Source: Mannheimia haemolytica
GTDB lineage: Bacteria > Pseudomonadota > Gammaproteobacteria > Enterobacterales > Pasteurellaceae
Assembly (NCBI RefSeq): GCF_004342115.1
Contig: NZ_SMAC01000016.1
Coordinates: forward strand, 1 to 64,000
Reading direction: 5' to 3'
DNA length: 64,000 bases
Made by a program: the position numbers and the translations under genes. Positions within the stretch are counted from its first letter, which is position 1; each line of letters begins with the position of its first letter. The notes beneath the pieces are model-generated. The model saw only the letters and a list, made by a program, of their open reading frames with translations, made no database searches and was not told where the DNA came from. Below are positions 1 through 64,000 of this stretch, piece after piece.

Positions 1-32
1 GGATTTGGGTGGAAAAGAATTTAAGCTCAAAT

Positions 33-77
33 TAATCTGACAGACACGGTAATTTAAAACGGGGGACTGTCAGATTA
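33..77. repeat. Inverted repeat at window start
   Basis: Arms TAATCTGACAG (33-43) and CTGTCAGATTA (67-77) are perfect 11-bp complements separated by 23 bases. The right arm contains the stop codon of the minus-strand lipoprotein gene, so the structure could act as its transcription terminator. There is no clear T run, and it could also be an end remnant of something lying left of the window. Confidence 0.4.
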
Positions 78-680
78 GGTTTGATCTTCTACAAATAAAA
101 TAATAGATGCGGGAATCGTAATTGGTGCTGCAATGACCGAAATGGTGTCATCAAAGCTAAATTCTATGCTTTTCTGATAACTTTTCGCTTTAGCGATTAT
201 AGGTTGCTTAAATTTATACTTTTCTAGTATTTCCTTGCGATTTTTAAACTGTGTGATTTTACCACCAAGACCTGCATAGCTTTTCCATAGATATTCTTTT
301 GAATGGCTAAATTGAAAACCTAACTTTTGTAGAGCTTGAATATCGCTCATGGTGAGATTTTTTGCAATAAATTGCGGACTGTACTGAATTTGAATATTTT
401 CATCATAAATGGCTAAAGTAATTAGGTGATTACTGATCTTCCTTCCATACGGACTTTGAAGAAGTTTATTCAAAAAATAAATAACATCTGAAGCTTTTGT
501 ATTATCTATCAGCGTTTTATCAAATATCGCATCAATTGTGGAACCAATGAAATAAATTTTATCTGATTCAACCAAAATTGCTTGTACAGGTTCTTCAAAT
601 TCTTTTCCTCTAAAATCATAACTTTCGTTAAAGCATGCGGAGAGAAACCATAGTGAGCAGAGCATTAAGTATTTTTTCAT
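75..680 (-). CDS. Hypothetical lipoprotein
   Basis: 201 residues. The N-terminus is a short positively charged start, a hydrophobic stretch and the lipobox LSAC with Cys16, so it should be exported by Sec, lipidated and anchored in a membrane. I recognise no family in the rest of the protein, which is mixed charged/hydrophobic without obvious repeats or catalytic motifs. The start is supported by AGGATA about 7 bases upstream of the ATG on the minus strand. It stands alone: the next gene, groES, is divergent and 233 bases away. The function is unknown; only the lipoprotein call is supported. Confidence 0.7.
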   Translation of the reverse strand: MKKYLMLCSLWFLSACFNESYDFRGKEFEEPVQAILVESDKIYFIGSTIDAIFDKTLIDNTKASDVIYFLNKLLQSPYGRKISNHLITLAIYDENIQIQYSPQFIAKNLTMSDIQALQKLGFQFSHSKEYLWKSYAGLGGKITQFKNRKEILEKYKFKQPIIAKAKSYQKSIEFSFDDTISVIAAPITIPASIILFVEDQT

Positions 681-781
681 TTTATTATCCTATCTTGAAA
701 TTAATAGTTTAAATGGTATAAGAGAATTGGGGTTTTTCTAAACAGAAACAGATTTCTTAGGTATATAGTTTTATCAAAAAT

Positions 782-850
782 GGTCAAATTTGTAAAAAAT
801 TTTACAAATTTGACCGCTTGCACTTGAAACTCTAAAATCTGCCTTTATAT
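782..850 (+). promoter_or_regulatory. groESL leader: dyad and sigma-32-like promoter
   Basis: CTTGAAA at 823-829 is an exact match to the -35 box of heat-shock sigma-32. After 13 bases, CTTTATAT at 843-850 partly matches the -10 consensus CCCCATNT. Just upstream is a perfect dyad with 16-base arms (782-797 and 800-815) and a 2-base loop. Its right arm runs into a GACCGCTTG uptake-type word. I see no CIRCE element, so HrcA control is not indicated. Confidence 0.55.
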
Positions 851-913
851 TGTTAGGCGTTACGCATTTTGCGTGAAGTTTTATTTATTCATTTTTAAGA
901 AAAGGAACATATT

Positions 914-1204
914 ATGGCACTTCGTCCATTACACGATAAAGTTATTTTAAAACGTGAAGAAGTTGAAACAAAATCGGCAGGCGGTATTGTTTTAACCGGT
1001 TCGGCAGCAACAAAATCAACCCGTGGCAAAGTAATTGCAGTAGGAACAGGTCGCATTTTAGACAATGGTTCTGTTCAGCCTTTAGCAGTTAAAGTGGGCG
1101 ATGTAGTGATTTTTAACGAAGGCTACGGCGTAAAAACCGAGAAAATTGACGGCGAAGAAGTGCTAATTTTAGCAGAGCACGATATTTTGGCGATTGTAGA
1201 ATAA
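914..1204 (+). CDS. groES: Co-chaperonin GroES
   Basis: 96 residues, the normal Cpn10 length, starting [13 protein letters not shown] and ending DILAIVE. Seven copies form the lid that closes the GroEL cavity during ATP-driven folding in the cytoplasm. The mobile loop that binds GroEL is visible around residues 16-32 ([12 protein letters not shown]). An AAGGAAC ribosome site precedes the ATG. It is the first gene of the usual groES-groEL operon, with groEL 68 bases downstream, behind a sigma-32-like promoter. Confidence 0.97.
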
Positions 1205-1269
1205 TTTCGTTCTGCACAAGCGGTTAAAAAAGCAAAATTTTTTACATATTTCAAATACAAAGGATTTAG

Positions 1270-2913
<1,644 letters not shown>

Positions 2914-2931
2914 TTGCCCATTGAGTGAACA

Positions 2932-2964
2932 AAAGCTACTGAAATTAATTCAGTAGCTTTTTTG
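2932..2964 (+). terminator. Terminator of groESL
   Basis: Arms AAAGCTACTGAA (2932-2943) and TTCAGTAGCTTT (2949-2960), a 5-base loop and a following T run form a textbook rho-independent terminator. Confidence 0.9.
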
Positions 2965-3000
2965 TTGGTAACAAGTGGTTAAATTTATGCTATTTTTTGC

Positions 3001-3032
3001 AAATAAAAAACCAAGCAAGTAAGCTTGGTTTT
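3001..3032 (-). terminator. Terminator of the small minus-strand gene
   Basis: Arms AAAACCAAGC (3007-3016) and GCTTGGTTTT (3023-3032) have a 6-base loop. Read on the minus strand the hairpin is followed by a T-rich run, so it ends transcription of the gene at 3038-3364. Confidence 0.8.
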
Positions 3033-3037
3033 AGCGT

Positions 3038-3364
3038 TTATTGATGTTTTTGTTTAAGGCTGTTTAGTGCTGTTAAACCTTTCTCACAACTTTTTTGCTG
3101 TAATTCAGAATCCATTTTTAGGATTTGTTGCTTTGTTAAAGAAAGTTTATTTTTCATTTTTAGCACTTGAGTATGAGTACCAGGCTGTCTTTCTGCATCA
3201 GAGACCAATTTATTTGCCGTGTTAAACATTTTCTCACATTCAGTTGGCAAATTTTTACTTAAAGTAGGTTTTGCAACTGTAAGTGATGAGGTTTTAACAC
3301 TTGCTATAGCATTACTGGAAACCAATATGGTACAAAGTGTTATTCCTAAAATTCTTTTTAGCAT
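3038..3364 (-). CDS. Small secreted protein, DUF5339-like
   Basis: 108 residues from the preferred start. An ATG five codons further upstream exists, but GGAG lies 6 bases before the ATG at 3364, giving MLKRILGITL. The N-terminus is a signal peptide with probable cleavage after SNAIA. The mature part has two cysteines (ECEKMF and KSCEKG) and a helical, Lys/Gln-rich middle. This resembles small Pasteurellaceae proteins of the DUF5339 type from memory; function unknown. It is a single gene with its own terminator, probably periplasmic. Confidence 0.6.
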   Translation of the reverse strand: MLKRILGITLCTILVSSNAIASVKTSSLTVAKPTLSKNLPTECEKMFNTANKLVSDAERQPGTHTQVLKMKNKLSLTKQQILKMDSELQQKSCEKGLTALNSLKQKHQ

Positions 3365-3779
3365 GCGTTCTCCACACATTAAGTGTTTAAAAGTAAAAAT
3401 CTAATATGTTATTTAATAAAGCTTGCTGATGTTATCAGAACTTTAATTTAAAGTCATCTAAAACTAAGATCTTTTTGCCAAGAATAAATTTTCAAGATCG
3501 TTAGTATAAAAAATAGTAAATAAATTGTTACTTATTTGTTAAGTATAACCGTGTTATTTAGTATGTTAAATAGCAATTATTACATAAATAAACCAATTTT
3601 GTGACGAATATAACAAAATTACTATTTTTTAATTAGCTATTTACAGGTAGAATACTCGTCGACACTTTATTATAAAATTAACCAATTTGGGTTATTTATT
3701 AGAATTGAGTGAATTTGTGGGTGATTACTTTTACAGTAATCTAATTGTCAAATTAGTATATTAATATAAGAGGTTTGAG
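3365..3779. promoter_or_regulatory. Long AT-rich leader of the cyd operon
   Basis: A 415-base gap without a credible gene. Two ArcA-like direct repeats are visible: GTTACTTATTTGTTAA at 3527-3542 (GTTA to GTTA 11 bases) and GTTA...GTTAAA at 3553-3570 (12 bases). ArcA control of cydAB is known in enterobacteria; the sites here are my inference. I see no convincing FNR palindrome. The cydA ribosome site AAGAGG lies directly before the ATG. Confidence 0.4.
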
Positions 3780-5330
3780 ATGTTAGATGTAGTTGAACTC
3801 TCACGTTTGCAGTTTGCTCTAACTGCACTCTATCACTTCTTATTCGTACCGCTTACATTAGGTCTTTCTTTCGTCCTTGTGGTGATGGAAACCCTGTATG
3901 TAACTACGGGTAAAGAAGTATATAAAGATATGACTAAATTCTGGGGTAAATTATTTGGTATTAACTTTGCCCTAGGGGTAACAACTGGTATTACAATGGA
4001 ATTCCAGTTTGGTATGAACTGGTCATATTATTCTCATTATGTAGGTGATATTTTTGGCGCTCCATTAGCGATTGAAGGTTTAATGGCGTTCTTCTTAGAA
4101 TCTACCTTTGTGGGCTTGTTCTTCTTTGGCTGGGAACGTTTATCGAAAGCGAAACATTTATTAGCAACTTACTGTGTTGCGTTTGGTTCTAACTTCTCTG
4201 CACTATGGATTTTAGTTGCTAATGGTTGGATGCAAAACCCGATTGCTTCTGAATTCAACTTTGAAACCATGCGAATGGAGCTTTCAAGTTTCTCTGAACT
4301 TGTATTAAACCCAGTTACACAATCTAAATTCTTACATACTGTAACCGCAGGCTATGTTTGTGGTGCTATTTTTGTATTAGGTATTAGTTCATACTATATC
4401 TTAAAAGGTCGTGACTTAGGCTTTGCAAAACGTTCATTCTCAGTAGGTGCAAGTTTTGGTTTAATTGCGATCATCTCTGTACTGATTATGGGTGATGAAT
4501 CTGGTTATGAAATCGGTAAAGCTCAGCCGACTAAATTAGCTGCAATGGAAGGTGAATTCGAAACTCAGCCTGCTCCAGCTGCTTGGAATGCTTTTGTGAT
4601 TCCAAATACTGCGGAAATGAAAAATGAATTCTCAATTCATATTCCTTATGCAGCTGGTATTATTGCAACCCGTTCTTTAGATAAAGAAATTAAAGGCCTA
4701 AAAGATATTCGTGTAATTAATGAACAACGTGTTCGTACCGGTATGGTAGCCTACGGACTATTAGAAAAATTACGTTCTGGCAATTATACAGAGGCGGATA
4801 AAGAAGCATTTAAAGCTGTACAAAAAGATTTAGGCTTTGGGTTATTGTTAAAACAATATACACCTAATGTGGTTGATGCGACTGAAGAACAAATTCAAAA
4901 AGCAGCAGATAATACAATTCCAAATGTAGGCCCTACATTCTGGGCATTCCGTGTAATGATGTTATCTGGCTTCTTGATGCTTATCTTGATTACGACAGCA
5001 TTTATTCAAAATATGCGTGGTAAAGTAGAAAGTAGCCGTTTCTTATTAAGAGGCTTGTTATTCGGTCTTCCGTTACCTTGGATTGCGATTGAATCTGGTT
5101 GGTTCCTTGCCGAATATGGCCGTCAGCCTTGGGCTATCTATGAAATGTTACCTGTCGGTGTGTCAAACTCTGCATTAACAACAGGTGATTTATGGTTTAC
5201 AATCGGCTTATTGTGTGGTTTATATACACTATTCTTAGTTGTAGAAATGTATTTAATGTTCAAATATGGTCGTCTTGGCCCTAGTGCATTAAAAACAGGC
5301 CGTTATTATTTTGAACAATCAACTAAATAA
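3780..5330 (+). CDS. cydA: Cytochrome bd ubiquinol oxidase subunit I
   Basis: 516 residues. This inner-membrane subunit oxidises ubiquinol and carries haems b558, b595 and d; with CydB it reduces O2 to water at low oxygen tension without pumping protons. His19 (ALYHFLF), a haem ligand, is in place, and a second ligand His lies in [11 protein letters not shown] near residue 186. The long form of the quinol-binding Q-loop is present, followed by GRQPWAIYE. It starts the operon cydA-cydB-cydX-ybgE, with cydB 12 bases downstream. Confidence 0.97.
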
Positions 5331-5342
5331 TAGGAGTTAGAA

Positions 5343-6476
5343 ATGATCGATTATGAAATTCTCCGCTTTATTTGGTGGATCTTAATTGCGGTATTGTTAA
5401 TTGGCTTTGCAATTACTGATGGTTTTGATATGGGCGTATTAAACCTTTTACCTATCATTGGTAAAAGTAATGTTGAACGTCGTATTATGATCAACACAAT
5501 TGCCCCTCACTGGGATGGTAACCAAGTATGGTTATTGACCGCTGGTGGTGCGATCTTCGCTGCATGGCCAACAGTCTATGCAACTTCGTTCTCGGGTTTC
5601 TATATTGCAATGGTGCTTGTGCTTGCAGCATTATTTTTCCGCCCTGTAGGTTTTGAGTATCGTGCAAAAATTGATAATCCGAAATGGCGTAGTGCTTGGG
5701 ATTGGGGATTATTTATTGGTGGTTTCGTTCCATCATTAGTATTCGGTGTTGCATTCGGTAACTTATTACAAGGTGTACCATTTGAATTTAATAATATTAA
5801 CCAATCACAATATACGGGTTCATTCTTTGGTTTATTAAATCCATTTGCATTAGTGTGCGGTATTATCAGCTTAATGATGTTAACCACACAGGGTGCAACT
5901 TGGTTACAAATGAAAACTACTGATGAGCTACATAACAACTCAAGAAAAGTGGCACAAGTGACAGCTTCTATTGTATTAGTGGCATTTATTCTTGCAGGTG
6001 TATGGTTATATTTTAAAGATGGTTTTGTGATCACAAGCGAGTTAGATCATAATGCACAATCTCTATTGACGAATAAAACTGTAGCGGTTCAAGCTGGTGC
6101 ATGGTTTAGAAATTATGCTGAAATGCCTGTATTATGGGTTGTTCCTGCATTAGTTGTAGTAGGTGCATTACTGACTATTATTGCCTCAAAAGCAAATCGT
6201 TCAGGTTTAGCATTCTTCTCATCATCATTGATGATTGTTGGGGTGATTTTAACTGCTGCAGTATCAATGTTCCCATTCATTATGCCGTCAATTACTCATC
6301 CAGAAATGAGCTTAACGGTTTGGGACGCTACTGCTAGCCACACAACATTAACTGTAATGTTATTTGTTGCTGGTATCTTTGTACCGTTAGTATTAGCATA
6401 TACTATTTGGTCATATATCAAAATGTATGGTCGTTTAGATGCTAGTTATTTAGAAGAAAATAAAGCAGCTTACTAA
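5343..6476 (+). CDS. cydB: Cytochrome bd ubiquinol oxidase subunit II
   Basis: 377 residues with about eight or nine hydrophobic membrane segments, the usual length for CydB. It begins MIDYEILRFIWWILI and contains the typical early segment ITDGFDMGVLNLLP and the APHWDGNQVW stretch. CydB forms the heterodimer with CydA that anchors the oxidase in the inner membrane. A TAGGAG ribosome site precedes the start. cydX follows after 14 bases. Confidence 0.97.
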   Translation: MIDYEILRFIWWILIAVLLIGFAITDGFDMGVLNLLPIIGKSNVERRIMINTIAPHWDGNQVWLLTAGGAIFAAWPTVYATSFSGFYIAMVLVLAALFFRPVGFEYRAKIDNPKWRSAWDWGLFIGGFVPSLVFGVAFGNLLQGVPFEFNNINQSQYTGSFFGLLNPFALVCGIISLMMLTTQGATWLQMKTTDELHNNSRKVAQVTASIVLVAFILAGVWLYFKDGFVITSELDHNAQSLLTNKTVAVQAGAWFRNYAEMPVLWVVPALVVVGALLTIIASKANRSGLAFFSSSLMIVGVILTAAVSMFPFIMPSITHPEMSLTVWDATASHTTLTVMLFVAGIFVPLVLAYTIWSYIKMYGRLDASYLEENKAAY

Positions 6477-6490
6477 TAAGGAGACACAAT

Positions 6491-6589
6491 ATGTTTTATG
6501 TAACTTGGGTCTTAGGTGTATTGCTTGCAATCTTCTTTGCAACAGTCATAACGATCAGCATTGAAAAAACAGGTAAGTTTGACGAGTAA
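6491..6589 (+). CDS. cydX: Cytochrome bd oxidase small subunit CydX
   Basis: 32 residues beginning MFYVTWVLGV: one transmembrane helix followed by a charged tail ending KFDE. CydX is the tiny third subunit that stabilises the bd oxidase haems in E. coli. AAGGAG lies upstream of the ATG at 6491. The stop overlaps the next start (TAATG), so cydX and ybgE are translationally coupled. Sequence, length and position all match the family. Confidence 0.93.
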   Translation: MFYVTWVLGVLLAIFFATVITISIEKTGKFDE

Positions 6590-6876
6590 TGATTCATAAA
6601 CTCTATAACTTAACAGCAAAGGGCTTGTTAAAAGCCCTTTCTTTTATTTTAGCGGCTGTATTATTTGCAACTATTTGGGTAAATTCGACCGCTTTCGCTC
6701 TTTCTTTTGGTGGAAAAACGCCGTATTTAGCAATGTTGGTATTTTATGGTATGGCTATTTTATGGGTACATGGAATTGGATTTGAAATCCGAGCTGCTAT
6801 TTGGAAAGTGATTTTTTTACCACTTCTAGGTTACCTTATTGTTATTCCGGCATTATGGATTTTACTTGTTAAATAG
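6589..6876 (+). CDS. ybgE: Cyd operon protein YbgE
   Basis: 95 residues with three hydrophobic segments, predicted inner membrane. YbgE is the customary last gene of cyd operons; its role is not firmly established and it is thought to accompany bd oxidase. The start overlaps the cydX stop by one base. The stop codon lies inside the left arm of the terminator at 6871-6908, which ends the operon. It contains an ATTCGACCGCTTTCG stretch that looks like a degraded uptake word. Confidence 0.85.
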   Translation: MIHKLYNLTAKGLLKALSFILAAVLFATIWVNSTAFALSFGGKTPYLAMLVFYGMAILWVHGIGFEIRAAIWKVIFLPLLGYLIVIPALWILLVK

Positions 6877-6908
6877 AGGCATTTTTATGTCTCTATTTTT
6901 ATTTTTGA
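6871..6908 (+). terminator. Terminator of the cyd operon
   Basis: AAATAGAG (6871-6878) pairs with CTCTATTT (6891-6898), extended by an inner CAT/ATG, and is followed by TTTTATTTTT. Confidence 0.75.
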
Positions 6909-6947
6909 TAGATAAAAAATATTTTTGCAATTTACCAAAAAATATAC

Positions 6948-7012
6948 TTGCATAACAATATTTCTGATCCTAAAATATCTCACAATTTGCGCCTAAATTT
7001 TGGGCGTTTTTT
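6948..7012 (+). promoter_or_regulatory. Promoter and terminator-like leader of ybgC-tol
   Basis: TTGCAT (6948-6953), 17 bases, TAAAAT (6971-6976) is a good sigma-70 promoter. Only 13 bases after the -10 box a GC hairpin (CGCC at 6990 to GGCG at 7005) followed by TTTTTT looks like an intrinsic terminator. The start of ybgC lies about 20 bases later. It may end cyd read-through or attenuate tol transcription. Confidence 0.5.
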
Positions 7013-7032
7013 CATTTTGAATGAGAGAAATA

Positions 7033-7440
7033 ATGCTTATGGATTTCCCGATTCGTGTTTATTATGAAGATACTGATGCCGGCGGAGTAGTTTATCATTC
7101 CAACTATCTGAATTTTTTTGAGCGGGCAAGAACGGAATTTTTGAGACAGCAGCATTTCTCACAGCAGGAACTTTTTAGCCAATCCCTTGCTTTTGTTGTT
7201 AAGAGGATTGAAATAGATTATAAGCTCCCTGCTCGTTTAGATGATTTATTAAATGTGGAAACAACACTCTCAGAATTGAAGAAAGCAACCCTTATCTTTA
7301 AACAACGATTGTGGAAAGATGGCGATTGTCTGAGTGAGGCAAATGTTACGGTCGCTTGTGTTGATTTAATCAAAATGAAGCCGGTTGCAATTCCTGATGA
7401 TATTCGTCAAGCATTACAAAAAAGTTATTTTTCTATTTAA
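7033..7440 (+). CDS. ybgC: Tol-Pal associated acyl-CoA thioesterase YbgC
   Basis: 135 residues from the ATG at 7033, chosen because GAGAG lies about 8 bases upstream; starts at 7021 and 7039 are possible. Hot-dog fold thioesterase of the 4-hydroxybenzoyl-CoA type, with the signature YYEDTDAGGVVYHSNY holding the catalytic Asp. In enterobacteria YbgC hydrolyses acyl-CoA thioesters and associates with phospholipid synthesis enzymes and the Tol-Pal locus. It is the first gene of ybgC-tolQRAB-pal, 21 bases before tolQ. Confidence 0.92.
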   Translation: MLMDFPIRVYYEDTDAGGVVYHSNYLNFFERARTEFLRQQHFSQQELFSQSLAFVVKRIEIDYKLPARLDDLLNVETTLSELKKATLIFKQRLWKDGDCLSEANVTVACVDLIKMKPVAIPDDIRQALQKSYFSI

Positions 7441-7461
7441 AAACTATTCGGAGTTTTATTA

Positions 7462-8142
7462 ATGCAAACTGAATTTAGTCTTCTTTCGTTATTTTTAGAA
7501 GCAAGTATTGTGGTAAAGATCGTGATGCTGATCCTTATTGTATTCTCAATTTTGTCTTGGGCGGTGATTATTCAGCGCAGCAAAATTTTAACTAAAGCCA
7601 AAAAAGATTCCCTTGCTTTTGAAGATCGATTCTGGTCAGGGGAAGATCTAAACCGTTTACACCAAGGTTTAGAGAATCGTCGTGATGCATTAAATGGTTC
7701 AGAGCAAATCTTTTATGTTGGGTTTAAAGAATTTACCCGTTTACAACAAGCGAACCCAGATGCGCCAGAATCGATTATTCAAGGTTCTACCCGTGCGATG
7801 AACTTAGCATTAAACCGTGAAATGGAAAGTTTAGAAAACTACATTCCGTTTTTAGGCACAGTGGGTTCAATCAGCCCATATATTGGTTTATTCGGAACGG
7901 TTTGGGGAATTATGCACTCCTTTATGGGATTAAGTGCAGTTAAGCAAGCAACTTTACAATCAGTCGCACCGGGTATTGCAGAAGCATTAATTGCAACGGC
8001 TATCGGTTTATTTGCGGCGATTCCTGCAGTAATGGCATATAACCGTTTGAATTTACGTTTAGGTAAAGTTGAGCAAGGGTATGTGAATTTCATTGATGAG
8101 TTCACGACCTTATTACACCGTCAGGCTTTTTCAAAAAGATAA
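7462..8142 (+). CDS. tolQ: Tol-Pal system proton channel subunit TolQ
   Basis: 226 residues of the ExbB/MotA family with three transmembrane helices: one near residues 15-35, then two after [17 protein letters not shown]. TolQ pentamers surround a TolR dimer and use the proton gradient to energise TolA, which helps outer-membrane constriction at division. A CGGAG ribosome site precedes the ATG. Unlike the usual close packing, tolR starts 141 bases downstream, across a hairpin-rich spacer. Confidence 0.96.
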
Positions 8143-8145
8143 TCT

Positions 8146-8269
8146 ACAAGCGGTTGATTTTTAATGAAAATTTGTAAAGTTTTTCGTAAAAAAGACCGCT
8201 TGTAACCGCATTATTCGAGACCGGGACACTGTGCCGGTTATTTCAGATCAATTAAGGTGCTAAGCACCT
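8146..8269 (+). terminator. Hairpin-rich tolQ-tolR spacer
   Basis: Three foldable elements lie in this gap. A convergent uptake-word pair, ACAAGCGGT (8146-8154) with ACCGCTTGT (8195-8203), makes a long stem-loop without a strong T run. ACCGG...CCGGT spans 8220-8238 with an inner CAC/GTG. AGGTGCT-A-AGCACCT (8255-8269) sits directly before the tolR ribosome site AGAGGA. They may partly stop transcription or lower tolR expression relative to tolQ. Confidence 0.45.
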
Positions 8270-8283
8270 GTAAAGAGGAATAT

Positions 8284-8721
8284 ATGTCTCGTCGTTTAAA
8301 ACGTAATGACATTAAATCAGAAATCAACATTGTTCCATTTCTTGATGTATTGTTGGTATTATTGCTGATTTTTATGGCAACGGCCCCAATTATCAGTCAA
8401 AGTGTAGAAGTTAATTTACCGGAAGATACGCATAGCCAATCAGTTTCTAATGAAGATAAAACTCCAGTGATTTTGGAGGTGGCAGGTGTTGGTGAATATA
8501 AATTGAAAATTGACGGTAACTATGTGCAAAGTAATGGGCAAGAGAATATTAATGAATCAGAAGTTGTTGCCTATGCAGGGGAACAATTTCAAAAAGATAA
8601 CAATACCTTATTTTTAGTTGCCGGTGATAAAGTAGTACCTTATGAAGAAATTATGAAAGGTATTACACTACTTAAAGACGCCGGAGTGAAATCGGTAGGT
8701 TTAATGACAGAAGGTAAATAG
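8284..8721 (+). CDS. tolR: Tol-Pal system protein TolR
   Basis: 145 residues from the ATG at 8284, which has AGAGGA upstream and gives the expected MSRRLKRNDIKSEIN. A nine-codon longer frame exists but begins inside the hairpin at 8255-8269. ExbD/TolR family: one transmembrane helix with the proton-carrying Asp in PFLDVLLVLLLIFM, then a periplasmic domain that binds peptidoglycan. It works with TolQ and TolA; tolA follows after 13 bases. Confidence 0.95.
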   Translation: MSRRLKRNDIKSEINIVPFLDVLLVLLLIFMATAPIISQSVEVNLPEDTHSQSVSNEDKTPVILEVAGVGEYKLKIDGNYVQSNGQENINESEVVAYAGEQFQKDNNTLFLVAGDKVVPYEEIMKGITLLKDAGVKSVGLMTEGK

Positions 8722-8734
8722 CCAAGGATAACGT

Positions 8735-9958
8735 GTGAAATCTCAACAAGATAGACTAGAGCTAGCGGTTATTGTTTCGATCTTATTGCATATATTGTTA
8801 ATCGGGTTGTTATTGCTCGGGTCTCTTTTCACTAAGACGGAACTCGCTGCGGCTGGTGGCAGTGGTGGCGATAGCGATAGCTTTGAAGCTGTGATGGTAG
8901 ATACTGGGCAAGTGGCTGCTGAATATGGGCAGTTATTGGCAGAGAAAAAAGGCTCAAAAGCATCGAAGCCAAAGGTAGAGCCTAAAGAGGAAGCTGTTGA
9001 AGAAGATGTGGAAGATAAACCGACTCCGGAAGAGATCCAAAAACAGAAACAAGCTGAGTTAGCGGCGATTCAAGAGAAACAGCGTCAGCAAGAAATTGAG
9101 CGTCAGCAAAAACTACAAGAACAGCAAAAGCAAGCACAAGCTAAGCAAGAAGAGCTTAAAAAGCAGCAAGCAGAAGAAGCAACTCGTAAAAAAGCAGCTG
9201 AAGCAGCAAAACTGAAAGCAGATGCAGAAGCTAAGCGTTTAGAGGCTGCTGCTAAACAAGCTGAAGAAGAGAAAAAAGCTAAAGAAGCACTTGAAAAGAA
9301 GCTTGAACAGCAGAAGAAAGCGGAAGCTGAGAAAAAGTTAAAAGAGCAAAAAGAACTGAAGGAACAGCAGGCAAAAGAAGCTAAAGAAGCGAAGGAAAAA
9401 GCAGAAAAAGAAGCTAAAGCCAAGGCAGAAAAAGAAGCAAAAGAAAAGGCTGAGAAAGAAGCCAAAGCAAAAGCAGAAAAAGAAGCCAAAGAGAAAGCCG
9501 AGAAAGAAGCTAAAGCGAAGGCAGCTGCTGAGGCAAAAGCCGCCCAAGCGAAAAACAATAAAGCACTTGATGATTTCCTCAATAGTGGAGACATCGGTGG
9601 TGGTTCAAGTAAAGGTGGTAACAAAAACTCAGCAGGATCACAAGGTTCTGGTGGTACAAGTGGCTTAGGGCAAGGTACTAATGTAGATGGTAATGCATAT
9701 GGTCAACGAATTAAGAAATTAATTCAATCTCGATATCGGGTTGATCCAAGTTTTGCCGGAAAACAATGTGATGTTAAGATATTCTTAAGTCGAGATGGCA
9801 CAATTACTAACTATCAAGTTATCAGTGGCGATAAAGCAGTATGTGATGCAGCGGTAAGTGCAATAGTGGCAACTAGAAAAGTACCACCTGCACCATCAGA
9901 TGCGGTATATAATATGTTTAAATCACCAACACTTGATTTTAGTTTAAAAGTTAAATAA
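8735..9958 (+). CDS. tolA: Cell envelope integrity protein TolA
   Basis: 407 residues, GTG start with AAGGA 6 bases upstream. Domain I is one N-terminal transmembrane helix (residues 10-32). Domain II, about residues 70-280, is a very long Lys/Ala/Glu/Gln helix with near-perfect repeats of the type EKEAKAKA around residues 215-265. Domain III, the C-terminal globular part, begins near residue 320 and contains paired cysteines (KQCDVKIF and KAVCDAAV). TolA spans the periplasm from TolQR to Pal. The repeats make this stretch prone to length variation between strains. Confidence 0.95.
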   Translation: MKSQQDRLELAVIVSILLHILLIGLLLLGSLFTKTELAAAGGSGGDSDSFEAVMVDTGQVAAEYGQLLAEKKGSKASKPKVEPKEEAVEEDVEDKPTPEEIQKQKQAELAAIQEKQRQQEIERQQKLQEQQKQAQAKQEELKKQQAEEATRKKAAEAAKLKADAEAKRLEAAAKQAEEEKKAKEALEKKLEQQKKAEAEKKLKEQKELKEQQAKEAKEAKEKAEKEAKAKAEKEAKEKAEKEAKAKAEKEAKEKAEKEAKAKAAAEAKAAQAKNNKALDDFLNSGDIGGGSSKGGNKNSAGSQGSGGTSGLGQGTNVDGNAYGQRIKKLIQSRYRVDPSFAGKQCDVKIFLSRDGTITNYQVISGDKAVCDAAVSAIVATRKVPPAPSDAVYNMFKSPTLDFSLKVK

Positions 9959-9973
9959 TTTAGAGGACTACAA

Positions 9974-11260
9974 ATGAAATTATTCTCTCGTATATCGGGT
10001 GTAATAGGCATCTTTTCAGCATTATTGACAACTCAGGTGGTTGCTGATTCTGATGTGCGAATTTCTATTGATGAAGGTGTAAGTATGGCTCAGCCGATTG
10101 CGGTTGTGCCATTTAAAGCCAGCGGTGTGCCGGCAGATGTTGCACAAATTATTTCTGATGATTTGCGAAATAGTGGTAAATTTACACCGCTTGAACGCTC
10201 TCAAATGCCTGCTCAACCGGGATCAGCAGCGGAAGTGGTGGCAGATCAATGGAGTGCTATCGGTATTGATAATATTGTAGTTGGCCAAGTGAGTAGCACA
10301 GGTGGCGGTTATAATGTCGCTTATCAATTAATTGATACTCTTGGTACATCGGGTACAGCGGGTGGTGTCATTGCCCAAGGTTCATTTATTGTTCCGGCAG
10401 CCCAAATTCGTCAAGGTGCGCATACAGTAAGTGATGAGGTATTTGAAAAATTAACCCAAATTCGCGGTGCATTTAGAACTAAAATTGCGTATGTGGTTCA
10501 ACGTGGCGTATCATCGTATGAATTACGAGTATCTGATTATGATGGTTTTAATGCCTTTACTATTACAACCAGTAAAGAGCCTTTAATGTCGCCAGAGTGG
10601 TCACCAGATGGTAGCAGATTAGCTTATGTGACATTTGAAAATAAAAAAGCGCAGGTTGTTGTTCACGATATTCGTTCAGGTGCTCGCCGTGTAGTGGCAG
10701 CATTGAAAGGACATAATGGTGCGCCATCATTCTCTCCAGACGGTTCTCGCATTGCGTTTGCCTCAAATCAAGATGGTGAGTTAAATATTTATGTTGTAGG
10801 TAGTGGCGGTGGTACACCAAGTAAATTGACCGCTAATGCTGGAAATAATACTGAACCAAGCTGGTCTCCAGATGGTAGCACAATCTACTTTACGTCTGAC
10901 CGTGCAGGTTCTCCTCAAGTTTATAGAATGAGTTCATCAGGTGGTGGTGCTAGCCCAATGGGCGGTAGCGGTAGCTATAATGCGAAAGTATCATCTGATG
11001 GTAAGAATTTAATCATGATTGCCGGTGATAGAGTTGTGAAACGCGATCTCGCTTCAGGTGGCACAGAAGTACTGAGTTCAACTTTCTTAGACGAAAGTCC
11101 AAGTATTTCACCGAATGGCATTATGGTTATTTATAGCTCTACCAAAGGTACGAGTAAAGTGCTACAATTGGTGTCTGCAGATGGGCGTTTTAAAGCTAAT
11201 TTGCCTGGCGCAGGTGGACATTATAAATTCCCTGCATGGTCACCATACTTAACTAAATAA
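9974..11260 (+). CDS. tolB: Tol-Pal system periplasmic protein TolB
   Basis: 428 residues with a signal peptide, probable cleavage after QVVA near residue 24. An N-terminal alpha/beta domain is followed by a six-bladed beta-propeller whose WD40-like blades show repeated motifs of the type [24 protein letters not shown] and [12 protein letters not shown]. TolB binds Pal and TolA in the periplasm. It follows tolA by 15 bases and precedes pal by 26 bases. Confidence 0.97.
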
Positions 11261-11286
11261 TAATATTTCTCTATTAGGAGCAACAA

Positions 11287-11760
11287 ATGAAAAAATTTGC
11301 TAAAGTATTAATGGTAGCAGTACCAGCTTTCGCATTAGCAGCATGTAGCAGCTCATCAGATGATGCAGCAGCAAACGCAGCAGCAAATGCAGCAGCAAAT
11401 GCAGCAGGCGAATTCGGTGGTTTAACAGCTGAACAATTAAAAGCACAATACAACACTGTATACTTCGGTTTTGACAGCTATGCAGTTGAAGGTGAATACC
11501 GTCAATTATTAGACGCTCACGCTCAATTATTAGCAAAAACTCAAGGTAACGTAACTATTGCTGGTCACGCTGATGAGCGTGGTACTCCAGAGTACAACAT
11601 CGCATTAGGTCAACGTCGCGCAGATGCAGTTAAAGGTTACTTAGCAGCTAAAGGTGCTAACAACACTTCAACTGTTTCTTACGGTGAAGAGAAACCAGCA
11701 GTATTAGGTCACTCAGAAGCTGACTACGCGAAAAACCGTCGTGCAGTATTAGAATACTAA
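11287..11760 (+). CDS. pal: Peptidoglycan-associated lipoprotein Pal
   Basis: 157 residues. Signal peptide with lipobox LAAC (Cys20), a low-complexity Ala/Asn linker, then an OmpA-like peptidoglycan-binding domain from about residue 55 with the signature [20 protein letters not shown]. Pal is anchored in the outer membrane and ties it to the wall. The linker is encoded by three tandem 12-bp units at 11368-11403 (GCAGCAAAYGCA), which could vary in copy number. Last gene of the tol operon; a clear terminator follows. Confidence 0.97.
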
Positions 11761-11781
11761 TTCTTAGTTGATTCTAAATTG

Positions 11782-11812
11782 AAGCCCTGAATAATCAGGG
11801 CTTTATTTTTAT
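11782..11812 (+). terminator. Terminator of tol-pal
   Basis: AAGCCCTGA (11782-11790) and TCAGGGCTT (11795-11803) form a 9-bp stem with a 4-base loop, followed by a T-rich run. Confidence 0.9.
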
Positions 11813-11828
11813 TAAAAGCCTTTATGCT

Positions 11829-12706
11829 ATGAATTTTTGGAATTCGCTCTCGCCGTTATTTAAAGCCATTTTTTGTGTGCTTTTGTCGGCACTAAGCTTT
11901 GCGATTATGGCTGCTTTTCTTCGTCTTTCGGGGGATGTACCGATTGCACAAAAAGCGATTTTTCGCAACGCACAGCATTGATAAGCGGTTATATTGTGTG
12001 GAAAAATCGCCAATTATTCTTTGGTTATGCAGAAAATCGTTTGTTATTATTAAGCCGTTCCATCACCGGGTTATTGGGGATTTTATGTGGTGTATATATC
12101 ATCGATCACCTTGTGCTAAGTGATGTCGATATGATTGGCAAACTCACGTCGTTCATTTTAATTATTCTTTCTGCGATTTTTTTAAAAGAGAGAGCATCTC
12201 TCCTGCAATGGATTTTATGCCTTATTGCCTTTATCGGGGCACTTTTTATTATCAAACCGGCAGTTGATATTCGCTTTATGCCTTATCTGGTTGGCGTGAT
12301 TGGCTCTGTGTTTGCAGCCATTGCCTATTTATGCTTAAGGTTATTGGCAAAAACCAAAAAAGTAGAATCACCTAATACCATTGTTTTCTTTTTTTCTGCC
12401 TTTTCGACCTTGATATTATTGCCTTTTGTCGCCATTGATTATGTAGTGCTAACCAATTTACAGACAATCTACTTAGTGTTAGCAGGGGTAACTTCAGCGG
12501 TCGGGCAGTTTTGTGTAACTACCGCCTATAAATATGCGGCGGCGAAAGACATCTCAATTTATAGTTATGCCTCTGTGCTATTTAGTGCAATTTTAGGGTT
12601 GTTGTTCTTTGAACAATACCCGGATATGTTGAGTTGGCTAGGTTATGCAATTATTTTTGTCTCAAGCTGGCTTATGTTTGTATTAACTAAAAAGCAATCA
12701 AAGTAA
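11829..12706 (+). pseudogene. EamA/DMT-family transporter, frameshifted
   Basis: Restored length about 292 residues with roughly ten membrane helices in two EamA halves (drug/metabolite transporter superfamily). The ATG at 11829 opens MNFWNSLSPLFKAIFCV and reads to ...KAIFRNAQH then TGA at 11979-11981. The remaining protein (ALISGYIVWKNRQ onward) continues in another frame to 12706. A single-base loss near 11970-11974 best explains it, because the family usually has an FRN motif here followed by a hydrophobic helix. A sixth T in the run at 11959-11963 would also restore the frame. The substrate cannot be told. It may be a true pseudogene or a sequence error. Confidence 0.75.
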
Positions 12707-12753
12707 AATTTTGTTAGAATAACGTTTATTCATTTCTATAAAAGGATAAAAAA

Positions 12754-13611
12754 ATGCAATTTATCGGAAAAATAGTCGGTTTTTTCTTGGGCTATCAGCT
12801 TTTTCACGGTTTATTTGGTGGGATACTTGGCGCTTTTATCGGGCATTTAGCCGATAAAAAACTCTATGAATTAGGTTCAGTTCGTTCAAGTCTTTTCGGT
12901 AAAAATTTAACTCGCCAATCGCTTTTCACCCAAACCACTTTTGCGGTGTTGGGGCATATTGCGAAAGCAAAAGGGCGTGTTACTGAAGCGGATATTGAAT
13001 TAGCCCGAGCGTTAATGGCTCGCTTAAAATTAGATAGTGCAGCCCAGCAATTAGCGCAAAATGCCTTTACCTTAGGTAAAGAGCCTGACTTCCCGTTACG
13101 CCAAGTCATTCAAGAGTTCAGAGAAGCCTGTGGGGCAAGAACTGACTTATTACGTTTCTTTGTCGAAGTGCAAATGCAGGCAGCCTTGCAAGATGGGCAA
13201 CTTGATGTGAACGAGCAACAAATTCTGTTTACGATTGCCGAAACAATGGGAATGTCTCGCTTCCAATTTGAGCAGATGATCGCAATGATTATGGCAGCTC
13301 AACAATTCCGCAATGGTGGCTATTATCAGCAAAATGGGAGTTATCATCAGCAATCTCAAGGTGGCTATCAGGGCAGTTATCAGCAGCCTGCACAACCAAG
13401 CATTGAGGCAGCCTATACCGTATTAGGCGTAACCGCACAAGACGATCAAAATACAGTGAAACGGGCTTATCGTAAGTTAATGAACGAACATCACCCGGAT
13501 AAATTAGCCGCTAAAGGTTTGCCTGATGAGATGATGGAGTTGGCAAAAGAGAAAGCTCAACAAATTCAAGCGGCGTACGATTTAATTTGTAAAGTGAAAG
13601 AGTGGAAATAA
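12754..13611 (+). CDS. djlA: Membrane-anchored DnaJ-like co-chaperone DjlA
   Basis: 285 residues. One Gly-rich N-terminal membrane helix (residues 5-32) is followed by a TerB-like helical domain (about 55-180) and a Gln/Gly/Tyr-rich linker. A C-terminal J domain holds the HPD motif in NEHHPDKLAAKG near residue 247. DjlA stimulates DnaK at the cytoplasmic face of the inner membrane. AAAGGA precedes the ATG. Its stop overlaps the start of the next gene (TAATG), so the two are coupled. Confidence 0.93.
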   Translation: MQFIGKIVGFFLGYQLFHGLFGGILGAFIGHLADKKLYELGSVRSSLFGKNLTRQSLFTQTTFAVLGHIAKAKGRVTEADIELARALMARLKLDSAAQQLAQNAFTLGKEPDFPLRQVIQEFREACGARTDLLRFFVEVQMQAALQDGQLDVNEQQILFTIAETMGMSRFQFEQMIAMIMAAQQFRNGGYYQQNGSYHQQSQGGYQGSYQQPAQPSIEAAYTVLGVTAQDDQNTVKRAYRKLMNEHHPDKLAAKGLPDEMMELAKEKAQQIQAAYDLICKVKEWK

Positions 13612-14237
13612 TGGATTCACGCTCGCATATCATCCCTCTATTTTTAGCGATTGTTATTACCGTGATTGCGGTTTGGTCAGGGTTAAATCCGACAGACCGC
13701 GCAGTTTGGTATGCGGAAGTGATACCGATTTTTATCGTTTTTGCCCTTTTAATTATCACTTACCCTAAATTTCAGTTTAGTGGGTTAGCTTATTTTTTGA
13801 TGTCGCTTTGGCTGATTATGCACTTGATCGGGGCAAAATATACCTTTGCCAATGTGCCGTTTGAGTGGGCAAATCAATTTCTAACCCCGATTTTAGGTGA
13901 AGATCGTAACCATTTTGATCGAGTAGCACATTACATTATCGGTTTTTACAGCTTCCCGATGGCAGAATGGTTACTGCGTAAACGCAAGTGCGGAATGGGC
14001 GTAGCATTTTTCTTCTCGCTGTTTTTCATTATGTCGGTGGCGGCAGCTTACGAAATTATTGAATGGCAATATGCCGTGATTGAAGGTGGCAATGCCGGCG
14101 TGGAATTTCTAGGCTCGCAAGGGGATATTTGGGACGCTCAAAAAGATATGCTTGCGGATACTCTTGGGGCATTAACCGCACTGATGATTTACCTGATCGC
14201 TCGCCCCGATTTGCGCATTCACGATAGACATTTTTAA
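13611..14237 (+). CDS. DUF2238 membrane protein, YjdF-like
   Basis: 208 residues from the ATG that overlaps the djlA stop; a GTG three codons upstream is less likely. Six or so hydrophobic segments. The conserved stretches HFDRVAHYIIGFY, AYEIIEWQYAVI and QGDIWDAQKDMLADTLGA, rich in Asp, His and Glu near the membrane, fit the YjdF/DUF2238 family of inner-membrane proteins of unknown function. Coupling to djlA suggests joint expression but not a role. A convergent uptake-word terminator follows. Confidence 0.75.
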   Translation: MDSRSHIIPLFLAIVITVIAVWSGLNPTDRAVWYAEVIPIFIVFALLIITYPKFQFSGLAYFLMSLWLIMHLIGAKYTFANVPFEWANQFLTPILGEDRNHFDRVAHYIIGFYSFPMAEWLLRKRKCGMGVAFFFSLFFIMSVAAAYEIIEWQYAVIEGGNAGVEFLGSQGDIWDAQKDMLADTLGALTALMIYLIARPDLRIHDRHF

Positions 14238-14241
14238 CCTT

Positions 14242-14310
14242 CAAGCGGTTGTTTCTTGCCAATTTTTTGCAAAATGTTGAGAAAAAATAACCGCTTGTAT
14301 TTTTTATTTT
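14242..14310 (+). terminator. Convergent uptake-word pair acting as terminator
   Basis: CAAGCGGTT (14242-14250) and AACCGCTTG (14289-14297) pair across a 38-base loop and are followed by TATTTTTTATTTT. Paired uptake signals often double as terminators in this family. Confidence 0.7.
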
Positions 14311-14314
14311 ACCA

Positions 14315-15268
14315 ATGAATCCAATTCCTAACGTTATTCTTGCCCCGATGCAAGGGGTTTTAGACCCTTTTGTCCGCAACCTTTTAACTTCAGTGAATGA
14401 CTACGATCTCTGTATTTCCGAATTTGTGCGAGTGGTCGATCAACGTTTACCGAAGAAAACCTTTTATCGCCTAGCCCCTGAGCTATATCAAGGCGGATTA
14501 ACCGATTCCGGCACACCAGTGCGGGTACAGCTTTTAGGGCAACACCCACAGTGGCTGGCAGAAAATGCAGCTCTTGCCATTGAGCTTGGTTCACACGGGG
14601 TAGATCTCAACTGTGGCTGCCCCTCTAAAACGGTAAATGGCAGCAATGGTGGGGCTTCGTTATTAAAAGATCCGGAACTGATTTATCGTGCAACCAAAGC
14701 GATGCGTGAAGCTGTGCCAAGCGATAAAATCGTTTCCGTAAAAGTGCGATTAGGTTGGGATTCCGTTAGCCAATGTTTTGAAATTGCCGATGCGGTAGAA
14801 CAGGGCGGAGCGAATGAAATTACCGTTCACGGGCGAACCAAAGTTGATGGTTATCGAGCAGAAAGAATTAATTGGCAGGCGATTGGCGAAATTCAACAAC
14901 GGCTGTCTATTCCTGTTATCGCCAACGGCGAAATTTGGGATTTTGAATCGGCGAAAAATTGCCAAAAAATAACCGCTTGCAAGGCATTAATGATGGGGCG
15001 TGGGGCGTTAAACACACCGAATTTAAGCAAAGTGGTGAAATATAATGTTCCGAAAATGGCGTGGAATGAAGTGCTACAGCTATTGTTTAAGTACGTTCAG
15101 ATGGAAAATCAGTTTGATACCGGTTTTTACCACGTTGCTCGCATCAAACAATGGCTACGTTATTTGGATAAAGAATATCCTCAAGCGGTAGAATTATTTG
15201 ATATCTTGAAAACCGAACACGGCTATGATGGTCTAAAAGCACATATTGAAAAGGCAGTGGAGGAATAA
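14315..15268 (+). CDS. dusC: tRNA-dihydrouridine(16) synthase DusC
   Basis: 317 residues. FMN-dependent Dus family enzyme reducing uridine to dihydrouridine in the D-loop of tRNA; the DusC type modifies U16. Visible: the FMN-binding start [11 protein letters not shown], the catalytic cysteine in [15 protein letters not shown] near residue 100, and [16 protein letters not shown]. The N-terminal [10 protein letters not shown] favours DusC over DusA or DusB. The stop overlaps the start of ycjF (TAATG). Confidence 0.92.
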
Positions 15269-16314
15269 TGAGTAAGCAAATTTTTAATGAAGAAGAGCTA
15301 AAAACAACCGAGCATTTTGAACCTAAACAAGAGTTTGATCTCGAAAATGCGATTATTGAAGAAGAGGAAAAAGCAGTTGAGGCGGAGCTGATTATTGAAG
15401 AAAGCCTTAAGCCTTCCCGCTTTTGGATTCGAGTACTACTTGCCACACTTGCCTTGTTTGGCGTGGCGGTAATTGCTCAAAGTATTCAGTGGTTGATTGA
15501 TACGTTCCAGCAAAGAGAGTGGATCTATTTTGCGTTCTCGATAGTCTTTTTTATTGTCAGCTTGTTGGGCGTTGGGGCGATTATTTCCGAATGGCGAAAG
15601 TTGGTGTATTTGCGAAATCATCAGAAAAATCAACAAATGAGTAACCAATTATTGCTGGAACAGCTGCCTTCCAATGATGGCGAACAAGCGGTCAAATTTT
15701 GCGAAAATATTGCAAATCAGCTTAATCACTTGCCGAGCATTGCTCAAGCCGAGCAACTTTGGAAAAGCGAACTGAACGAGGCTTATAATGCCAAAGAGGT
15801 ACTATATCTGTTTAGCGAAAATGTGCTAAAGCCGATAGATAAACAGGTTAAGCAGATGATTTCCCGCAATGCGGCAGAAAATGCGGTGATTGTGGCGGTT
15901 AGCCCGCTGGCAATAGTTGATGTGTTGTTAATGGCGGCAAGAAATATCGCTTTAGTGAATAAAATTACCAAAGCCTATGGAATGGAATTGGGTTATATCA
16001 GCCGCTTAAAACTGTTCAAAATGGTGCTGAAAAATATGGTGTTCGCCGGTGCAACCGAAATCGCTACTGATGTTGGAATGGATTTCTTCTCGCAAAACCT
16101 TACGGCGAAATTATCGCTCCGTGCCGCACAAGGTATTGGTGTGGGTTTACTCACTGCTCGCCTTGGCATTAAAGCAATGGAATTTTGTCGTCCTGTTGCT
16201 TTTCAAGCGAATGAGAAGCCAAGAATTTCAGCTATTCGTCAGGAGTTGCTTACTTCGGTCAAAAATACGGTATTTGCTAAAACAGAAACGAAAGAAAAAG
16301 TGTTCTCTGATTAG
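15268..16314 (+). CDS. ycjF: YcjF family membrane protein (TIGR01620/DUF697)
   Basis: 348 residues, close to the 353 of E. coli YcjF. An acidic N-terminal 50 residues is followed by two membrane helices (about 53-73 and 80-105). The C-terminal DUF697-like domain carries further hydrophobic helices near residues 205-230 and 250-300. In many gammaproteobacteria it sits beside the GTPase ycjX, which is absent here; instead it is coupled to dusC. Function not established. Confidence 0.8.
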   Translation: MSKQIFNEEELKTTEHFEPKQEFDLENAIIEEEEKAVEAELIIEESLKPSRFWIRVLLATLALFGVAVIAQSIQWLIDTFQQREWIYFAFSIVFFIVSLLGVGAIISEWRKLVYLRNHQKNQQMSNQLLLEQLPSNDGEQAVKFCENIANQLNHLPSIAQAEQLWKSELNEAYNAKEVLYLFSENVLKPIDKQVKQMISRNAAENAVIVAVSPLAIVDVLLMAARNIALVNKITKAYGMELGYISRLKLFKMVLKNMVFAGATEIATDVGMDFFSQNLTAKLSLRAAQGIGVGLLTARLGIKAMEFCRPVAFQANEKPRISAIRQELLTSVKNTVFAKTETKEKVFSD

Positions 16315-16324
16315 AAAATGCTAT

Positions 16325-16350
16325 GGGCGGACAATGTTCCGCCCTTAATA
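16325..16350. terminator. Bidirectional terminator
   Basis: GGGCGGA (16325-16331) and TCCGCCC (16338-16344) with a 6-base loop lie between the convergent ycjF and histidine phosphatase genes. AT-rich tracts flank both sides. Confidence 0.65.
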
Positions 16351-17010
16351 TTATCGTTTGTATTGGCTTGTTGGCACATTATCCAAATGGTCGGTATTAT
16401 TAAATTCCAGCACCGTTACTTTGCCATTCTCTACTTCTACTTTCGTAATGGCAGTATTGAACACAAAGCTATGTTTTTCTTCATTGCGGAAATCTTGCCA
16501 CGCAATGCCTTTTAACACAGCCGTGAGTAAGGTTAAGGTCATACCATGTGAAACAATCAGCACTTTGCCGTCATTTTGGTGTAGCTCGGCGATTTGATTG
16601 AACGCCTGAGTCACCCGTTGATAAAGTTGCTCAAATCGCTCGCCACCGTTTGCTTTTGCCAGATATTCTGCCGGTGTACGTTTCATCACCCAATATTCAT
16701 CATTTTCTTGCAAATCGACAGATTTCATTCCTTCCCAGCTGCCAAAATCAAATTCATTCAAGCCTTTATGATGAAAATGCGGAATATTACTGCGTTCATT
16801 TTCTGCTAAAATGTAGTTTGCGGTATCTTGAGCCCGTTTCTGCATACTGGAATAGGCGGCGGTAAACGGAATATGTTTTAACGCAATGCCGGTTTTCTTC
16901 GCTCCGATAATCCCTTCTTCTACTAAAGCGGAATCGCCCGAGCCTTGTAATCTGCCTTCCAAATTCCACACGGTTCTGCCGTGTCGTACTAAATAAATGG
17001 TAACAGCCAT
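16351..17010 (-). CDS. Histidine phosphatase family protein (GpmB-like)
   Basis: 219 residues from the ATG at 17010, chosen because it gives MAVTIYLVRHGRTVWN and has GGAA upstream; the open frame continues further upstream without a sensible N-terminus. The catalytic phosphohistidine is in LVRHGRT. Partner residues are Arg in YSSMQKRAQDTA, Glu in NEFDFGSWEG and a second His in VSHGMTLT. The substrate could be a phosphosugar, phosphoglycerate or another phosphoester; sequence alone cannot say. It is divergent from the pseudouridine synthase, 48 bases away. Confidence 0.85.
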   Translation of the reverse strand: MAVTIYLVRHGRTVWNLEGRLQGSGDSALVEEGIIGAKKTGIALKHIPFTAAYSSMQKRAQDTANYILAENERSNIPHFHHKGLNEFDFGSWEGMKSVDLQENDEYWVMKRTPAEYLAKANGGERFEQLYQRVTQAFNQIAELHQNDGKVLIVSHGMTLTLLTAVLKGIAWQDFRNEEKHSFVFNTAITKVEVENGKVTVLEFNNTDHLDNVPTSQYKR

Positions 17011-17058
17011 TGTAATTTCCTTGCTAAAATAGTCAAAAATTGGAAGGATTATAGCAAA

Positions 17059-17712
17059 ATGACCCCAACATTGCCTATTTGTTATCAACATCGTGATTTT
17101 ATTATTATCAATAAGCCGGAAGGCTTGAGTGTGCATAAAGATGAGGCTGAAATCGGCTTAACGGAATTAGTGGCTCGCCAACTGAATGTAAAGCAGGTTT
17201 GGCTGGTTCACCGTCTGGATAAAATCACCTCAGGTTTACTGATTTTAGCGTTGAATAAAGAGGCGGCAGCAAGGTTTTACCATTTATTTGAACAGCATAA
17301 AATCTACAAAACCTATTGGGCATTAAGCGATAAAAAGCCGAAGAAAAAGCAGGGTAGAATTGTTGGCGATATGCAAAAAAGCAGAAATGGAGCGTGGAAA
17401 TTATGCCACAGTAAGGAAAACCCGGCAGTAACGCAATTTATTTCTCATTCTGTTGAAGACTCGCTCAGGCATTTTATTTTGCAACCCAAAACAGGCAAAA
17501 CTCACCAATTAAGAGTGGCAATGAAAAGTTTGGGCAGCCCGATTTTAGGTGATAAACTCTATTCAGGTAGCCAAGCCGACCGTGTTTATTTGCACGCTTA
17601 TCAGCTTGATTTTGAATACGAAAATGAGAAAATCTCAGTGCAAGCCTTGCCGACAAGCGGTCATTTTTGGCAAAAAATTTGCAAATCCAATCACATCAAA
17701 CACGGAGAATAG
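17059..17712 (+). CDS. RluA-type RNA pseudouridine synthase (TIGR01621-like)
   Basis: 217 residues, a short RluA-family enzyme without an S4 domain. The catalytic motif HRLDKITSGLL contains the essential Asp (near residue 54). The second family block GKTHQLRVAMKSLGSPILGD is complete. The RNA target is unknown; the compact form resembles the TIGR01621 subgroup found in Pasteurellaceae, Vibrio and Shewanella. The gene ends in a partial uptake word (ACAAGCGGTCATTTT at about 17653). The GST start follows after one base. Confidence 0.85.
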   Translation: MTPTLPICYQHRDFIIINKPEGLSVHKDEAEIGLTELVARQLNVKQVWLVHRLDKITSGLLILALNKEAAARFYHLFEQHKIYKTYWALSDKKPKKKQGRIVGDMQKSRNGAWKLCHSKENPAVTQFISHSVEDSLRHFILQPKTGKTHQLRVAMKSLGSPILGDKLYSGSQADRVYLHAYQLDFEYENEKISVQALPTSGHFWQKICKSNHIKHGE

Positions 17713-17713
17713 T

Positions 17714-18334
17714 ATGAAACTTTGGTACTCAACCACCAGCCCTTTCGCCCGCAAAGCCCTTGCGGTGATTAAACACCACCAATTAGACGATAAAGTCGAA
17801 ATGTTGCGGGTGACAAAAGCAATGGATCCAAATTCGCCACATAATCAAGATAACCCGTTAGGACGTATTCCTGCCCTACAACGCAACTGCGGACGTTGGC
17901 TTTTCGGTAGTTTGTTAATTAGCGAATATCTTGACCAAAAAGGCAATAACACTCCACTGTTACCTAAAGAGGGTAAACCTCGCTGGGCAGTGTTGGCATT
18001 ACATAATTTGGCGGACGGCATTATGGAAAATACGATGCCAACTTTATTACAAGAACGTATGGCTCGCCCCGAGAATGAATGGTGGGTCAGCCGCCACGAG
18101 CAATTAATGGAACGCAATATCCGTTCGTTCAGACAATTAGAAGAGGCATTGCAAGAGTTTGGCACAGAGCTGAATTTAGGCACATTAACCGCAGTAGCAT
18201 TAATTGACTGGTGGGCATTCCGCTTAGATAAGATAGGCTACGATCTTGCAAAAAATTACCCAAATTTAACCGCTTGGGCAGAGGAAATGAATAATAAATA
18301 CGCCATTCTGGCAGAGACTAAGCCGAGCATGTAG
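17714..18334 (+). CDS. Glutathione S-transferase family protein (YibF-like)
   Basis: 206 residues from the ATG at 17714, which has GGAG upstream; a much longer frame in the same register is an artefact. An N-terminal thioredoxin-like domain begins MKLWYSTTSPFARKAL, with the usual NPLGRIPAL loop, then an all-helical C-terminal domain. It resembles E. coli YibF in length and layout. Substrate unknown. It sits one base after the pseudouridine synthase gene, so the two are likely co-transcribed, ending at the palindrome 18349-18386. Confidence 0.85.
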   Translation: MKLWYSTTSPFARKALAVIKHHQLDDKVEMLRVTKAMDPNSPHNQDNPLGRIPALQRNCGRWLFGSLLISEYLDQKGNNTPLLPKEGKPRWAVLALHNLADGIMENTMPTLLQERMARPENEWWVSRHEQLMERNIRSFRQLEEALQEFGTELNLGTLTAVALIDWWAFRLDKIGYDLAKNYPNLTAWAEEMNNKYAILAETKPSM

Positions 18335-18348
18335 AGATTTGACATAGA

Positions 18349-18386
18349 AAATAAAGGCATTGAGTTATAACTCAATGCCTTTATTT
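18349..18386. terminator. Perfect 38-bp palindrome, bidirectional terminator
   Basis: A fully self-complementary sequence with two 19-base arms, ending in AAATAAAGG/CCTTTATTT, sits between the convergent GST and XRE genes. It overlaps the last codons of the XRE gene by 6 bases. Confidence 0.85.
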
Positions 18387-18638
18387 ATGAGGAAATTGTT
18401 GTTCAATTTCTTGCAATACAGATAAAGGATCTAAATCTAACCCTTTGCAATAAGCGATAAATTCAAAAATATCTAATCTGCGATCTCCTGTTTCTACTTT
18501 TCCGATAAATGAGTAAAGAACGCCCATTTTTTCTCCTAATGTGCGTTGTGTTAGCCCTAGTTCCAAACGGCGTTTTAAGAATAGTTCTCTTAACCAAATA
18601 TGCTCGCTGGAATGTATTGATAATCTAAGATTTTTCAT
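18381..18638 (-). CDS. XRE-family transcriptional regulator
   Basis: 85 residues. A single helix-turn-helix of the Cro/C1 type spans about residues 16-70, with the core LGLTQRTLGEKMGVLYSFIGKVETGDRRL. It is a small DNA-binding repressor-like protein with no extra sensor domain. Upstream lie two inverted repeats sharing ACCT/AGGT, likely its operators, and then a 22-codon membrane ORF reading away. This layout resembles a self-regulating two-gene module, but no toxin or restriction partner is recognisable. Confidence 0.8.
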   Translation of the reverse strand: MKNLRLSIHSSEHIWLRELFLKRRLELGLTQRTLGEKMGVLYSFIGKVETGDRRLDIFEFIAYCKGLDLDPLSVLQEIEQQFPHK

Positions 18639-18641
18639 TGC

Positions 18642-18684
18642 ACCTATATTAGGTACAAATAATGTTGAACCTTTTTTAGGTTCA
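18642..18684. promoter_or_regulatory. Paired operator-like palindromes upstream of XRE gene
   Basis: ACCTA-TAT-TAGGT at 18642-18654 overlaps the leader directly before the XRE start. TGAACCT (18666-18672) and AGGTTCA (18678-18684) with a 5-base spacer form the second. Both share the ACCT...AGGT core, and their centres are about 27 bases apart. This is typical of cooperative repressor binding in a divergent promoter. Confidence 0.55.
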
Positions 18685-18735
18685 TTATATAATTAATTTG
18701 TAGTTACATTACCACATTTTATAGGGAGAATAAGT

Positions 18736-18804
18736 ATGCCTGATTTTATTATCGTCAGTGTAGTTGCACTCGTGATTTTACTATTAATATCATTATTTAT
18801 TTAA
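18736..18804 (+). CDS. Putative 22-residue membrane peptide
   Basis: ATG at 18736 with a strong TAGGGAGAA ribosome site 5 bases upstream. The product starts MPDFIIVSVV and is almost entirely hydrophobic, enough for a single membrane helix, and ends at TAA. The strong ribosome site, the XRE gene and the operator-like palindromes argue that it is real. Such peptides can be toxins, small regulators or transporter partners; no function can be assigned. The ORF is too short to exclude chance. Confidence 0.45.
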   Translation: MPDFIIVSVVALVILLLISLFI

Positions 18805-18880
18805 TCTATAGGTTTTTAAATTTATAAAAAAGCTAGCTTAATGATCATTGTTTTTTTGAGGTGTATAGTTCCCTTAAATG

Positions 18881-18902
18881 GCACAAGCGTGGACGCTTGC
18901 GC
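18881..18902. repeat. 22-bp palindromic repeat, copy 1
   Basis: The unit begins GCACAAGCGT and ends GCTTGCGC, and is itself almost palindromic (AAGCGT-GG-ACGCTT). Identical copies occur at 24204-24225 (inverted) and 24243-24264. It lies just after the yheS stop codon in minus-strand terms and may contribute to termination. Confidence 0.7.
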
Positions 18903-18916
18903 TATCTTGTAGAACC

Positions 18917-20848
18917 CTAGCGTAACATGGTCTCAAACTCCTCCTGAGCCTCCAACCATTGCATTTCAATTTCTTCAACCAGCCTTTTTGCCTCTAACTG
19001 TTTCGCAAGTGTTTCAGTTAGTTTTGCTTTATTTTCGGCTTCATAAATGTCGCTTTCGGTAAGCATTGCTTCGAGTTTATTTAATTTTTCGGTTGCTTTT
19101 TCTAACTCTTTTTCCAGTTGAGTAATTTTTTTCCGCAATGGGGCGGTTTGTTGGCGGCGCTCTGCCTCTAAGCGTTTTTGCTCTTTGCGTTGAGCTGCAC
19201 TATTTTCATTGGTGCTAGAGCAAGCGGTCGAATTTGCCGAATCTTTTGCAAGTACGGATTTCGGCTCGTTGGCTAAGGCGTTTTGCTCATTGAGCCATTT
19301 TTGGTAATCGTCTAAATCACCTTTAAATTTTTCCACTTTGCGGTCGTGCACTAAATAAAATTCATTCACGGTGCTACGCAATAAATGGCGGTCGTGCGAA
19401 ACCACCACTAGCGAGCCTTCGTAATAGGTCAGTGCATCAACCAGGGCTTGTCGCATTTCTAAATCTAAATGGTTGGTTGGCTCATCTAATAGCAGTAAAT
19501 TCGGGCGTTGCCATACAATTAAGGCAAGCACTAAACGGGCCTTTTCTCCGCCGGAGAATGATTTCACAGCTTGTACCACTTTATCGCCTTTAAAATCGAA
19601 ACCGCCTAAATAATTGCGTAATTCCTGCTCGGTTTTTTCCGGTGCGAGTTTTTGTAAATGCCAAAGTGGGCTTTCATCAAAACGTAGTGTATCCACCTGA
19701 TGTTGGGCGAAATAGCCGAGTTGCACGCCTTTTGCCAGTTGAATTGAGCCGTTTTGGGGCGGAAGTTCGCCCGCCAATAATTTAATCAGCGTGGATTTCC
19801 CTGCACCGTTTCTCCCGAGTAAACCAATACGAGAGCCGGGAACCAAATTCAGTTTGACCGATTCCAACACCGTTTTTTCCGCATAGCCGGCACTGACTTT
19901 TTCCATCATTAATAACGGGCTAGGCAGTGCAAGCGGTGGGCGAAATTCAAATTCAAACGGCGAATCAGCATAGGCTGGGGCAATAAGCTCCATTTTTTCC
20001 AACGCTTTAATTCGGCTTTGTGCCTGTTTCGCTTTAGTCGCTTTGGCTTTAAAGCGATCGATAAAACTCTGCAAATGAGCAACTTTACGTTGCTGTTGCT
20101 GATAAGCGGCATTCTGCTGGGCGATTTTGGTCGCACGTTGAATCTCAAACGAGGTGTAATTGCCGGTGTATTCATTGAGCTTTTGATGTTCAATATGAAT
20201 CACCCGATCGATAATCGGATCGAGAAAATCACGGTCGTGCGAAATTAACAATAAAGTGCCACGATAGTTACTCAGCCAACGCTCCAACCAAATAACCGCA
20301 TCTAAGTCTAAGTGGTTGGTTGGCTCGTCAAGCAATAACAGATCGGAACGACAAATCAGAGCTTGTGCCAAATTTAACCGCATACGCCAGCCACCGGAGA
20401 AGGATTTCACCGGCAGTTGCAGTTGTTCGGTGCTAAACCCCAAGCCGTTAAGCAGGGTAGCGGCACGGGATTGAATTGTCCAAGCATCAATGGTATCAAG
20501 TTGAGTATGGATAATCGCAATGCGGTTGCCGTCATTCTTTTCATTTGCGATATCTAGCTCAGCCATAAGATGGGTATATTCCCGATCTCCTTGAATCACA
20601 TAGTCTAACGCTGAAATAGCTAACGCAGGCGTTTCTTGATTTACCCACGAGATCGCCCAGTTTTTCGGCAACGATACATCGCCACCTTCAGGTTGTAATT
20701 CATTTTTCAGTAAGGCAAAAAGAGAGGATTTGCCACAGCCGTTTTTTCCCACCAAACCGACTTTCTGCCCGGTGTGAATGGTAACGGAGCTGTTATCAAT
20801 GAGAACGGAATGCCCTCGTTTTAAAATTAAGTCTGTAAAAAAGATCAT
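18917..20848 (-). CDS. yheS: ABC-F family ATPase YheS
   Basis: 643 residues with two ABC ATPase domains and no membrane segments, typical of ABC-F proteins that act on ribosomes. Domain 1 has Walker A GKNGCGKSS, signature SFSGGWRMR and Walker B LLLLDEPTNHLDLD. Domain 2 has GRNGAGKST, SFSGGEKARL and LLLLDEPTNHLDLE. The linker includes the AKATKAKQAQSRIKALE stretch typical of YheS. A Lys/Glu-rich coiled coil fills the last 100 residues. An uptake word inside the gene (about 19219-19260) encodes the AKDSANSTAC segment of the linker before the coiled coil. Confidence 0.93.
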   Translation of the reverse strand: MIFFTDLILKRGHSVLIDNSSVTIHTGQKVGLVGKNGCGKSSLFALLKNELQPEGGDVSLPKNWAISWVNQETPALAISALDYVIQGDREYTHLMAELDIANEKNDGNRIAIIHTQLDTIDAWTIQSRAATLLNGLGFSTEQLQLPVKSFSGGWRMRLNLAQALICRSDLLLLDEPTNHLDLDAVIWLERWLSNYRGTLLLISHDRDFLDPIIDRVIHIEHQKLNEYTGNYTSFEIQRATKIAQQNAAYQQQQRKVAHLQSFIDRFKAKATKAKQAQSRIKALEKMELIAPAYADSPFEFEFRPPLALPSPLLMMEKVSAGYAEKTVLESVKLNLVPGSRIGLLGRNGAGKSTLIKLLAGELPPQNGSIQLAKGVQLGYFAQHQVDTLRFDESPLWHLQKLAPEKTEQELRNYLGGFDFKGDKVVQAVKSFSGGEKARLVLALIVWQRPNLLLLDEPTNHLDLEMRQALVDALTYYEGSLVVVSHDRHLLRSTVNEFYLVHDRKVEKFKGDLDDYQKWLNEQNALANEPKSVLAKDSANSTACSSTNENSAAQRKEQKRLEAERRQQTAPLRKKITQLEKELEKATEKLNKLEAMLTESDIYEAENKAKLTETLAKQLEAKRLVEEIEMQWLEAQEEFETMLR

Positions 20849-20934
20849 TGCAAGCGGTCTATTTTGTTAAAAATTTTGCGTATTTTAGCATAAAAAAGCA
20901 AAGCCATTGCTTTGTGAACTAAAATAAGAAATTC

Positions 20935-20998
20935 AGTTTAATTCAATATTCTGTGTTGAATTAAACTTAAAAAATAATTTAAATTAAGTTTAATTCAA
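20935..20998. repeat. Three copies of a 12-bp repeat
   Basis: AGTTTAATTCAA occurs at 20935-20946 and 20987-20998, and inverted at 20956-20967. The first two copies form an inverted repeat with a 9-base spacer. They occupy the gap upstream of the DUF4143 ATPase gene and look like binding sites of a regulator, or a small degenerate repeat. Confidence 0.6.
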
Positions 20999-21044
20999 CA
21001 TTATATATGAGGTTAAACTTGATTTAGGCTATTTTGGAGGAAAA

Positions 21045-22255
21045 ATGATTTCTCGGCAAATGCAATCGCTGTTAAAACGACTCGTGGCGCAATTTCCTGC
21101 CGTTTTAGTGACAGGGGCAAGACAGGTTGGTAAATCGACATTGTTACAACATATTGGTGAGGGCTATCAATATATTACTTTTGATGACCCAATGTTGCTG
21201 GAGCTGGCTAAACAAAAATCTCGCCTGTTTTTTTAAACCATCAAGGCAAGCTTATTTTAGACGAAGTACAGTATGTGCCTGAAATTTTTGCGTTATTAAA
21301 GTTAGAAATTGATAAAAAACAGCAAAACGGTTTGTTTTTACTTTCGGGGTCGCAAGCCTTTGAATTAATGCAGAATGTGAGTGAAACACTTGCCGGTCGT
21401 ATTGCTATTTTAAAATTACAAGGGCTTTCGTTGCGTGAAATTTTAGGGGTGAAGTTCGATCAACCTTTTTTACCGACAACCGACTATTTGTTAGCTCGGG
21501 AGCAAGAATTAAAATCACCGGAGAACATCTGGCAGCTTATCCATAAAGGCGATATGCCTCGTTTATATGCACAAGAGGTGGATTGGGAGATTTATTATCG
21601 CTCTTATGTAGCGACCTACATTGAGCGAGATGTTCGCCAATTAACCAATATTGCCAGCACAACGGATTTTACCCGTTTTATGGTCTCTATTGCCTCTCGT
21701 AGTGGTGAGCTACTCAATTACAGTAATATTGCTCAAGAAGTTGGAGTATCGAATGAAACGATTAAACGTTGGGTCGCCATTTTGCAGACTTCCGGCATTA
21801 TCTATTTGCTCCAGCCATACCACAACAATCATTTGAAACGGGCAATTAAGACCCCAAAAGTGTATTTTCTAGACACCGGGTTAATGGCGTATTTAACCAA
21901 ATGGCTTACCCCCGAAACTATTGCTCAAGGGGCAAAAAGCTGGCAGTTCTTTGAAACCTTTGTGGTAAGCCAAATTATAAAATCCTTTCATAATCAAGGA
22001 ATTGAGCCGCCGATTTATTTTTACCGTGATACTAACCAGAAAGAGATCGACTTAATTATTGAATATGATCGCACGCTTTATCCGATAGAAATTAAGGTCA
22101 CGGCAAGCCCAACCAAAAAAATGGCAAAAAGTTTTGACTTGCTAAACTCAGTTTCTAGTGAATGGAAATTAGGGCAGGGAGCGATTATTAACCAATATCC
22201 GACCAAACTTTATTTAAGTGAAAATTTGGTAGCGTTACCGGTGAGCTATCTGTAA
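21045..22255 (+). pseudogene. AAA ATPase with DUF4143, frameshifted in a T run
   Basis: Restored length about 403 residues. The N-terminal AAA domain has Walker A GARQVGKSTLL and Walker B LILDEVQYVPE. The C-terminal DUF4143 domain, nuclease-like in some members, includes EIDLIIEYD near the end. The first 63 codons end at TAA (21234-21236) directly after a run of seven T at 21228-21234. An eighth T would give LFFLNHQGKLILDEVQ and join both parts. The role of such ATPases is unclear. The defect may be real, phase-variable or a sequencing error. Confidence 0.8.
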
Positions 22256-22322
22256 GAAAAAGCCGTGCAAGCGGTTGTTTTATGCTAAAATTTTGCAAAT
22301 TATCAAGATAACAGGAGAGAAT

Positions 22323-22940
22323 ATGTTTGATTCATTAGCGGTACAATTTGTGGTTTTATGGGCGGTGATCGACCCGATTGGTTCTGTTCCTGTTTATTTG
22401 GCAAAAACCATTGGTTTGCCGATTGAAGCACGGCGTAAAATTGCACTAAATGCGGTCTTGATTGCCGCCGGTATTTTGATTTTCTTCCTTATCGGTGGGC
22501 AAGTGCTGTTAGAATCAATGCAGATTCCGTTACCTGCATTCCAAGCGGCAGGCGGCTTAGTGCTGTTGTTATTTGCTTTAACGATGATTTTTGGCGAAAG
22601 CAAGCCCGAGCAAGAAATGCGGATCAGCAGTAATCTGAATGAATTGGCGGTTTATCCGCTAGCTGTACCGTCGATTGCTTCTCCCGGGGCGATGATGGCA
22701 ATCGTATTATTAACCGACAATCACCGTTTTCATATCGGCGATCAAATTATCACCGCCGGCATTATGCTTTTGGTACTCTTTATTACCTATTTGTTGCTAT
22801 TAGCGGCAAACCGTATTCAGCACCTTATTGGTAATGCAGGGGCTGCGATTATCAGCCGAGTGATGGGGTTAATTCTGGCTGCGATTGCGGTGAATAATCT
22901 GTTGATTGGCGTACGGGATTTCTTTGTACAAATTAGCTAA
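22323..22940 (+). CDS. MarC family integral membrane protein
   Basis: 205 residues from the ATG at 22323 with AGGAGAGA upstream. Six hydrophobic helices; the N-terminal WAVIDPIGSVPVYLA and the middle LAVPSIASPGAMMAIVLL are typical of the MarC/YchE/YhgN family. Despite the name, no resistance role is established, and family members are inner-membrane proteins of unknown transport activity. The gap upstream holds a single uptake word. moeA follows after 21 bases. Confidence 0.85.
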   Translation: MFDSLAVQFVVLWAVIDPIGSVPVYLAKTIGLPIEARRKIALNAVLIAAGILIFFLIGGQVLLESMQIPLPAFQAAGGLVLLLFALTMIFGESKPEQEMRISSNLNELAVYPLAVPSIASPGAMMAIVLLTDNHRFHIGDQIITAGIMLLVLFITYLLLLAANRIQHLIGNAGAAIISRVMGLILAAIAVNNLLIGVRDFFVQIS

Positions 22941-22961
22941 ACGTTGAATAGGTAGGAAATT

Positions 22962-24191
22962 ATGGCACTTTTGGCTTTGAGTGATGCGTTAGATAATATG
23001 CTTGCTCGTTTATCGACACCTAAATTGGTGGAACAACTTCCGTTAAATGAGTGTGCTAACCGAGTGTTGGCAGAGGATATTTTTTCCCCGATTAATGTAC
23101 CGAATTTTGATAATTCGGCGATGGACGGCTACGCGGTTCGTATTTCAGATTTAGCACAAAATTTAACCTTGAATGTGGCTGGTAAAGCCTTTGCCGGTAA
23201 CCCGTTTAACGGCGAAATAAAGGCAGGCGAATGCGTGCGGATTATGACGGGAGCATTAGTGCCACAGGGCGTTGATGCCGTTGTAATGCAAGAGGAAACT
23301 ACGTTAAATTCCGATGGCTCTGTAACCTTTAACCATATTCCAAAATTAGGCAGTAACATTCGCCGCATTGGGGAAGATGTTAAACAGGGGGCATTGGTCT
23401 TGAAAAAAGGCTCATTATTGAATGTAGCCAGTTTACCGTTGCTAGCTTCACTCGGTATTGCTTCTGTGCCTGTTTTTGTAAAATTAAAAGTGGCAATTCT
23501 TTCAACCGGCGATGAATTAACCTCAGTTGGCGAGCCTTTGAGTGAGGGAAAAATTTACGACACCAACCGTTTTGCGGTGCGTTTAATGCTGGAAAAACTC
23601 AACTGCGAGATTTTAGATTTTGGGATTTTGCCTGATGACCCAATTCTGTTTGAGCAAACTTTCAGGCAAGCCCAACAGCAAGCCGATGTGTTGATTACCA
23701 GTGGCGGCGTATCTGTGGGAGAGGCAGATTTTACCAAAGATGTACTGGAAAAATTAGGCGAAATCGGTTTCTGGAAAATTGCGATGAAGCCGGGCAAGCC
23801 TTTTGCATTCGGTAAATTAGAACAGGCTTGGTTTTTTGGGCTGCCGGGCAACCCTGTCTCTGCATTAGTGACTTTCTACCAATTAGCGCAACCGGCGTTA
23901 GCCAAACTTTCGGGTTTATCGACAGATAAAATTGCAAAATTAACCCAAAATCTAACCGCTTGCAGTGCCGGAAAATTGAAAAAAGCGGTCGGTCGCCAAG
24001 ATTTCCAACGGGGCTATTACTATGCCAATGAAAAAGGTGAGTTAGAAGTTCGTGCAGTTGGCACGCAAGGCTCACATATTTTCAGCGCTTTTAATGAAAG
24101 TAACTGTTTTATTGTGCTAGAAGCAGAACGAGGCAATGTTGATGCTGGGGAAAAAGTCACTATTCAGCCGTTTAATTCGCTGATGTATTAA
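22962..24191 (+). CDS. moeA: Molybdopterin molybdenumtransferase MoeA
   Basis: 409 residues, full length. MoeA inserts molybdate into adenylated molybdopterin to form molybdenum cofactor. Visible: NSAMDGYAVR near residue 50, the cofactor-site stretch ILSTGDELTSVG...GKIYDTN, and TSGGVSVGEADFTKD in the MoCF-like domain. AGG precedes the ATG. moeB follows after a 98-base gap carrying an inverted pair of the 22-bp repeat, which may separate their expression. Confidence 0.96.
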   Translation: MALLALSDALDNMLARLSTPKLVEQLPLNECANRVLAEDIFSPINVPNFDNSAMDGYAVRISDLAQNLTLNVAGKAFAGNPFNGEIKAGECVRIMTGALVPQGVDAVVMQEETTLNSDGSVTFNHIPKLGSNIRRIGEDVKQGALVLKKGSLLNVASLPLLASLGIASVPVFVKLKVAILSTGDELTSVGEPLSEGKIYDTNRFAVRLMLEKLNCEILDFGILPDDPILFEQTFRQAQQQADVLITSGGVSVGEADFTKDVLEKLGEIGFWKIAMKPGKPFAFGKLEQAWFFGLPGNPVSALVTFYQLAQPALAKLSGLSTDKIAKLTQNLTACSAGKLKKAVGRQDFQRGYYYANEKGELEVRAVGTQGSHIFSAFNESNCFIVLEAERGNVDAGEKVTIQPFNSLMY

Positions 24192-24203
24192 TGAATTAAG
24201 ATA

Positions 24204-24264
24204 GCGCAAGCGTCCACGCTTGTGCTAGCAATAAAAATATAGGCACAAGCGTGGACGCTTGCGC
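24204..24264. repeat. Inverted pair of the 22-bp repeat
   Basis: Two exact copies of the 22-bp repeat, in opposite orientation (24204-24225 and 24243-24264), are separated by 17 bases. They can fold into a 22-bp stem or into two small hairpins. They lie between moeA and moeB, and the third copy is at 18881. Confidence 0.8.
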
Positions 24265-24289
24265 CATCGTTTACTCTTTAGGTGTAAAA

Positions 24290-25039
24290 ATGGAACTTAC
24301 CGATCACGAAATGCTACGTTATAATCGCCAGATTATCCTAAAAAGCGTGGATTTTGACGGGCAGGAAAAGTTAAAAGCCAGCCGAGTGTTGATTGTCGGT
24401 TTAGGTGGTTTGGGCTGTGCGGCATCGCAATACTTAGCTTCTGCCGGCGTTGGGCATTTGACTTTGGTGGATTTTGATCTGGTCTCACTTTCTAATCTGC
24501 AACGCCAAATTTTACATACCGATGCGACTATCGGGCAGCCAAAGGTGGAATCTGCCAAAGCTCGATTAGCGGCGATTAATCCGAACATTCAGATTGAAAC
24601 TATCAATCAGCGATGTTCCGATGAGCAGTTAGCCAAGCTGATTGCAAATGTAGATTTAGTGCTGGATTGTACCGATAACGTTACTGTGCGTAATCAGTTA
24701 AATTTGCAATGTTTTAAGCAAAAACGACCGCTTGTTTCCGGTTCGGCAATTCGATTTGAAGGGCAGGTGAGTGTATTTTGTTATCAAGAACAAGAACCGT
24801 GCTATGAATGTTTAAGCAGGTTGTTTGGTGATGCGACTTTAAGTTGTGTTGAAGCGGGGGTCATTGCTCCGATTGTTGGCATCATAGGCAGTATTCAAGC
24901 GTTGGAAGCAATTAAAGTGCTACTTAATATCGGCAGAACTCTTTCCGGAAAATTGTTAATGATTGACGGCTTGCATTTTTCTGTCAGAGAAATGGCATTA
25001 CCTAAGCAAAATAACTGTCCGGTTTGTACCTCTTATTAA
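24290..25039 (+). CDS. moeB: Molybdopterin-synthase adenylyltransferase MoeB
   Basis: 249 residues from the ATG at 24290 with AGGTG upstream; a longer frame runs back into the repeat and is rejected. E1-like fold: ATP-binding GLGGLGCAASQYLASAGVG, acidic VDFDLVSLSNLQRQ, and the zinc cysteines CYEC and CPVC near the end. MoeB adenylates the C-terminus of MoaD to allow sulfur transfer. It pairs functionally with moeA just upstream. Confidence 0.95.
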   Translation: MELTDHEMLRYNRQIILKSVDFDGQEKLKASRVLIVGLGGLGCAASQYLASAGVGHLTLVDFDLVSLSNLQRQILHTDATIGQPKVESAKARLAAINPNIQIETINQRCSDEQLAKLIANVDLVLDCTDNVTVRNQLNLQCFKQKRPLVSGSAIRFEGQVSVFCYQEQEPCYECLSRLFGDATLSCVEAGVIAPIVGIIGSIQALEAIKVLLNIGRTLSGKLLMIDGLHFSVREMALPKQNNCPVCTSY

Positions 25040-25112
25040 GTATTTTTCTCATACTTATTGGCGAAAAAATGTCAAGAAATGTAAAAAATGAACGACAGTT
25101 TATTTTTTTTAT

Positions 25113-25141
25113 TTGACGGCTAAAACGTTTTAGCCTATTAT
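25113..25141 (+). promoter_or_regulatory. tRNA-Asn promoter with palindromic spacer
   Basis: TTGACG (25113-25118), exactly 17 bases, TATTAT (25136-25141), then the tRNA 13 bases later. The spacer, together with the last G of the -35 box, is the perfect palindrome GGCTAAAACGTTTTAGCC (25118-25135). Confidence 0.75.
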
Positions 25142-25154
25142 TTACACCGTTAAT

Positions 25155-25230
25155 TCCTCCTTAGTTCAGTCGGTAGAACGGTGGACTGTTAATCCATATG
25201 TCGCAGGTTCGAGTCCCGCAGGAGGAGCCA
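25155..25230 (+). tRNA. tRNA-Asn (anticodon GUU)
   Basis: 76 bases with the acceptor stem TCCTCCT/AGGAGGA, D-arm, anticodon GTT at 25188-25190 flanked by CT and AA, T-arm GCAGGTTCGAGTCCCGC and encoded CCA. It is a single tRNA with its own strong promoter. Confidence 0.97.
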
Positions 25231-25317
25231 AGATTTTATTTTTCTTTTGTTCTTGTTTTATTTGTCTCCTTTTATAAAACAGTAATTCAAACCTCCAGAA
25301 TTAGAACAAAAGTTTTA

Positions 25318-25347
25318 CCCCACTTATTTTAAGTGGGGCTTTTTTTA
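25318..25347. terminator. Terminator between tRNA-Asn and yfbV
   Basis: CCCCACTT (25318-25325) and AAGTGGGG (25331-25338) form an 8-bp stem followed by CTTTTTTT on the plus strand. On the minus strand the leader AAAACTTTT is less T-rich, so it mainly serves the tRNA. Confidence 0.8.
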
Positions 25348-25349
25348 TT

Positions 25350-25787
25350 TTATAACTCATCAAAATATTCATCTCCCCAAGTCTCTTCTGCTAGCTTGAG
25401 TAAATTTGCAAAATCTTGGAAAGAAGGTACCGCTTGTGTTTCTTCTAATTTGACTTGTGCCGAAATTAATTTTTGTCTAAGCGACTCATACCATTCCAAT
25501 AATGATAAAGATAACGGTGATCTTGCCCGTTTTCCAAGCCAATATAACCCTTGAAACGGAATAGAAATGGCGAAAACAGCAGTAAGTACCGAATTGGCTA
25601 AAATAGATTGGGTCGGATCGGTAAAGCAATATTGCCAAACTAATGCAAAGCAAGCAAAAGCAGGCATTACTTTAGAGGAAAATTTTACCAAGCGAATAAT
25701 GTGGTAATCTGGCATAAAATTGGCTAATTTTTTCTGATTCGGCAGAGTGTTGAGGTAACGCTGTCCTGCATCAAATAAGCTTAACAT
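25350..25787 (-). CDS. yfbV: UPF0208 membrane protein YfbV
   Basis: 145 residues with two membrane helices (about residues 42-62 and 68-86). The block SIPFQGLYWLGKRARSPL matches the YfbV/UPF0208 family, in which E. coli has LPMQGLWWLGKR. YfbV has been linked to macrodomain organisation near the replication terminus in E. coli; the role here is inference only. It is convergent with the tRNA gene. Confidence 0.8.
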   Translation of the reverse strand: MLSLFDAGQRYLNTLPNQKKLANFMPDYHIIRLVKFSSKVMPAFACFALVWQYCFTDPTQSILANSVLTAVFAISIPFQGLYWLGKRARSPLSLSLLEWYESLRQKLISAQVKLEETQAVPSFQDFANLLKLAEETWGDEYFDEL

Positions 25788-25917
25788 AGGATTATCTCTT
25801 TCAAATTTTTCTTTTATTTTAGCTAACTGATTAAAATCTACAATAGGTTAATGCAGTTTGGCTCAAGCCTTGCTATACTTCACAACAAAATATTTACAAT
25901 CTATTGAAGGGTATTTT

Positions 25918-26667
25918 ATGTCAATTAAATTTGTCGATTTATTGCAGCAAAGTTGGAACTTTATGCGTAATCAACAAGCATTTTCACTGTTTGCCATTGT
26001 CACCATTGTGGTTGTGCAGTTGGTTTTTATTTTAGTGTCGCCAAATTCGCCTGAGCTAATGGTGGAGTCGCAACCGCAACAACTTCAAATTGATGCCTCT
26101 AAAATGGTGTCTATACTATTGCCAACTATTTTATTAGGTGTTGTCAATCTTTTGATCAATGTCTTAATGATTTTCAATATCCAATCGATTAACGATGGCA
26201 ATTATCGTCAATTTTTCCAAAATGCAGGAAACGCATTAAAGCACTTCCTACCTGTGCTGTTGTTACAATTTGTGATGGTGTTACCGCTTTCTCTCGGTGC
26301 ATCTTTTGCAATGGCATCGCCTGAAACAGTGATTATTGCATTGCCGGTGTTGGTAGTCGGTTTTTATTTTTTTATCAAATTATCGTTAGTGATTTATGCT
26401 TATTTATTGGAGAAACCGCAGAAAAGTCTATCGGAAAGTATTAAATTTACGCTTCAATTATCACGTGGAAAAATGCTACCGCTGATTTTATTTTGTGTGA
26501 TTTCTTATTTATTACCGGGGATGTTATCTCGTTTGTTCACAGTGTTTGGTAATGACTTTATTGGCATATTCATTACCATTGTTTTAAGTGCGGTAATTAA
26601 CGTCTTTATGGCGATTTTCAGCTTCCGCTTTTACCAAGTTTACCGCCAAATGCCGGCAGTGCGTTAG
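25918..26667 (+). CDS. yciC: UPF0259/YciC-like membrane protein
   Basis: 249 residues from the ATG at 25918 with GAAGG upstream; the frame extends 20 codons further but without a ribosome site. Six hydrophobic segments. It matches YciC-type inner-membrane proteins in length and in its position directly before yciB (8-base gap). Function unknown; the block yciC-yciB-yciA-yciI behaves as one operon. Confidence 0.8.
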
Positions 26668-26675
26668 GAGTATCA

Positions 26676-27233
26676 ATGAAACAGTTACTTGAATTTATTC
26701 CGCTGATTCTGTTTTTTGTCGTGTATAAAATGAGCGGTATTCAGATGGCGTCTATCGCATTGGTTATCGCTACAATCGTGCAAATGATCGCCTTAAAAAT
26801 GCTCTACGGCAAAATTGAAAAACAGCAAATTATTATGGGTGGCTCGGTGGTCTTTTTCGGCTTACTGAGTGCCTATTTTAATGAAGTTAAATATTTACAA
26901 TGGAAAGTAACCATTGTTTACGCTCTGTTTGCATTGGTGCTATTAGTGAGCCAATTTGTGTTCAAAACACCATTAATCAAAAAATTATTAGGCAAAGAAA
27001 TTCAGTTGCCTGAAGCAGTGTGGAATAAAATAAACTTCGGTTGGGCAGTATTCTTTCTGATTTGTATGCTGCTGAATATTTATATCAGTCAATATTTATC
27101 GGAAGAGATTTGGGTTGATTTCAAATCCTTTGGCATTATTGGCTTAACCTTAGTCGCAACGGTTATTACCGGTTTCGTCCTTTACCCTTACTTAAAAGAT
27201 GCTGAAAAGCAGGAACAAAAAAATGAAAGATAA
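26676..27233 (+). CDS. yciB: Inner membrane septation protein YciB (IspZ family)
   Basis: 185 residues with five membrane helices. It begins [18 protein letters not shown], the family hallmark. YciB (IspZ in Shigella) affects cell envelope synthesis and septation through the elongation/division machinery. GGAG precedes the ATG. The gene overlaps yciA by 11 bases. Confidence 0.92.
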
Positions 27234-27687
27234 ACCCTATGGAAAAGCCCCGGAAGGGAAACTGATTTTAAGAACTTTGGCAATGCCGTCAGATACTAAC
27301 GCCAATGGCGATATTTTCGGCGGTTGGATTATGTCGCAGATGGATTTAGGCGGTGCAATTTTAGCCAAAGAGTTGGCAAAAGGTAGAGTCGTTACGGTAA
27401 CGGTAGATAAAATGATTTTCCACCGCCCGATTTCAGTCGGTGATGTGGTCTGCTGCTACGGCAAGTTAATGCACATAGGGCGTTCTTCGATGCAAGTGAA
27501 AGTCGAGGTCTTTATCAAACAAGTTTATGAGGGCAATCGCGAACGTTATCTCGTAACCGAAGCCTTATTTACCTATGTAGCGATTGATAAAGAAGGCAAA
27601 CCGCGTGCTGTGCCGAGAGAAAATAACCCCGAATTAGACGAAGCATTATCGCTAATTGATTTAACCCCTGAAAAACAAGGAGAATAG
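27223..27687 (+). CDS. yciA: Acyl-CoA thioesterase YciA
   Basis: 154 residues from the ATG at 27223 with AGGAAC upstream. Hot-dog thioesterase of broad specificity; the family motif [19 protein letters not shown] contains the catalytic Asp, and [14 protein letters not shown] follows. The H. influenzae homologue (HI0827) is structurally characterised as a hexamer. It overlaps yciB and is followed by yciI after one base. Confidence 0.94.
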
Positions 27688-27688
27688 T

Positions 27689-27970
27689 ATGTATTATGTT
27701 ATCTTTGCCCAAGATAATCCCAATATGTTGGAAAAACGTTTAGAAGTTCGCCCGGCTCATTTGGCTCGTTTGGAAAAATTACAGGCAGAAGGTCGATTAT
27801 TAATCGCAGGGCCTAACCCGACTGAAGACGGCTCAAGCGTAACCGGTTCAACTGTAATTGCAGAGTTCAACTCACTTGAAGAAGCTCAACAATGGGCAAG
27901 CCAAGATCCTTATGTGGAAGCCGGTGTGTATGGCGATGTGATTATTAAACCGTTTAAAAGAGTGTTTTAA
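27689..27970 (+). CDS. yciI: YciI-like protein
   Basis: 93 residues, ferredoxin-like fold of the YCII family. It begins [17 protein letters not shown] and has the His/Asp pair (RPAHLARL and [12 protein letters not shown]) expected at the putative active site. The biochemical role is unknown. Last gene of the yci operon; a 115-bp inverted-repeat element follows immediately. Confidence 0.9.
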
Positions 27971-27977
27971 TTTTTTC

Positions 27978-28092
27978 TCCCCTCTTTAGAAAAGAGGGGC
28001 TGGGGGAGATTTGATTACGATATTAATGTTTCGTATGAGAGTAAAATTACCTCTGCCAAATCTCCCCTAAGCCCTCTTTGCTAAAGAGGGGA
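27978..28092. mobile_element. MITE-like inverted-repeat element
   Basis: 36-bp terminal arms (27978-28013 and 28057-28092) match at 32 of 36 positions across a 43-base centre. Each arm also contains its own small hairpin (CCCCTCTTT...AAAGAGGGG type). No gene is inside. It sits between yciI and glnE and may act as a terminator. The size and structure suit a miniature inverted-repeat element, though no target duplication was verified. Confidence 0.6.
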
Positions 28093-28141
28093 ATTGATCG
28101 AGCGTAAAATTCTATCTATTTTCAATTTTGAGCCTAAATTT

Positions 28142-31033
28142 ATGCTTACCACCCTAATTCCCTTATCCCAACTCAATTTACCGCCCAATTTGCAAAATTC
28201 TGAGCAAATTCAACCGCTTGTGACGGCGATTTCGCTTTCCAATTTCGTGCATCAAACCTTGCAAAAACAGCCGGATTTACTGGCAGAATGGCTTGCCAAG
28301 TTTCCTACGCCTGATGATTGCTGCAATTATACTGAGCGTTTAGCAAAAATATTAGCAAGAGTGGAAAATGAAGAAATGTTGGGGAGGGTTTTGCGGCAAT
28401 TTCGCCACCGTGAATTGGCTCGTCTGAGCTTTATTCAGTCAAATAAATTAGCGACGGTAGAATTGGTATTTCAGCATTTGTCGGATTTAGCCGAGAGCCT
28501 GATTCTAGCCGCTCGAGATTGGTTGTTTCAGCGTTGCTGTGCCGAATATGGCACGCCAAAGAACACTCTTGGCGAAACACAAGAACTGCTGATTTTAGGT
28601 ATGGGCAAATTGGGCGGACGAGAGCTTAATTTTTCTTCCGATATTGACCTGATTTTTACCTACCCCGATATTGGTGAAACCGAAGGTGGACGCAAACCGA
28701 TTGAAAACAGCAAATTTTTTACCCGAATGGGGCAGCGGTTAATTAAAGTATTAGATGAGATCACCGCTGATGGTTTCGTGTATCGTACCGATATGCGACT
28801 TCGCCCCTTTGGTGATAGCGGAGCCTTGGTGCTGAGTTTTACTGCAATGGAAGATTATTACCAAGAGCAAGGGCGTGATTGGGAACGTTATGCGATGATT
28901 AAAGCAAAAATTTTAGGCGAGGATAGCCAAAATTTAAATCATCGCTATTTAAAGCAAATGCTCCGCCCTTTTGTTTACCGCCGTTATCTGGATTTCAGTG
29001 CAATCCAATCGTTGCGTGAAATGAAAGAAAAAATCAGCCGTGAAGTGGTTCGCCGTAATTTAACCGATAATATTAAATTTGGTGCCGGTGGGATTCGGGA
29101 AGTGGAGTTTATCGCCCAAACTTTCCAAATGATCCGTGGCGGGCGAGATAAAATTTTACAAGAACGTAGCCTGTTAAAAGTGCTACCACGCTTGGCAGAA
29201 TTAAATTTATTAACCCAAACGCAGGTGGAAACGCTCCACAATGCCTATATTTTTTACCGTCAAATTGAAAATGTATTACAAGCGATTGACGATAAACAAA
29301 CTCAAACCCTACCCACTGATGAAGCCTCGCAAGCCCGCCTTGTATTTGCTTGCCAAAGCTATTATCAGCAAGATCTATATAGCGAAAAAACGCATTGGGT
29401 GGAGCATTCCTTTAACGATTGGCAACAATTTATGGCAGTATTGAGCCAATATCAACAAGCAGTACGCCAGATTTTTAATGAAATTATCGGTGAAGAGGAA
29501 ACACAAGCCAACTGCAATCCGGTTAATGAAAAATTAGCCGAATGGAAAGACATTTTGCACTATAACATTCGCCTTGAAGATTTATCCGCAGTGCTAAAAG
29601 GTTATCCAAAGGTTGCAGAAAATGATTATACGGAGATTTTCCGTCACTTTTCTACTACCTTTCAAGATTGGGTAAAACGCCCGATTGGGGTAAGAGGGCG
29701 AGAGGTGCTACGCAATTTAATGCCTAGAATTGCCGACAGCATTTTTAAAGGTGAAGATCATTTATTGTTATTGCCTCGCGTGTTGAATATTGTCGATAAA
29801 ATCACCACCCGAACTACCTATTTGGAATTAATGCTCGAAAAAGAGCAGATTCTGCCTCAACTTTTAGCATTGTGTAGTAAGTCGGTTATGATTGCGGAAC
29901 AGATAGCTCGATATCCAATGCTACTTGATGAGCTGATGAGCCATAGAGGCTTAACCGACGTGCAGGCTTTTGAAAAATATCAATCTGCCTTGCAGGATTA
30001 TTTAATCCGCATTCCTGAAGAAGATGAAGAAGCACTGATTGATGGCTTACGTCAGTTCAAACAAACCCAAATTTTACGCATCGCCGCTGCTGATATTTTA
30101 GGCGTGCTGCTGGTAATGAAGATCAGCGATCATCTTACTTACTTAGCAGAAGCGATTATTAATGCGGTGGTAAATATGGCGTGGAAGCAAGTCAGCCAAC
30201 GCTTTGGTGTGCCGGAACATTTAGAGGCTGATGAAAAAGGGTTTGCAGTTATTGGCTACGGCAAGCTAGGCGGGATTGAACTGGGCTATAATTCAGATCT
30301 CGACTTGGTTTTCTTGCATAATGCCCCAGAGGATAGCCAAACTGTTGGCGGTAAAAAAGAGATTTCAAGCCATCAATTTTACTTAAAATTGGCTCAAAAA
30401 ATTAACTCGATTTTTAACCTTAATACCAGTGCCGGCGTACTATATGAAGTGGATATGCGACTTCGCCCATCAGGCGAGGCTGGGCTTTTAGTCAGCACTT
30501 TCAATGCCTACGAGCATTATCAAAAAAATGAAGCGTGGACGTGGGAAAGCCAAGCCCTCGTGCGGACAAGATGTGTATTTGGGGCGGAAAACCTCAAACA
30601 AGCCTTTGAAAAAATCCGCCAAAGCACGCTTGCTCAGCCTCGTGCAAGCGGTCAATTACGCCAAGAAATTTGCGAAATGCGACAGAAAATGTACCAACAT
30701 TTAAGCTCGCATTCAGCCGAGCAATTTCATATTAAACAAGATCAAGGAGGTATTACCGATATTGAATTTATCGCCCAATATTTGGTATTAGCCCACAGCC
30801 ACCAACACCCGAAAATGGCAGTATGGTCGGATAATGTCCGAATTTTCGACAGCGCAGTAGAATGCGGTATTTTAAGTTCCGAACAAAGCGAACAGCTACA
30901 ACATTGCTACACCGCACTGCGTAACAAAATCCACCACCTAAACTTATTACGCAAAGACAGCGTGGTGGACGCAAGTGAATTTACCACCGAGCGAGCATTT
31001 GTGCGGGAAATGTGGCAGAGGTTATTAGCATAA
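28142..31033 (+). CDS. glnE: Glutamine synthetase adenylyltransferase/deadenylase GlnE
   Basis: 963 residues from the ATG at 28142; a TTG at 28094 lies directly after the MITE-like element and is unlikely. Two nucleotidyltransferase domains: GMGKLGGRELNFSSDIDLIF near residue 165 (deadenylating) and GYGKLGGIELGYNSDLDLVF near residue 705 (adenylating). GlnE switches glutamine synthetase activity with nitrogen status, together with PII. The ribosome site is poor, so the start remains uncertain. Confidence 0.94.
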   Translation: MLTTLIPLSQLNLPPNLQNSEQIQPLVTAISLSNFVHQTLQKQPDLLAEWLAKFPTPDDCCNYTERLAKILARVENEEMLGRVLRQFRHRELARLSFIQSNKLATVELVFQHLSDLAESLILAARDWLFQRCCAEYGTPKNTLGETQELLILGMGKLGGRELNFSSDIDLIFTYPDIGETEGGRKPIENSKFFTRMGQRLIKVLDEITADGFVYRTDMRLRPFGDSGALVLSFTAMEDYYQEQGRDWERYAMIKAKILGEDSQNLNHRYLKQMLRPFVYRRYLDFSAIQSLREMKEKISREVVRRNLTDNIKFGAGGIREVEFIAQTFQMIRGGRDKILQERSLLKVLPRLAELNLLTQTQVETLHNAYIFYRQIENVLQAIDDKQTQTLPTDEASQARLVFACQSYYQQDLYSEKTHWVEHSFNDWQQFMAVLSQYQQAVRQIFNEIIGEEETQANCNPVNEKLAEWKDILHYNIRLEDLSAVLKGYPKVAENDYTEIFRHFSTTFQDWVKRPIGVRGREVLRNLMPRIADSIFKGEDHLLLLPRVLNIVDKITTRTTYLELMLEKEQILPQLLALCSKSVMIAEQIARYPMLLDELMSHRGLTDVQAFEKYQSALQDYLIRIPEEDEEALIDGLRQFKQTQILRIAAADILGVLLVMKISDHLTYLAEAIINAVVNMAWKQVSQRFGVPEHLEADEKGFAVIGYGKLGGIELGYNSDLDLVFLHNAPEDSQTVGGKKEISSHQFYLKLAQKINSIFNLNTSAGVLYEVDMRLRPSGEAGLLVSTFNAYEHYQKNEAWTWESQALVRTRCVFGAENLKQAFEKIRQSTLAQPRASGQLRQEICEMRQKMYQHLSSHSAEQFHIKQDQGGITDIEFIAQYLVLAHSHQHPKMAVWSDNVRIFDSAVECGILSSEQSEQLQHCYTALRNKIHHLNLLRKDSVVDASEFTTERAFVREMWQRLLA

Positions 31034-31066
31034 ATTTAGGGCGTACATTGCACGCCCTAATATAGA

Positions 31067-34000
31067 TTACGCCGTTTCGGTGATAGCGAACTCTCCGGCG
31101 ATCTCTTCCGCTTGTTGCAACACAAACTCAATCGCTTCCGCCTGTAAATCGGGCGGGTATTTATAGGTACGCAGAGCAATGCGGATTAAGGTTCGCATTT
31201 TGGCACGAACCGAGTCTTTATATTGCCAATCTACGGTGACCGATTTGCGTAATTTATCGGTAATGTCTTTGGCAAGTTTCATCAATACCTCATCGCCCAT
31301 TTCCCGCACCGCACTTTCATTACGTGCCAAAGCATCATAAAACGCCATTTCCGCAGGGCTTAGTCCCAACGCTTCCCCTCGTTTTTGGCGGGCTTCAAAC
31401 TCTTTGGCGAGGGCGATCAGCTCTTCTAAAATTTCCAATACGCTTAAATTGTGGTTGTGGTATTGGTTCATCGCCTCTTTGAGTTTCTGTTCAAATGCTT
31501 TTTTTGTGGCAAGATTGGCACCGCTTTGCTCTCGCAGTTGTGAGGCAAGATAACGCTCCATTGCTGATAGCCACAAATCTTTGGTTGGGCTGTTTTTTAC
31601 TGTTTCCAAAAACTCATCAGAAAGCAGGTTGATGTTTGGGCGGTCTTTTTTCAGCAAATCAAATAAATCCACCACACCATCCGACTGTACCGCACGATTC
31701 ATCAAGGCGGTAAGCTGCAACAAGCGGTCATTTTCGCTCGAAGAATTGCGAGGAGCGGTGCTGTTTTTGATAATGGTGGCACGCACTGCATCATAAAACG
31801 CCAGTTCCTGTTTATAGGGTTCAACTGCTTTTAATGCCCCACACAAAGCATAACCTTTTTTCGCCAAGCGTACCGATTGCAAAAAGGCGTTTTTGCGTGG
31901 GGTTTTGTCTTTGGCAGTGTTATCAGGTGGCTGAATGCGGTCTAGGGCAAGAATATGGTTGGCTGATGTCAAAATCGCATTGAGCAGTTTAGGCGGTTCG
32001 CTGATTTGCAACATTTTGGCAATATCAACCGCTTGTCCGTCAATCGGTGTGGCAAATTGCCCACGAATGACCGTGATATGTTCCACCATTTTTTCCAGCA
32101 CCGCTGAAATGTCCCGCACCGGCTTTTCTTTGCCGCCTGCGTTGGTGTACTGCTTCATCGCTTTTTCCAGCTCATCGGTCAAGCCCACATAATCCACAAT
32201 CAAGCCGCCATTTTCACGGCTTTTGTTGCGAAATACCCGATTTACCCGAGCGATTGCCTGCATCAGGTTGTGTCCGCTCATTGGTTTATCAATGTACATT
32301 GTGTTACAGCAGGGCGCATCAAAGCCTGTCAGCCACATATCCCGCACAATCACGATGTTGAGCGGATCGTCTGGGTCTTTAAAGCGTTTTTCTAAGGTTT
32401 TCTTATCCTGATTGTGTTTTTGCCACTCGGCAGGGTCGCTGGCATTACTTGTCATCACAATTTTAATGCTGCCTTGAAGCACATCGTTTGAGTGCCATTC
32501 TGGACGAAGTGCGGTGATTTTTTCGTACAATTTCACGCAAATGGCACGGCTCATCACCACAACCATCGCCTTGCCGTCTTGCTGTTTGGTACGCTCATCG
32601 TAATGGGCAATAATATCTTCCGCCATTTTTTGCAAACGGCTATCCACGCTGTGCAGTTTTTCACGCAGGCGGAAGTTATAGCTGTTTTCATCGTCATCAA
32701 TCAGTTGTTGTGCCTCTTCCATCACTTTGGTAAACTCGCCACTTTCGCCTAAGCTGATTTGGCGTGGCTCATAAATAATCGGCACGGTTGCCCCATCTTC
32801 CACCGCATCTTCAAAATCATAAATCGAGACATATTTACCGAAGACTTCTTGGGTGTCTTTGTCATCAAGTTCAATCGGCGTGCCTGTAAAACCAATAAAA
32901 GAAGCATTCGGCAATGCACTGCGTAAATGCTTGGCGTAACCCTCACGATACTCGCCTTTGTGGTTGATTTTTTGGCTAAAACCATATTGCGAACGGTGTG
33001 CTTCATCGGTAATCACAATGATGTTTTCCCGCTCGTTTAACACTGGGTGGGCAAGCTCGCCCTCCATTAAGCCAAATTTTTGAATGGTGGTAAAAATTAC
33101 ACCGCCTGCTGAACGACTGGCAAGGGCAGAGCGGAGTTCGTCTCGCCCATCGGCTTGGATAGGCGTTTGTTTGAGCAATGCCTCACCACCGCAAAAAGTG
33201 GCGTAAAGCTGACCGTCTAAATCGTTGCGTTCGGTGACTAACACCAAAGTTGGATTTTTCAGGCAGCCTTGGCTTAATACTTTACCTGCATAAAACAGCA
33301 TCGAAAGCGATTTGCCCGAGCCTTGCGTATGCCAAAACACACCGATTTTGCGGTTGCCTGTGGTGGCAAGCAAGGTGCAATCCACCGCTTCATTCACGCC
33401 ATAAAACTGATGATACGCCCCGATTTTCTTAATCAAACGGTTTTTGCCGTCCCGTTCAAACACCACAAAATTCTGCACATAATCCAGTAGATTTTTGGGG
33501 TTCATCACGCCTTGCAGTAGGGCGGTGAGTTCATCTTCAAACACAATGCGTTTGTTCTGATTTTTTTCATCAACCACACGCCAAGGGGTAAAACGGTCGA
33601 AATCGGCGGTCAGCGAACCGATACGGGCGACAATGCTGTCTGAAATCACGAGTGCCTGATTAAACACAAACAAATCAGAAATTTCATCTTTATAGGTTTG
33701 CAGTTGGGCAAACGCCTTGCCGATGTCGGCATTTTCTTTGAGCGGATTTTTCAGCTCAAATACCACCAGCGACAAGCCATTGACAAAGCCAATCAAATCA
33801 GGAATGCGTTTGCCTTTTTTACCGCCAATATCCAGCTGATTGACAATGCGAAAATCGTTATTTTCTGGACGCTGAAAATCAATCAGCTGCACCACATCAG
33901 ACACCTGCTCACCGTCCAACTGATAAGTGATTTTGACCCCATTTCTTAGCCAATCATAAGCCTGACGATTACGCTCCGCCAAATCACTACTTTCCGCACG

Positions 34001-34225
34001 GCACACCTGTGCCACCACATTTTCCACCTCACAAGCGGGCAAATTCGGGTTGAATTTTGCAATCGCTTCGGCAAGCAGCGGCTTTAATACCACCTCAGTG
34101 GCTCGCTCCCGCCATTCGTGTTCTAAACCTGCCAAAATCGTTTTGCCGTAGGTGTAGTCCCAGCCCAAGCCTTGCAAAGTCGCAATGGCGGATTGTTCAA
34201 TGGTGTTTTCGTTGATGCCTAGCAT
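31067..34225 (-). CDS. hsdR: Type I restriction enzyme HsdR subunit
   Basis: 1052 residues. An N-terminal PD-(D/E)XK nuclease is visible as PDLIGFVNGLSLVVFELKNP near residue 140. Then come helicase motifs: Walker A HTQGSGKSLSM near 290, VITDEAHRSQYG near 400, GFTGTP, and AIARVNRVFR. HsdR translocates DNA and cuts when the target is unmethylated. It is the last gene of the minus-strand hsdM-hsdS-FRG-hsdR operon, 25 bases after the end of the FRG gene. Uptake words within it (near 31722 and 32031) suggest long residence or exchange within the family. Confidence 0.95.
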   Translation of the reverse strand: MLGINENTIEQSAIATLQGLGWDYTYGKTILAGLEHEWRERATEVVLKPLLAEAIAKFNPNLPACEVENVVAQVCRAESSDLAERNRQAYDWLRNGVKITYQLDGEQVSDVVQLIDFQRPENNDFRIVNQLDIGGKKGKRIPDLIGFVNGLSLVVFELKNPLKENADIGKAFAQLQTYKDEISDLFVFNQALVISDSIVARIGSLTADFDRFTPWRVVDEKNQNKRIVFEDELTALLQGVMNPKNLLDYVQNFVVFERDGKNRLIKKIGAYHQFYGVNEAVDCTLLATTGNRKIGVFWHTQGSGKSLSMLFYAGKVLSQGCLKNPTLVLVTERNDLDGQLYATFCGGEALLKQTPIQADGRDELRSALASRSAGGVIFTTIQKFGLMEGELAHPVLNERENIIVITDEAHRSQYGFSQKINHKGEYREGYAKHLRSALPNASFIGFTGTPIELDDKDTQEVFGKYVSIYDFEDAVEDGATVPIIYEPRQISLGESGEFTKVMEEAQQLIDDDENSYNFRLREKLHSVDSRLQKMAEDIIAHYDERTKQQDGKAMVVVMSRAICVKLYEKITALRPEWHSNDVLQGSIKIVMTSNASDPAEWQKHNQDKKTLEKRFKDPDDPLNIVIVRDMWLTGFDAPCCNTMYIDKPMSGHNLMQAIARVNRVFRNKSRENGGLIVDYVGLTDELEKAMKQYTNAGGKEKPVRDISAVLEKMVEHITVIRGQFATPIDGQAVDIAKMLQISEPPKLLNAILTSANHILALDRIQPPDNTAKDKTPRKNAFLQSVRLAKKGYALCGALKAVEPYKQELAFYDAVRATIIKNSTAPRNSSSENDRLLQLTALMNRAVQSDGVVDLFDLLKKDRPNINLLSDEFLETVKNSPTKDLWLSAMERYLASQLREQSGANLATKKAFEQKLKEAMNQYHNHNLSVLEILEELIALAKEFEARQKRGEALGLSPAEMAFYDALARNESAVREMGDEVLMKLAKDITDKLRKSVTVDWQYKDSVRAKMRTLIRIALRTYKYPPDLQAEAIEFVLQQAEEIAGEFAITETA

Positions 34226-34250
34226 TGTGGGTTCTCCGTGAAAATAATGT

Positions 34251-35453
34251 TTATGGCTGAAAATCTAATGTGAATAATTTATCTAACATATTTTCTATTT
34301 GTTCTTTATTCATGTTGGTTTGAGATAGGATTCTACGCCATGCAATTTTGATTTTTGCTTTAATTTCATCTCGTGTTTGCCAGTCAGTTACCATATTGGT
34401 TTTTAGAATATTGAGTAACTTATTGGCTATTTGTTCTAGGTCTGCATCAGGAAGAGCTAGATAAGGTATTAATAATTCCTTAATATTATTAATAGAGCTA
34501 TTGTTTGTAAGAGTAGGGATACTACCTTCGTTATTTGCAAGAGTTGGAGACTCCCAATGATTTGGCGTTGAACTATCAATAATTTTTTGGTTTTTGTTAT
34601 ATGGCTGAAATTCAGAAAGTAGATTGCAATAGTCAGCAGCCCCCATTAAATCAGGAAATAAATTGGCGTGATGAATATTCATTTGTCGCAAAGACAAAAT
34701 GCAATCACTTTGAATGTCTGGTGTGTTTAAAATATAAATTTTTCAGAGATATTTTGCTATTTCTTGTTCGAATGACTCATCAGAGAGAAATTCACTTTCG
34801 TTCTGCTCCGCAATAGAATCTACAATTAAAGATTCTATCGATTTTCCTGCTTCTGCTTTAATAAATAAACCTGCTTGATTGACCAATCTCCCATACATAT
34901 CCACTTTGGGATCAACAAAGGTAACAAAGTTAGAAAGTAACTTCTTATTTGCAATATAAACAACTCGGTATTCATTTGGCTTTTCAGCTTTAACATCTTT
35001 GCGTGAAAAAGCAAAAAATAATGAGACATAAGGAGAATATGTCCAATCCAATAAAGGTGTATTCAATCCATAATGTTGCCCAATTGCCCAAATTTCATCA
35101 TCATCTTCATTAAGCAATAAAGTATAATCTTTAATCCGACCTCGAATGGCTTTTTTAAAGTTATTAAGCTGATTTTCCATCAATTCTTTAGTAAACAAGC
35201 CATTATCACTATTTCTGGCAATATTGGGCATTAGTCCCCAATCATATCGGCGTTGCCCTCTAAAAATGAGTTCAGAAATATTTTCTTGGAAAAAATTTGT
35301 AGAAAGTAAATCAATAAACTTTTTCCAGCCATTTACTCTTAATAAAGGGACACGACTATTTATCTCATCGTTTTTAGAGACAAAAATAGGTTCGCCACTT
35401 TGCCATTCTTTGATTTCATCAAAGTAACTAGAAGATAATTCTTCGTTATTCAT
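34251..35453 (-). pseudogene. FRG-domain protein gene interrupted by in-frame TGA
   Basis: 400 codons from the ATG at 35453, which has GGAGAG upstream and overlaps the hsdS stop. The FRG domain is clear: LIFRGQRRYDWGLMPNIAR near residue 60 and YGLNTPLLDWTYSPYVSLFF near 125. At 34743-34745 an in-frame TGA follows EIAKYL. The same frame then continues KIYILNTPDIQSDC...QMNIHHANLFPDLMGAADYC, the usual C-terminal end of FRG proteins, plus about 120 further residues. A C-to-T change in CGA would explain it. FRG genes are found near defence systems; the molecular role is unknown. Confidence 0.8.
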
Positions 35454-36810
35454 TGAATAACTCTCCATTTAATAATTTAGGTAGTAACTCATCTCTTATC
35501 TTGGTTAAGTTATTATTTTGAATAATATTTTCTTTTATCTTATTAAAAATACCTTCAATATATTCATTAAAGTGATTAATAACTAGATCTGATGGTTCTA
35601 AAATTTCCATCTCTTTTATCATTTTTGAATTGACTGCCGTTGCGATTGATGATGTACTTCCTAGATTATTAAAATCAAAATTTTTTAAGTAGCAGTATAA
35701 AAACTCTGAGCTTAGATTTGATGAGCTAGGAATTTTAAAATGAGCAATAGCTTCGTTAGTAGTTGTTTCTTTTGTCGTAATTGAAACTCTACCAACGGTT
35801 AATTTAAAACTCAAAATTACAGTATTTTCAGGAATTCTTTTAATATTAAATTTATCTACGGCTTCAACTTTGAGGTATTCGCTACTTTCCGTAATAAACA
35901 ATCCCTGATTTCCCATATCTTTAATAGAAATCCATTCTGTATCATTTGCATTATCAGAAAACCATTCACTCTCTTTTCTTGGTGGGGTTTTCCCAATGCC
36001 AACATCAAATAAATTGTCTGCTTGATTGAATTTCCAGCCAATAGGTAACCCTTCATCTCCAAACTCACTTGGGAAGGCATCGGCGATTTCCCAAAGCTCT
36101 TGGTATTCGGTTTGGCTTAGGTCTTCAATCGCTTTGCCTGAAAAGACCGCCATTGCTGATAAATTGGCTTCATCGCTGGTTTTGCCGTCCAAAATCGCTT
36201 GGGCTTTGGCTCGTACAGGGTCAAAATCCACAAACCAACTTTTAAAAATCGCCTGAGCAATGGCTTCTAAGGTTTGGTTGGTTTGGGTGTTGAGTTGGAT
36301 TTTTTCTTCCAATATCATTAAATATTGAGCAATTAGTTTTTGGGTTTGCAAGTCTGGCTTCTCAAACTCGAAATCTAGTATTTTGCTAGGGGAAGTATGA
36401 TGAACAGTTGCACCAGTAGCTGTACTTAATATTTGATGTCTGTATTCTTTCGTACGCATCAAAAAATACAAATACTCTTTATCTAGTTCGTTATCTAAAA
36501 ATTCAACCAAGCCTATCCTTTGGTTATGCAACATTTTTTTGCCTGAAATATTTGGCACTAATGCTGGGTATCCCAATGTATCGGCTTGCTTGCTTAAATC
36601 CGTCATTGTTACAATTAAATCATTTGGCTGTAAAATGTATTTTTCAGGTATTTCTCCTGTATAATATTTGAACTTATCTGATTTAAAACCGCCACCAATA
36701 GAAAAATTAACTGGCGTAATCAAACAGTTGGCATTTTCTTCTGTTGTGATGAATTCACCTTTAAATGCAAATCCGTGTTTAATGGAAATAAAATCGGATA
36801 GTTTACTCAT
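35446..36810 (-). CDS. hsdS: Type I restriction-modification specificity subunit HsdS
   Basis: 454 residues with two target-recognition domains, each followed by a helical spacer. The first half ends with EKIQLNTQTNQTLEAIAQAIFKSWFVDFDPV, a common HsdS central block. The second TRD runs from about residue 260 to 420 and ends with a helix and PKLLNGELFNE. HsdS reads the bipartite target and positions HsdM and HsdR. It starts one base after the hsdM stop and overlaps the FRG gene. It appears intact. Confidence 0.93.
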   Translation of the reverse strand: MSKLSDFISIKHGFAFKGEFITTEENANCLITPVNFSIGGGFKSDKFKYYTGEIPEKYILQPNDLIVTMTDLSKQADTLGYPALVPNISGKKMLHNQRIGLVEFLDNELDKEYLYFLMRTKEYRHQILSTATGATVHHTSPSKILDFEFEKPDLQTQKLIAQYLMILEEKIQLNTQTNQTLEAIAQAIFKSWFVDFDPVRAKAQAILDGKTSDEANLSAMAVFSGKAIEDLSQTEYQELWEIADAFPSEFGDEGLPIGWKFNQADNLFDVGIGKTPPRKESEWFSDNANDTEWISIKDMGNQGLFITESSEYLKVEAVDKFNIKRIPENTVILSFKLTVGRVSITTKETTTNEAIAHFKIPSSSNLSSEFLYCYLKNFDFNNLGSTSSIATAVNSKMIKEMEILEPSDLVINHFNEYIEGIFNKIKENIIQNNNLTKIRDELLPKLLNGELFNE

Positions 36811-36811
36811 C

Positions 36812-38470
36812 TTAAAACCCCAACCCTTTTAAATTTGCCACAATCTTTTCTTCCAATGCTCGCCCTTGTCTAAATTGTTCATTTAAAAGTGCGGTTAGTT
36901 CTTGCATTTTTTGAGCAAACGGTACGCCGTCATCTTCTTCGACTGCCGCTCCTACATATCGCCCAGCCGTTAGCACAAAGTCATTTTTGGCGATTTCGTC
37001 CAGCGTGGCACAATAACAAAACGCAGGGATATTTTCGTAGCCGTCCTGTTTTTGCCAGTTGTGGTAGGTGTCGCTGATTTTGGCAATGTCATCAGCGGTA
37101 AAATCACGCAAGACACGGTCTTTCATATAGCCGATTTGGGTAGCGTTGATAAACAGCACCTCTTTTTTTCTGGCTTTGGCTTTATTGATAATCCAAATGC
37201 AGGCAGGGATTTGGGTGTTGGTGAATAGCTGATTGGGCAGGGCAATCATCGCTTCGACAAGGTCGGCTTGCACGATGTTTTTGCGAATGTCGCCTTCGCC
37301 TGAGGTTTGGCTACTCATTGAGCCGTTGGCGAGCAGGAGTGCCATTTTGCCTTTGGGGGAGAGGTGGTAAATCATATGTTGCAGCCACGCAAAGTTGGCG
37401 TTGCCTTGCGGCGGTGTGCCGTATGCCCAGCGTGGGTCGTTTGCTAGGCTTTCACTCCACCACGCTTTTTGGTTAAAGGGGGGATTTGCCATCACAACAT
37501 CCATTTTTTTGTCGATGTGCAAAGGGTTTAGTAGGGTATCTTCGGGCTTGTCGCCAAAGTCAAAGGGAATGCCACGAATCGCCATATTCATCACCGCCAG
37601 TTTGCGGGTGTTGGGGTTGGATTCTTGCCCATAAACCGAAATGGCGTTGCGGTTGCCTTGATGTGCCTGAATAAAGCGGTCAGCCTGCACAAAAAATCCG
37701 CCGCTGCCCATTGCAGGGTCATAAATCCGCCCTGAATAGGGTTTGAGCATTTCAACAATCAGGGTAACAATGGATTTGGGCGTGAAGTATTGACCGCCTT
37801 TTTTGCCTTCAGCTAGGGCAAATTGTCCAAGAAAGTATTCATAGACGTGCCCTAAAATGTCTTTGGCTTGCAGATGCACAGGTTCGCCATTGTGCATAGG
37901 CTGGGTGAAATTGGTGCGTGAGAACAGGTCAATTAAGCCTGTGAGCATTTCATCAGGCACGCCAAAGCCGGCAATGCGTTGGAGTACGCCTTTGAGTTTG
38001 GGGTTTTCCCGTTCGATGGCTTCAAAGGCATCATCAATCAAGCGGCTGACACCTTTAAATTTGTCTCCCCAAGGCAATTCATCGCCAAGATTGAGTTTGC
38101 TTAATGATTTGATGTTGTCCCAGCGGGCTTGCTCCGGCACCCAAAAGATGTTTTCGGCAGCGTAGTAATCTCTCTGTTCCAACTCTTCGGCAAGAATTTG
38201 GCTAAATTCTTGTTCGTCAAATAGTGCAGGGTCAAGATAGAGTTCGCTTTCGGGGGTGGTAAGCTGGGTTTTTAGCTTGGCTTGGAAATCGGTAAAGCTG
38301 TCGGAGATGTATTTTAGGAAGATAAAGCCAAGAACGATGTGTTTGTAGTTGGCGGCATCGAGGTTTTTACGCAGCTTGTCGGCGGCTGTCCAGAGGGTTT
38401 GGTCGAGATCGTTTAAAAAGGCTTGACTGACCGTATTGTCAAGAGCAGGTCGTGCAGTGTTATTTGGCAT
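36812..38470 (-). CDS. hsdM: Type I restriction-modification DNA methyltransferase HsdM
   Basis: 552 residues from the ATG at 38470 with AAGGAACC upstream; an eight-codon longer frame is less likely. An N-terminal helical domain (KLRKNLDAANYKHIVLGFIF) precedes the N6-adenine methyltransferase domain. The AdoMet motif is DPAMGSGGFF and the catalytic motif is NPPF (VVMANPPFNQKAWW). HsdM protects host DNA. First gene of the hsd operon; yacL diverges upstream. Confidence 0.96.
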   Translation of the reverse strand: MPNNTARPALDNTVSQAFLNDLDQTLWTAADKLRKNLDAANYKHIVLGFIFLKYISDSFTDFQAKLKTQLTTPESELYLDPALFDEQEFSQILAEELEQRDYYAAENIFWVPEQARWDNIKSLSKLNLGDELPWGDKFKGVSRLIDDAFEAIERENPKLKGVLQRIAGFGVPDEMLTGLIDLFSRTNFTQPMHNGEPVHLQAKDILGHVYEYFLGQFALAEGKKGGQYFTPKSIVTLIVEMLKPYSGRIYDPAMGSGGFFVQADRFIQAHQGNRNAISVYGQESNPNTRKLAVMNMAIRGIPFDFGDKPEDTLLNPLHIDKKMDVVMANPPFNQKAWWSESLANDPRWAYGTPPQGNANFAWLQHMIYHLSPKGKMALLLANGSMSSQTSGEGDIRKNIVQADLVEAMIALPNQLFTNTQIPACIWIINKAKARKKEVLFINATQIGYMKDRVLRDFTADDIAKISDTYHNWQKQDGYENIPAFCYCATLDEIAKNDFVLTAGRYVGAAVEEDDGVPFAQKMQELTALLNEQFRQGRALEEKIVANLKGLGF

Positions 38471-38598
38471 AGTGGTTCCTTTTGGATGTATCAATACTAA
38501 AATGACCTGTATTTTAGCAGATTTACGGATAATCGAGGAACTGATAACATTTAAAAATTAGCGTTTTGCAAAATTTTCCAAAAAAAGACCGCTTGTTA

Positions 38599-38611
38599 GG
38601 CTATAATAGCC
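38599..38611 (+). promoter_or_regulatory. yacL -10 region inside a palindrome
   Basis: GGCTATAATAGCC is a perfect 13-base palindrome that contains a consensus TATAAT (38602-38607) 24 bases before the yacL start. No good -35 box is seen. An uptake word (GACCGCTTGTTAG) lies immediately upstream. Confidence 0.45.
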
Positions 38612-38630
38612 GTAATAGAGGAGAAGGTGT

Positions 38631-39008
38631 ATGGAATATCAATTTACCCATAGTATTCACGGGGTGGTGGCAAAATGTTCAATGGATCACGAAGCATTTG
38701 CCCGCTGGTTGAATACGGAAATTACGGGCAATCCGAAAGAGCTAGAAGCTATTTTTGTTGAAATTGAAAAATGTAGAGTCGCTTTTCCTAATCATTATGA
38801 ATGTATATTTGAAGGTCGTGAGTACAGCCTCTATTTTGATTATGATGAGGTGATGGTAAAAGCGAATAATTTAGATACCGCTTTTGACGAGAATGAAATG
38901 GAAGATGGCTTTCAATTTTATAATGAGGAAAGCATTGCTTTTTGTGGCTTAGATGATTTTGAAAAACTGTTAAAAGCCTACCAGTACTTTGTGCAAACTT
39001 ATCATTGA
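38631..39008 (+). CDS. yacL: UPF0231 protein YacL
   Basis: 125 residues. The opening [25 protein letters not shown] and the C-terminal [22 protein letters not shown] match the YacL/UPF0231 family (E. coli: YYDEESLSLCGVEDF). Acidic, soluble, no signal peptide; function unknown. GAGGAGAAGG is the ribosome site. The gene stands alone between hsdM (divergent) and yihI. Confidence 0.85.
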
Positions 39009-39100
39009 TGGGAATGCTGAATTAAAACGATACTATTAAGGGAACCGAATTCCCTGTAGAATAGTGATTTATTAAAATTTTATTAATCGATTAAAGAATT

Positions 39101-39688
39101 ATGAGCCGTACTAAAAAAACACGCCGCATTACTGATATTATGCCAGCAAGAAAAGCCGATAAACCAGCGAAGCCAACACCTAAATTAGGTGGCGGCAAAA
39201 AATTGAAACTCACTCGTTATGAGTTAGATGTGTTAGCCCGTGAGGAAAAACGTAAGCGTAAACATAAAGGCTTGCCGACAGGCTCACGCAATGCTGATCC
39301 GGCAGAGCAGAAAAAAGCAGTGGTGAAAGAGGTGAAAGATCCGCGTATCGGTAGCCGTAAAAAAGTGCCGTTAATGGTGGAATTTGTGAACCAGCCGGAA
39401 AAAGGGCGGACGATTAAGGCTGTGCCGGTTGAGCCAATCAAACCAACGCTTTCACCGGAACAAGAGCTGGAGCAGTTAGAAAATAACGAATGTTTAAATC
39501 AGTTGTTAGATGATTTGGAAGCGGGCAAAACCTTATCCGCAGAAGATCAGAAATTTATGAATGAGTGTTTAGATCGCATTGATGAATTAATGACTGAGCT
39601 TGGCATCGAATATGAAGATGAAGAGGGCGATAATGGTGATGCGTTATTACGCCAATTCGAAACGATGGATATTAATAAATTCCGCTAG
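39101..39688 (+). CDS. yihI: Der GTPase-activating protein YihI
   Basis: 195 residues. A basic, Lys/Arg/Pro-rich N-terminal half ([22 protein letters not shown]) is followed by an acidic helical C-terminal half. YihI stimulates the GTPase Der and so modulates 50S ribosome assembly. The layout and GLPTGSR motif match the family. Ten bases separate it from the DUF2489 gene. Confidence 0.88.
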
Positions 39689-39698
39689 GTAGCCGATT

Positions 39699-40169
39699 AT
39701 GATGCTAAGAATATTCCTGATGGTGCTTGCCGCTTTGATTTTAATTTCGCTGGGCGGGTATGCACTGCACTTAATGCTGAAAGTGCGAGCTCAGAAAAAG
39801 CACGAACAAGCACTGATTGAACAGGCAAAGCAAGCACAAAAAGATCGTTATATTCGGATTTTAGACAGCATTGAAGTTATTGCTCGGGCAATGATTTCCG
39901 AACAGTGCGATTTTTCGGAAGGCGTTTTACGTTTAAAACCGCTATTAGATGTTCTCGGCAGAAAATTAAGCGACTATACGGCGATGTGGGCGTTGTATGG
40001 CGTGGTGGAAAATATGCCGATTTTAGATGAACGCAAAAATTTAAAACGTAACGAAAGAATGAAGTTGGATTTAGAGCGGGAAGCAAAAGAAGCGGAGCTT
40101 GAATCAGACATCAAAAATGAGTGTTACCAATTATTAAAAGATATTGAAGAAATGAGAAAGGCAATCTAA
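39699..40169 (+). CDS. DUF2489 membrane-anchored protein
   Basis: 156 residues: one N-terminal membrane helix (residues 4-24), then a charged helical cytoplasmic domain with RYIRILDSIEVIARAMISEQCDFSEGVLRL-type segments that match DUF2489. It lies between yihI and hemN and overlaps the hemN start (TAATG). This yihI-DUF2489-hemN order is common in gammaproteobacteria from memory. Function unknown. Confidence 0.75.
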   Translation: MMLRIFLMVLAALILISLGGYALHLMLKVRAQKKHEQALIEQAKQAQKDRYIRILDSIEVIARAMISEQCDFSEGVLRLKPLLDVLGRKLSDYTAMWALYGVVENMPILDERKNLKRNERMKLDLEREAKEAELESDIKNECYQLLKDIEEMRKAI

Positions 40170-41536
40170 TGTCAGAAATTATTTGGGATTTAGCCCTTAT
40201 TCAAAAATATAACCATTCAGGGCCTCGTTATACCTCTTACCCAACAGCGTTGGAGTTTAACGAAAATTACACCAATGAAGATTTTATTCGTGCTGCAGCT
40301 CGTTACCCTGAGCGTCCGCTTTCGCTTTATGTGCATATTCCGTTTTGCCATAAACTTTGCTATTTCTGTGGCTGTAATAAAGTGATTACTCGTCATCGCC
40401 ATAAAGTTGAAATTTATTTAGATTATTTAGAGCGTGAAATTAAAACTCGCGCACCTCTGTTTCAAAATCGTTTAGTGACCCAAATACACTGGGGCGGCGG
40501 TACGCCGACTTATTTAGACGAAGATCAATCGGCACGTTTAATGCAAATGCTACGAGCCAATTTGGATGTGAGCGATGATGCGGAAATCAGCATTGAAATG
40601 GATCCGCGTGAAATCGAATTAAGTATGTTGGATCACCTGCGTGCTATCGGTTTTAACCGTCTGAGTATGGGTATTCAGGATTTCGATAAAGAAGTGCAAC
40701 GTTTGGTGAATCGTGAGCAAGATGAAGAGTTTATTTTTGCCTTGATGAAACGGGCAAAAGAACTTGGTTTTGTTTCAACTAATGTGGATTTGATTTACGG
40801 CTTACCAAAACAGAATGTGGAAAGCTTTATGTACACCTTGCAACGTGTAGTAGAGTTAAACCCTGATCGTATGAGCGTATTTAACTATGCTCACTTGCCA
40901 AGCCGTTTTGCTGCACAAGTGAAAATTAAAGAAGAGTTGTTGCCGGCTCCGGAAACTAAATTGACCATTTTGCAAAATTCCATCGAATTTTTAGGCAAAA
41001 ATGGCTATAAGTTTATCGGTATGGATCACTTTGCCAAACCTGATGACGAGTTAGCCATTGCACAAGAAAAAGGCATTTTACACCGTAACTTCCAAGGCTA
41101 TACCACTCAAGAAGAGTGTGATTTATTGGGAATGGGCGTATCGGCAATCAGCTTACTCGGCGATACTTACGCTCAAAACCGCAAAGAATTACAACAATAC
41201 TATGCTGATGTTGAAACCAACGGCATTGCGTTGCATAAAGGCATTGCTTTAAGCCAAGATGATTGCATTCGCCGTGATGTGATAAAAGCCTTGATTTGTA
41301 ATTTCAAATTAGATTTTGCTACTATCGAAAAGCAATATGGCATTGATTTTAAACGCTATTTTGCTGAAGATTTAGCTTTCTTAGCGCCGTTGGCGGAAGA
41401 TGAATTATTAACGATGAATGACGACAGCATTGTGGTTTCTCCACGAGGGCGTTTATTGATCCGTAATATTTGCTTATGTTTTGATGTTTATTCAAGACAA
41501 TTAGCGAGAAGACAGCAGTTTTCCCGTATTATTTAA
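40169..41536 (+). CDS. hemN: Oxygen-independent coproporphyrinogen III oxidase
   Basis: 455 residues, radical SAM enzyme that decarboxylates two propionates of coproporphyrinogen III to protoporphyrinogen IX without oxygen. The cluster cysteines are in [17 protein letters not shown] (CxxxCxxC plus a following Cys). The Gly-rich [10 protein letters not shown] motif is also intact. Length and the N-terminal [14 protein letters not shown] identify true HemN rather than HemW. A convergent uptake-word hairpin follows. Confidence 0.96.
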
Positions 41537-41540
41537 TGAG

Positions 41541-41587
41541 CAAGCGGTCGATTTTGGTAAAAAATTTGCAAAAACAGACCGCTTGTT
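41541..41587 (+). terminator. Convergent uptake-word hairpin after hemN
   Basis: CAAGCGGTC (41541-41549) and GACCGCTTG (41577-41585) pair across 27 bases, with AATTT/AAATT-like inner pairing. It lies between hemN and lptD, likely a weak terminator. Confidence 0.55.
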
Positions 41588-41609
41588 CCCGGCTTATAAA
41601 GGAAAAATG

Positions 41610-43943
41610 ATGAAACAGCGTTATAGCTTACTTTCTCTTGCTGTGATGGCAGCTTGTTATAGCAACAGTGCCGCAGCTGATTTAAAGCAACAATGTTTAC
41701 TTGGCGTGCCGCATTTTCAGGGCGAAGTGGTAGAAGGTGATCAACTTAGAATGCCTGTTACCATTGAGTCAGACAGTGCGGTGATTAACCAACCGCGTGA
41801 TGCCACCTACACCGGTGATGTGACCATCAAGCAAGGCAACCGCTCGATTTGGGCAGAGCAGGTGCGGGTTGAGCAAGATGGCGAAAATGCCCGTATGGCG
41901 TATTTGCAGGGTAATTTTAACTACCAAGATAATTTGATTCAGGCAACCGGTGCGGATGCGACTATTAATTTGCTATCTAAAGATGCGAATTTAACTAACG
42001 CCAACTACCAATTAGTCGGCAGACAAGGGCGTGGCACGGCAGAATCCGGCGAGTTTGGCAACAGCAAACGTACGTTGAAAAACGCCAGTTTCACTTCGTG
42101 CTTACCAAATGATAATTCGTGGCAAATTGAAGCGAATGAAATGATTCAGCACGTTGATGAAGAATATGCTGAAATGTGGCACGCCCGTTTTAAAGTGCTG
42201 GGAATGCCGGTATTTTATTCGCCTTACTTACAATTTCCGATTGGCGACCGCCGCCGTAGTGGGTTATTAATTCCAAGTTTTGAGCGTTCAAGCAAAAACG
42301 GCTGGACATATTCGCAACCGTTTTATTGGAATATCGCACCGAATATGGACTCGACCATCACTCCAACTTACTATTCACGCCGTGGTTGGCAAATCAGCCC
42401 GGAATTTCGTTATTTAACGAAAATCGGGCAAGGCTTAGTGGCAACCGAATATATGGCGAAAGATCGTTTAAGCGAGTACCAACCGGGAAATGATGATCGT
42501 AAACGCTATTTATTCCACTGGCGTCACGCAATGAGTTTTTTAACCGATTGGCGTTTCTCGGTCGATTACACCAAAGTGAGCGACAGACGTTATTTCTCTG
42601 ATTTTGATTCGGATTATGGTAGCAGTACTGATGGCTATGCGACGCAGAATTTTAAATTAGGCTACTATCAGCCGAATTATAATATCTCAATTTCAGGTAA
42701 AAAATTCCAAACCTTCGATGAGTTGGATATCGGGCCTTATCGCGTTCTGCCACAAATTGATTTTAACTATTATAAAAACGATCTAATTAAAGGCGGAGAT
42801 TTCAAATTCTTTGCCCAAGCAGCCCGTTTTGAAAATGATAGTAAATTAATGCCAAAAGCGTGGCGTTTCCACGCTGAGCCAACACTGAATTTCCCATTAG
42901 CGAACCGCTATGGTAGCTTAAATTTAGAAACCAAGCTCTATGCAACCTACTATCAACAAACGAAAGGTAGTGAGAGTACGGAAGAAATTAAGAAAAGTGT
43001 AAGTCGTGTACTGCCACAGATTAAGCTCGATTTTAAAACCGTGTTGGAATCCGATAAACAGCTTTTCTCTGGCTATACTCAAACGCTTGAGCCTCGGGTG
43101 CAATATATTTATCGCCCATATAAGGATCAAAGCGATATTGGCTCGAAAGCACATCGAAGTGTGAGCTTAGGCTATGACTCTGCATTATTGCAAAACGACT
43201 ATTTCTCACTGTTTAATGACAGACGTTATAGCGGTTTAGATCGTATTTCGTCAGCAAATTTAGTCACTGCAGGTGGCACAACCCGTTTCTTTAAAGAGGC
43301 AACCGGTGAAGAGGTGTTTAATTTCAGCTTAGGACAAACTTATTATATAAGCCCGTCTAAAATTGATGATACCTCAGATAACAGCACTAAAGGTCATACG
43401 ACTTCATGGGCAGCGGAATCTAACTGGAAATTCCATAAGAATTGGAATTGGCATGGTAGCTATCAATATGATACTCGTTTAAACCAAACGGCGTTAGCGA
43501 ATATGTCATTGCAATACAAACCACAGTCAGACAAATTGATTCAGCTTAATTACCGCTATGCAAGTAAAGATTACATCAATCAAAACTTGAACACGAATAA
43601 GTATGGGCAATCCATTAAACAAGTGGGCGGTGTGCTAGGTTGGGAATTAACCGATAAAGTGTCGGTAATGACCAGTTATTACCACGACCTTGCATTGAAA
43701 AAACCGGTGGAAGGGCAAATTTCGCTTAACTACAACACTTGCTGTTGGGCGGCAAATGTGTATGTGGCTCGCCGCTTAGTTTCAACGCCGGTAGGTTCAT
43801 CTGATACGATCAATGATTTCTACTATGACAATAAATTCGGCATTAACTTTGAGCTACGCTTTGGCACAAACTACAGCAATGGTGTAACCCGTATGCTAAA
43901 ACGAGGTATTATTCCTTACACCGAGCCGTATGGCATTAATTAA
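41610..43943 (+). CDS. lptD: LPS assembly protein LptD
   Basis: 777 residues from the second of two adjacent ATGs, 6 bases after AAAGGA. A signal peptide is followed by an N-terminal jellyroll LptA-like domain (about 45-200) and a large 26-strand-type barrel. Cysteines for the inter-domain disulfides are present: one in LKQQCLLG, one in TSCLPND, and a pair in [11 protein letters not shown]. With the lipoprotein LptE it inserts LPS into the outer leaflet. It is a single gene ending before a strong terminator. Confidence 0.95.
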
Positions 43944-43971
43944 CAAAGTAAAAACAAATAAGTAAAAATAC

Positions 43972-44007
43972 AAATCGGGGCGAAAAATATTTGCCCCGAT
44001 TTTTTTA
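43972..44007. terminator. Terminator between lptD and ppc
   Basis: AAATCGGGGC (43972-43981) and GCCCCGATTT (43993-44002) form a 10-bp stem followed by a T run. A convergent uptake-word pair (44020-44027 and 44066-44073) follows on the ppc side. Confidence 0.9.
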
Positions 44008-44084
44008 TATTTGGCTGATAAGCGGTTAAATTCTGTTGGAATTTTGCAAATCTTCCGCTAAATTCAACCGCTTGCCATCGAAAC

Positions 44085-46724
44085 TTAACCTGTATTTCGC
44101 ATACCTGCGGCAATACCTGTGATGGTGATCATCAATGCTTGCTCTAGTACAGGATCAGCATTTTCACCTTGTTTGCGAATCCTATCTAACAATTCTACCT
44201 GAAGTAGATTGAGCGGATCGGTATAAATATTGCGTAGTGCAATCGATTCTGCGATCCAAGGTAAATCGGCCATTAATTGTCCATCGTGAGCCAGTGCAAG
44301 TACGGTTTTAAGATCAGCCTGTAGTTGCGTACGCAACATATTGCCTAAACGGTGTAGTTTTGGCTCGACTAGGCGTTGGTCGTAATATTCCGCCAGCCAA
44401 ATATCAGCTTTACTAAATACCATTTCCAGCATTCCGATACGGGTCGAGAAAAACGGCCATTCGTTACACATTTCTTTTAGTAAGGTTTCATTACCTTCAT
44501 CAATCAACTGTTGCAATGCTTGCCCTGCACCTAACCAAGCAGGTAGCATTAAGCGGTTTTGCATCCAAGCGAAAATCCAAGGAATTGCACGCAAACTATC
44601 CACTCCGCCTTTTGGATTACGTTTTGCAGGGCGTGAGCCAAGCGGCAGACGGGAAAGTTCTTGCTCTGGTGTAGCAGAGCGGAAATACGGTACGAAGTCT
44701 AGCTCGCCACGCACCATATCACGGTAAATTTGGTAAGAAATATCGGAGGCTTTTGCTAGCACATCTCGCCATTGCTGCTTTGGCTCCGGTGGTGGGAAAA
44801 TATTCGCTTCTAAAATCGCACTGGCATAGAGTTCTAAACTTTCAACTGCCACGGCAGGTAAGCCTAATTTAAAGCGGATCATTTCTCCTTGTTCGGTCAC
44901 TCGTAAGCCATTTTTGAGTGAGCGAGGTGGCTGAGAAAGTAAGGCTGCGTGAGCCGGTGCGCCACCACGCCCGATAGTACCACCACGACCGTGGAATAAG
45001 GTTAATTCAATATTATATTTTTCACATAAATTAACCAGAGCTTCTTGCGCCCGATATTGCGCCCAGCCGGCAGCAAGCATTCCGGCATCTTTGGCGGAAT
45101 CAGAGTAGCCGATCATAATCATTTGGTAATTGTTGATGACGCCACGATACCAGCCGATATTAAATAAATCGGTCATCACTTTTTCACTATGATCTAAATC
45201 GCCTAGCGTTTCAAATAATGGGGCAACCGGAATAGTAAATTTGCACCCCGCCTCTTTGAGTAAAAGGTGAACCGAGAGTACATCAGAGGCCTCTCTTGCC
45301 ATTGAAATGACATAGGCTGAAATGACACCTTCAGGTTGCTCGGCAACAATTTTACAAGTGTCTAACACTTCTTTAGTTTCAGGGCTTGGAGTCCAGTTGG
45401 TTGGAATCAATGGGCGGCGAGAACTGAGTTCACGCACTAAGAATGCCTGTTTATCATCTTCCGTCCAGTGAGCATAATCGCCTAAGCCGATATAGCGGGT
45501 AATTTCTGCAATCGCCATTTCGTGGCGGGTACTTTCTTGGCGAATATCTAAGCGTGATAAACCTAAACCAAAACAGTTTATACGACGTAAGCAATCTAGT
45601 AATGCACCATTTGCAATAATTCGCATACCACAGGCTTGTAATGACTCATAGCAATCAAAAAGCGGTTCCCACAATTGCTGATCTGAAGTTAAAATGTCAC
45701 TTTCATCAATAGTTGAAATTTTACCTTCCAATAATTCCGCATAGTAAATTTCGGTATTAATTAATTTCTGGCGTAATACTTTTAGTAATACGCGATATGG
45801 CTCTAAATGGTTGCCATATTTAGCACGAAATGCAGGGGTACACTGTGTAATCGATAATTCTTCAGCAAGATTTTTAATATCTTGTAAGAACAATTCCGTG
45901 GCTTTCCAACGGTTCATTCTTAATACACGGCGAGTTGTTTCTGCCGTGACGAACGGGTTACCGTCACGGTCTCCGCCCATCCAAGAAGAAAAACGGACAG
46001 GGGCTAAATTTACCGGATATTGCACACCAAAGTGTTTTTCTAAATAGAAGTTAAGCTGACGGCAAAATTCCGGCACGGCTTTCCATAAACTATTTTCAAT
46101 GACTGCCATACCGCCTTTGGCTTCATCAACAGGGGTTGGGCGTTGGGTTCTGATTTCATTAGTATGCCAAGCAAGGGCAATCAGTTGCATTAAACGGCGC
46201 TTGATTTTATAGCTTTCTGCCTCAGTTAAATCATCATGTTCCAACAAATTCAAACATTTATTGATTTCAACGTGTTTATGCCCCAGCGAACGGCGGGTTA
46301 CTTCCGTTGGGTGAGCTGTTAGCACTAAATCAATCATTAGGCTTTCCACGGTTTTAATCACTTTTTCAACGGGGATATTTTGTGATTTTAGACGAAGGAA
46401 CAGAGAGTCTAATGAGCGACTACCAAGTGATTCATCAATATGATGGCGAGAAACAGTTTGATGTTGTTCAGCAATATTTGTTAGATTTAGAAAATGGCTA
46501 AATGCACGTGCAACGGGTAAGACATCATCGTTAGAAATATTGGCTAATTTATCTAATAGCTGTTCACGGGCGTTTTCATCGCCGGCACGAGAATTGCGAG
46601 ATAACACACGAATGCTTTCGATGAGTTCTAGAATGTAATTTCCTTGCGCATCACGAATCGTTTCTCCCAAAAATTCACCTAACATATGGATATTATGCTG
46701 AATTGTTGAATATTGCTGGTTCAT
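44085..46724 (-). CDS. ppc: Phosphoenolpyruvate carboxylase
   Basis: 879 residues, full length. It carboxylates phosphoenolpyruvate to oxaloacetate to refill the TCA pathway. Catalytic His in [13 protein letters not shown] near residue 138, [15 protein letters not shown], and the [14 protein letters not shown] loop are intact, and the C-terminus ends GMRNTG as usual. It stands alone, divergent from the FKBP gene across 136-169 bases depending on the FKBP start. Confidence 0.97.
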
Positions 46725-46893
46725 AAAAAATTCCTATGGTAAACATAAATTAAATTAGGTCTAAATATGCCGAAAATCGCTGAAAATAGCAAATAGATTT
46801 AATTTAATTTTTGAATTAAATGATAAAACGCAAAAAATAGCTGTCTATGGTAGGGATAATATGAAATCTTTTATAGAAGATGGGGGAAATAGA

Positions 46894-47298
46894 ATGAAGC
46901 AGATTTATGCTTTAGGTTTGGCATTCATTGTCGCTAGTGTAAGTTTATTATCTACTAAAGTACAGGCAAATCAAGCGTATCAAACTACTAAGCAAGGCTT
47001 GCAATATAAGGAGCTTAAAGCAGGCAGCGGCAAAAAACCAACACTAAATGATGAAGTGGAGGTGCGTTTTACTTCTTATAATGATAAAGGGGAAGTGTTT
47101 GAAGGGACGTTTAATCAAGTGCCAGTAATTTTGCCTATCAGAGAAATGTTTTCCGGCTTACAGCAAGGATTATTGCTTATGCCGGTAGGCTCTGTATATG
47201 AGTTTAATATTCCGGCTCACCTAGGTTACCAAGAAGAGGGCAGTAGAGCTAAGAAAGCTGCGTTATATCGGATAGAACTACTTAGAATTAATCCTTAA
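46894..47298 (+). CDS. Secreted FKBP-type peptidyl-prolyl isomerase
   Basis: 134 residues from the ATG at 46894, preceded by GGGGGAA; an 11-codon longer frame lacks a site. A signal peptide ends near VQANQA, so it is periplasmic. One FKBP domain: TTKQGLQYKELKAGSGKKP, FEGTFNQVPVILPI, GLQQGLLLMPVGSVYEF and a terminal YRIELLRI strand. It lacks the N-terminal dimerisation domain of FkpA and Mip. The usual GTL/DG residues are partly replaced (EGTFNQ), so isomerase activity may be reduced. Confidence 0.82.
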   Translation: MKQIYALGLAFIVASVSLLSTKVQANQAYQTTKQGLQYKELKAGSGKKPTLNDEVEVRFTSYNDKGEVFEGTFNQVPVILPIREMFSGLQQGLLLMPVGSVYEFNIPAHLGYQEEGSRAKKAALYRIELLRINP

Positions 47299-47350
47299 AC
47301 TCAGAAAACCTATATAGAAAAAGCATTTTACAAATTTTTCCCTAAATTCA

Positions 47351-47385
47351 ACCGCTTGCATATTACTACAAGCGGTATTTTTCTG
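47351..47385. terminator. Convergent uptake-word terminator
   Basis: ACCGCTTG (47351-47358) and CAAGCGGT (47369-47376), 10-base loop, followed by ATTTTTC, between the FKBP gene and the convergent DUF2877 gene. It marks the border between core genes and the allantoin island. Confidence 0.65.
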
Positions 47386-47456
47386 CCTAAATAACGCTAG
47401 TTGCTCGTCACATTTTTAAATTCAACTGCTTTATTACGTCAAAAAGCCAAACACAT

Positions 47457-48320
47457 TCAGGTGATGATGGATTTTTTTAATAGCCATTTACAAGCATGGT
47501 ATATCCCGAAAAGTGTATCCATTCCGGAAGAATGCCCTATATTTTCAAAACGTTGTGCTAATAGGCAGAAATCCTCTTGACGTTGTTGTGTGTGATTAAA
47601 GAAGCTCAAAATAGGGGCGGAAAATTGTTGTTGCAATGCACAATCTAAAAAACGGCGACTAATCGCATTAGTATTATCTAAATGTTGTCGGAGTTTTTGG
47701 GTTAGTGTTTGGTAAAATGCTGTCTGAGTTTGAGTAAAATATTGAAATGTGGCAATAAAACCGCATAGAAAATCATCGCCACTTGGCGTGAGACCAATAC
47801 CAAGCCCAATAAGTTTGGTGAAATATTCCGTTGATTTTTCTAATTCGCCTAGTTGATAAAGATCCTCAGCTTGAACTAAATATTGCTTGAATGCACGGAG
47901 TAGTATATCGTTAATACTGTTTTGTAATAATAAATTCAGTCCTTTGGCATTCGACTTTTGCAAGATTTTTTGCGCAAGATTTGCATACCAAACCACATTG
48001 TTTGGTGAAAAAGAAGTGCAAGCGGTTAATTTTGAAGAAAAAATTGCATCATTTGAATAATGTAAATTGAGCCGATAAGGTTGGTTAGGTTGGAATGAGA
48101 GTTGTTGAAATTTTGTTATTGAGAAATCTGTGATTAGACTGATCGGTGAAAGCTCACTTTCTTTCGGCTGTAATGTAAAAATCTGATTATTAATCAATAA
48201 ATTAATAGTTTTATTGTAACGAGAGTGAAGCATTACAATAGGTGCAGCTTCTATTGCATTTTGAGCGTACAGAGTGGTTTTTAAAATAGGGATGTTTATT
48301 ATTTGCTCTTTTATGGTCAT
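47457..48320 (-). CDS. allH: DUF2877 protein, AllH/YlbF-like oxamate carbamoyltransferase subunit
   Basis: 287 residues. The DUF2877 hallmarks GLGIGLTPSGDDFLCGF (near residue 175) and GHSSGMDTLFGI (near 265) are clear. In E. coli the corresponding ylbF lies with fdrA and ylbE, and recent work assigns the three products to oxamate carbamoyltransferase (AllF, AllG, AllH); this is from memory. Here allH is divergent from allB, 124 bases away, and separated from the fdrA-ylbE fusion by about 6 kb, but within the same island. The first 150 residues are more divergent. Confidence 0.75.
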   Translation of the reverse strand: MTIKEQIINIPILKTTLYAQNAIEAAPIVMLHSRYNKTINLLINNQIFTLQPKESELSPISLITDFSITKFQQLSFQPNQPYRLNLHYSNDAIFSSKLTACTSFSPNNVVWYANLAQKILQKSNAKGLNLLLQNSINDILLRAFKQYLVQAEDLYQLGELEKSTEYFTKLIGLGIGLTPSGDDFLCGFIATFQYFTQTQTAFYQTLTQKLRQHLDNTNAISRRFLDCALQQQFSAPILSFFNHTQQRQEDFCLLAQRFENIGHSSGMDTLFGIYHACKWLLKKSIIT

Positions 48321-48444
48321 TCTGTAAAATACCTATTGATTTGTAGTAACTTTATTGATTAGTATACTTGCAAAGTTGAAATACGATTCCACATTTTTTA
48401 TTTTCCTTTCAAACCATTAAAAGTCAATAAAAAGAAGGTTTATT

Positions 48445-49851
48445 ATGTATGATTTAATCGTTAAAAACGGTCAATTAGTTACACCTGATAGAATTTATCC
48501 TGCCACTATTGCGGTAAAAGAGGGTAAATTTGCCGGTTTTTTAGCGCCGGACATTGAAATCCAAGCGAAAGAAGTGGTTGATGCCAAGGGGCATTTGGTT
48601 TATCCGGGTATTATCGATTGCCACGCTCACTTAAATGAACCGGGTTTTGATTATCGTGAAGATTTTGAAACAGGCTCTCGTGCAGCTGTAGCAGCAGGTT
48701 GTACAACCTTAATTGATATGCCACTTAATAATGATCCTTCTTTAATTAACAAAGACGTTTTTAAACTTAAACACGACAACGTGAGTAAGCATTCCTTTAT
48801 TGATTTTGCCCTTTGGGGCGGCATTGTGGGGGATTATGATGATAGCCCGAACTCCATTAAAAGTAATTCCGCTGATCTTGTTGAGCTTGAAGCTTGCGGC
48901 GTAGCTGCTTTTAAAGGATTTACCTGCCCAAATGGGGATTTATTTCCAACTGTTAATTTAGGGAACGTACGCAAAGCGTTAGAGATCTTAAAGCCGTTTA
49001 ATGCCTTATCGGGCTTTCACTGTGAAGAATATGGTCAAGTAAAAGAGCGTGTGAAAGAGGCAAAAGCGAAAATAGGCTTAACCAATCAGGAAAAAATCCG
49101 TGAATTTTTAGATGCTCACGATGTGTGGGTAGAGTTTGTGGCAACAAAAAATATCATTGATATGTCCCGTGCCACAGGTGGACGAGTGCATATTTGCCAC
49201 GTTACACACCCAATGGTGGCTCAGTTGGTTAAAGATGCGATTTACGAAGGTTTGCCAGTGTCTGGTGAAACTTGCCCACATTATTTAGGTTTTACCGAAG
49301 ATTTTGTGTTTGAAAAAGGTGGCCCTGCGAAATGTACGCCGCCGCTTCGTAAAAAAGAGGATATGGAAAAACTGTGGGATTATGTGATTGATGGTACGCT
49401 TTCTTGCGTGGGTAGCGATCACTCTCCAGCAGCCGATGAAGAAAAAAATAATGACACTCACGATATTTGGGAGGCTTGGGGTGGTTTAAATGGTATTCAG
49501 TTTTTCCTGCCGATGATGTTTGATATGGTCGTGCATCAACGTAAACTCAGTCCAAGTTTAATTGCCAAAGTAATGGGTGTGAATCCAGCAAAACTATTTG
49601 GTTTATATGGTCGTAAAGGGGCTTTTGAAATCGGTTTTGATGCGGATATTGTGATTGTTGATCCAGAAAAACCGTGGAAAGTAGAACAAGAAAAACTCTT
49701 TACCAAGGGGCACGTTACCTGCTTCAACGGCTTAGAGGGCAAAGGTGCGGCAACGCATACTTTCATTCGTGGTCGTTTAGTTGCGGAAAACGGTATGTAC
49801 AAACAAGATGCGATAGGCTATGGAGAGTTTATTCGTCCAGTCAAACGCTAG
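48445..49851 (+). CDS. allB: Allantoinase-like amidohydrolase, copy 1
   Basis: 468 residues, cyclic amidohydrolase of the dihydroorotase/hydantoinase/allantoinase group. Metal ligands: DCHAHLNEPG (HxH near residue 59), a carboxylatable Lys in AAFKGFTCPNG, His in SGFHCEEYG and HICHVTHP, and Asp in GSDHSPAADEE. Allantoinase opens the allantoin ring to allantoate. AGAAGG precedes the ATG. It is followed by an NCS1 permease, the same gene pair as at 61.6-64 kb. A hydantoinase or dihydropyrimidinase activity cannot be excluded, but the neighbours favour allantoin. Confidence 0.88.
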   Translation: MYDLIVKNGQLVTPDRIYPATIAVKEGKFAGFLAPDIEIQAKEVVDAKGHLVYPGIIDCHAHLNEPGFDYREDFETGSRAAVAAGCTTLIDMPLNNDPSLINKDVFKLKHDNVSKHSFIDFALWGGIVGDYDDSPNSIKSNSADLVELEACGVAAFKGFTCPNGDLFPTVNLGNVRKALEILKPFNALSGFHCEEYGQVKERVKEAKAKIGLTNQEKIREFLDAHDVWVEFVATKNIIDMSRATGGRVHICHVTHPMVAQLVKDAIYEGLPVSGETCPHYLGFTEDFVFEKGGPAKCTPPLRKKEDMEKLWDYVIDGTLSCVGSDHSPAADEEKNNDTHDIWEAWGGLNGIQFFLPMMFDMVVHQRKLSPSLIAKVMGVNPAKLFGLYGRKGAFEIGFDADIVIVDPEKPWKVEQEKLFTKGHVTCFNGLEGKGAATHTFIRGRLVAENGMYKQDAIGYGEFIRPVKR

Positions 49852-49856
49852 AATTT

Positions 49857-49905
49857 AAGTGCGGTCAATTTTTCAAAAATATCTGAAAAAATGACCGCTC
49901 TTTTA
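49857..49905 (+). terminator. Hairpin built on a Haemophilus-type uptake word
   Basis: AAGTGCGGTCA (49857-49867) is the H. influenzae-type uptake core, unlike the ACAAGCGGT words elsewhere in the window. GCGGTCA pairs with TGACCGC (49892-49898), followed by TCTTTTATT. It ends allB. Confidence 0.7.
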
Positions 49906-49946
49906 TTATCATAAAAATAAAACAATGTTATTACAGGAGAGACACA

Positions 49947-51275
49947 ATGTCTGAAAATACCAACTTACAACCAATTCCGGCAAATAAGCGGATTATGGAT
50001 TTACTTTCTTATCTCTTTCTTTGGCTAGGGGGCTGTGTATCTATTGGCACCTTTGCCCTCGGTTCAGGACAATTAGAGAAAGGGCTGAACTTAACCCAAG
50101 CTTTTGTTGCAATGCTAATTGGTTCATTGTTGTTGATTATTTGTTTATGTTTAAACGACCAAATGAGCTATAAAAGTGGTGTGCCTTATGCCGTTCAATT
50201 AAAAAGTGCATTTGGGACAAAAGGCGGTATTTTACCTGCTATGCTGCGTGGTGTGCCGGCTATTGTTTGGTATGGTGTGCAAAGTTGGTTAGGCGGTTCT
50301 GCAATCAACCAAATTTCTATTTTATTAGTTGGTTATGACAATATCGTGCTTTACTTCTTGCTATTCCAAGCACTGCAAATTTGGATTTCTACCACTGGCT
50401 TCCACGGCTTGAAATGGTTGGAAAACATTGGTGCGGTAGTGATTATTGCCTCTCTTGCTTATATGTTTTACGTTTGTATGACCAAATTCGGTGGGCGTAT
50501 TGAAGAAAACCTTATTAATAAAGAAGGTACATGGGGCTTACCATTTGTGAGTGCGATTGTAGCATTCTTTGGCGTAAACGTATTAGTAATGCTTAATGTT
50601 GGTGACTATGTGCGTGAGTTAAAAGCCGGTTATTCAACTACTAAACGTGGTGTCGTTTATTTCTTAGCGATGGTACCAACAACGGTATTTATGGGGATTA
50701 TCGGTTTAATGATCTCCTCAGCAACAGGTATCGCAAACCCAATCAATGCGTTCGCACAAGCAGCCGATAATAAATTCTTAGTGGTTATTACATTAGTATT
50801 TATCTTATTCGCTCAAATGACGACCAACCTTGCAAGTAACGTTGTACCACCTGCATATGCGTTAATGGATGCATTCAAAATCAAGCACAAAACTTCGGTA
50901 GTGCTTATCGGCTTATTAGCGATTGCGACTTGCCCTTGGTTAATTACCTCAGATGCTTCATCAAAAGGCGTAGATATTTTCGTATTAACTTACACGGTAT
51001 TCTTCGGTCCGATCTTTGCGGTGTTATTGGTGGATTACTATATTTTACGCAAACAGAAAGTAGATATTGCTGAACTTTATGATGAAAACGGCAATCGCAG
51101 AGGGGTAAACTGGGCTGCGATTTTAGCTATCTCTGTTGGTGCGGTTATCGGTTTATTTAATGCTGATATTTCATTCCTAACAGCGACAATCCCAACAGGA
51201 TTGGTTTATTACTTTGGTATGAAATATATGGCATCAAGTGCACGTTTCAGAAAAGGCACGATTTTGGAGAAATAA
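49947..51275 (+). CDS. NCS1 family nucleobase/allantoin permease, copy 1
   Basis: 442 residues with about 12 membrane helices. NCS1 family (cytosine, hydantoin, allantoin symporters): SYLFLWLGGCVSIGTFALG in helix 1 and the substrate-region GVPAIVWYGVQSWLGGSAIN match. It sits 95 bases after allB with GGAGAG before the ATG, so allantoin uptake is the likely role; uric acid or hydantoins are alternatives. It is convergent with the esterase gene, across hairpin array A. Confidence 0.85.
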   Translation: MSENTNLQPIPANKRIMDLLSYLFLWLGGCVSIGTFALGSGQLEKGLNLTQAFVAMLIGSLLLIICLCLNDQMSYKSGVPYAVQLKSAFGTKGGILPAMLRGVPAIVWYGVQSWLGGSAINQISILLVGYDNIVLYFLLFQALQIWISTTGFHGLKWLENIGAVVIIASLAYMFYVCMTKFGGRIEENLINKEGTWGLPFVSAIVAFFGVNVLVMLNVGDYVRELKAGYSTTKRGVVYFLAMVPTTVFMGIIGLMISSATGIANPINAFAQAADNKFLVVITLVFILFAQMTTNLASNVVPPAYALMDAFKIKHKTSVVLIGLLAIATCPWLITSDASSKGVDIFVLTYTVFFGPIFAVLLVDYYILRKQKVDIAELYDENGNRRGVNWAAILAISVGAVIGLFNADISFLTATIPTGLVYYFGMKYMASSARFRKGTILEK

Positions 51276-51281
51276 GCTCAT

Positions 51282-51385
51282 AACCCCATACGAGCCGTAT
51301 GGGGTTCAATAAGCTGAGCACACGCTGTGACTTTGTAAAATCCCAGAGGGACTTATTATGTAACCTAGCACTTCTCGTGCTAGGT
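51282..51385 (-). repeat. Intergenic four-hairpin array A
   Basis: Read on the minus strand, four short stems follow each other. H1 is ACCTAGCAC/GTGCTAGGT (51385-51363), overlapping the esterase stop codon. H2 is AGTCCC/GGGATT (51353-51339). H3 is CACA/TGTG (51329-51319). H4 is AACCCCATACG/CGTATGGGGTT with loop GCT (51306-51282). The order and several stem sequences match array C at 57260-57359. Confidence 0.75.
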
Positions 51386-52234
51386 GCTTTGAATAAATTT
51401 TATCGTCGCTTGAATCAATTCCTCTGTATCTTTCGATTGTTCATCTCGGTCGAAATCGTGTAATTCGGCGGCGATGACAAATTTGGTTGGGTTGAATTTT
51501 TCGCACAGGGCTTGAAACTCTGCAAACGGCACATCAGGGTCGTTTGTGGCGTGAGCAGCGAAAATCGGTAGATTTAATTCCGCCAAACGTAAGCTGTAAT
51601 CGAGGTAGAAAAATTTATCTCTGCCCTGATAAATTAATGATTTCCACTTGCCAGTTTGGCGAGCGTGAACATAACAACTGAAATGTGTGTTTAAATCAGC
51701 TTCTTGGCTTGGAGTGGCTATTAGTGATTGAACGGTATTTTCAATGACTAATGGTAATTTTAAATAGTGTGGGCTTGGGCTATCAAACCAACCATCTTTC
51801 AAAAAGCCATAACCATAATAAGAGATAACACCTTTTGGCTTTTCAATTTCTATTTGCTGGCTAAGTCTGACAGCAGTCAGTAATGCAAGATAAGCTCCAG
51901 CAGAACGTCCGAATAAAAAATAAGGGAGTTCTAGGTGTAGCTGGTTCTGTAAATGTTTTATAGATTGTTGAATGGAGCTTATAATTTCCTCAATCTGAGC
52001 CTGTGGTGCAAGCGGGTAATTTATTGCAAAAATTTGCAAACCAGCTTGAGTAAATGTTTCAAGATGTCGTTGAGGCAAATCCTCTTTTGTACCATAAAGT
52101 AGGCCGCCGCCGTGTAGATAAATAAGATTCGCTTTAGGTGCGATATTATCATCTAGATAATGGGTTGCTTCAATTACAAGAGCTGTGTCTTGGACTTGAA
52201 CCGTATTTAATGTGATTTGTGTTGCTTTTAGCAT
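51380..52234 (-). CDS. Alpha/beta hydrolase, acetyl-esterase-like
   Basis: 284 residues. An alpha/beta hydrolase of the hormone-sensitive-lipase-like type with oxyanion motif YLHGGGLLYG near residue 42, nucleophile elbow GRSAGAY near residue 110, Asp in NDPDVPF and His in ELHDFDRDE. The substrate is unknown. It lies inside the allantoin island, divergent from allE with an operator-like palindrome between, so it may be co-regulated. The last codon and stop lie inside hairpin H1 of array A. Confidence 0.8.
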   Translation of the reverse strand: MLKATQITLNTVQVQDTALVIEATHYLDDNIAPKANLIYLHGGGLLYGTKEDLPQRHLETFTQAGLQIFAINYPLAPQAQIEEIISSIQQSIKHLQNQLHLELPYFLFGRSAGAYLALLTAVRLSQQIEIEKPKGVISYYGYGFLKDGWFDSPSPHYLKLPLVIENTVQSLIATPSQEADLNTHFSCYVHARQTGKWKSLIYQGRDKFFYLDYSLRLAELNLPIFAAHATNDPDVPFAEFQALCEKFNPTKFVIAAELHDFDRDEQSKDTEELIQATIKFIQST

Positions 52235-52247
52235 AATGAACCTCTAT

Positions 52248-52269
52248 TTTTGTATATTATAGTACAAAA
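52248..52269. promoter_or_regulatory. Operator-like palindrome between esterase and allE
   Basis: TTTTGTA (52248-52254) and TACAAAA (52263-52269) with an 8-base AT spacer, in the 73-base divergent gap. It may bind the unseen regulator of the island. It does not match the E. coli AllR site as I remember it. Confidence 0.45.
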
Positions 52270-52307
52270 TAATTCAACTTAACTTATATAAAAAGAAGGA
52301 GAATATT

Positions 52308-53093
52308 ATGGGATATTTGAATGGTCAAACAGGTTATCGACAAGGATTACTTGAAACACGTTCGGTAATTCGTAAGCATAATTTTGTGATTTTGGAAACA
52401 GATGGTTTAGTGAGAAATAGTATTCCAAATTACCATAACTGCGATATTAGTATTTTATCCTCTCCTGCACTCGGTGCATCTTTTGTTGATTATATTGCTG
52501 TAGTTCACCCGAATGGTGGCTGCACACAATTAGGTGGTAACGGTATTGAGGTTTTTGTTTATTTGATTAGCGGGCAGCTCGCTGTTAAAAATGGTGATAC
52601 TGATGTGGTTCTAGAAAGCGGTGGTTATATCTTTTCGCCTGCCGATCAAGTGCTGAGTTTTATCAATAAATCGGAACACGCTACTAAAATCTATATTCAC
52701 CGTCGCCGTTATACCGCGTTAGAAGGTCACCAGGCAATCACTTATGTAGGTAATGTGAATGAAATCGACTATGTTGAATATGAAGGAATGAAAACCTGTT
52801 TAATTAAAGATTTACTTCCTTCTGCAACTGATTTTGGCTTTGATATGAATATGCACATTTTGTTATTTAAGCCTGGTGCGTCGCATGGTTATATTGAAAC
52901 GCACTTCCAAGAACACGGAATGCTGTTTCTTTCAGGTAAAGGAATGTACCGTTTAGATGATGAATGGATTCCTGTGAAAAAAGATGATTATGTTTTTATG
53001 GATTCCTACTGCCCACAAGCCTGTTATGCGGTAGGTGATGAGGATTTTGTCTATATCTACTCGAAAGAGTGTAACCGTGATGTAGAACTTTAA
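52308..53093 (+). CDS. allE: (S)-ureidoglycine aminohydrolase
   Basis: 261 residues, bicupin (formerly YlbA). It begins GYLNGQTGYRQGLLETRSVI, nearly the family consensus. The C-terminal cupin carries the Mn ligands in GASHGYIETHFQEHGM (Glu, His, His) and FMDSYCPQACYAVG. It removes ammonia from ureidoglycine to give ureidoglycolate. AGAAGGAG lies before the ATG. First gene of the allE-allD-fdrA/ylbE-allK series; allD follows after 21 bases. Confidence 0.95.
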   Translation: MGYLNGQTGYRQGLLETRSVIRKHNFVILETDGLVRNSIPNYHNCDISILSSPALGASFVDYIAVVHPNGGCTQLGGNGIEVFVYLISGQLAVKNGDTDVVLESGGYIFSPADQVLSFINKSEHATKIYIHRRRYTALEGHQAITYVGNVNEIDYVEYEGMKTCLIKDLLPSATDFGFDMNMHILLFKPGASHGYIETHFQEHGMLFLSGKGMYRLDDEWIPVKKDDYVFMDSYCPQACYAVGDEDFVYIYSKECNRDVEL

Positions 53094-53114
53094 TTTAACG
53101 TTGAGGAATTGACA

Positions 53115-54167
53115 ATGAAACTATCAAGAGAAGAATTAAAAGGCTTAATGAAAGCTAAATTAATGAAAGCGGGTTTAAACGATCAGCACGCAGATATTAC
53201 AGCAGAAATTCTGACGTGGTCTGATGAACGTGGCTACCACTCTCACGGTGCCGTTCGTATGGAGTATTATTGCGAGCGTATTTTTAAAGGTGGCATCACA
53301 CATAATCCTAAATTTGAATGGAAAGAAACAGGGCCTGCCTCAGCGATTTTTGAAGGCGATAACGGCTGTGGTTATGTCGCTGCAACCTTTGCGATGGAAA
53401 AAGCGATTGAAATGGCGAAAAAATCGGGCATTGCAATTGTAGGTATCCGTAACATTTCTCATAGTGGTGCGATAGGATATTACACAGAAATGGCAGCGAA
53501 AGAAGGCTTGTTATCTATTTCATTTTGTCAATCAGATCCTATGGCGGTGCCTTATGGCGGTTCTGAACCTTATTACGGCACAAACCCAATTTCTTTTGCA
53601 GCACCTGCAGATGAAGGCAGAAATGTCGTGTTTGATATGGCAACGACCGTTCAAGCTTGGGGTAAAATTTTAGATAAGCGTTCTCGTGGCGAATCTATTC
53701 CACCAGATTGGGCAGTTGATGTTGATGGCAATCCTGTAACCGATCCGAACAAAGTGAATGCTCTAGTACCAATTTCTGGAGCGAAAGGTTATGGTTTAAT
53801 GATGATGGTAGATATTTTCTCAGGTATTTTATTAGGGGTACCATTTGGCAAACACGTTTCTTCAATGTACCACGATTTATCGGAAGGTCGTCGTTTAGGT
53901 CAAATGCATATTGTGATTGATCCTGCTTGTTTCTGTGGTGCAGAACAATTCCGTGAAAATATGGCACAATCAATTAATGAACTAAATGAAATGTCTCCAG
54001 CACCAGGTAACGATAAGGTGTATTACCCAGGGCAACGTGCTGAAATGCGTCGTGATAAATACGCTGCAACAGGTGGTATTGAAATTGTGGATAAAGTCTA
54101 TGAATACTTAATCAGTGACGATATTCATTTTGACCGCTACGATCATAAAAACCGTTTTGCGGACTAA
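53115..54167 (+). CDS. allD: Ureidoglycolate dehydrogenase (NAD+)
   Basis: 350 residues from the ATG at 53115 with GAGGA upstream; a TTG two codons earlier is not needed. LDH2/MDH2 oxidoreductase family: DERGYHSHGAVRMEYYCERI, GIRNISHSGAIGYYTEMA with the catalytic His, NPISFAAPADEGRNVVFDMATT, and SGAKGYGLMMMVDIFSG. It oxidises ureidoglycolate to oxalurate. The stop is followed, 12 bases later, by hairpin array B and then fdrA-ylbE. Confidence 0.95.
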   Translation: MKLSREELKGLMKAKLMKAGLNDQHADITAEILTWSDERGYHSHGAVRMEYYCERIFKGGITHNPKFEWKETGPASAIFEGDNGCGYVAATFAMEKAIEMAKKSGIAIVGIRNISHSGAIGYYTEMAAKEGLLSISFCQSDPMAVPYGGSEPYYGTNPISFAAPADEGRNVVFDMATTVQAWGKILDKRSRGESIPPDWAVDVDGNPVTDPNKVNALVPISGAKGYGLMMMVDIFSGILLGVPFGKHVSSMYHDLSEGRRLGQMHIVIDPACFCGAEQFRENMAQSINELNEMSPAPGNDKVYYPGQRAEMRRDKYAATGGIEIVDKVYEYLISDDIHFDRYDHKNRFAD

Positions 54168-54178
54168 TCTTATCATAT

Positions 54179-54225
54179 AGCCATAGTGTGGCTGAATTCA
54201 AAGAACCCTATACAGCTTGTATAGG
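54179..54225 (+). repeat. Intergenic hairpin pair B
   Basis: AGCCA/TGGCT (54179-54193) and CCTATACA/TGTATAGG with loop GCT (54207-54225), linked by GAATTCAAAGAAC. This corresponds to H3 and H4 of array C, with base-pair-preserving changes. H4 ends 24 bases before the next start codon, exactly as in array C. Confidence 0.7.
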
Positions 54226-54248
54226 CTTATAAAATTAGGAAGAATAAT

Positions 54249-57248
54249 ATGTTAAAAACAGTAGTAAAAAAAGGCAGCTACCAAGACTCGGTAGTGTTAA
54301 TGTTGCTCACTAATGCCATTTCAGGCTTAGAAGGGGTAAATAAAGTATCTGTAATGATGGCAACCCCAGCAAACAAAGATATTTTTGCTCAAAGTGGCTT
54401 AGACACCGCGGAATTATTAGAAGCGACCGCCAACGATATGGTGGTAGTCGCAGATGTTGATCAAGAAGATGTGATCAATGTGGTAATGGAAAAAGTAGAA
54501 GCATTTTTAAAACAGAAATCTCAAGCAAGCTCGTCTCACAGCGGTACGGAAGTGGTAAAATCTTGGAATAAAGCGACCGCTTCTTTGCCAGGTGCAAACT
54601 TGGCGGTGATTTCAATTCCAGGTGCTTATGCTGCATTGGAAGCGAACCGTGCGTTGGATGAGGGATTAAACGTTTTTATGTTCAGCGATAACGTAAGTGT
54701 GGAAGATGAGAAAGCGTTAAAAGAAAAAGCACATCGTAAAGGTTTAGTGGTAATGGGGCCAGATTGTGGAACAGGGATTATCCAAGGTGTGCCGATTGCA
54801 TTTACTAACAGCGTAACGCCAGGTTCAATCGGTATTATTGGTGCGTCTGGTACGGGTATCCAAGAATTAACCACGATTATCGACCGCTTAGGCGAAGGCG
54901 TGGAAAATGCGATTGGTACGGGGGGGCGTGATTTATACGAAGACATCGGTGGTATCACAATGTTAGATGCTATTGAAGCGATGGAACAAAACGACAAAGT
55001 AAAAGTGCTGATCGTGATCTCTAAACCACCAGCAAAAGCGGTACGTGAGAAAATCTCTGCTCGCTTAAGCCGTTATAGCAAGCCTGTTATTACCTTATTC
55101 TTGGGCGAAAAACCAACATTCCATGAAGAAAACTTCTATCACGCTTACACCCTAGACGAAGCGGCTCGTTTAGCGGTGGCATTAGTGCGTCAAGAGCCAA
55201 TTCCAACATTTGCAAAAAATTCGACAAATTCGACCGCTTGCGGTAAAACCTTAAAAGCCTACTATTCAGGCGGTACGTTGGCTGGCGAGGCGGCAATGCT
55301 GCTGAAAGATGCGTTACGCATTGAAGGCAGCGGCTCGAAAGCCGATGGGTTTATGTTCAAACAAGATGGACACATCGTGGTGGATTTAGGCGATGATATT
55401 TATACTCAAGGCAAACCGCACCCGATGATTGACCCCGCCAAGCGTATTGAATCTATGCGTGATGCGGTTGATGATGCGACTACTGGCGTGATTTTATTCG
55501 ACATTGTGTTAGGATACGGCTCGCACGAAGATATGGCAACAGCCTTAATTCCGACCATTCAAGAACTGCAACAAAAAGCTAAAGCTCAAAGCCGTGATGT
55601 TGCTTTTGTGGCAACCGTATGCGGTACTCGCAGCGATTACCAAGGCTATGATGAAACCGTGCGTAAATTGGTAGAAGCAGGCGTTGAAGTATGCGAAACC
55701 AATAAAGCTGCAGTAGAAAAATCATTAGATTTATTAGGTTTACCATTTGATGAGCCAACCAAACCAATCCAGCCGAAAACCGTAGTGCAAGGCGAAAATA
55801 GCCCAGCTTCTGAGCAGTTATTACGCTTATTATCTGAAAAACCTAAAATCATTAATATTGGTTTGAAAAGTTTTGCAGATGTAGCAGAAAAATTTGGCTG
55901 CCAAGTAGTGCAATTTAACTGGCAACCTCCAGCAGGTGGTAACATTCAGTTGATCAAAGCACTGAATTTCTTAAACGAATATGAAGCGGTGGATATTGAT
56001 GAGGCAAATCGTAAAGTGATTGCTAAGGTTGTGGCAGCCACACCAATTATTCGTGATAATGTGTTGGCAAAAACGGTGATCAAAGAGCTAAACGATGGCA
56101 AAGTGATCTTACACGCTGGTCCACCAATTCAATACAAAGATATGCCGAACACGGTGCAAGGTTCTTGCGTTGGGGCAGTATTATTTGAAAAATGGGCGAC
56201 AGATGAAGCCTCGGCTCGTGCTTTATTAGAAAACGGCGACATTACATTTATGCCGTGCCACCATGTGAATGCGGTGGGTCCGATGGGCGGAATCACGACA
56301 GCAAATATGCCTGTTTGGGTAGTAGAAAATGCTACAGATGGCAATTTCGCTTACTGTACAATGAATGAAGGTATCGGTAAGGTATTGCGTTTTGGTGCGT
56401 ATTCAGATGAAGTGGTGAAACGTTTAGAATGGATGCGTGATGTATTAGGTCCAACACTTGGCAAGGCAATCCGTTCAATGGAAAACGGTTTGGCAGTCAA
56501 TCCACTGGTGGCGAAAGCGATTGCGATGGGGGATGAGTTCCACCAAAGAAATATTGCAGCCTCAATGTCTTTCTTCAAAGAAGTTGCTCCTCGCATTACT
56601 GCAATGAGTGATTTGGCAGAAAATGATAAATACGATGTGATTAAATTTTTAGCGGATACCGATCAATTCTTCTTAAACATTATGATGGCAAGCTGTAAAG
56701 CGATTATGGACGGGGCGAGAACCATTACAGAGGGTACGGTTGTGACTGCAATGTGTCGCAATGGGGTGCATTTTGGTATTCGTATTGCGGGTATGGGCGA
56801 TGAATGGTTTGTTGGCCCTGTGAATACACCACAAGGCTTGTATTTTACTGGCTATGACGGCGAAGATGCTTGCCCTGACATTGGCGACTCAGCCATTACT
56901 GAAACCTTAGGTGTGGGTGGTTTGGCTATGATCGCCGCACCAGCGGTAACTCGTTTTGTGGGGGCTGGCGGTTATGAAGATGCTCTTCGCACCAGTAACG
57001 ATATGATGGAAATTTGTATCGACCGTAACCCTAACTACATTGTGCCGAACTGGAACTTCCAAGGGGCTTGCTTAGGTGTTGATGCAAGATTAGTGGTTGA
57101 AAAAGGCATTACCCCTGTAATCAACACAGGTATTGCCCACAAAGTGGCTGGTTTCGGTCAAATTGGTGCAGGCACAGTACGCCCACCACTAGCTTGTTTT
57201 GAAAAAGCTGTGCTTGCGTATGCGAGAAAGTTAGGGTTTAACGAGTAA
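54249..57248 (+). CDS. fdrA-ylbE: FdrA-YlbE fusion (AllF-AllG), oxamate carbamoyltransferase
   Basis: 999 residues in one uninterrupted frame. Residues 1-515 resemble FdrA, a succinyl-CoA-synthetase-like protein, with VVMGPDCGTGIIQG, IGASGTGIQE and GTGGRDLYEDIGG. After a linker at about 500-530, the rest is DUF1116/YlbE: PPAGGNIQLIKALNFLN, FMPCHHVNAVGPMGG, GIRIAGMGDEWFVGP. In E. coli these are two proteins (555 and 419 residues). They are reported, with YlbF, to split oxalurate with phosphate into oxamate and carbamoyl phosphate. An uptake word at about 55207-55241 lies in the coding sequence. Carbamate kinase follows. Confidence 0.92.
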   Translation: MLKTVVKKGSYQDSVVLMLLTNAISGLEGVNKVSVMMATPANKDIFAQSGLDTAELLEATANDMVVVADVDQEDVINVVMEKVEAFLKQKSQASSSHSGTEVVKSWNKATASLPGANLAVISIPGAYAALEANRALDEGLNVFMFSDNVSVEDEKALKEKAHRKGLVVMGPDCGTGIIQGVPIAFTNSVTPGSIGIIGASGTGIQELTTIIDRLGEGVENAIGTGGRDLYEDIGGITMLDAIEAMEQNDKVKVLIVISKPPAKAVREKISARLSRYSKPVITLFLGEKPTFHEENFYHAYTLDEAARLAVALVRQEPIPTFAKNSTNSTACGKTLKAYYSGGTLAGEAAMLLKDALRIEGSGSKADGFMFKQDGHIVVDLGDDIYTQGKPHPMIDPAKRIESMRDAVDDATTGVILFDIVLGYGSHEDMATALIPTIQELQQKAKAQSRDVAFVATVCGTRSDYQGYDETVRKLVEAGVEVCETNKAAVEKSLDLLGLPFDEPTKPIQPKTVVQGENSPASEQLLRLLSEKPKIINIGLKSFADVAEKFGCQVVQFNWQPPAGGNIQLIKALNFLNEYEAVDIDEANRKVIAKVVAATPIIRDNVLAKTVIKELNDGKVILHAGPPIQYKDMPNTVQGSCVGAVLFEKWATDEASARALLENGDITFMPCHHVNAVGPMGGITTANMPVWVVENATDGNFAYCTMNEGIGKVLRFGAYSDEVVKRLEWMRDVLGPTLGKAIRSMENGLAVNPLVAKAIAMGDEFHQRNIAASMSFFKEVAPRITAMSDLAENDKYDVIKFLADTDQFFLNIMMASCKAIMDGARTITEGTVVTAMCRNGVHFGIRIAGMGDEWFVGPVNTPQGLYFTGYDGEDACPDIGDSAITETLGVGGLAMIAAPAVTRFVGAGGYEDALRTSNDMMEICIDRNPNYIVPNWNFQGACLGVDARLVVEKGITPVINTGIAHKVAGFGQIGAGTVRPPLACFEKAVLAYARKLGFNE

Positions 57249-57259
57249 AATCCTGCATT

Positions 57260-57359
57260 AACCTAGCCAAGGCGTGCTAGGTTGAATAAACCAAGTCCTA
57301 GGGCTTTATGAGCCACGGCGTGGTTGAAATAATAGAACCCCATACGGCTCGTATGGGGT
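57260..57359 (+). repeat. Intergenic four-hairpin array C
   Basis: H1 is AACCTAGC/GCTAGGTT (57260-57283). H2 is AAGTCC/GGGCTT (57293-57306). H3 is AGCCAC/GTGGTT (57311-57325). H4 is ACCCCATACG/CGTATGGGGT with loop GCT (57337-57359). It starts 11 bases after the fusion-gene stop and ends 24 bases before the carbamate kinase start. H4 equals H4 of array A. Confidence 0.75.
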
Positions 57360-57382
57360 AGTAGGGATAAAAAGGAGAAATA

Positions 57383-58315
57383 ATGTCAAAACAAACCATC
57401 GTATTAGCCTTAGGCGGTAATGCATTAGGCAATAATTTAGTAGAGCAGCGTGAAGCCGTTGCAAAAACAGCGAAAGTGATTGTGGATATCTTACAACAGG
57501 GTAAAAATATTGTGATTACCCACGGTAATGGACCGCAAGTGGGGATGATCCAGCGAGCAATGGATGATTTCGCCAAGAGTTCAGGCGATGAAATTCCATT
57601 ACCCACCAGTGTTGCAATGAGTCAAGGTTACATTGGCATTGATTTACAAAATGCGATTAAGTATGAATTGGTTACTCGTGGTATTGAGCAGAAAGTCAGT
57701 ACAATTTTGTCGCAAATTGAGGTTGATCCAAAAGATGCTGCATTCCAAAATCCAGACAAACCAATAGGCAGATTTTTAACTAAAGAAGAAGCTGACGAGC
57801 TAGAAGCAAAAGGTATTCGCACAATGGAAGATGCTGGGCGTGGCTATCGTATTGTGGTGCCTTCGCCAAAACCAAAACGTATCTGTGAGCTGGAAACTAT
57901 TAAAACATTAGTGGAAGCAGGGCATATTGTAATTACTTGTGGCGGTGGAGGTATTCCTGTGGTTGCTGATGAAAATGGTCGATTAGTGGGTGTAAATGCT
58001 GTTATTGATAAAGACAACGCCAGCTCGCTATTGGCTGAAAAACTTAATGCCGACTATTTAGTTATCTTAACAGCAGTAGAAAAGGTTGCCATTAACTGGG
58101 GTAAGCCTAACCAAGAGTGGCTTTCTGAATTAAGCACCGAACAGGCTCGCCAATATATTGCCGAAGAGCAATTTGCGAAAGGCTCAATGCTGCCGAAGGT
58201 GGAAGCTGCATTGAAATTCGCAGAAAGTGGCGAAGGGCGTAGAGCATTAATCACATTGTTAGATAAAGCGGCAGAAGGTATTGCAGGCGAAACAGGTACG
58301 GTAATTTATTCGTAA
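57383..58315 (+). CDS. allK: Carbamate kinase (AllK/ArcC-like)
   Basis: 310 residues of the amino-acid kinase fold. LALGGNALGNNLVEQR at the start, THGNGPQVGM near residue 50, and CGGGGIPVV plus GVNAVIDKDNASSLLAE bind ATP and carbamoyl phosphate. It converts carbamoyl phosphate and ADP into ATP, CO2 and ammonia, the energy-yielding step of fermentative allantoin use. AAAAGGAG precedes the ATG. Its position after fdrA-ylbE favours the allantoin role (YbcF/AllK) over arginine deiminase. Confidence 0.93.
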   Translation: MSKQTIVLALGGNALGNNLVEQREAVAKTAKVIVDILQQGKNIVITHGNGPQVGMIQRAMDDFAKSSGDEIPLPTSVAMSQGYIGIDLQNAIKYELVTRGIEQKVSTILSQIEVDPKDAAFQNPDKPIGRFLTKEEADELEAKGIRTMEDAGRGYRIVVPSPKPKRICELETIKTLVEAGHIVITCGGGGIPVVADENGRLVGVNAVIDKDNASSLLAEKLNADYLVILTAVEKVAINWGKPNQEWLSELSTEQARQYIAEEQFAKGSMLPKVEAALKFAESGEGRRALITLLDKAAEGIAGETGTVIYS

Positions 58316-58375
58316 AATATCTAGCACAAGCGGTCATTTTTTTCAATTTTTTGTAATTAGGTTGTTTTAAACAAA

Positions 58376-59980
58376 ATGGATATTCCAGTGAATTTTTTTA
58401 TGTGGTTTATGGCGTTATTGCCGATTATCACATTGGTTATTTTAATGGTTAAATTCCAATGGGGAGCAACAGAAGCTGCTCCTGTTGGATTATTAATTAC
58501 CATTATTTCAGGCATTTTTTTATACAAAGCAGATGTTACATTAATTGCAATTGAATCAGCAAAAGGGATTTGGTATGCATTAATTATTTTGTTAATTGTT
58601 TGGACTGCGGTATTAATGTATCAAGTCAGTGACGCTGCAAAAGCCTTTTTAGTCATTCGTTCGGAAATGAGTAAATTATTCCCAAACGAATTATTACTGG
58701 TATTGGCAATGGGCTGGATTTTTGAAAGTTTCTTACAAGGTATCACAGGTTTTGGTGTGCCTGTTGCGGTGGGTGCTCCACTATTAATTGGGATTGGTGT
58801 TCGTCCATTATGGGCGGTAGTATTGCCATTGCTCGGTCAGGCTTGGGGTAATACTTTCGGTACATTAGCGGCTGCTTGGGATGCTTTAGCAGGCTCAGCT
58901 GGGCTTGAAATTGGTAATGAAAAATACTTTTTAACAGCACTTTGGTCTTCTGCATTCTTATGGTTTTGGATTGTCATTACAGGCTTAGCGATTGCGTGGT
59001 TTTATGGTAGAGGCAAAGCGCTGAAAAAAGGCTTAGTAGCCACCTTAATTATTGCCACTATTCAAGGTGGTGGCGAATTGTTACTTAGCCAGGTAAATAC
59101 AACAATTTCAGCGTTTATTCCTGCTTGTTTGTCAATTTTAGCGATTGTGCTTATCAGCAAAATGAGTATGTATAAAGAGGTTTGGCGTGTGGAAGAGAGT
59201 CCAATTATGGATAGAACTAAAACCACCGAAACGGAAGAAGCCTTGCCAAATATGAATTTACTGCAAGCCTTTATTCCGTATATTGTGCTATCAGTAATGA
59301 CATTGGCAATTCTTGTTATTACGCCAGTGAATCAGTTCTTATCACAATTTAAATTTGGCTTTGCATTCCCTGAAACAGTAACAGGCTATGGCTTTTTGAA
59401 TAAGGCTTATACCTCTTATTCGCCTATTGCCATTTTTACTCACGCAAGTATGTTCTTATTTATCTCTTCAATTATTGGCTTGATTTATTACCAACGTAAG
59501 GGCTGGATAGCCAAAGGAGGAACAAGAGCAATTTTTGCAAAATCTATCTCGATGACAATGCCATCAGGCATTGCGGTAGTAGGCTTAGTGATTATGTCGA
59601 AAATTATGGGGGGGACAGGGCAAACCGCCGTGTTGGCTGAAGGAATGGCTGCGGTATTAGGTAAAACGTATGTGATTTTATCACCATTTATTGGTTTGTT
59701 AGGTACTTTTATGACGGGTAGTAATATGAGTTCTAATATTTTATTTGGTGACTTTCAAATGACGACCTCTAAACTCCTGAATGCGAATTCAGCTGCTGTG
59801 CTTGGTGCCCAAACTGCAGGCGGCGCTATTGGCAGTGCAATTAGCCCAAGTAAGATAATTTTAGGTACGACAACGGCTAATATTTTAGGTAAAGAAGGCG
59901 ATGTGTTAAAAACAATTATTTGGATAACGTTACTTCCTATTTTATTAATTGGCGTTGTGGCTTATTTTGCTTCACTTTAG
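58376..59980 (+). CDS. LctP-family (L-lactate permease-like) transporter
   Basis: 534 residues with about 13 membrane helices, LctP/LldP family: FLQGITGFGVPVAVGAPLL near residue 123, PLLGQAWGNTFGTLAAAWDAL, and TGSNMSSNILFGDFQ with KIILGTTTAN near the end. Known members carry lactate or glycolate. Within the allantoin island the likely cargo is a lactate-like 2-oxo or 2-hydroxy acid made by the pathway; oxamate is the best candidate (inference). An uptake word lies upstream. The ribosome site is weak. A 71-codon gene follows after 9 bases. Confidence 0.85.
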   Translation: MDIPVNFFMWFMALLPIITLVILMVKFQWGATEAAPVGLLITIISGIFLYKADVTLIAIESAKGIWYALIILLIVWTAVLMYQVSDAAKAFLVIRSEMSKLFPNELLLVLAMGWIFESFLQGITGFGVPVAVGAPLLIGIGVRPLWAVVLPLLGQAWGNTFGTLAAAWDALAGSAGLEIGNEKYFLTALWSSAFLWFWIVITGLAIAWFYGRGKALKKGLVATLIIATIQGGGELLLSQVNTTISAFIPACLSILAIVLISKMSMYKEVWRVEESPIMDRTKTTETEEALPNMNLLQAFIPYIVLSVMTLAILVITPVNQFLSQFKFGFAFPETVTGYGFLNKAYTSYSPIAIFTHASMFLFISSIIGLIYYQRKGWIAKGGTRAIFAKSISMTMPSGIAVVGLVIMSKIMGGTGQTAVLAEGMAAVLGKTYVILSPFIGLLGTFMTGSNMSSNILFGDFQMTTSKLLNANSAAVLGAQTAGGAIGSAISPSKIILGTTTANILGKEGDVLKTIIWITLLPILLIGVVAYFASL

Positions 59981-59989
59981 GAGGAGTTT

Positions 59990-60205
59990 ATGACAGTAAA
60001 ATCTACATTAGAAAGTAGTTTTTTTAAAACTAAAGCAGGCAAAATGACTCTTGCTTTCATTGTGATTATGTTAGCGTTTGCATTGATTATGCTTGGCATT
60101 TATCAAGTGAATAATGTCTTTATTCATATAGGATTTGTGCTAATGTTGGTGGCAATGTTATATTCGCCAGTTGATGTATTTATTCTAAATCGTAAGAAAA
60201 ATTAA
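59990..60205 (+). CDS. Small two-helix membrane protein
   Basis: 71 residues with a strong AGGAGG ribosome site. Two hydrophobic helices (about residues 20-40 and 44-62) are separated by QVNNVFIH, with a basic N-terminus and tail (NRKKN). I recognise no family. It lies between the LctP-type transporter and allC, 9 bases from the former, so it is almost certainly translated with it. It may be an accessory subunit of that transporter, but nothing in the sequence proves this. Confidence 0.75.
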   Translation: MTVKSTLESSFFKTKAGKMTLAFIVIMLAFALIMLGIYQVNNVFIHIGFVLMLVAMLYSPVDVFILNRKKN

Positions 60206-60245
60206 CGTATGGCGAAATATTTTCGTTTATAAAAAGGAATAAAAA

Positions 60246-61481
60246 ATGGAACGAATTACTCAGCGTATTACGCAAAATTTAGAAACTTTAAAACAATTTA
60301 CTGCGACACCAGGTAATGGTTGTACACGTTTACCATTCTCACCAGAGGCGAGAAGTGCGGTAAATTATTTAAGAGATTTAATCGTGGAAGTTGGTCTTCG
60401 TGTGAAAGAAGATGAAGCTGGAAATATTTTCGGTATTTTAGAAGGCGAAGAGCCCAATTTACCCTGTGTGATGTCTGGTTCTCACTATGACAGTGTGCTT
60501 CATGGTGGCGATTATGATGGTATCGCAGGCGTGATTACGGCACTGGAAACGGCTCGTTTATTGAAAGAAAGCGGAAAAAAATTTAAACGTAGCTTTGTCG
60601 TTGCAGGCTTTAATGACGAAGAAGGTATGCGTTTTGGCACAGGTTATTTTGGATCGGGTGCAATGTTAGGGCTTCGTGATGCAGAGTATTGCAAAAAATT
60701 CTTAGATAAAGATGGCATTTCCATTTATGAAGCAATGCGTAATTATGGTTTAGATCCAGAAAAAGTTCAAAATGCAAAATGGGAAGAGGGCTCAATCGGC
60801 CACTTTATTGAAACCCATATTGAGCAAGGACCGGTGTTAGAAAATCAAGGGCTTGAAATTGGTTTAGTAACGGGTATTGTTGGCTTACATCGTCATATGT
60901 TTACGGTTCATGGGCGAGCAGATCATGCAGGCACAACCCCAATGGATATGCGTTTAGATGCCATTGATGTGGCAACTAAAGTGATTGCTAAAATTGCAGA
61001 CTGGGCAAGAGAGAAAAATGATGGCACTGTAGCGACGGTTGGCTATATGAATGTTCTACCTGGTGGGATTAACATTGTGGCAGAAAAAGTGATCTTTAGT
61101 GTTGATATTCGTTCTTTAAATATGGCAAATATTGAAGATATTACGGCAAAAATTGATGCAGCATTAGCGGAGGAAACTAAAAAAATTGGTTCGAGATTTG
61201 ATAAAGAGACAAAATTGGTTATTCAACCCGTTAAGCTATCTGAAAAAATGTTAAACATTTTAGAAGAGGCTACTAAAGCTCGTCAATTCAGCTATAAACG
61301 CTTGCCAAGTGGAGCTGGGCACGATTCATTAGAAATTGGGCAAAAAATTCCAACTGTGATGATTTTTGTTCCAAGTAAAGAGGGTCGTAGCCATACTCCA
61401 GTAGAGTTTACTGAGTATCACTATTTCTCAAAAGCAGCGGTATTACAACAAGAATTAGCTGAGCAATTATTAGACGAATAA
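60246..61481 (+). CDS. allC: Allantoate amidohydrolase
   Basis: 411 residues, M20-type binuclear amidohydrolase. Metal-binding and catalytic stretches: SGSHYDSVLHGGDYDGIAG (near residue 80), FNDEEGMRFGTGYFGS (near 122), HIEQGPVLENQGLEIG (near 192), HGRADHAGTTPMDMR (near 223) and SGAGHDSLEIG. It splits allantoate to ureidoglycine, CO2 and ammonia. AAAAGGAA precedes the start. N-carbamoyl amino-acid amidohydrolases are close relatives, but the neighbours decide for AllC. Confidence 0.93.
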   Translation: MERITQRITQNLETLKQFTATPGNGCTRLPFSPEARSAVNYLRDLIVEVGLRVKEDEAGNIFGILEGEEPNLPCVMSGSHYDSVLHGGDYDGIAGVITALETARLLKESGKKFKRSFVVAGFNDEEGMRFGTGYFGSGAMLGLRDAEYCKKFLDKDGISIYEAMRNYGLDPEKVQNAKWEEGSIGHFIETHIEQGPVLENQGLEIGLVTGIVGLHRHMFTVHGRADHAGTTPMDMRLDAIDVATKVIAKIADWAREKNDGTVATVGYMNVLPGGINIVAEKVIFSVDIRSLNMANIEDITAKIDAALAEETKKIGSRFDKETKLVIQPVKLSEKMLNILEEATKARQFSYKRLPSGAGHDSLEIGQKIPTVMIFVPSKEGRSHTPVEFTEYHYFSKAAVLQQELAEQLLDE

Positions 61482-61580
61482 TATTCAAATGAGGGGATTT
61501 GCAAAGTTTTTTTTAAATTTGACCGCTTGTAAATTGCCTATAAATTTTAATACAAACACAACTATAAGGAGTATTTGACT

Positions 61581-62960
61581 ATGTATGATCTCATCATAAA
61601 AAATGGGAAGATAGTCTTATCCGATACCGTTTTCAACGGTAATATTGCCGTTAATTCAGGTAAGATTGCTGCTATTTTAGAAGAAGGCACAGAGCCAGAT
61701 GCAAAAGACGTTATTGATGTTAAAGGAAATTATGTTTTTCCAGGGGCAATAGATACTCACACCCATCTTAATGACCCAGGTTATGAATGGCGTGAAGATT
61801 ATGCACACGGTACAGCCGCCGCAGTTGGCGGATATACCACCATTATTGATATGCCTGTGCAAAATGAGCCTGCTTTAACTAATGGCAAAATATTTGATGC
61901 CAAAATGGCTAAAGTATCGCCAAATGCGTATGTCGATTACTGTTTCTGGGGTGGTTTAGTACCAAGTAATTTTGAGCATTTAAGTGAATTAAATGATAAA
62001 GGCTGTGTCGCGTTAAAGTCCTTTATTGGGCCTGTTTCTCCTGATTATGCTTCACTTAACTATGGTCAAACTGTTGAGGCAATGGAAATTATCCAAAAAT
62101 TTGGTGGTCGTGCAGGTTTTCATTGCGAAGATTTTTCCACCATCAAATGGCAAGAGCAAAGAATGAAAAACGAAGGGCGTTTAGATTGGCGAGCATTTTT
62201 AGATTCCCGTCCGTTTATTGCAGAAATGCTTGCCACCATTAATATTATTGAAATTGCTAAAGCGACGGGCTGTAAGGCGCATATTTGCCACGTTAGTCAC
62301 CCAGACGTTGCTCAAAAAATTAAAGACGCTCAAGAAGAGGGCTATGATATTACCGCTGAAACCTGTGCACATTATCTCTGCTTTAGTGAAGATGATGTGA
62401 TTGAAAAAGGGGCGTTGTTCAAATGTGCTCCGCCACTTCGCTCAAAATCTGATGTTGATCGTCTATGGAATTATGTGGTAGATGGGACATTTAGCGGCAT
62501 TAGTAGCGACCATTCTCCTTGTTCTTATGATGAAAAGTACAATGAAATTTTAGGTCAAAAAATTAACAATGTATTTGATGTATGGGGCGGGATTAGTGGC
62601 ATTCAAAGTTGTGTACAAGTGGCTTTCTATGAGGGTTGTATAAAGCGTGGAATATCTCCAACTGTATTGGCAAATGTAATGGCAAAATTACCAGCTAAAG
62701 CGTTCGGTATTTATGGTCAGAAAGGCGATATTCAAGTTGGATTTGATGCAGATTTTACGATTATTGACCCAAACAAGGAGTGGGAAATCAAAGCGGAAGA
62801 TCTGCAATATGTGAATAAAATCTCCGCTTATGTGGGCAAAAAAGGTCAAGGTTTACCAGTTTGCACCATCGTACGTGGTAAAGTGATTGCTCAAGATGGG
62901 AAACTCACCGACAGCAAAGGTTTTGGAAAATTTATTACTAAAACAAAACAAGGAGCATAA
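61581..62960 (+). CDS. allB: Allantoinase-like amidohydrolase, copy 2
   Basis: 459 residues from the ATG at 61581 with AAGGAG upstream (a TTG two codons earlier is discounted). Same family as the gene at 48445 but clearly diverged. Ligands are kept: DTHTHLNDPGYEWRED, Lys in VALKSFIGPV, GFHCEDFS, HICHVSHPDV and SSDHSPCSYDE. The end KISAYVGKKGQG resembles E. coli AllB more than copy 1 does. An NCS1 permease follows, repeating the allB-permease pair of copy 1. Confidence 0.88.
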   Translation: MYDLIIKNGKIVLSDTVFNGNIAVNSGKIAAILEEGTEPDAKDVIDVKGNYVFPGAIDTHTHLNDPGYEWREDYAHGTAAAVGGYTTIIDMPVQNEPALTNGKIFDAKMAKVSPNAYVDYCFWGGLVPSNFEHLSELNDKGCVALKSFIGPVSPDYASLNYGQTVEAMEIIQKFGGRAGFHCEDFSTIKWQEQRMKNEGRLDWRAFLDSRPFIAEMLATINIIEIAKATGCKAHICHVSHPDVAQKIKDAQEEGYDITAETCAHYLCFSEDDVIEKGALFKCAPPLRSKSDVDRLWNYVVDGTFSGISSDHSPCSYDEKYNEILGQKINNVFDVWGGISGIQSCVQVAFYEGCIKRGISPTVLANVMAKLPAKAFGIYGQKGDIQVGFDADFTIIDPNKEWEIKAEDLQYVNKISAYVGKKGQGLPVCTIVRGKVIAQDGKLTDSKGFGKFITKTKQGA

Positions 62961-62962
62961 CA

Positions 62963-64000
62963 ATGCAACACAACACACAACTTAACCCTGAGTTAGCAAA
63001 AGAAGTAAATGTTGACTTACAGCCAACCAAAGAACGCATTATGGATAACTTTTCCTATTGGGCAAGTTTTTTGGTGGCTGTGTTTCTATTGGTACATTTT
63101 CTATGGGGGCAAGCCTGATTGGAGCGTTAACGATAACACAAGCGATTATTGCAATGTCGTTTGGTTGTATTGTGATTGCTATCGGCCTTGTGCTAATTGG
63201 CAATGGCGGGCATAAATATGGTATTCCATTCCCAATCCAACTACGAAGCTCTTTTGGTACAACAGGTGTAAAAATTCCTGGTATTTTACGTGGTGTCCCT
63301 GCAATCGTTTGGTTTGGATTCCAAAGTTGGGTGGGGGCAGGTGCTATCAATATGTGTTTAAAACTGTTGTTCGGTTTTGATAACTTGCCTGTTGTTTATG
63401 TGCTATTCACTGTTCTTCAAGTTGGCTTATCCATTAATGGTTTTAAAGGTATTAAATGGTTGGAAAATGTTTCTTGTGTGTTCCTCATCGGTATTCTTGC
63501 TTATATGCTTTATGTTGTGAATACAAAATTCTCTGTAGAAATAGGCGAGCGCTTTGCCAATATTGAAGGCACTTGGGGAATGCCATTCTGGGCTGTAACT
63601 ACAGCATTCTTGGGTATTTATTCAACAATGATTTTAAATGCTTCCGATTATTCTCGCCACGTTAAAAAAGGAACAACCCCAACAGCAACAGGTGTGATTT
63701 ATGTATTATCAATCCTCCCTGTAACCTTATTTATGGGTTTAATAGGGTTGTTAGTTACGGCAGCTACAGGCAATAGTGACCCAATTGAAGTATTTGCAAC
63801 TGCAATGGATAATAAATTTTTAACAGTAATAACGTTATTATTCATTGCTTTTGCACAGGTTACGACAAACGTGTTGAATAATATTGTTCCGCCATCTTAC
63901 ATTTTAATGGATTCATTTAAAATGAAATGGTCGCATGCCACCATTTTAGTGGGCATTCTTTCTATATGTGTAATGCCTTGGAAGTTGGTAACTGCTGAAT
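62963..64000 (+). pseudogene. NCS1 family permease, copy 2 (frameshifted, runs off window)
   Basis: The ATG at 62963 with AGGAG upstream reads MQHNTQLNPELAKEVNV...MDNFSYWASFL and stops at TGA 63116-63118 after 51 codons. The next frame continues from about 63073 as GGCVSIGTFSMGASLIGAL and stays open to the window end, clearly homologous to the permease at 49947. Six T at 63067-63072 where seven are needed (ASFFGGCVSIG) explain the shift. Real loss, slippage or sequence error are all possible. It probably once supplied allantoin or a related compound to copy 2 of allB. Confidence 0.8.

Follow-up and report, generated by a model that had tools for sequence, protein, structure and literature searches.

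Hairpin arrays in the allantoin island of Mannheimia haemolytica belong to a Pasteurellaceae family of inverted double hairpins resembling REPINs and PATEs, with a candidate IS200-type transposase often in the his operon of relatives

The window analysed here is a stretch of 64,000 nucleotides from Mannheimia haemolytica (contig NZ_SMAC01000016.1), and three gaps between genes of its allantoin island carry strings of short hairpins, arrays A, B and C (Table 1). A preliminary description had placed strings at these gaps, with four hairpins in the same order (H1 to H4) in A and C and the last two alone in B, and both arrays and order are confirmed. RNA folding against dinucleotide shuffles gave z scores of -5.57 for A and -4.37 for C, with 0/200 shuffles folding as well, and a weaker -2.28 for B (3/200 shuffles as good). 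A covariance model of the family, R1, matches five half-arrays here and finds nothing else in the window at E<=1, in line with the earlier remark that the window holds no further string. The arrays are copies of one element of ~105 nt.

Table 1 Arrays, hairpins, model matches and related loci. Plain positions are those of the window; others carry our working handles for contigs (C) or loci (L) of the genomes compared.
Feature	Position	Strand	Details
Array A	51282-51384	minus	four hairpins, order H1-H4
A H1	51364..51384	minus	CCTAGCAC stem, mutated loop; holds the TAG stop of the esterase-like gene
A H2	51338..51354	minus	AAGTCCC-TCT-GGGATTT, one wobble
A H3	51316..51332	minus	degraded; orthologs GAGCCAC-AAN-GTGGCTC or near
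A H4	51284..51304	minus	CCCCATACG-GCT-CGTATGGGG
A, half matched by R1	51284-51333		51.9 bits
A, half matched by R1	51338-51384		39.0 bits
Esterase-like gene adjoining A	51380-52234		284 aa
Array B	54179-54225	plus	H3-H4 only, the right half
B H3	54179..54193	plus	AGCCAT-AGT-GTGGCT; left half absent here, both halves in the gap of G015 and G032
B H4	54207..54225	plus	CCTATACA-GCT-TGTATAGG
B, match to R1	54178-54226		36.2 bits
Array C	57262-57360	plus	four hairpins, order H1-H4
C H1	57262..57281	plus	degraded: 1-nt deletion and changes
C H2	57293..57307	plus	AAGTCC-TAG-GGCTTT, shortened
C H3	57311..57325	plus	AGCCAC-GGC-GTGGTT
C H4	57338..57358	plus	CCCCATACG-GCT-CGTATGGGG
C, half matched by R1	57310-57358		46.7 bits
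C, half matched by R1	57262-57306		24.2 bits
Full copy in this genome (copy D)	C25:22928-23032
Full copy in this genome	C25:6932-7037		found by DNA search, full on reading
Degraded copy in this genome	C25:26865-26977
H1-H2-only copy in this genome	C30:6650		DNA search with the C25 copy
arcC-gap elements in relatives	L242:8547-8655, L243:8654-8760, L244:1533-1641, L245:8622-8730
Example tnpA in a relative	L168:2138-2581		147 aa; elements at 2020-2133 and 2582-2695
MITE-like unit	L077, L060, L078, L088, L020, L068, L076		flanks
MITE-like unit	L062:563-667		compared with L019 ~1765

Two positional statements of the preliminary description hold in part. The arrays do start close to stop codons; in the case of A, it is the element itself that supplies the stop, a TAG within H1. 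The spacing of 24 bases between H4 and the next ATG is real in the window and is not conserved, being ~18-31 nt by eye at the orthologous C sites. Array C is an unlikely intrinsic terminator, no T-run following its H4.

R1 was built because a DNA-level search with one copy recovered the family incompletely. Scanning a collection of named genomes for exact H1 returned 100 stretches with 105 H1 copies, in which H1 variation is under-sampled; these gave 76 units with a script-found H4 and 26 non-redundant ones. Twenty-two loci yielded 43 distinct halves; four were left out (three with a poor short stem and one further half of such a locus), and the remaining 39, which include no sequence of the present genome, make up R1. 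When right halves are reverse-complemented, they align with left halves over 49 positions as a single unit, linker included: The element is an inverted pair of ~49-nt double hairpins, each half consisting of a 9-bp stem with a 3-nt loop, a linker of ~11 nt, and a 7-bp stem with a 3-nt loop. Typical hairpins of the named-genome copies are CCTAGCACG-AGC-CGTGCTAGG for H1, CAGCCCC-GCT-GGGGCTG for H2, GAGCCGC-AGA-GCGGCTC for H3 and CCCTATACG-GCT-CGTATAGGG for H4. The change of the H4 stem from CCCATACG to CCTATACA, noticed at the outset, is present, and both kinds of stem (CCCCATACG and CCCTATACG) recur across the family; the covarying pairs that set B apart from A and C match family subtypes.

The stems covary among the 39 halves. 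Both sides have changed at 9/16 pairs, a number reached in 9/500 shuffles, and the alignment holds 142 double-change cells, which 0/500 shuffles attained; slid controls pair 26-40% of cells. The proportion paired in the alignment (A4), 98.9%, is inflated, since A4 was built from intact copies, and one of five measures did not exceed the shuffles: further pair types numbered 16, below the shuffled mean of 20.1. The informative part is the near absence of GU intermediates (1/624 cells, among copies selected for being intact), which points to selection or correction that would act on the DNA. By reading, copies within one genome have species-specific sequence in common.

The family is widespread within Pasteurellaceae. 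R1 matches 55/121 Pasteurellaceae genomes in 20/43 genera (per-genome counts taken among the best 50 candidates), and in a sample of the order, among the best 30 candidates of each genome, 5/197 genomes match at E<=0.001, all five of them Pasteurellaceae. Titles returned with the exact H1 are likewise all from this family: Actinobacillus, Bibersteinia, Mannheimia, Nicoletella, a Lonepinella MAG and further Pasteurellaceae. A covariance search of this family had been proposed in the preliminary description, with a lack of further covarying copies, or of a conserved order in relatives, named as the result that would count against it; we looked for that result and instead recovered many further copies with the same hairpin order. 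In the present genome R1 matches 15 times at E<=0.01; at E<=1 it matches 20 times, with two of these overlapping others on the opposite strand. H4 without mismatch occurs once more in this genome, at C25 (Table 1). Directly after copy D (~23033 of C25; 8035-8045 of L004) lies the uptake-signal-like sequence ACAAGCGGTC, which also follows some copies in relatives (L031 and L091).

The 76 elements at named loci sit mostly outside genes, 3/76 overlapping an ORF of at least 90 aa. By raw counts with no baseline of gap types, 34 lie co-directional between co-directional genes, 14 opposite, 18 between convergent genes and 0 between divergent genes (66 scored), the remaining 7 being at a locus edge. 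The earlier statement that the strings follow the direction of their gene holds as a tendency, then, and copy D itself is oriented opposite to hisA. Again as raw counts without that baseline, the bias fits avoidance of gaps that hold only promoters.

Orthologous gaps in relatives differ in whether they hold the element. Gap A contains it in genomes G092, G080, G112, G015 and G032 and lacks it in G060, G035 and G018. At gap B, G015 and G032 carry both halves, only the left is recognisable in G080 and only the right in G112; G092 shows a weak remnant, and G060, G035 and G018 show nothing. In gap C the element is present in the window and in G112, G015 and G032; other palindromes take its place in G080, G092 and G060, and the gap is just 9 nt (G035) or 17 nt (G018) long by eye in two other genera. 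In G060, a close relative, R1 matches none of the gaps, and a fourth gap of the island, after arcC, carries a full element in G080, G112, G015 and G032 and not in the window. Where the element is missing from gaps A-C (G060 and other Mannheimia; L240-L242), unrelated palindromes such as GGGCGTACTGCGTACGCCC or GGGGCAAATTGCAATTTGCCCC are often found, and these gaps appear to collect palindromic repeats.

Orthologs of A and C show 0 double changes in 250 cells (6 gapped cells set aside), with 10 GU, 13 AC and 6 other mismatches, and no excess of GU over AC that would indicate a pairing bias for the H1-to-H4 strand. Because A and C change without compensation or RNA-strand bias, the covariation belongs chiefly to the mobile family and to a lesser degree to the loci in the window. 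Orthologs of B have 15 double-change cells, perhaps through replacement of one subtype by another; they leave room for a local role at this site.

These results bear on the suggestion, made in the preliminary description, of a structured RNA or an element of mRNA processing or stability. In that reading the arrays would be conserved mRNA structures (3'-end stabilisers, processing signals or attenuators) selected locally in each operon. Stable folding as RNA, the double changes at site B, the retention of elements in these gaps over several Mannheimia genomes and the position of elements beside or between genes, with none between divergent ones and the excess of co-directional over opposite copies, are all what it would lead one to expect. 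The scarcity of GU in the family, the uncompensated change of A and C, the absence of half the hairpins from B and the lack of copies in G060 argue against it. Rfam, which had been proposed as a comparison, adds no RNA family for the arrays: At the gathering threshold the window matches only a tRNA at 25155-25227, outside them. We regard local mRNA function as improbable.

A second possibility is that the inverted repeats arose by chance, or that replication template switching perfected palindromes that have no mobility. Template switching can create double Watson-Crick changes with no GU intermediates, and to that extent it would account for the covariation. It would not lead one to expect half-elements in nearly half of the sampled Pasteurellaceae genomes and in 0 sampled genomes outside the family, species-specific sequence common to the copies within a genome, or variable presence at orthologous gaps, and we consider this explanation very improbable.

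The his operon drew attention through its clusters of elements: In the hisC-hisB gap several relatives encode a protein of 146-147 aa whose gene has an element on each side (example in Table 1). The layout is long hairpin, short hairpin, gene, short hairpin, long hairpin. The protein, TnpA, is a single-tyrosine HUH transposase of the IS200/IS605 type, ~150 aa long: It scores 95.9 bits with PF01797 and 79.4 with NF033573 (cut-off 55), and it matches PDB chains that include ISDra2-type and ISHp608 transposases. Strong homologs (at least 90 bits) are encoded in 39/121 Pasteurellaceae genomes, with 1-3 in each genome that has one. The 53 rows of strong matches represent 52 loci, of which we examined 50, excluding one with stops (G117) and a fragment (G048). 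The HUH pattern is present in 48/50 of these proteins and the tyrosine-helix pattern in 47/50. In the order sample, TnpA is found at E<=1e-15 in 5/197 genomes, all of them Pasteurellaceae; among 72,556 plasmid records two match at that threshold, both below 35% identity. Of 29 pairs compared, 22 are unsaturated in dS, with dN/dS of 0-0.11 in 21 and 0.29 in one, indicating purifying selection. The present genome has no TnpA match at E<=1e-5.

The his operon is the residence of most tnpA genes examined. It holds 38 of the 50 loci (23 in the hisC-hisB gap, 12 in hisH-hisA and 3 in hisF-hisI), all 38 co-directional with the operon, and the other 12 are elsewhere. In a tree of 49 proteins, which leaves out the frame-broken L218, the gap occupied is strongly clustered, requiring 8 changes where shuffled labels need 23.0 on average; hisF-hisI forms one clade and the other gap labels need several changes. 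One his operon in G098 (L162, C1:2466000-2480000) contains eight copies of the element, whether full or degraded, in ~9 kb, most of its gaps having one.

Hairpins of this kind lie beside tnpA more generally. An R1 match at E<=1, a threshold that admits many weak ones, is found within 130 nt of the gene on both sides at 22/50 loci, on one side at 13 and on neither at 15, and seven of these 15 are hisH-hisA loci with another double hairpin visible. Independently of R1, at least two perfect hairpins (stems of at least 6 bp) occur in the 125-nt flank upstream at 28/50 loci, downstream at 27/50 and on both sides at 16/50, compared with 28/622 control windows, most of them in coding sequence. At 38/50 loci each side has one perfect hairpin or more, and inverted double hairpins are visible in most of 30 flanks inspected.

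The hairpins also differ with the transposase clade. A hisH-hisA-type long hairpin, CCTAGGGTA...TACCCTAGG, occurs in 20/121 genomes: in 13/14 genomes of that TnpA clade, in 0/9 of the R1-type clade, and in 7/107 genomes without that clade. Conversely, R1-type halves are present in 9/9 genomes of the R1-type clade and in 6/14 of the hisH-hisA clade, and five of those six hold further TnpAs; since some of the halves in R1 came from species of the R1-type clade, the R1 side of this matching is not independent. The hisH-hisA-type hairpin has 1-3 copies in most genomes of its clade, often just the ends of tnpA, with ten in G059, and therefore not every TnpA lineage spreads its hairpins widely.

Among the 121 genomes, 31 have both the element and a strong TnpA, 24 the element alone, 8 TnpA alone and 58 neither (Fisher P 2e-7, ignoring phylogeny). 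The element-only genomes, which make up 24 of the 55 element-bearing ones and include this genome and G020, are the main weakness of an account based on TnpA. Possibly they lost TnpA after the elements had spread, and passages of PMC3733652 report such loss of the transposase after spreading for the REPtrons of E. coli. G020 has 44 halves among its best 50 candidates and, in place of a strong TnpA, two weaker Y1_Tnp matches.

Such element-rich genomes without TnpA would also be explained if the elements owed their movement to another enzyme, be it a RAYT working in trans or a DDE transposase that moves a MITE containing them, and the flanks of tnpA simply had the same sequence. Many copies in three Actinobacillus genomes (A. 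porcinus, A. minor and an uncultured Actinobacillus) do lie within a larger MITE-like unit (Table 1) with the inverted ends CAGATTGCTGACAAAG and TTTGTCAACGGTCTG, and both ends were found by pattern in 13 copies. These units sit at terminator-like hairpins, which in several copies are found complete (~20 nt) on either side and were apparently duplicated at insertion. The only empty and filled sites compared base by base, from A. porcinus and uncultured Actinobacillus, involve this larger unit with its inverted ends and apparent target duplications; they are not an IS200-like event, and at least one lineage, in Actinobacillus, seems to have used another route of spread. By reading, no such inverted ends accompany the listed copies of Mannheimia, A. 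capsulatus, Pasteurellaceae 15-036681 and LFhippo2, nor did we see DDE-type MITE inverted repeats with a target-site duplication around the copies in the window. The match between TnpA clades and their hairpins is a further argument against another enzyme, and a RAYT of the present genome is rejected as the mover: Its three Y1_Tnp matches adjoin other palindromes. Mobilisation by another enzyme is in our judgement unlikely. The three genes (L110, L111 and L112, on C33, C9 and C7) lie beside GACGGGC...GCCCGTC or GCACAAGCGT...ACGCTTG, and L110 has its best score with the RAYT model, 72.7 bits, just below the cut-off of 80.

Taken with these alternatives, the arrays of the window are probably transposase-less, REPIN- or PATE-like derivatives of an IS200-type element resident in the his operon, now decaying in this genome. 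Each array would be a non-autonomous mobile DNA element, or the relic of one, composed of two inverted halves. TnpA is predicted to recognise the hairpins in single-stranded DNA, to cleave and transpose through a single-strand intermediate, and so to copy or move elements that lack tnpA into intergenic gaps, as is thought of RAYTs and REPINs. Selection that keeps the hairpins of mobile copies recognisable would maintain the Watson-Crick covariation, and template-switch correction of the palindromes may contribute. In this strain TnpA was presumably lost rather than never gained, after which the copies would decay. We saw no precise TnpA insertion and located no insertion of the plain element to the base, and inspection of the flanks by eye revealed no fixed short insertion target. 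A more ambitious proposal is that tnpA belongs to an operon-resident, REPIN-like system that has lived in at least three his gaps and seeds gaps such as those of the allantoin island, residence in his being a targeting or regulatory trait; this we put forward tentatively, as an idea somewhat more apt to prove wrong than right.

The preliminary description had also considered a REP-like repeat family, and this comparison is apt in organisation and not in signature. Like REPINs as portrayed in passages of PMC3116915, PMC2817692 and PMC8266576, the elements are dispersed, mostly extragenic inverted doublets of palindromes; a candidate transposase gene stands beside inverted palindromes, and the hairpins match transposase clades. 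The transposase itself resembles RAYTs, as described in those passages, in being low-copy, nearly absent from plasmids and under purifying selection, as a housekeeping gene would be. In contrast to REPs, neither the GTAG nor the CGTC tag accompanies any of the 105 H1 copies (GTAG within 8 nt 5' of H1, 0/105; CTAC within 8 nt 3' of H4, 0/68 scored), and unlike RAYTs, 0/50 TnpA proteins have the NP(L/V)(R/K)xG motif, the one protein scanned scoring 28.1 bits with NF047646 (cut-off 80). Each half here has two hairpins, moreover, and most examined transposases are in the his operon. Since GTAG is absent from 105/105 copies and the RAYT motif from 50/50 proteins, we do not file the element under REPIN-RAYT, although it would function like that system. 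The RAYT-associated REPs of Haemophilus, GTAGGGTGGGCTTcAGCCCACC, are GTAG-tagged single hairpins according to passages of PMC2817692; they share with the present family a Pasteurellaceae host, palindromic form and an adjoining tyrosine transposase, and are unrelated in sequence.

With IS200/IS605 elements such as ISDra2 and ISHp608 the system shares a single-tyrosine HUH TnpA of the same family and hairpins at both ends; it differs in its paired hairpins at each end, its residence mostly in one operon and, in the R1-type clade, an excess of copies lacking tnpA over copies of tnpA. PATEs and other IS200-derived MITEs are non-autonomous elements that have the palindromic ends of an element with a Y1 transposase. 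Compared with PATEs as generally understood, the element described here is ~105 nt long, has four hairpins and almost no internal sequence, and belongs to Pasteurellaceae. In our searches of the open-access literature we recognised no account of the element, nor of Pasteurellaceae his operons with an IS200-type transposase.

The family would give Pasteurellaceae a counterpart to the REPIN-RAYT system in which an ordinary IS200/IS605-type TnpA takes the place of the RAYT, and it bears in this way on the origin of domesticated transposases. The clade-specific matches between TnpA and hairpins offer natural pairs for testing hairpin recognition, and the concentration of tnpA in his gaps is directly testable. 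The finding also accounts for strings of intergenic hairpins that annotation would otherwise label as RNA structures or terminators.
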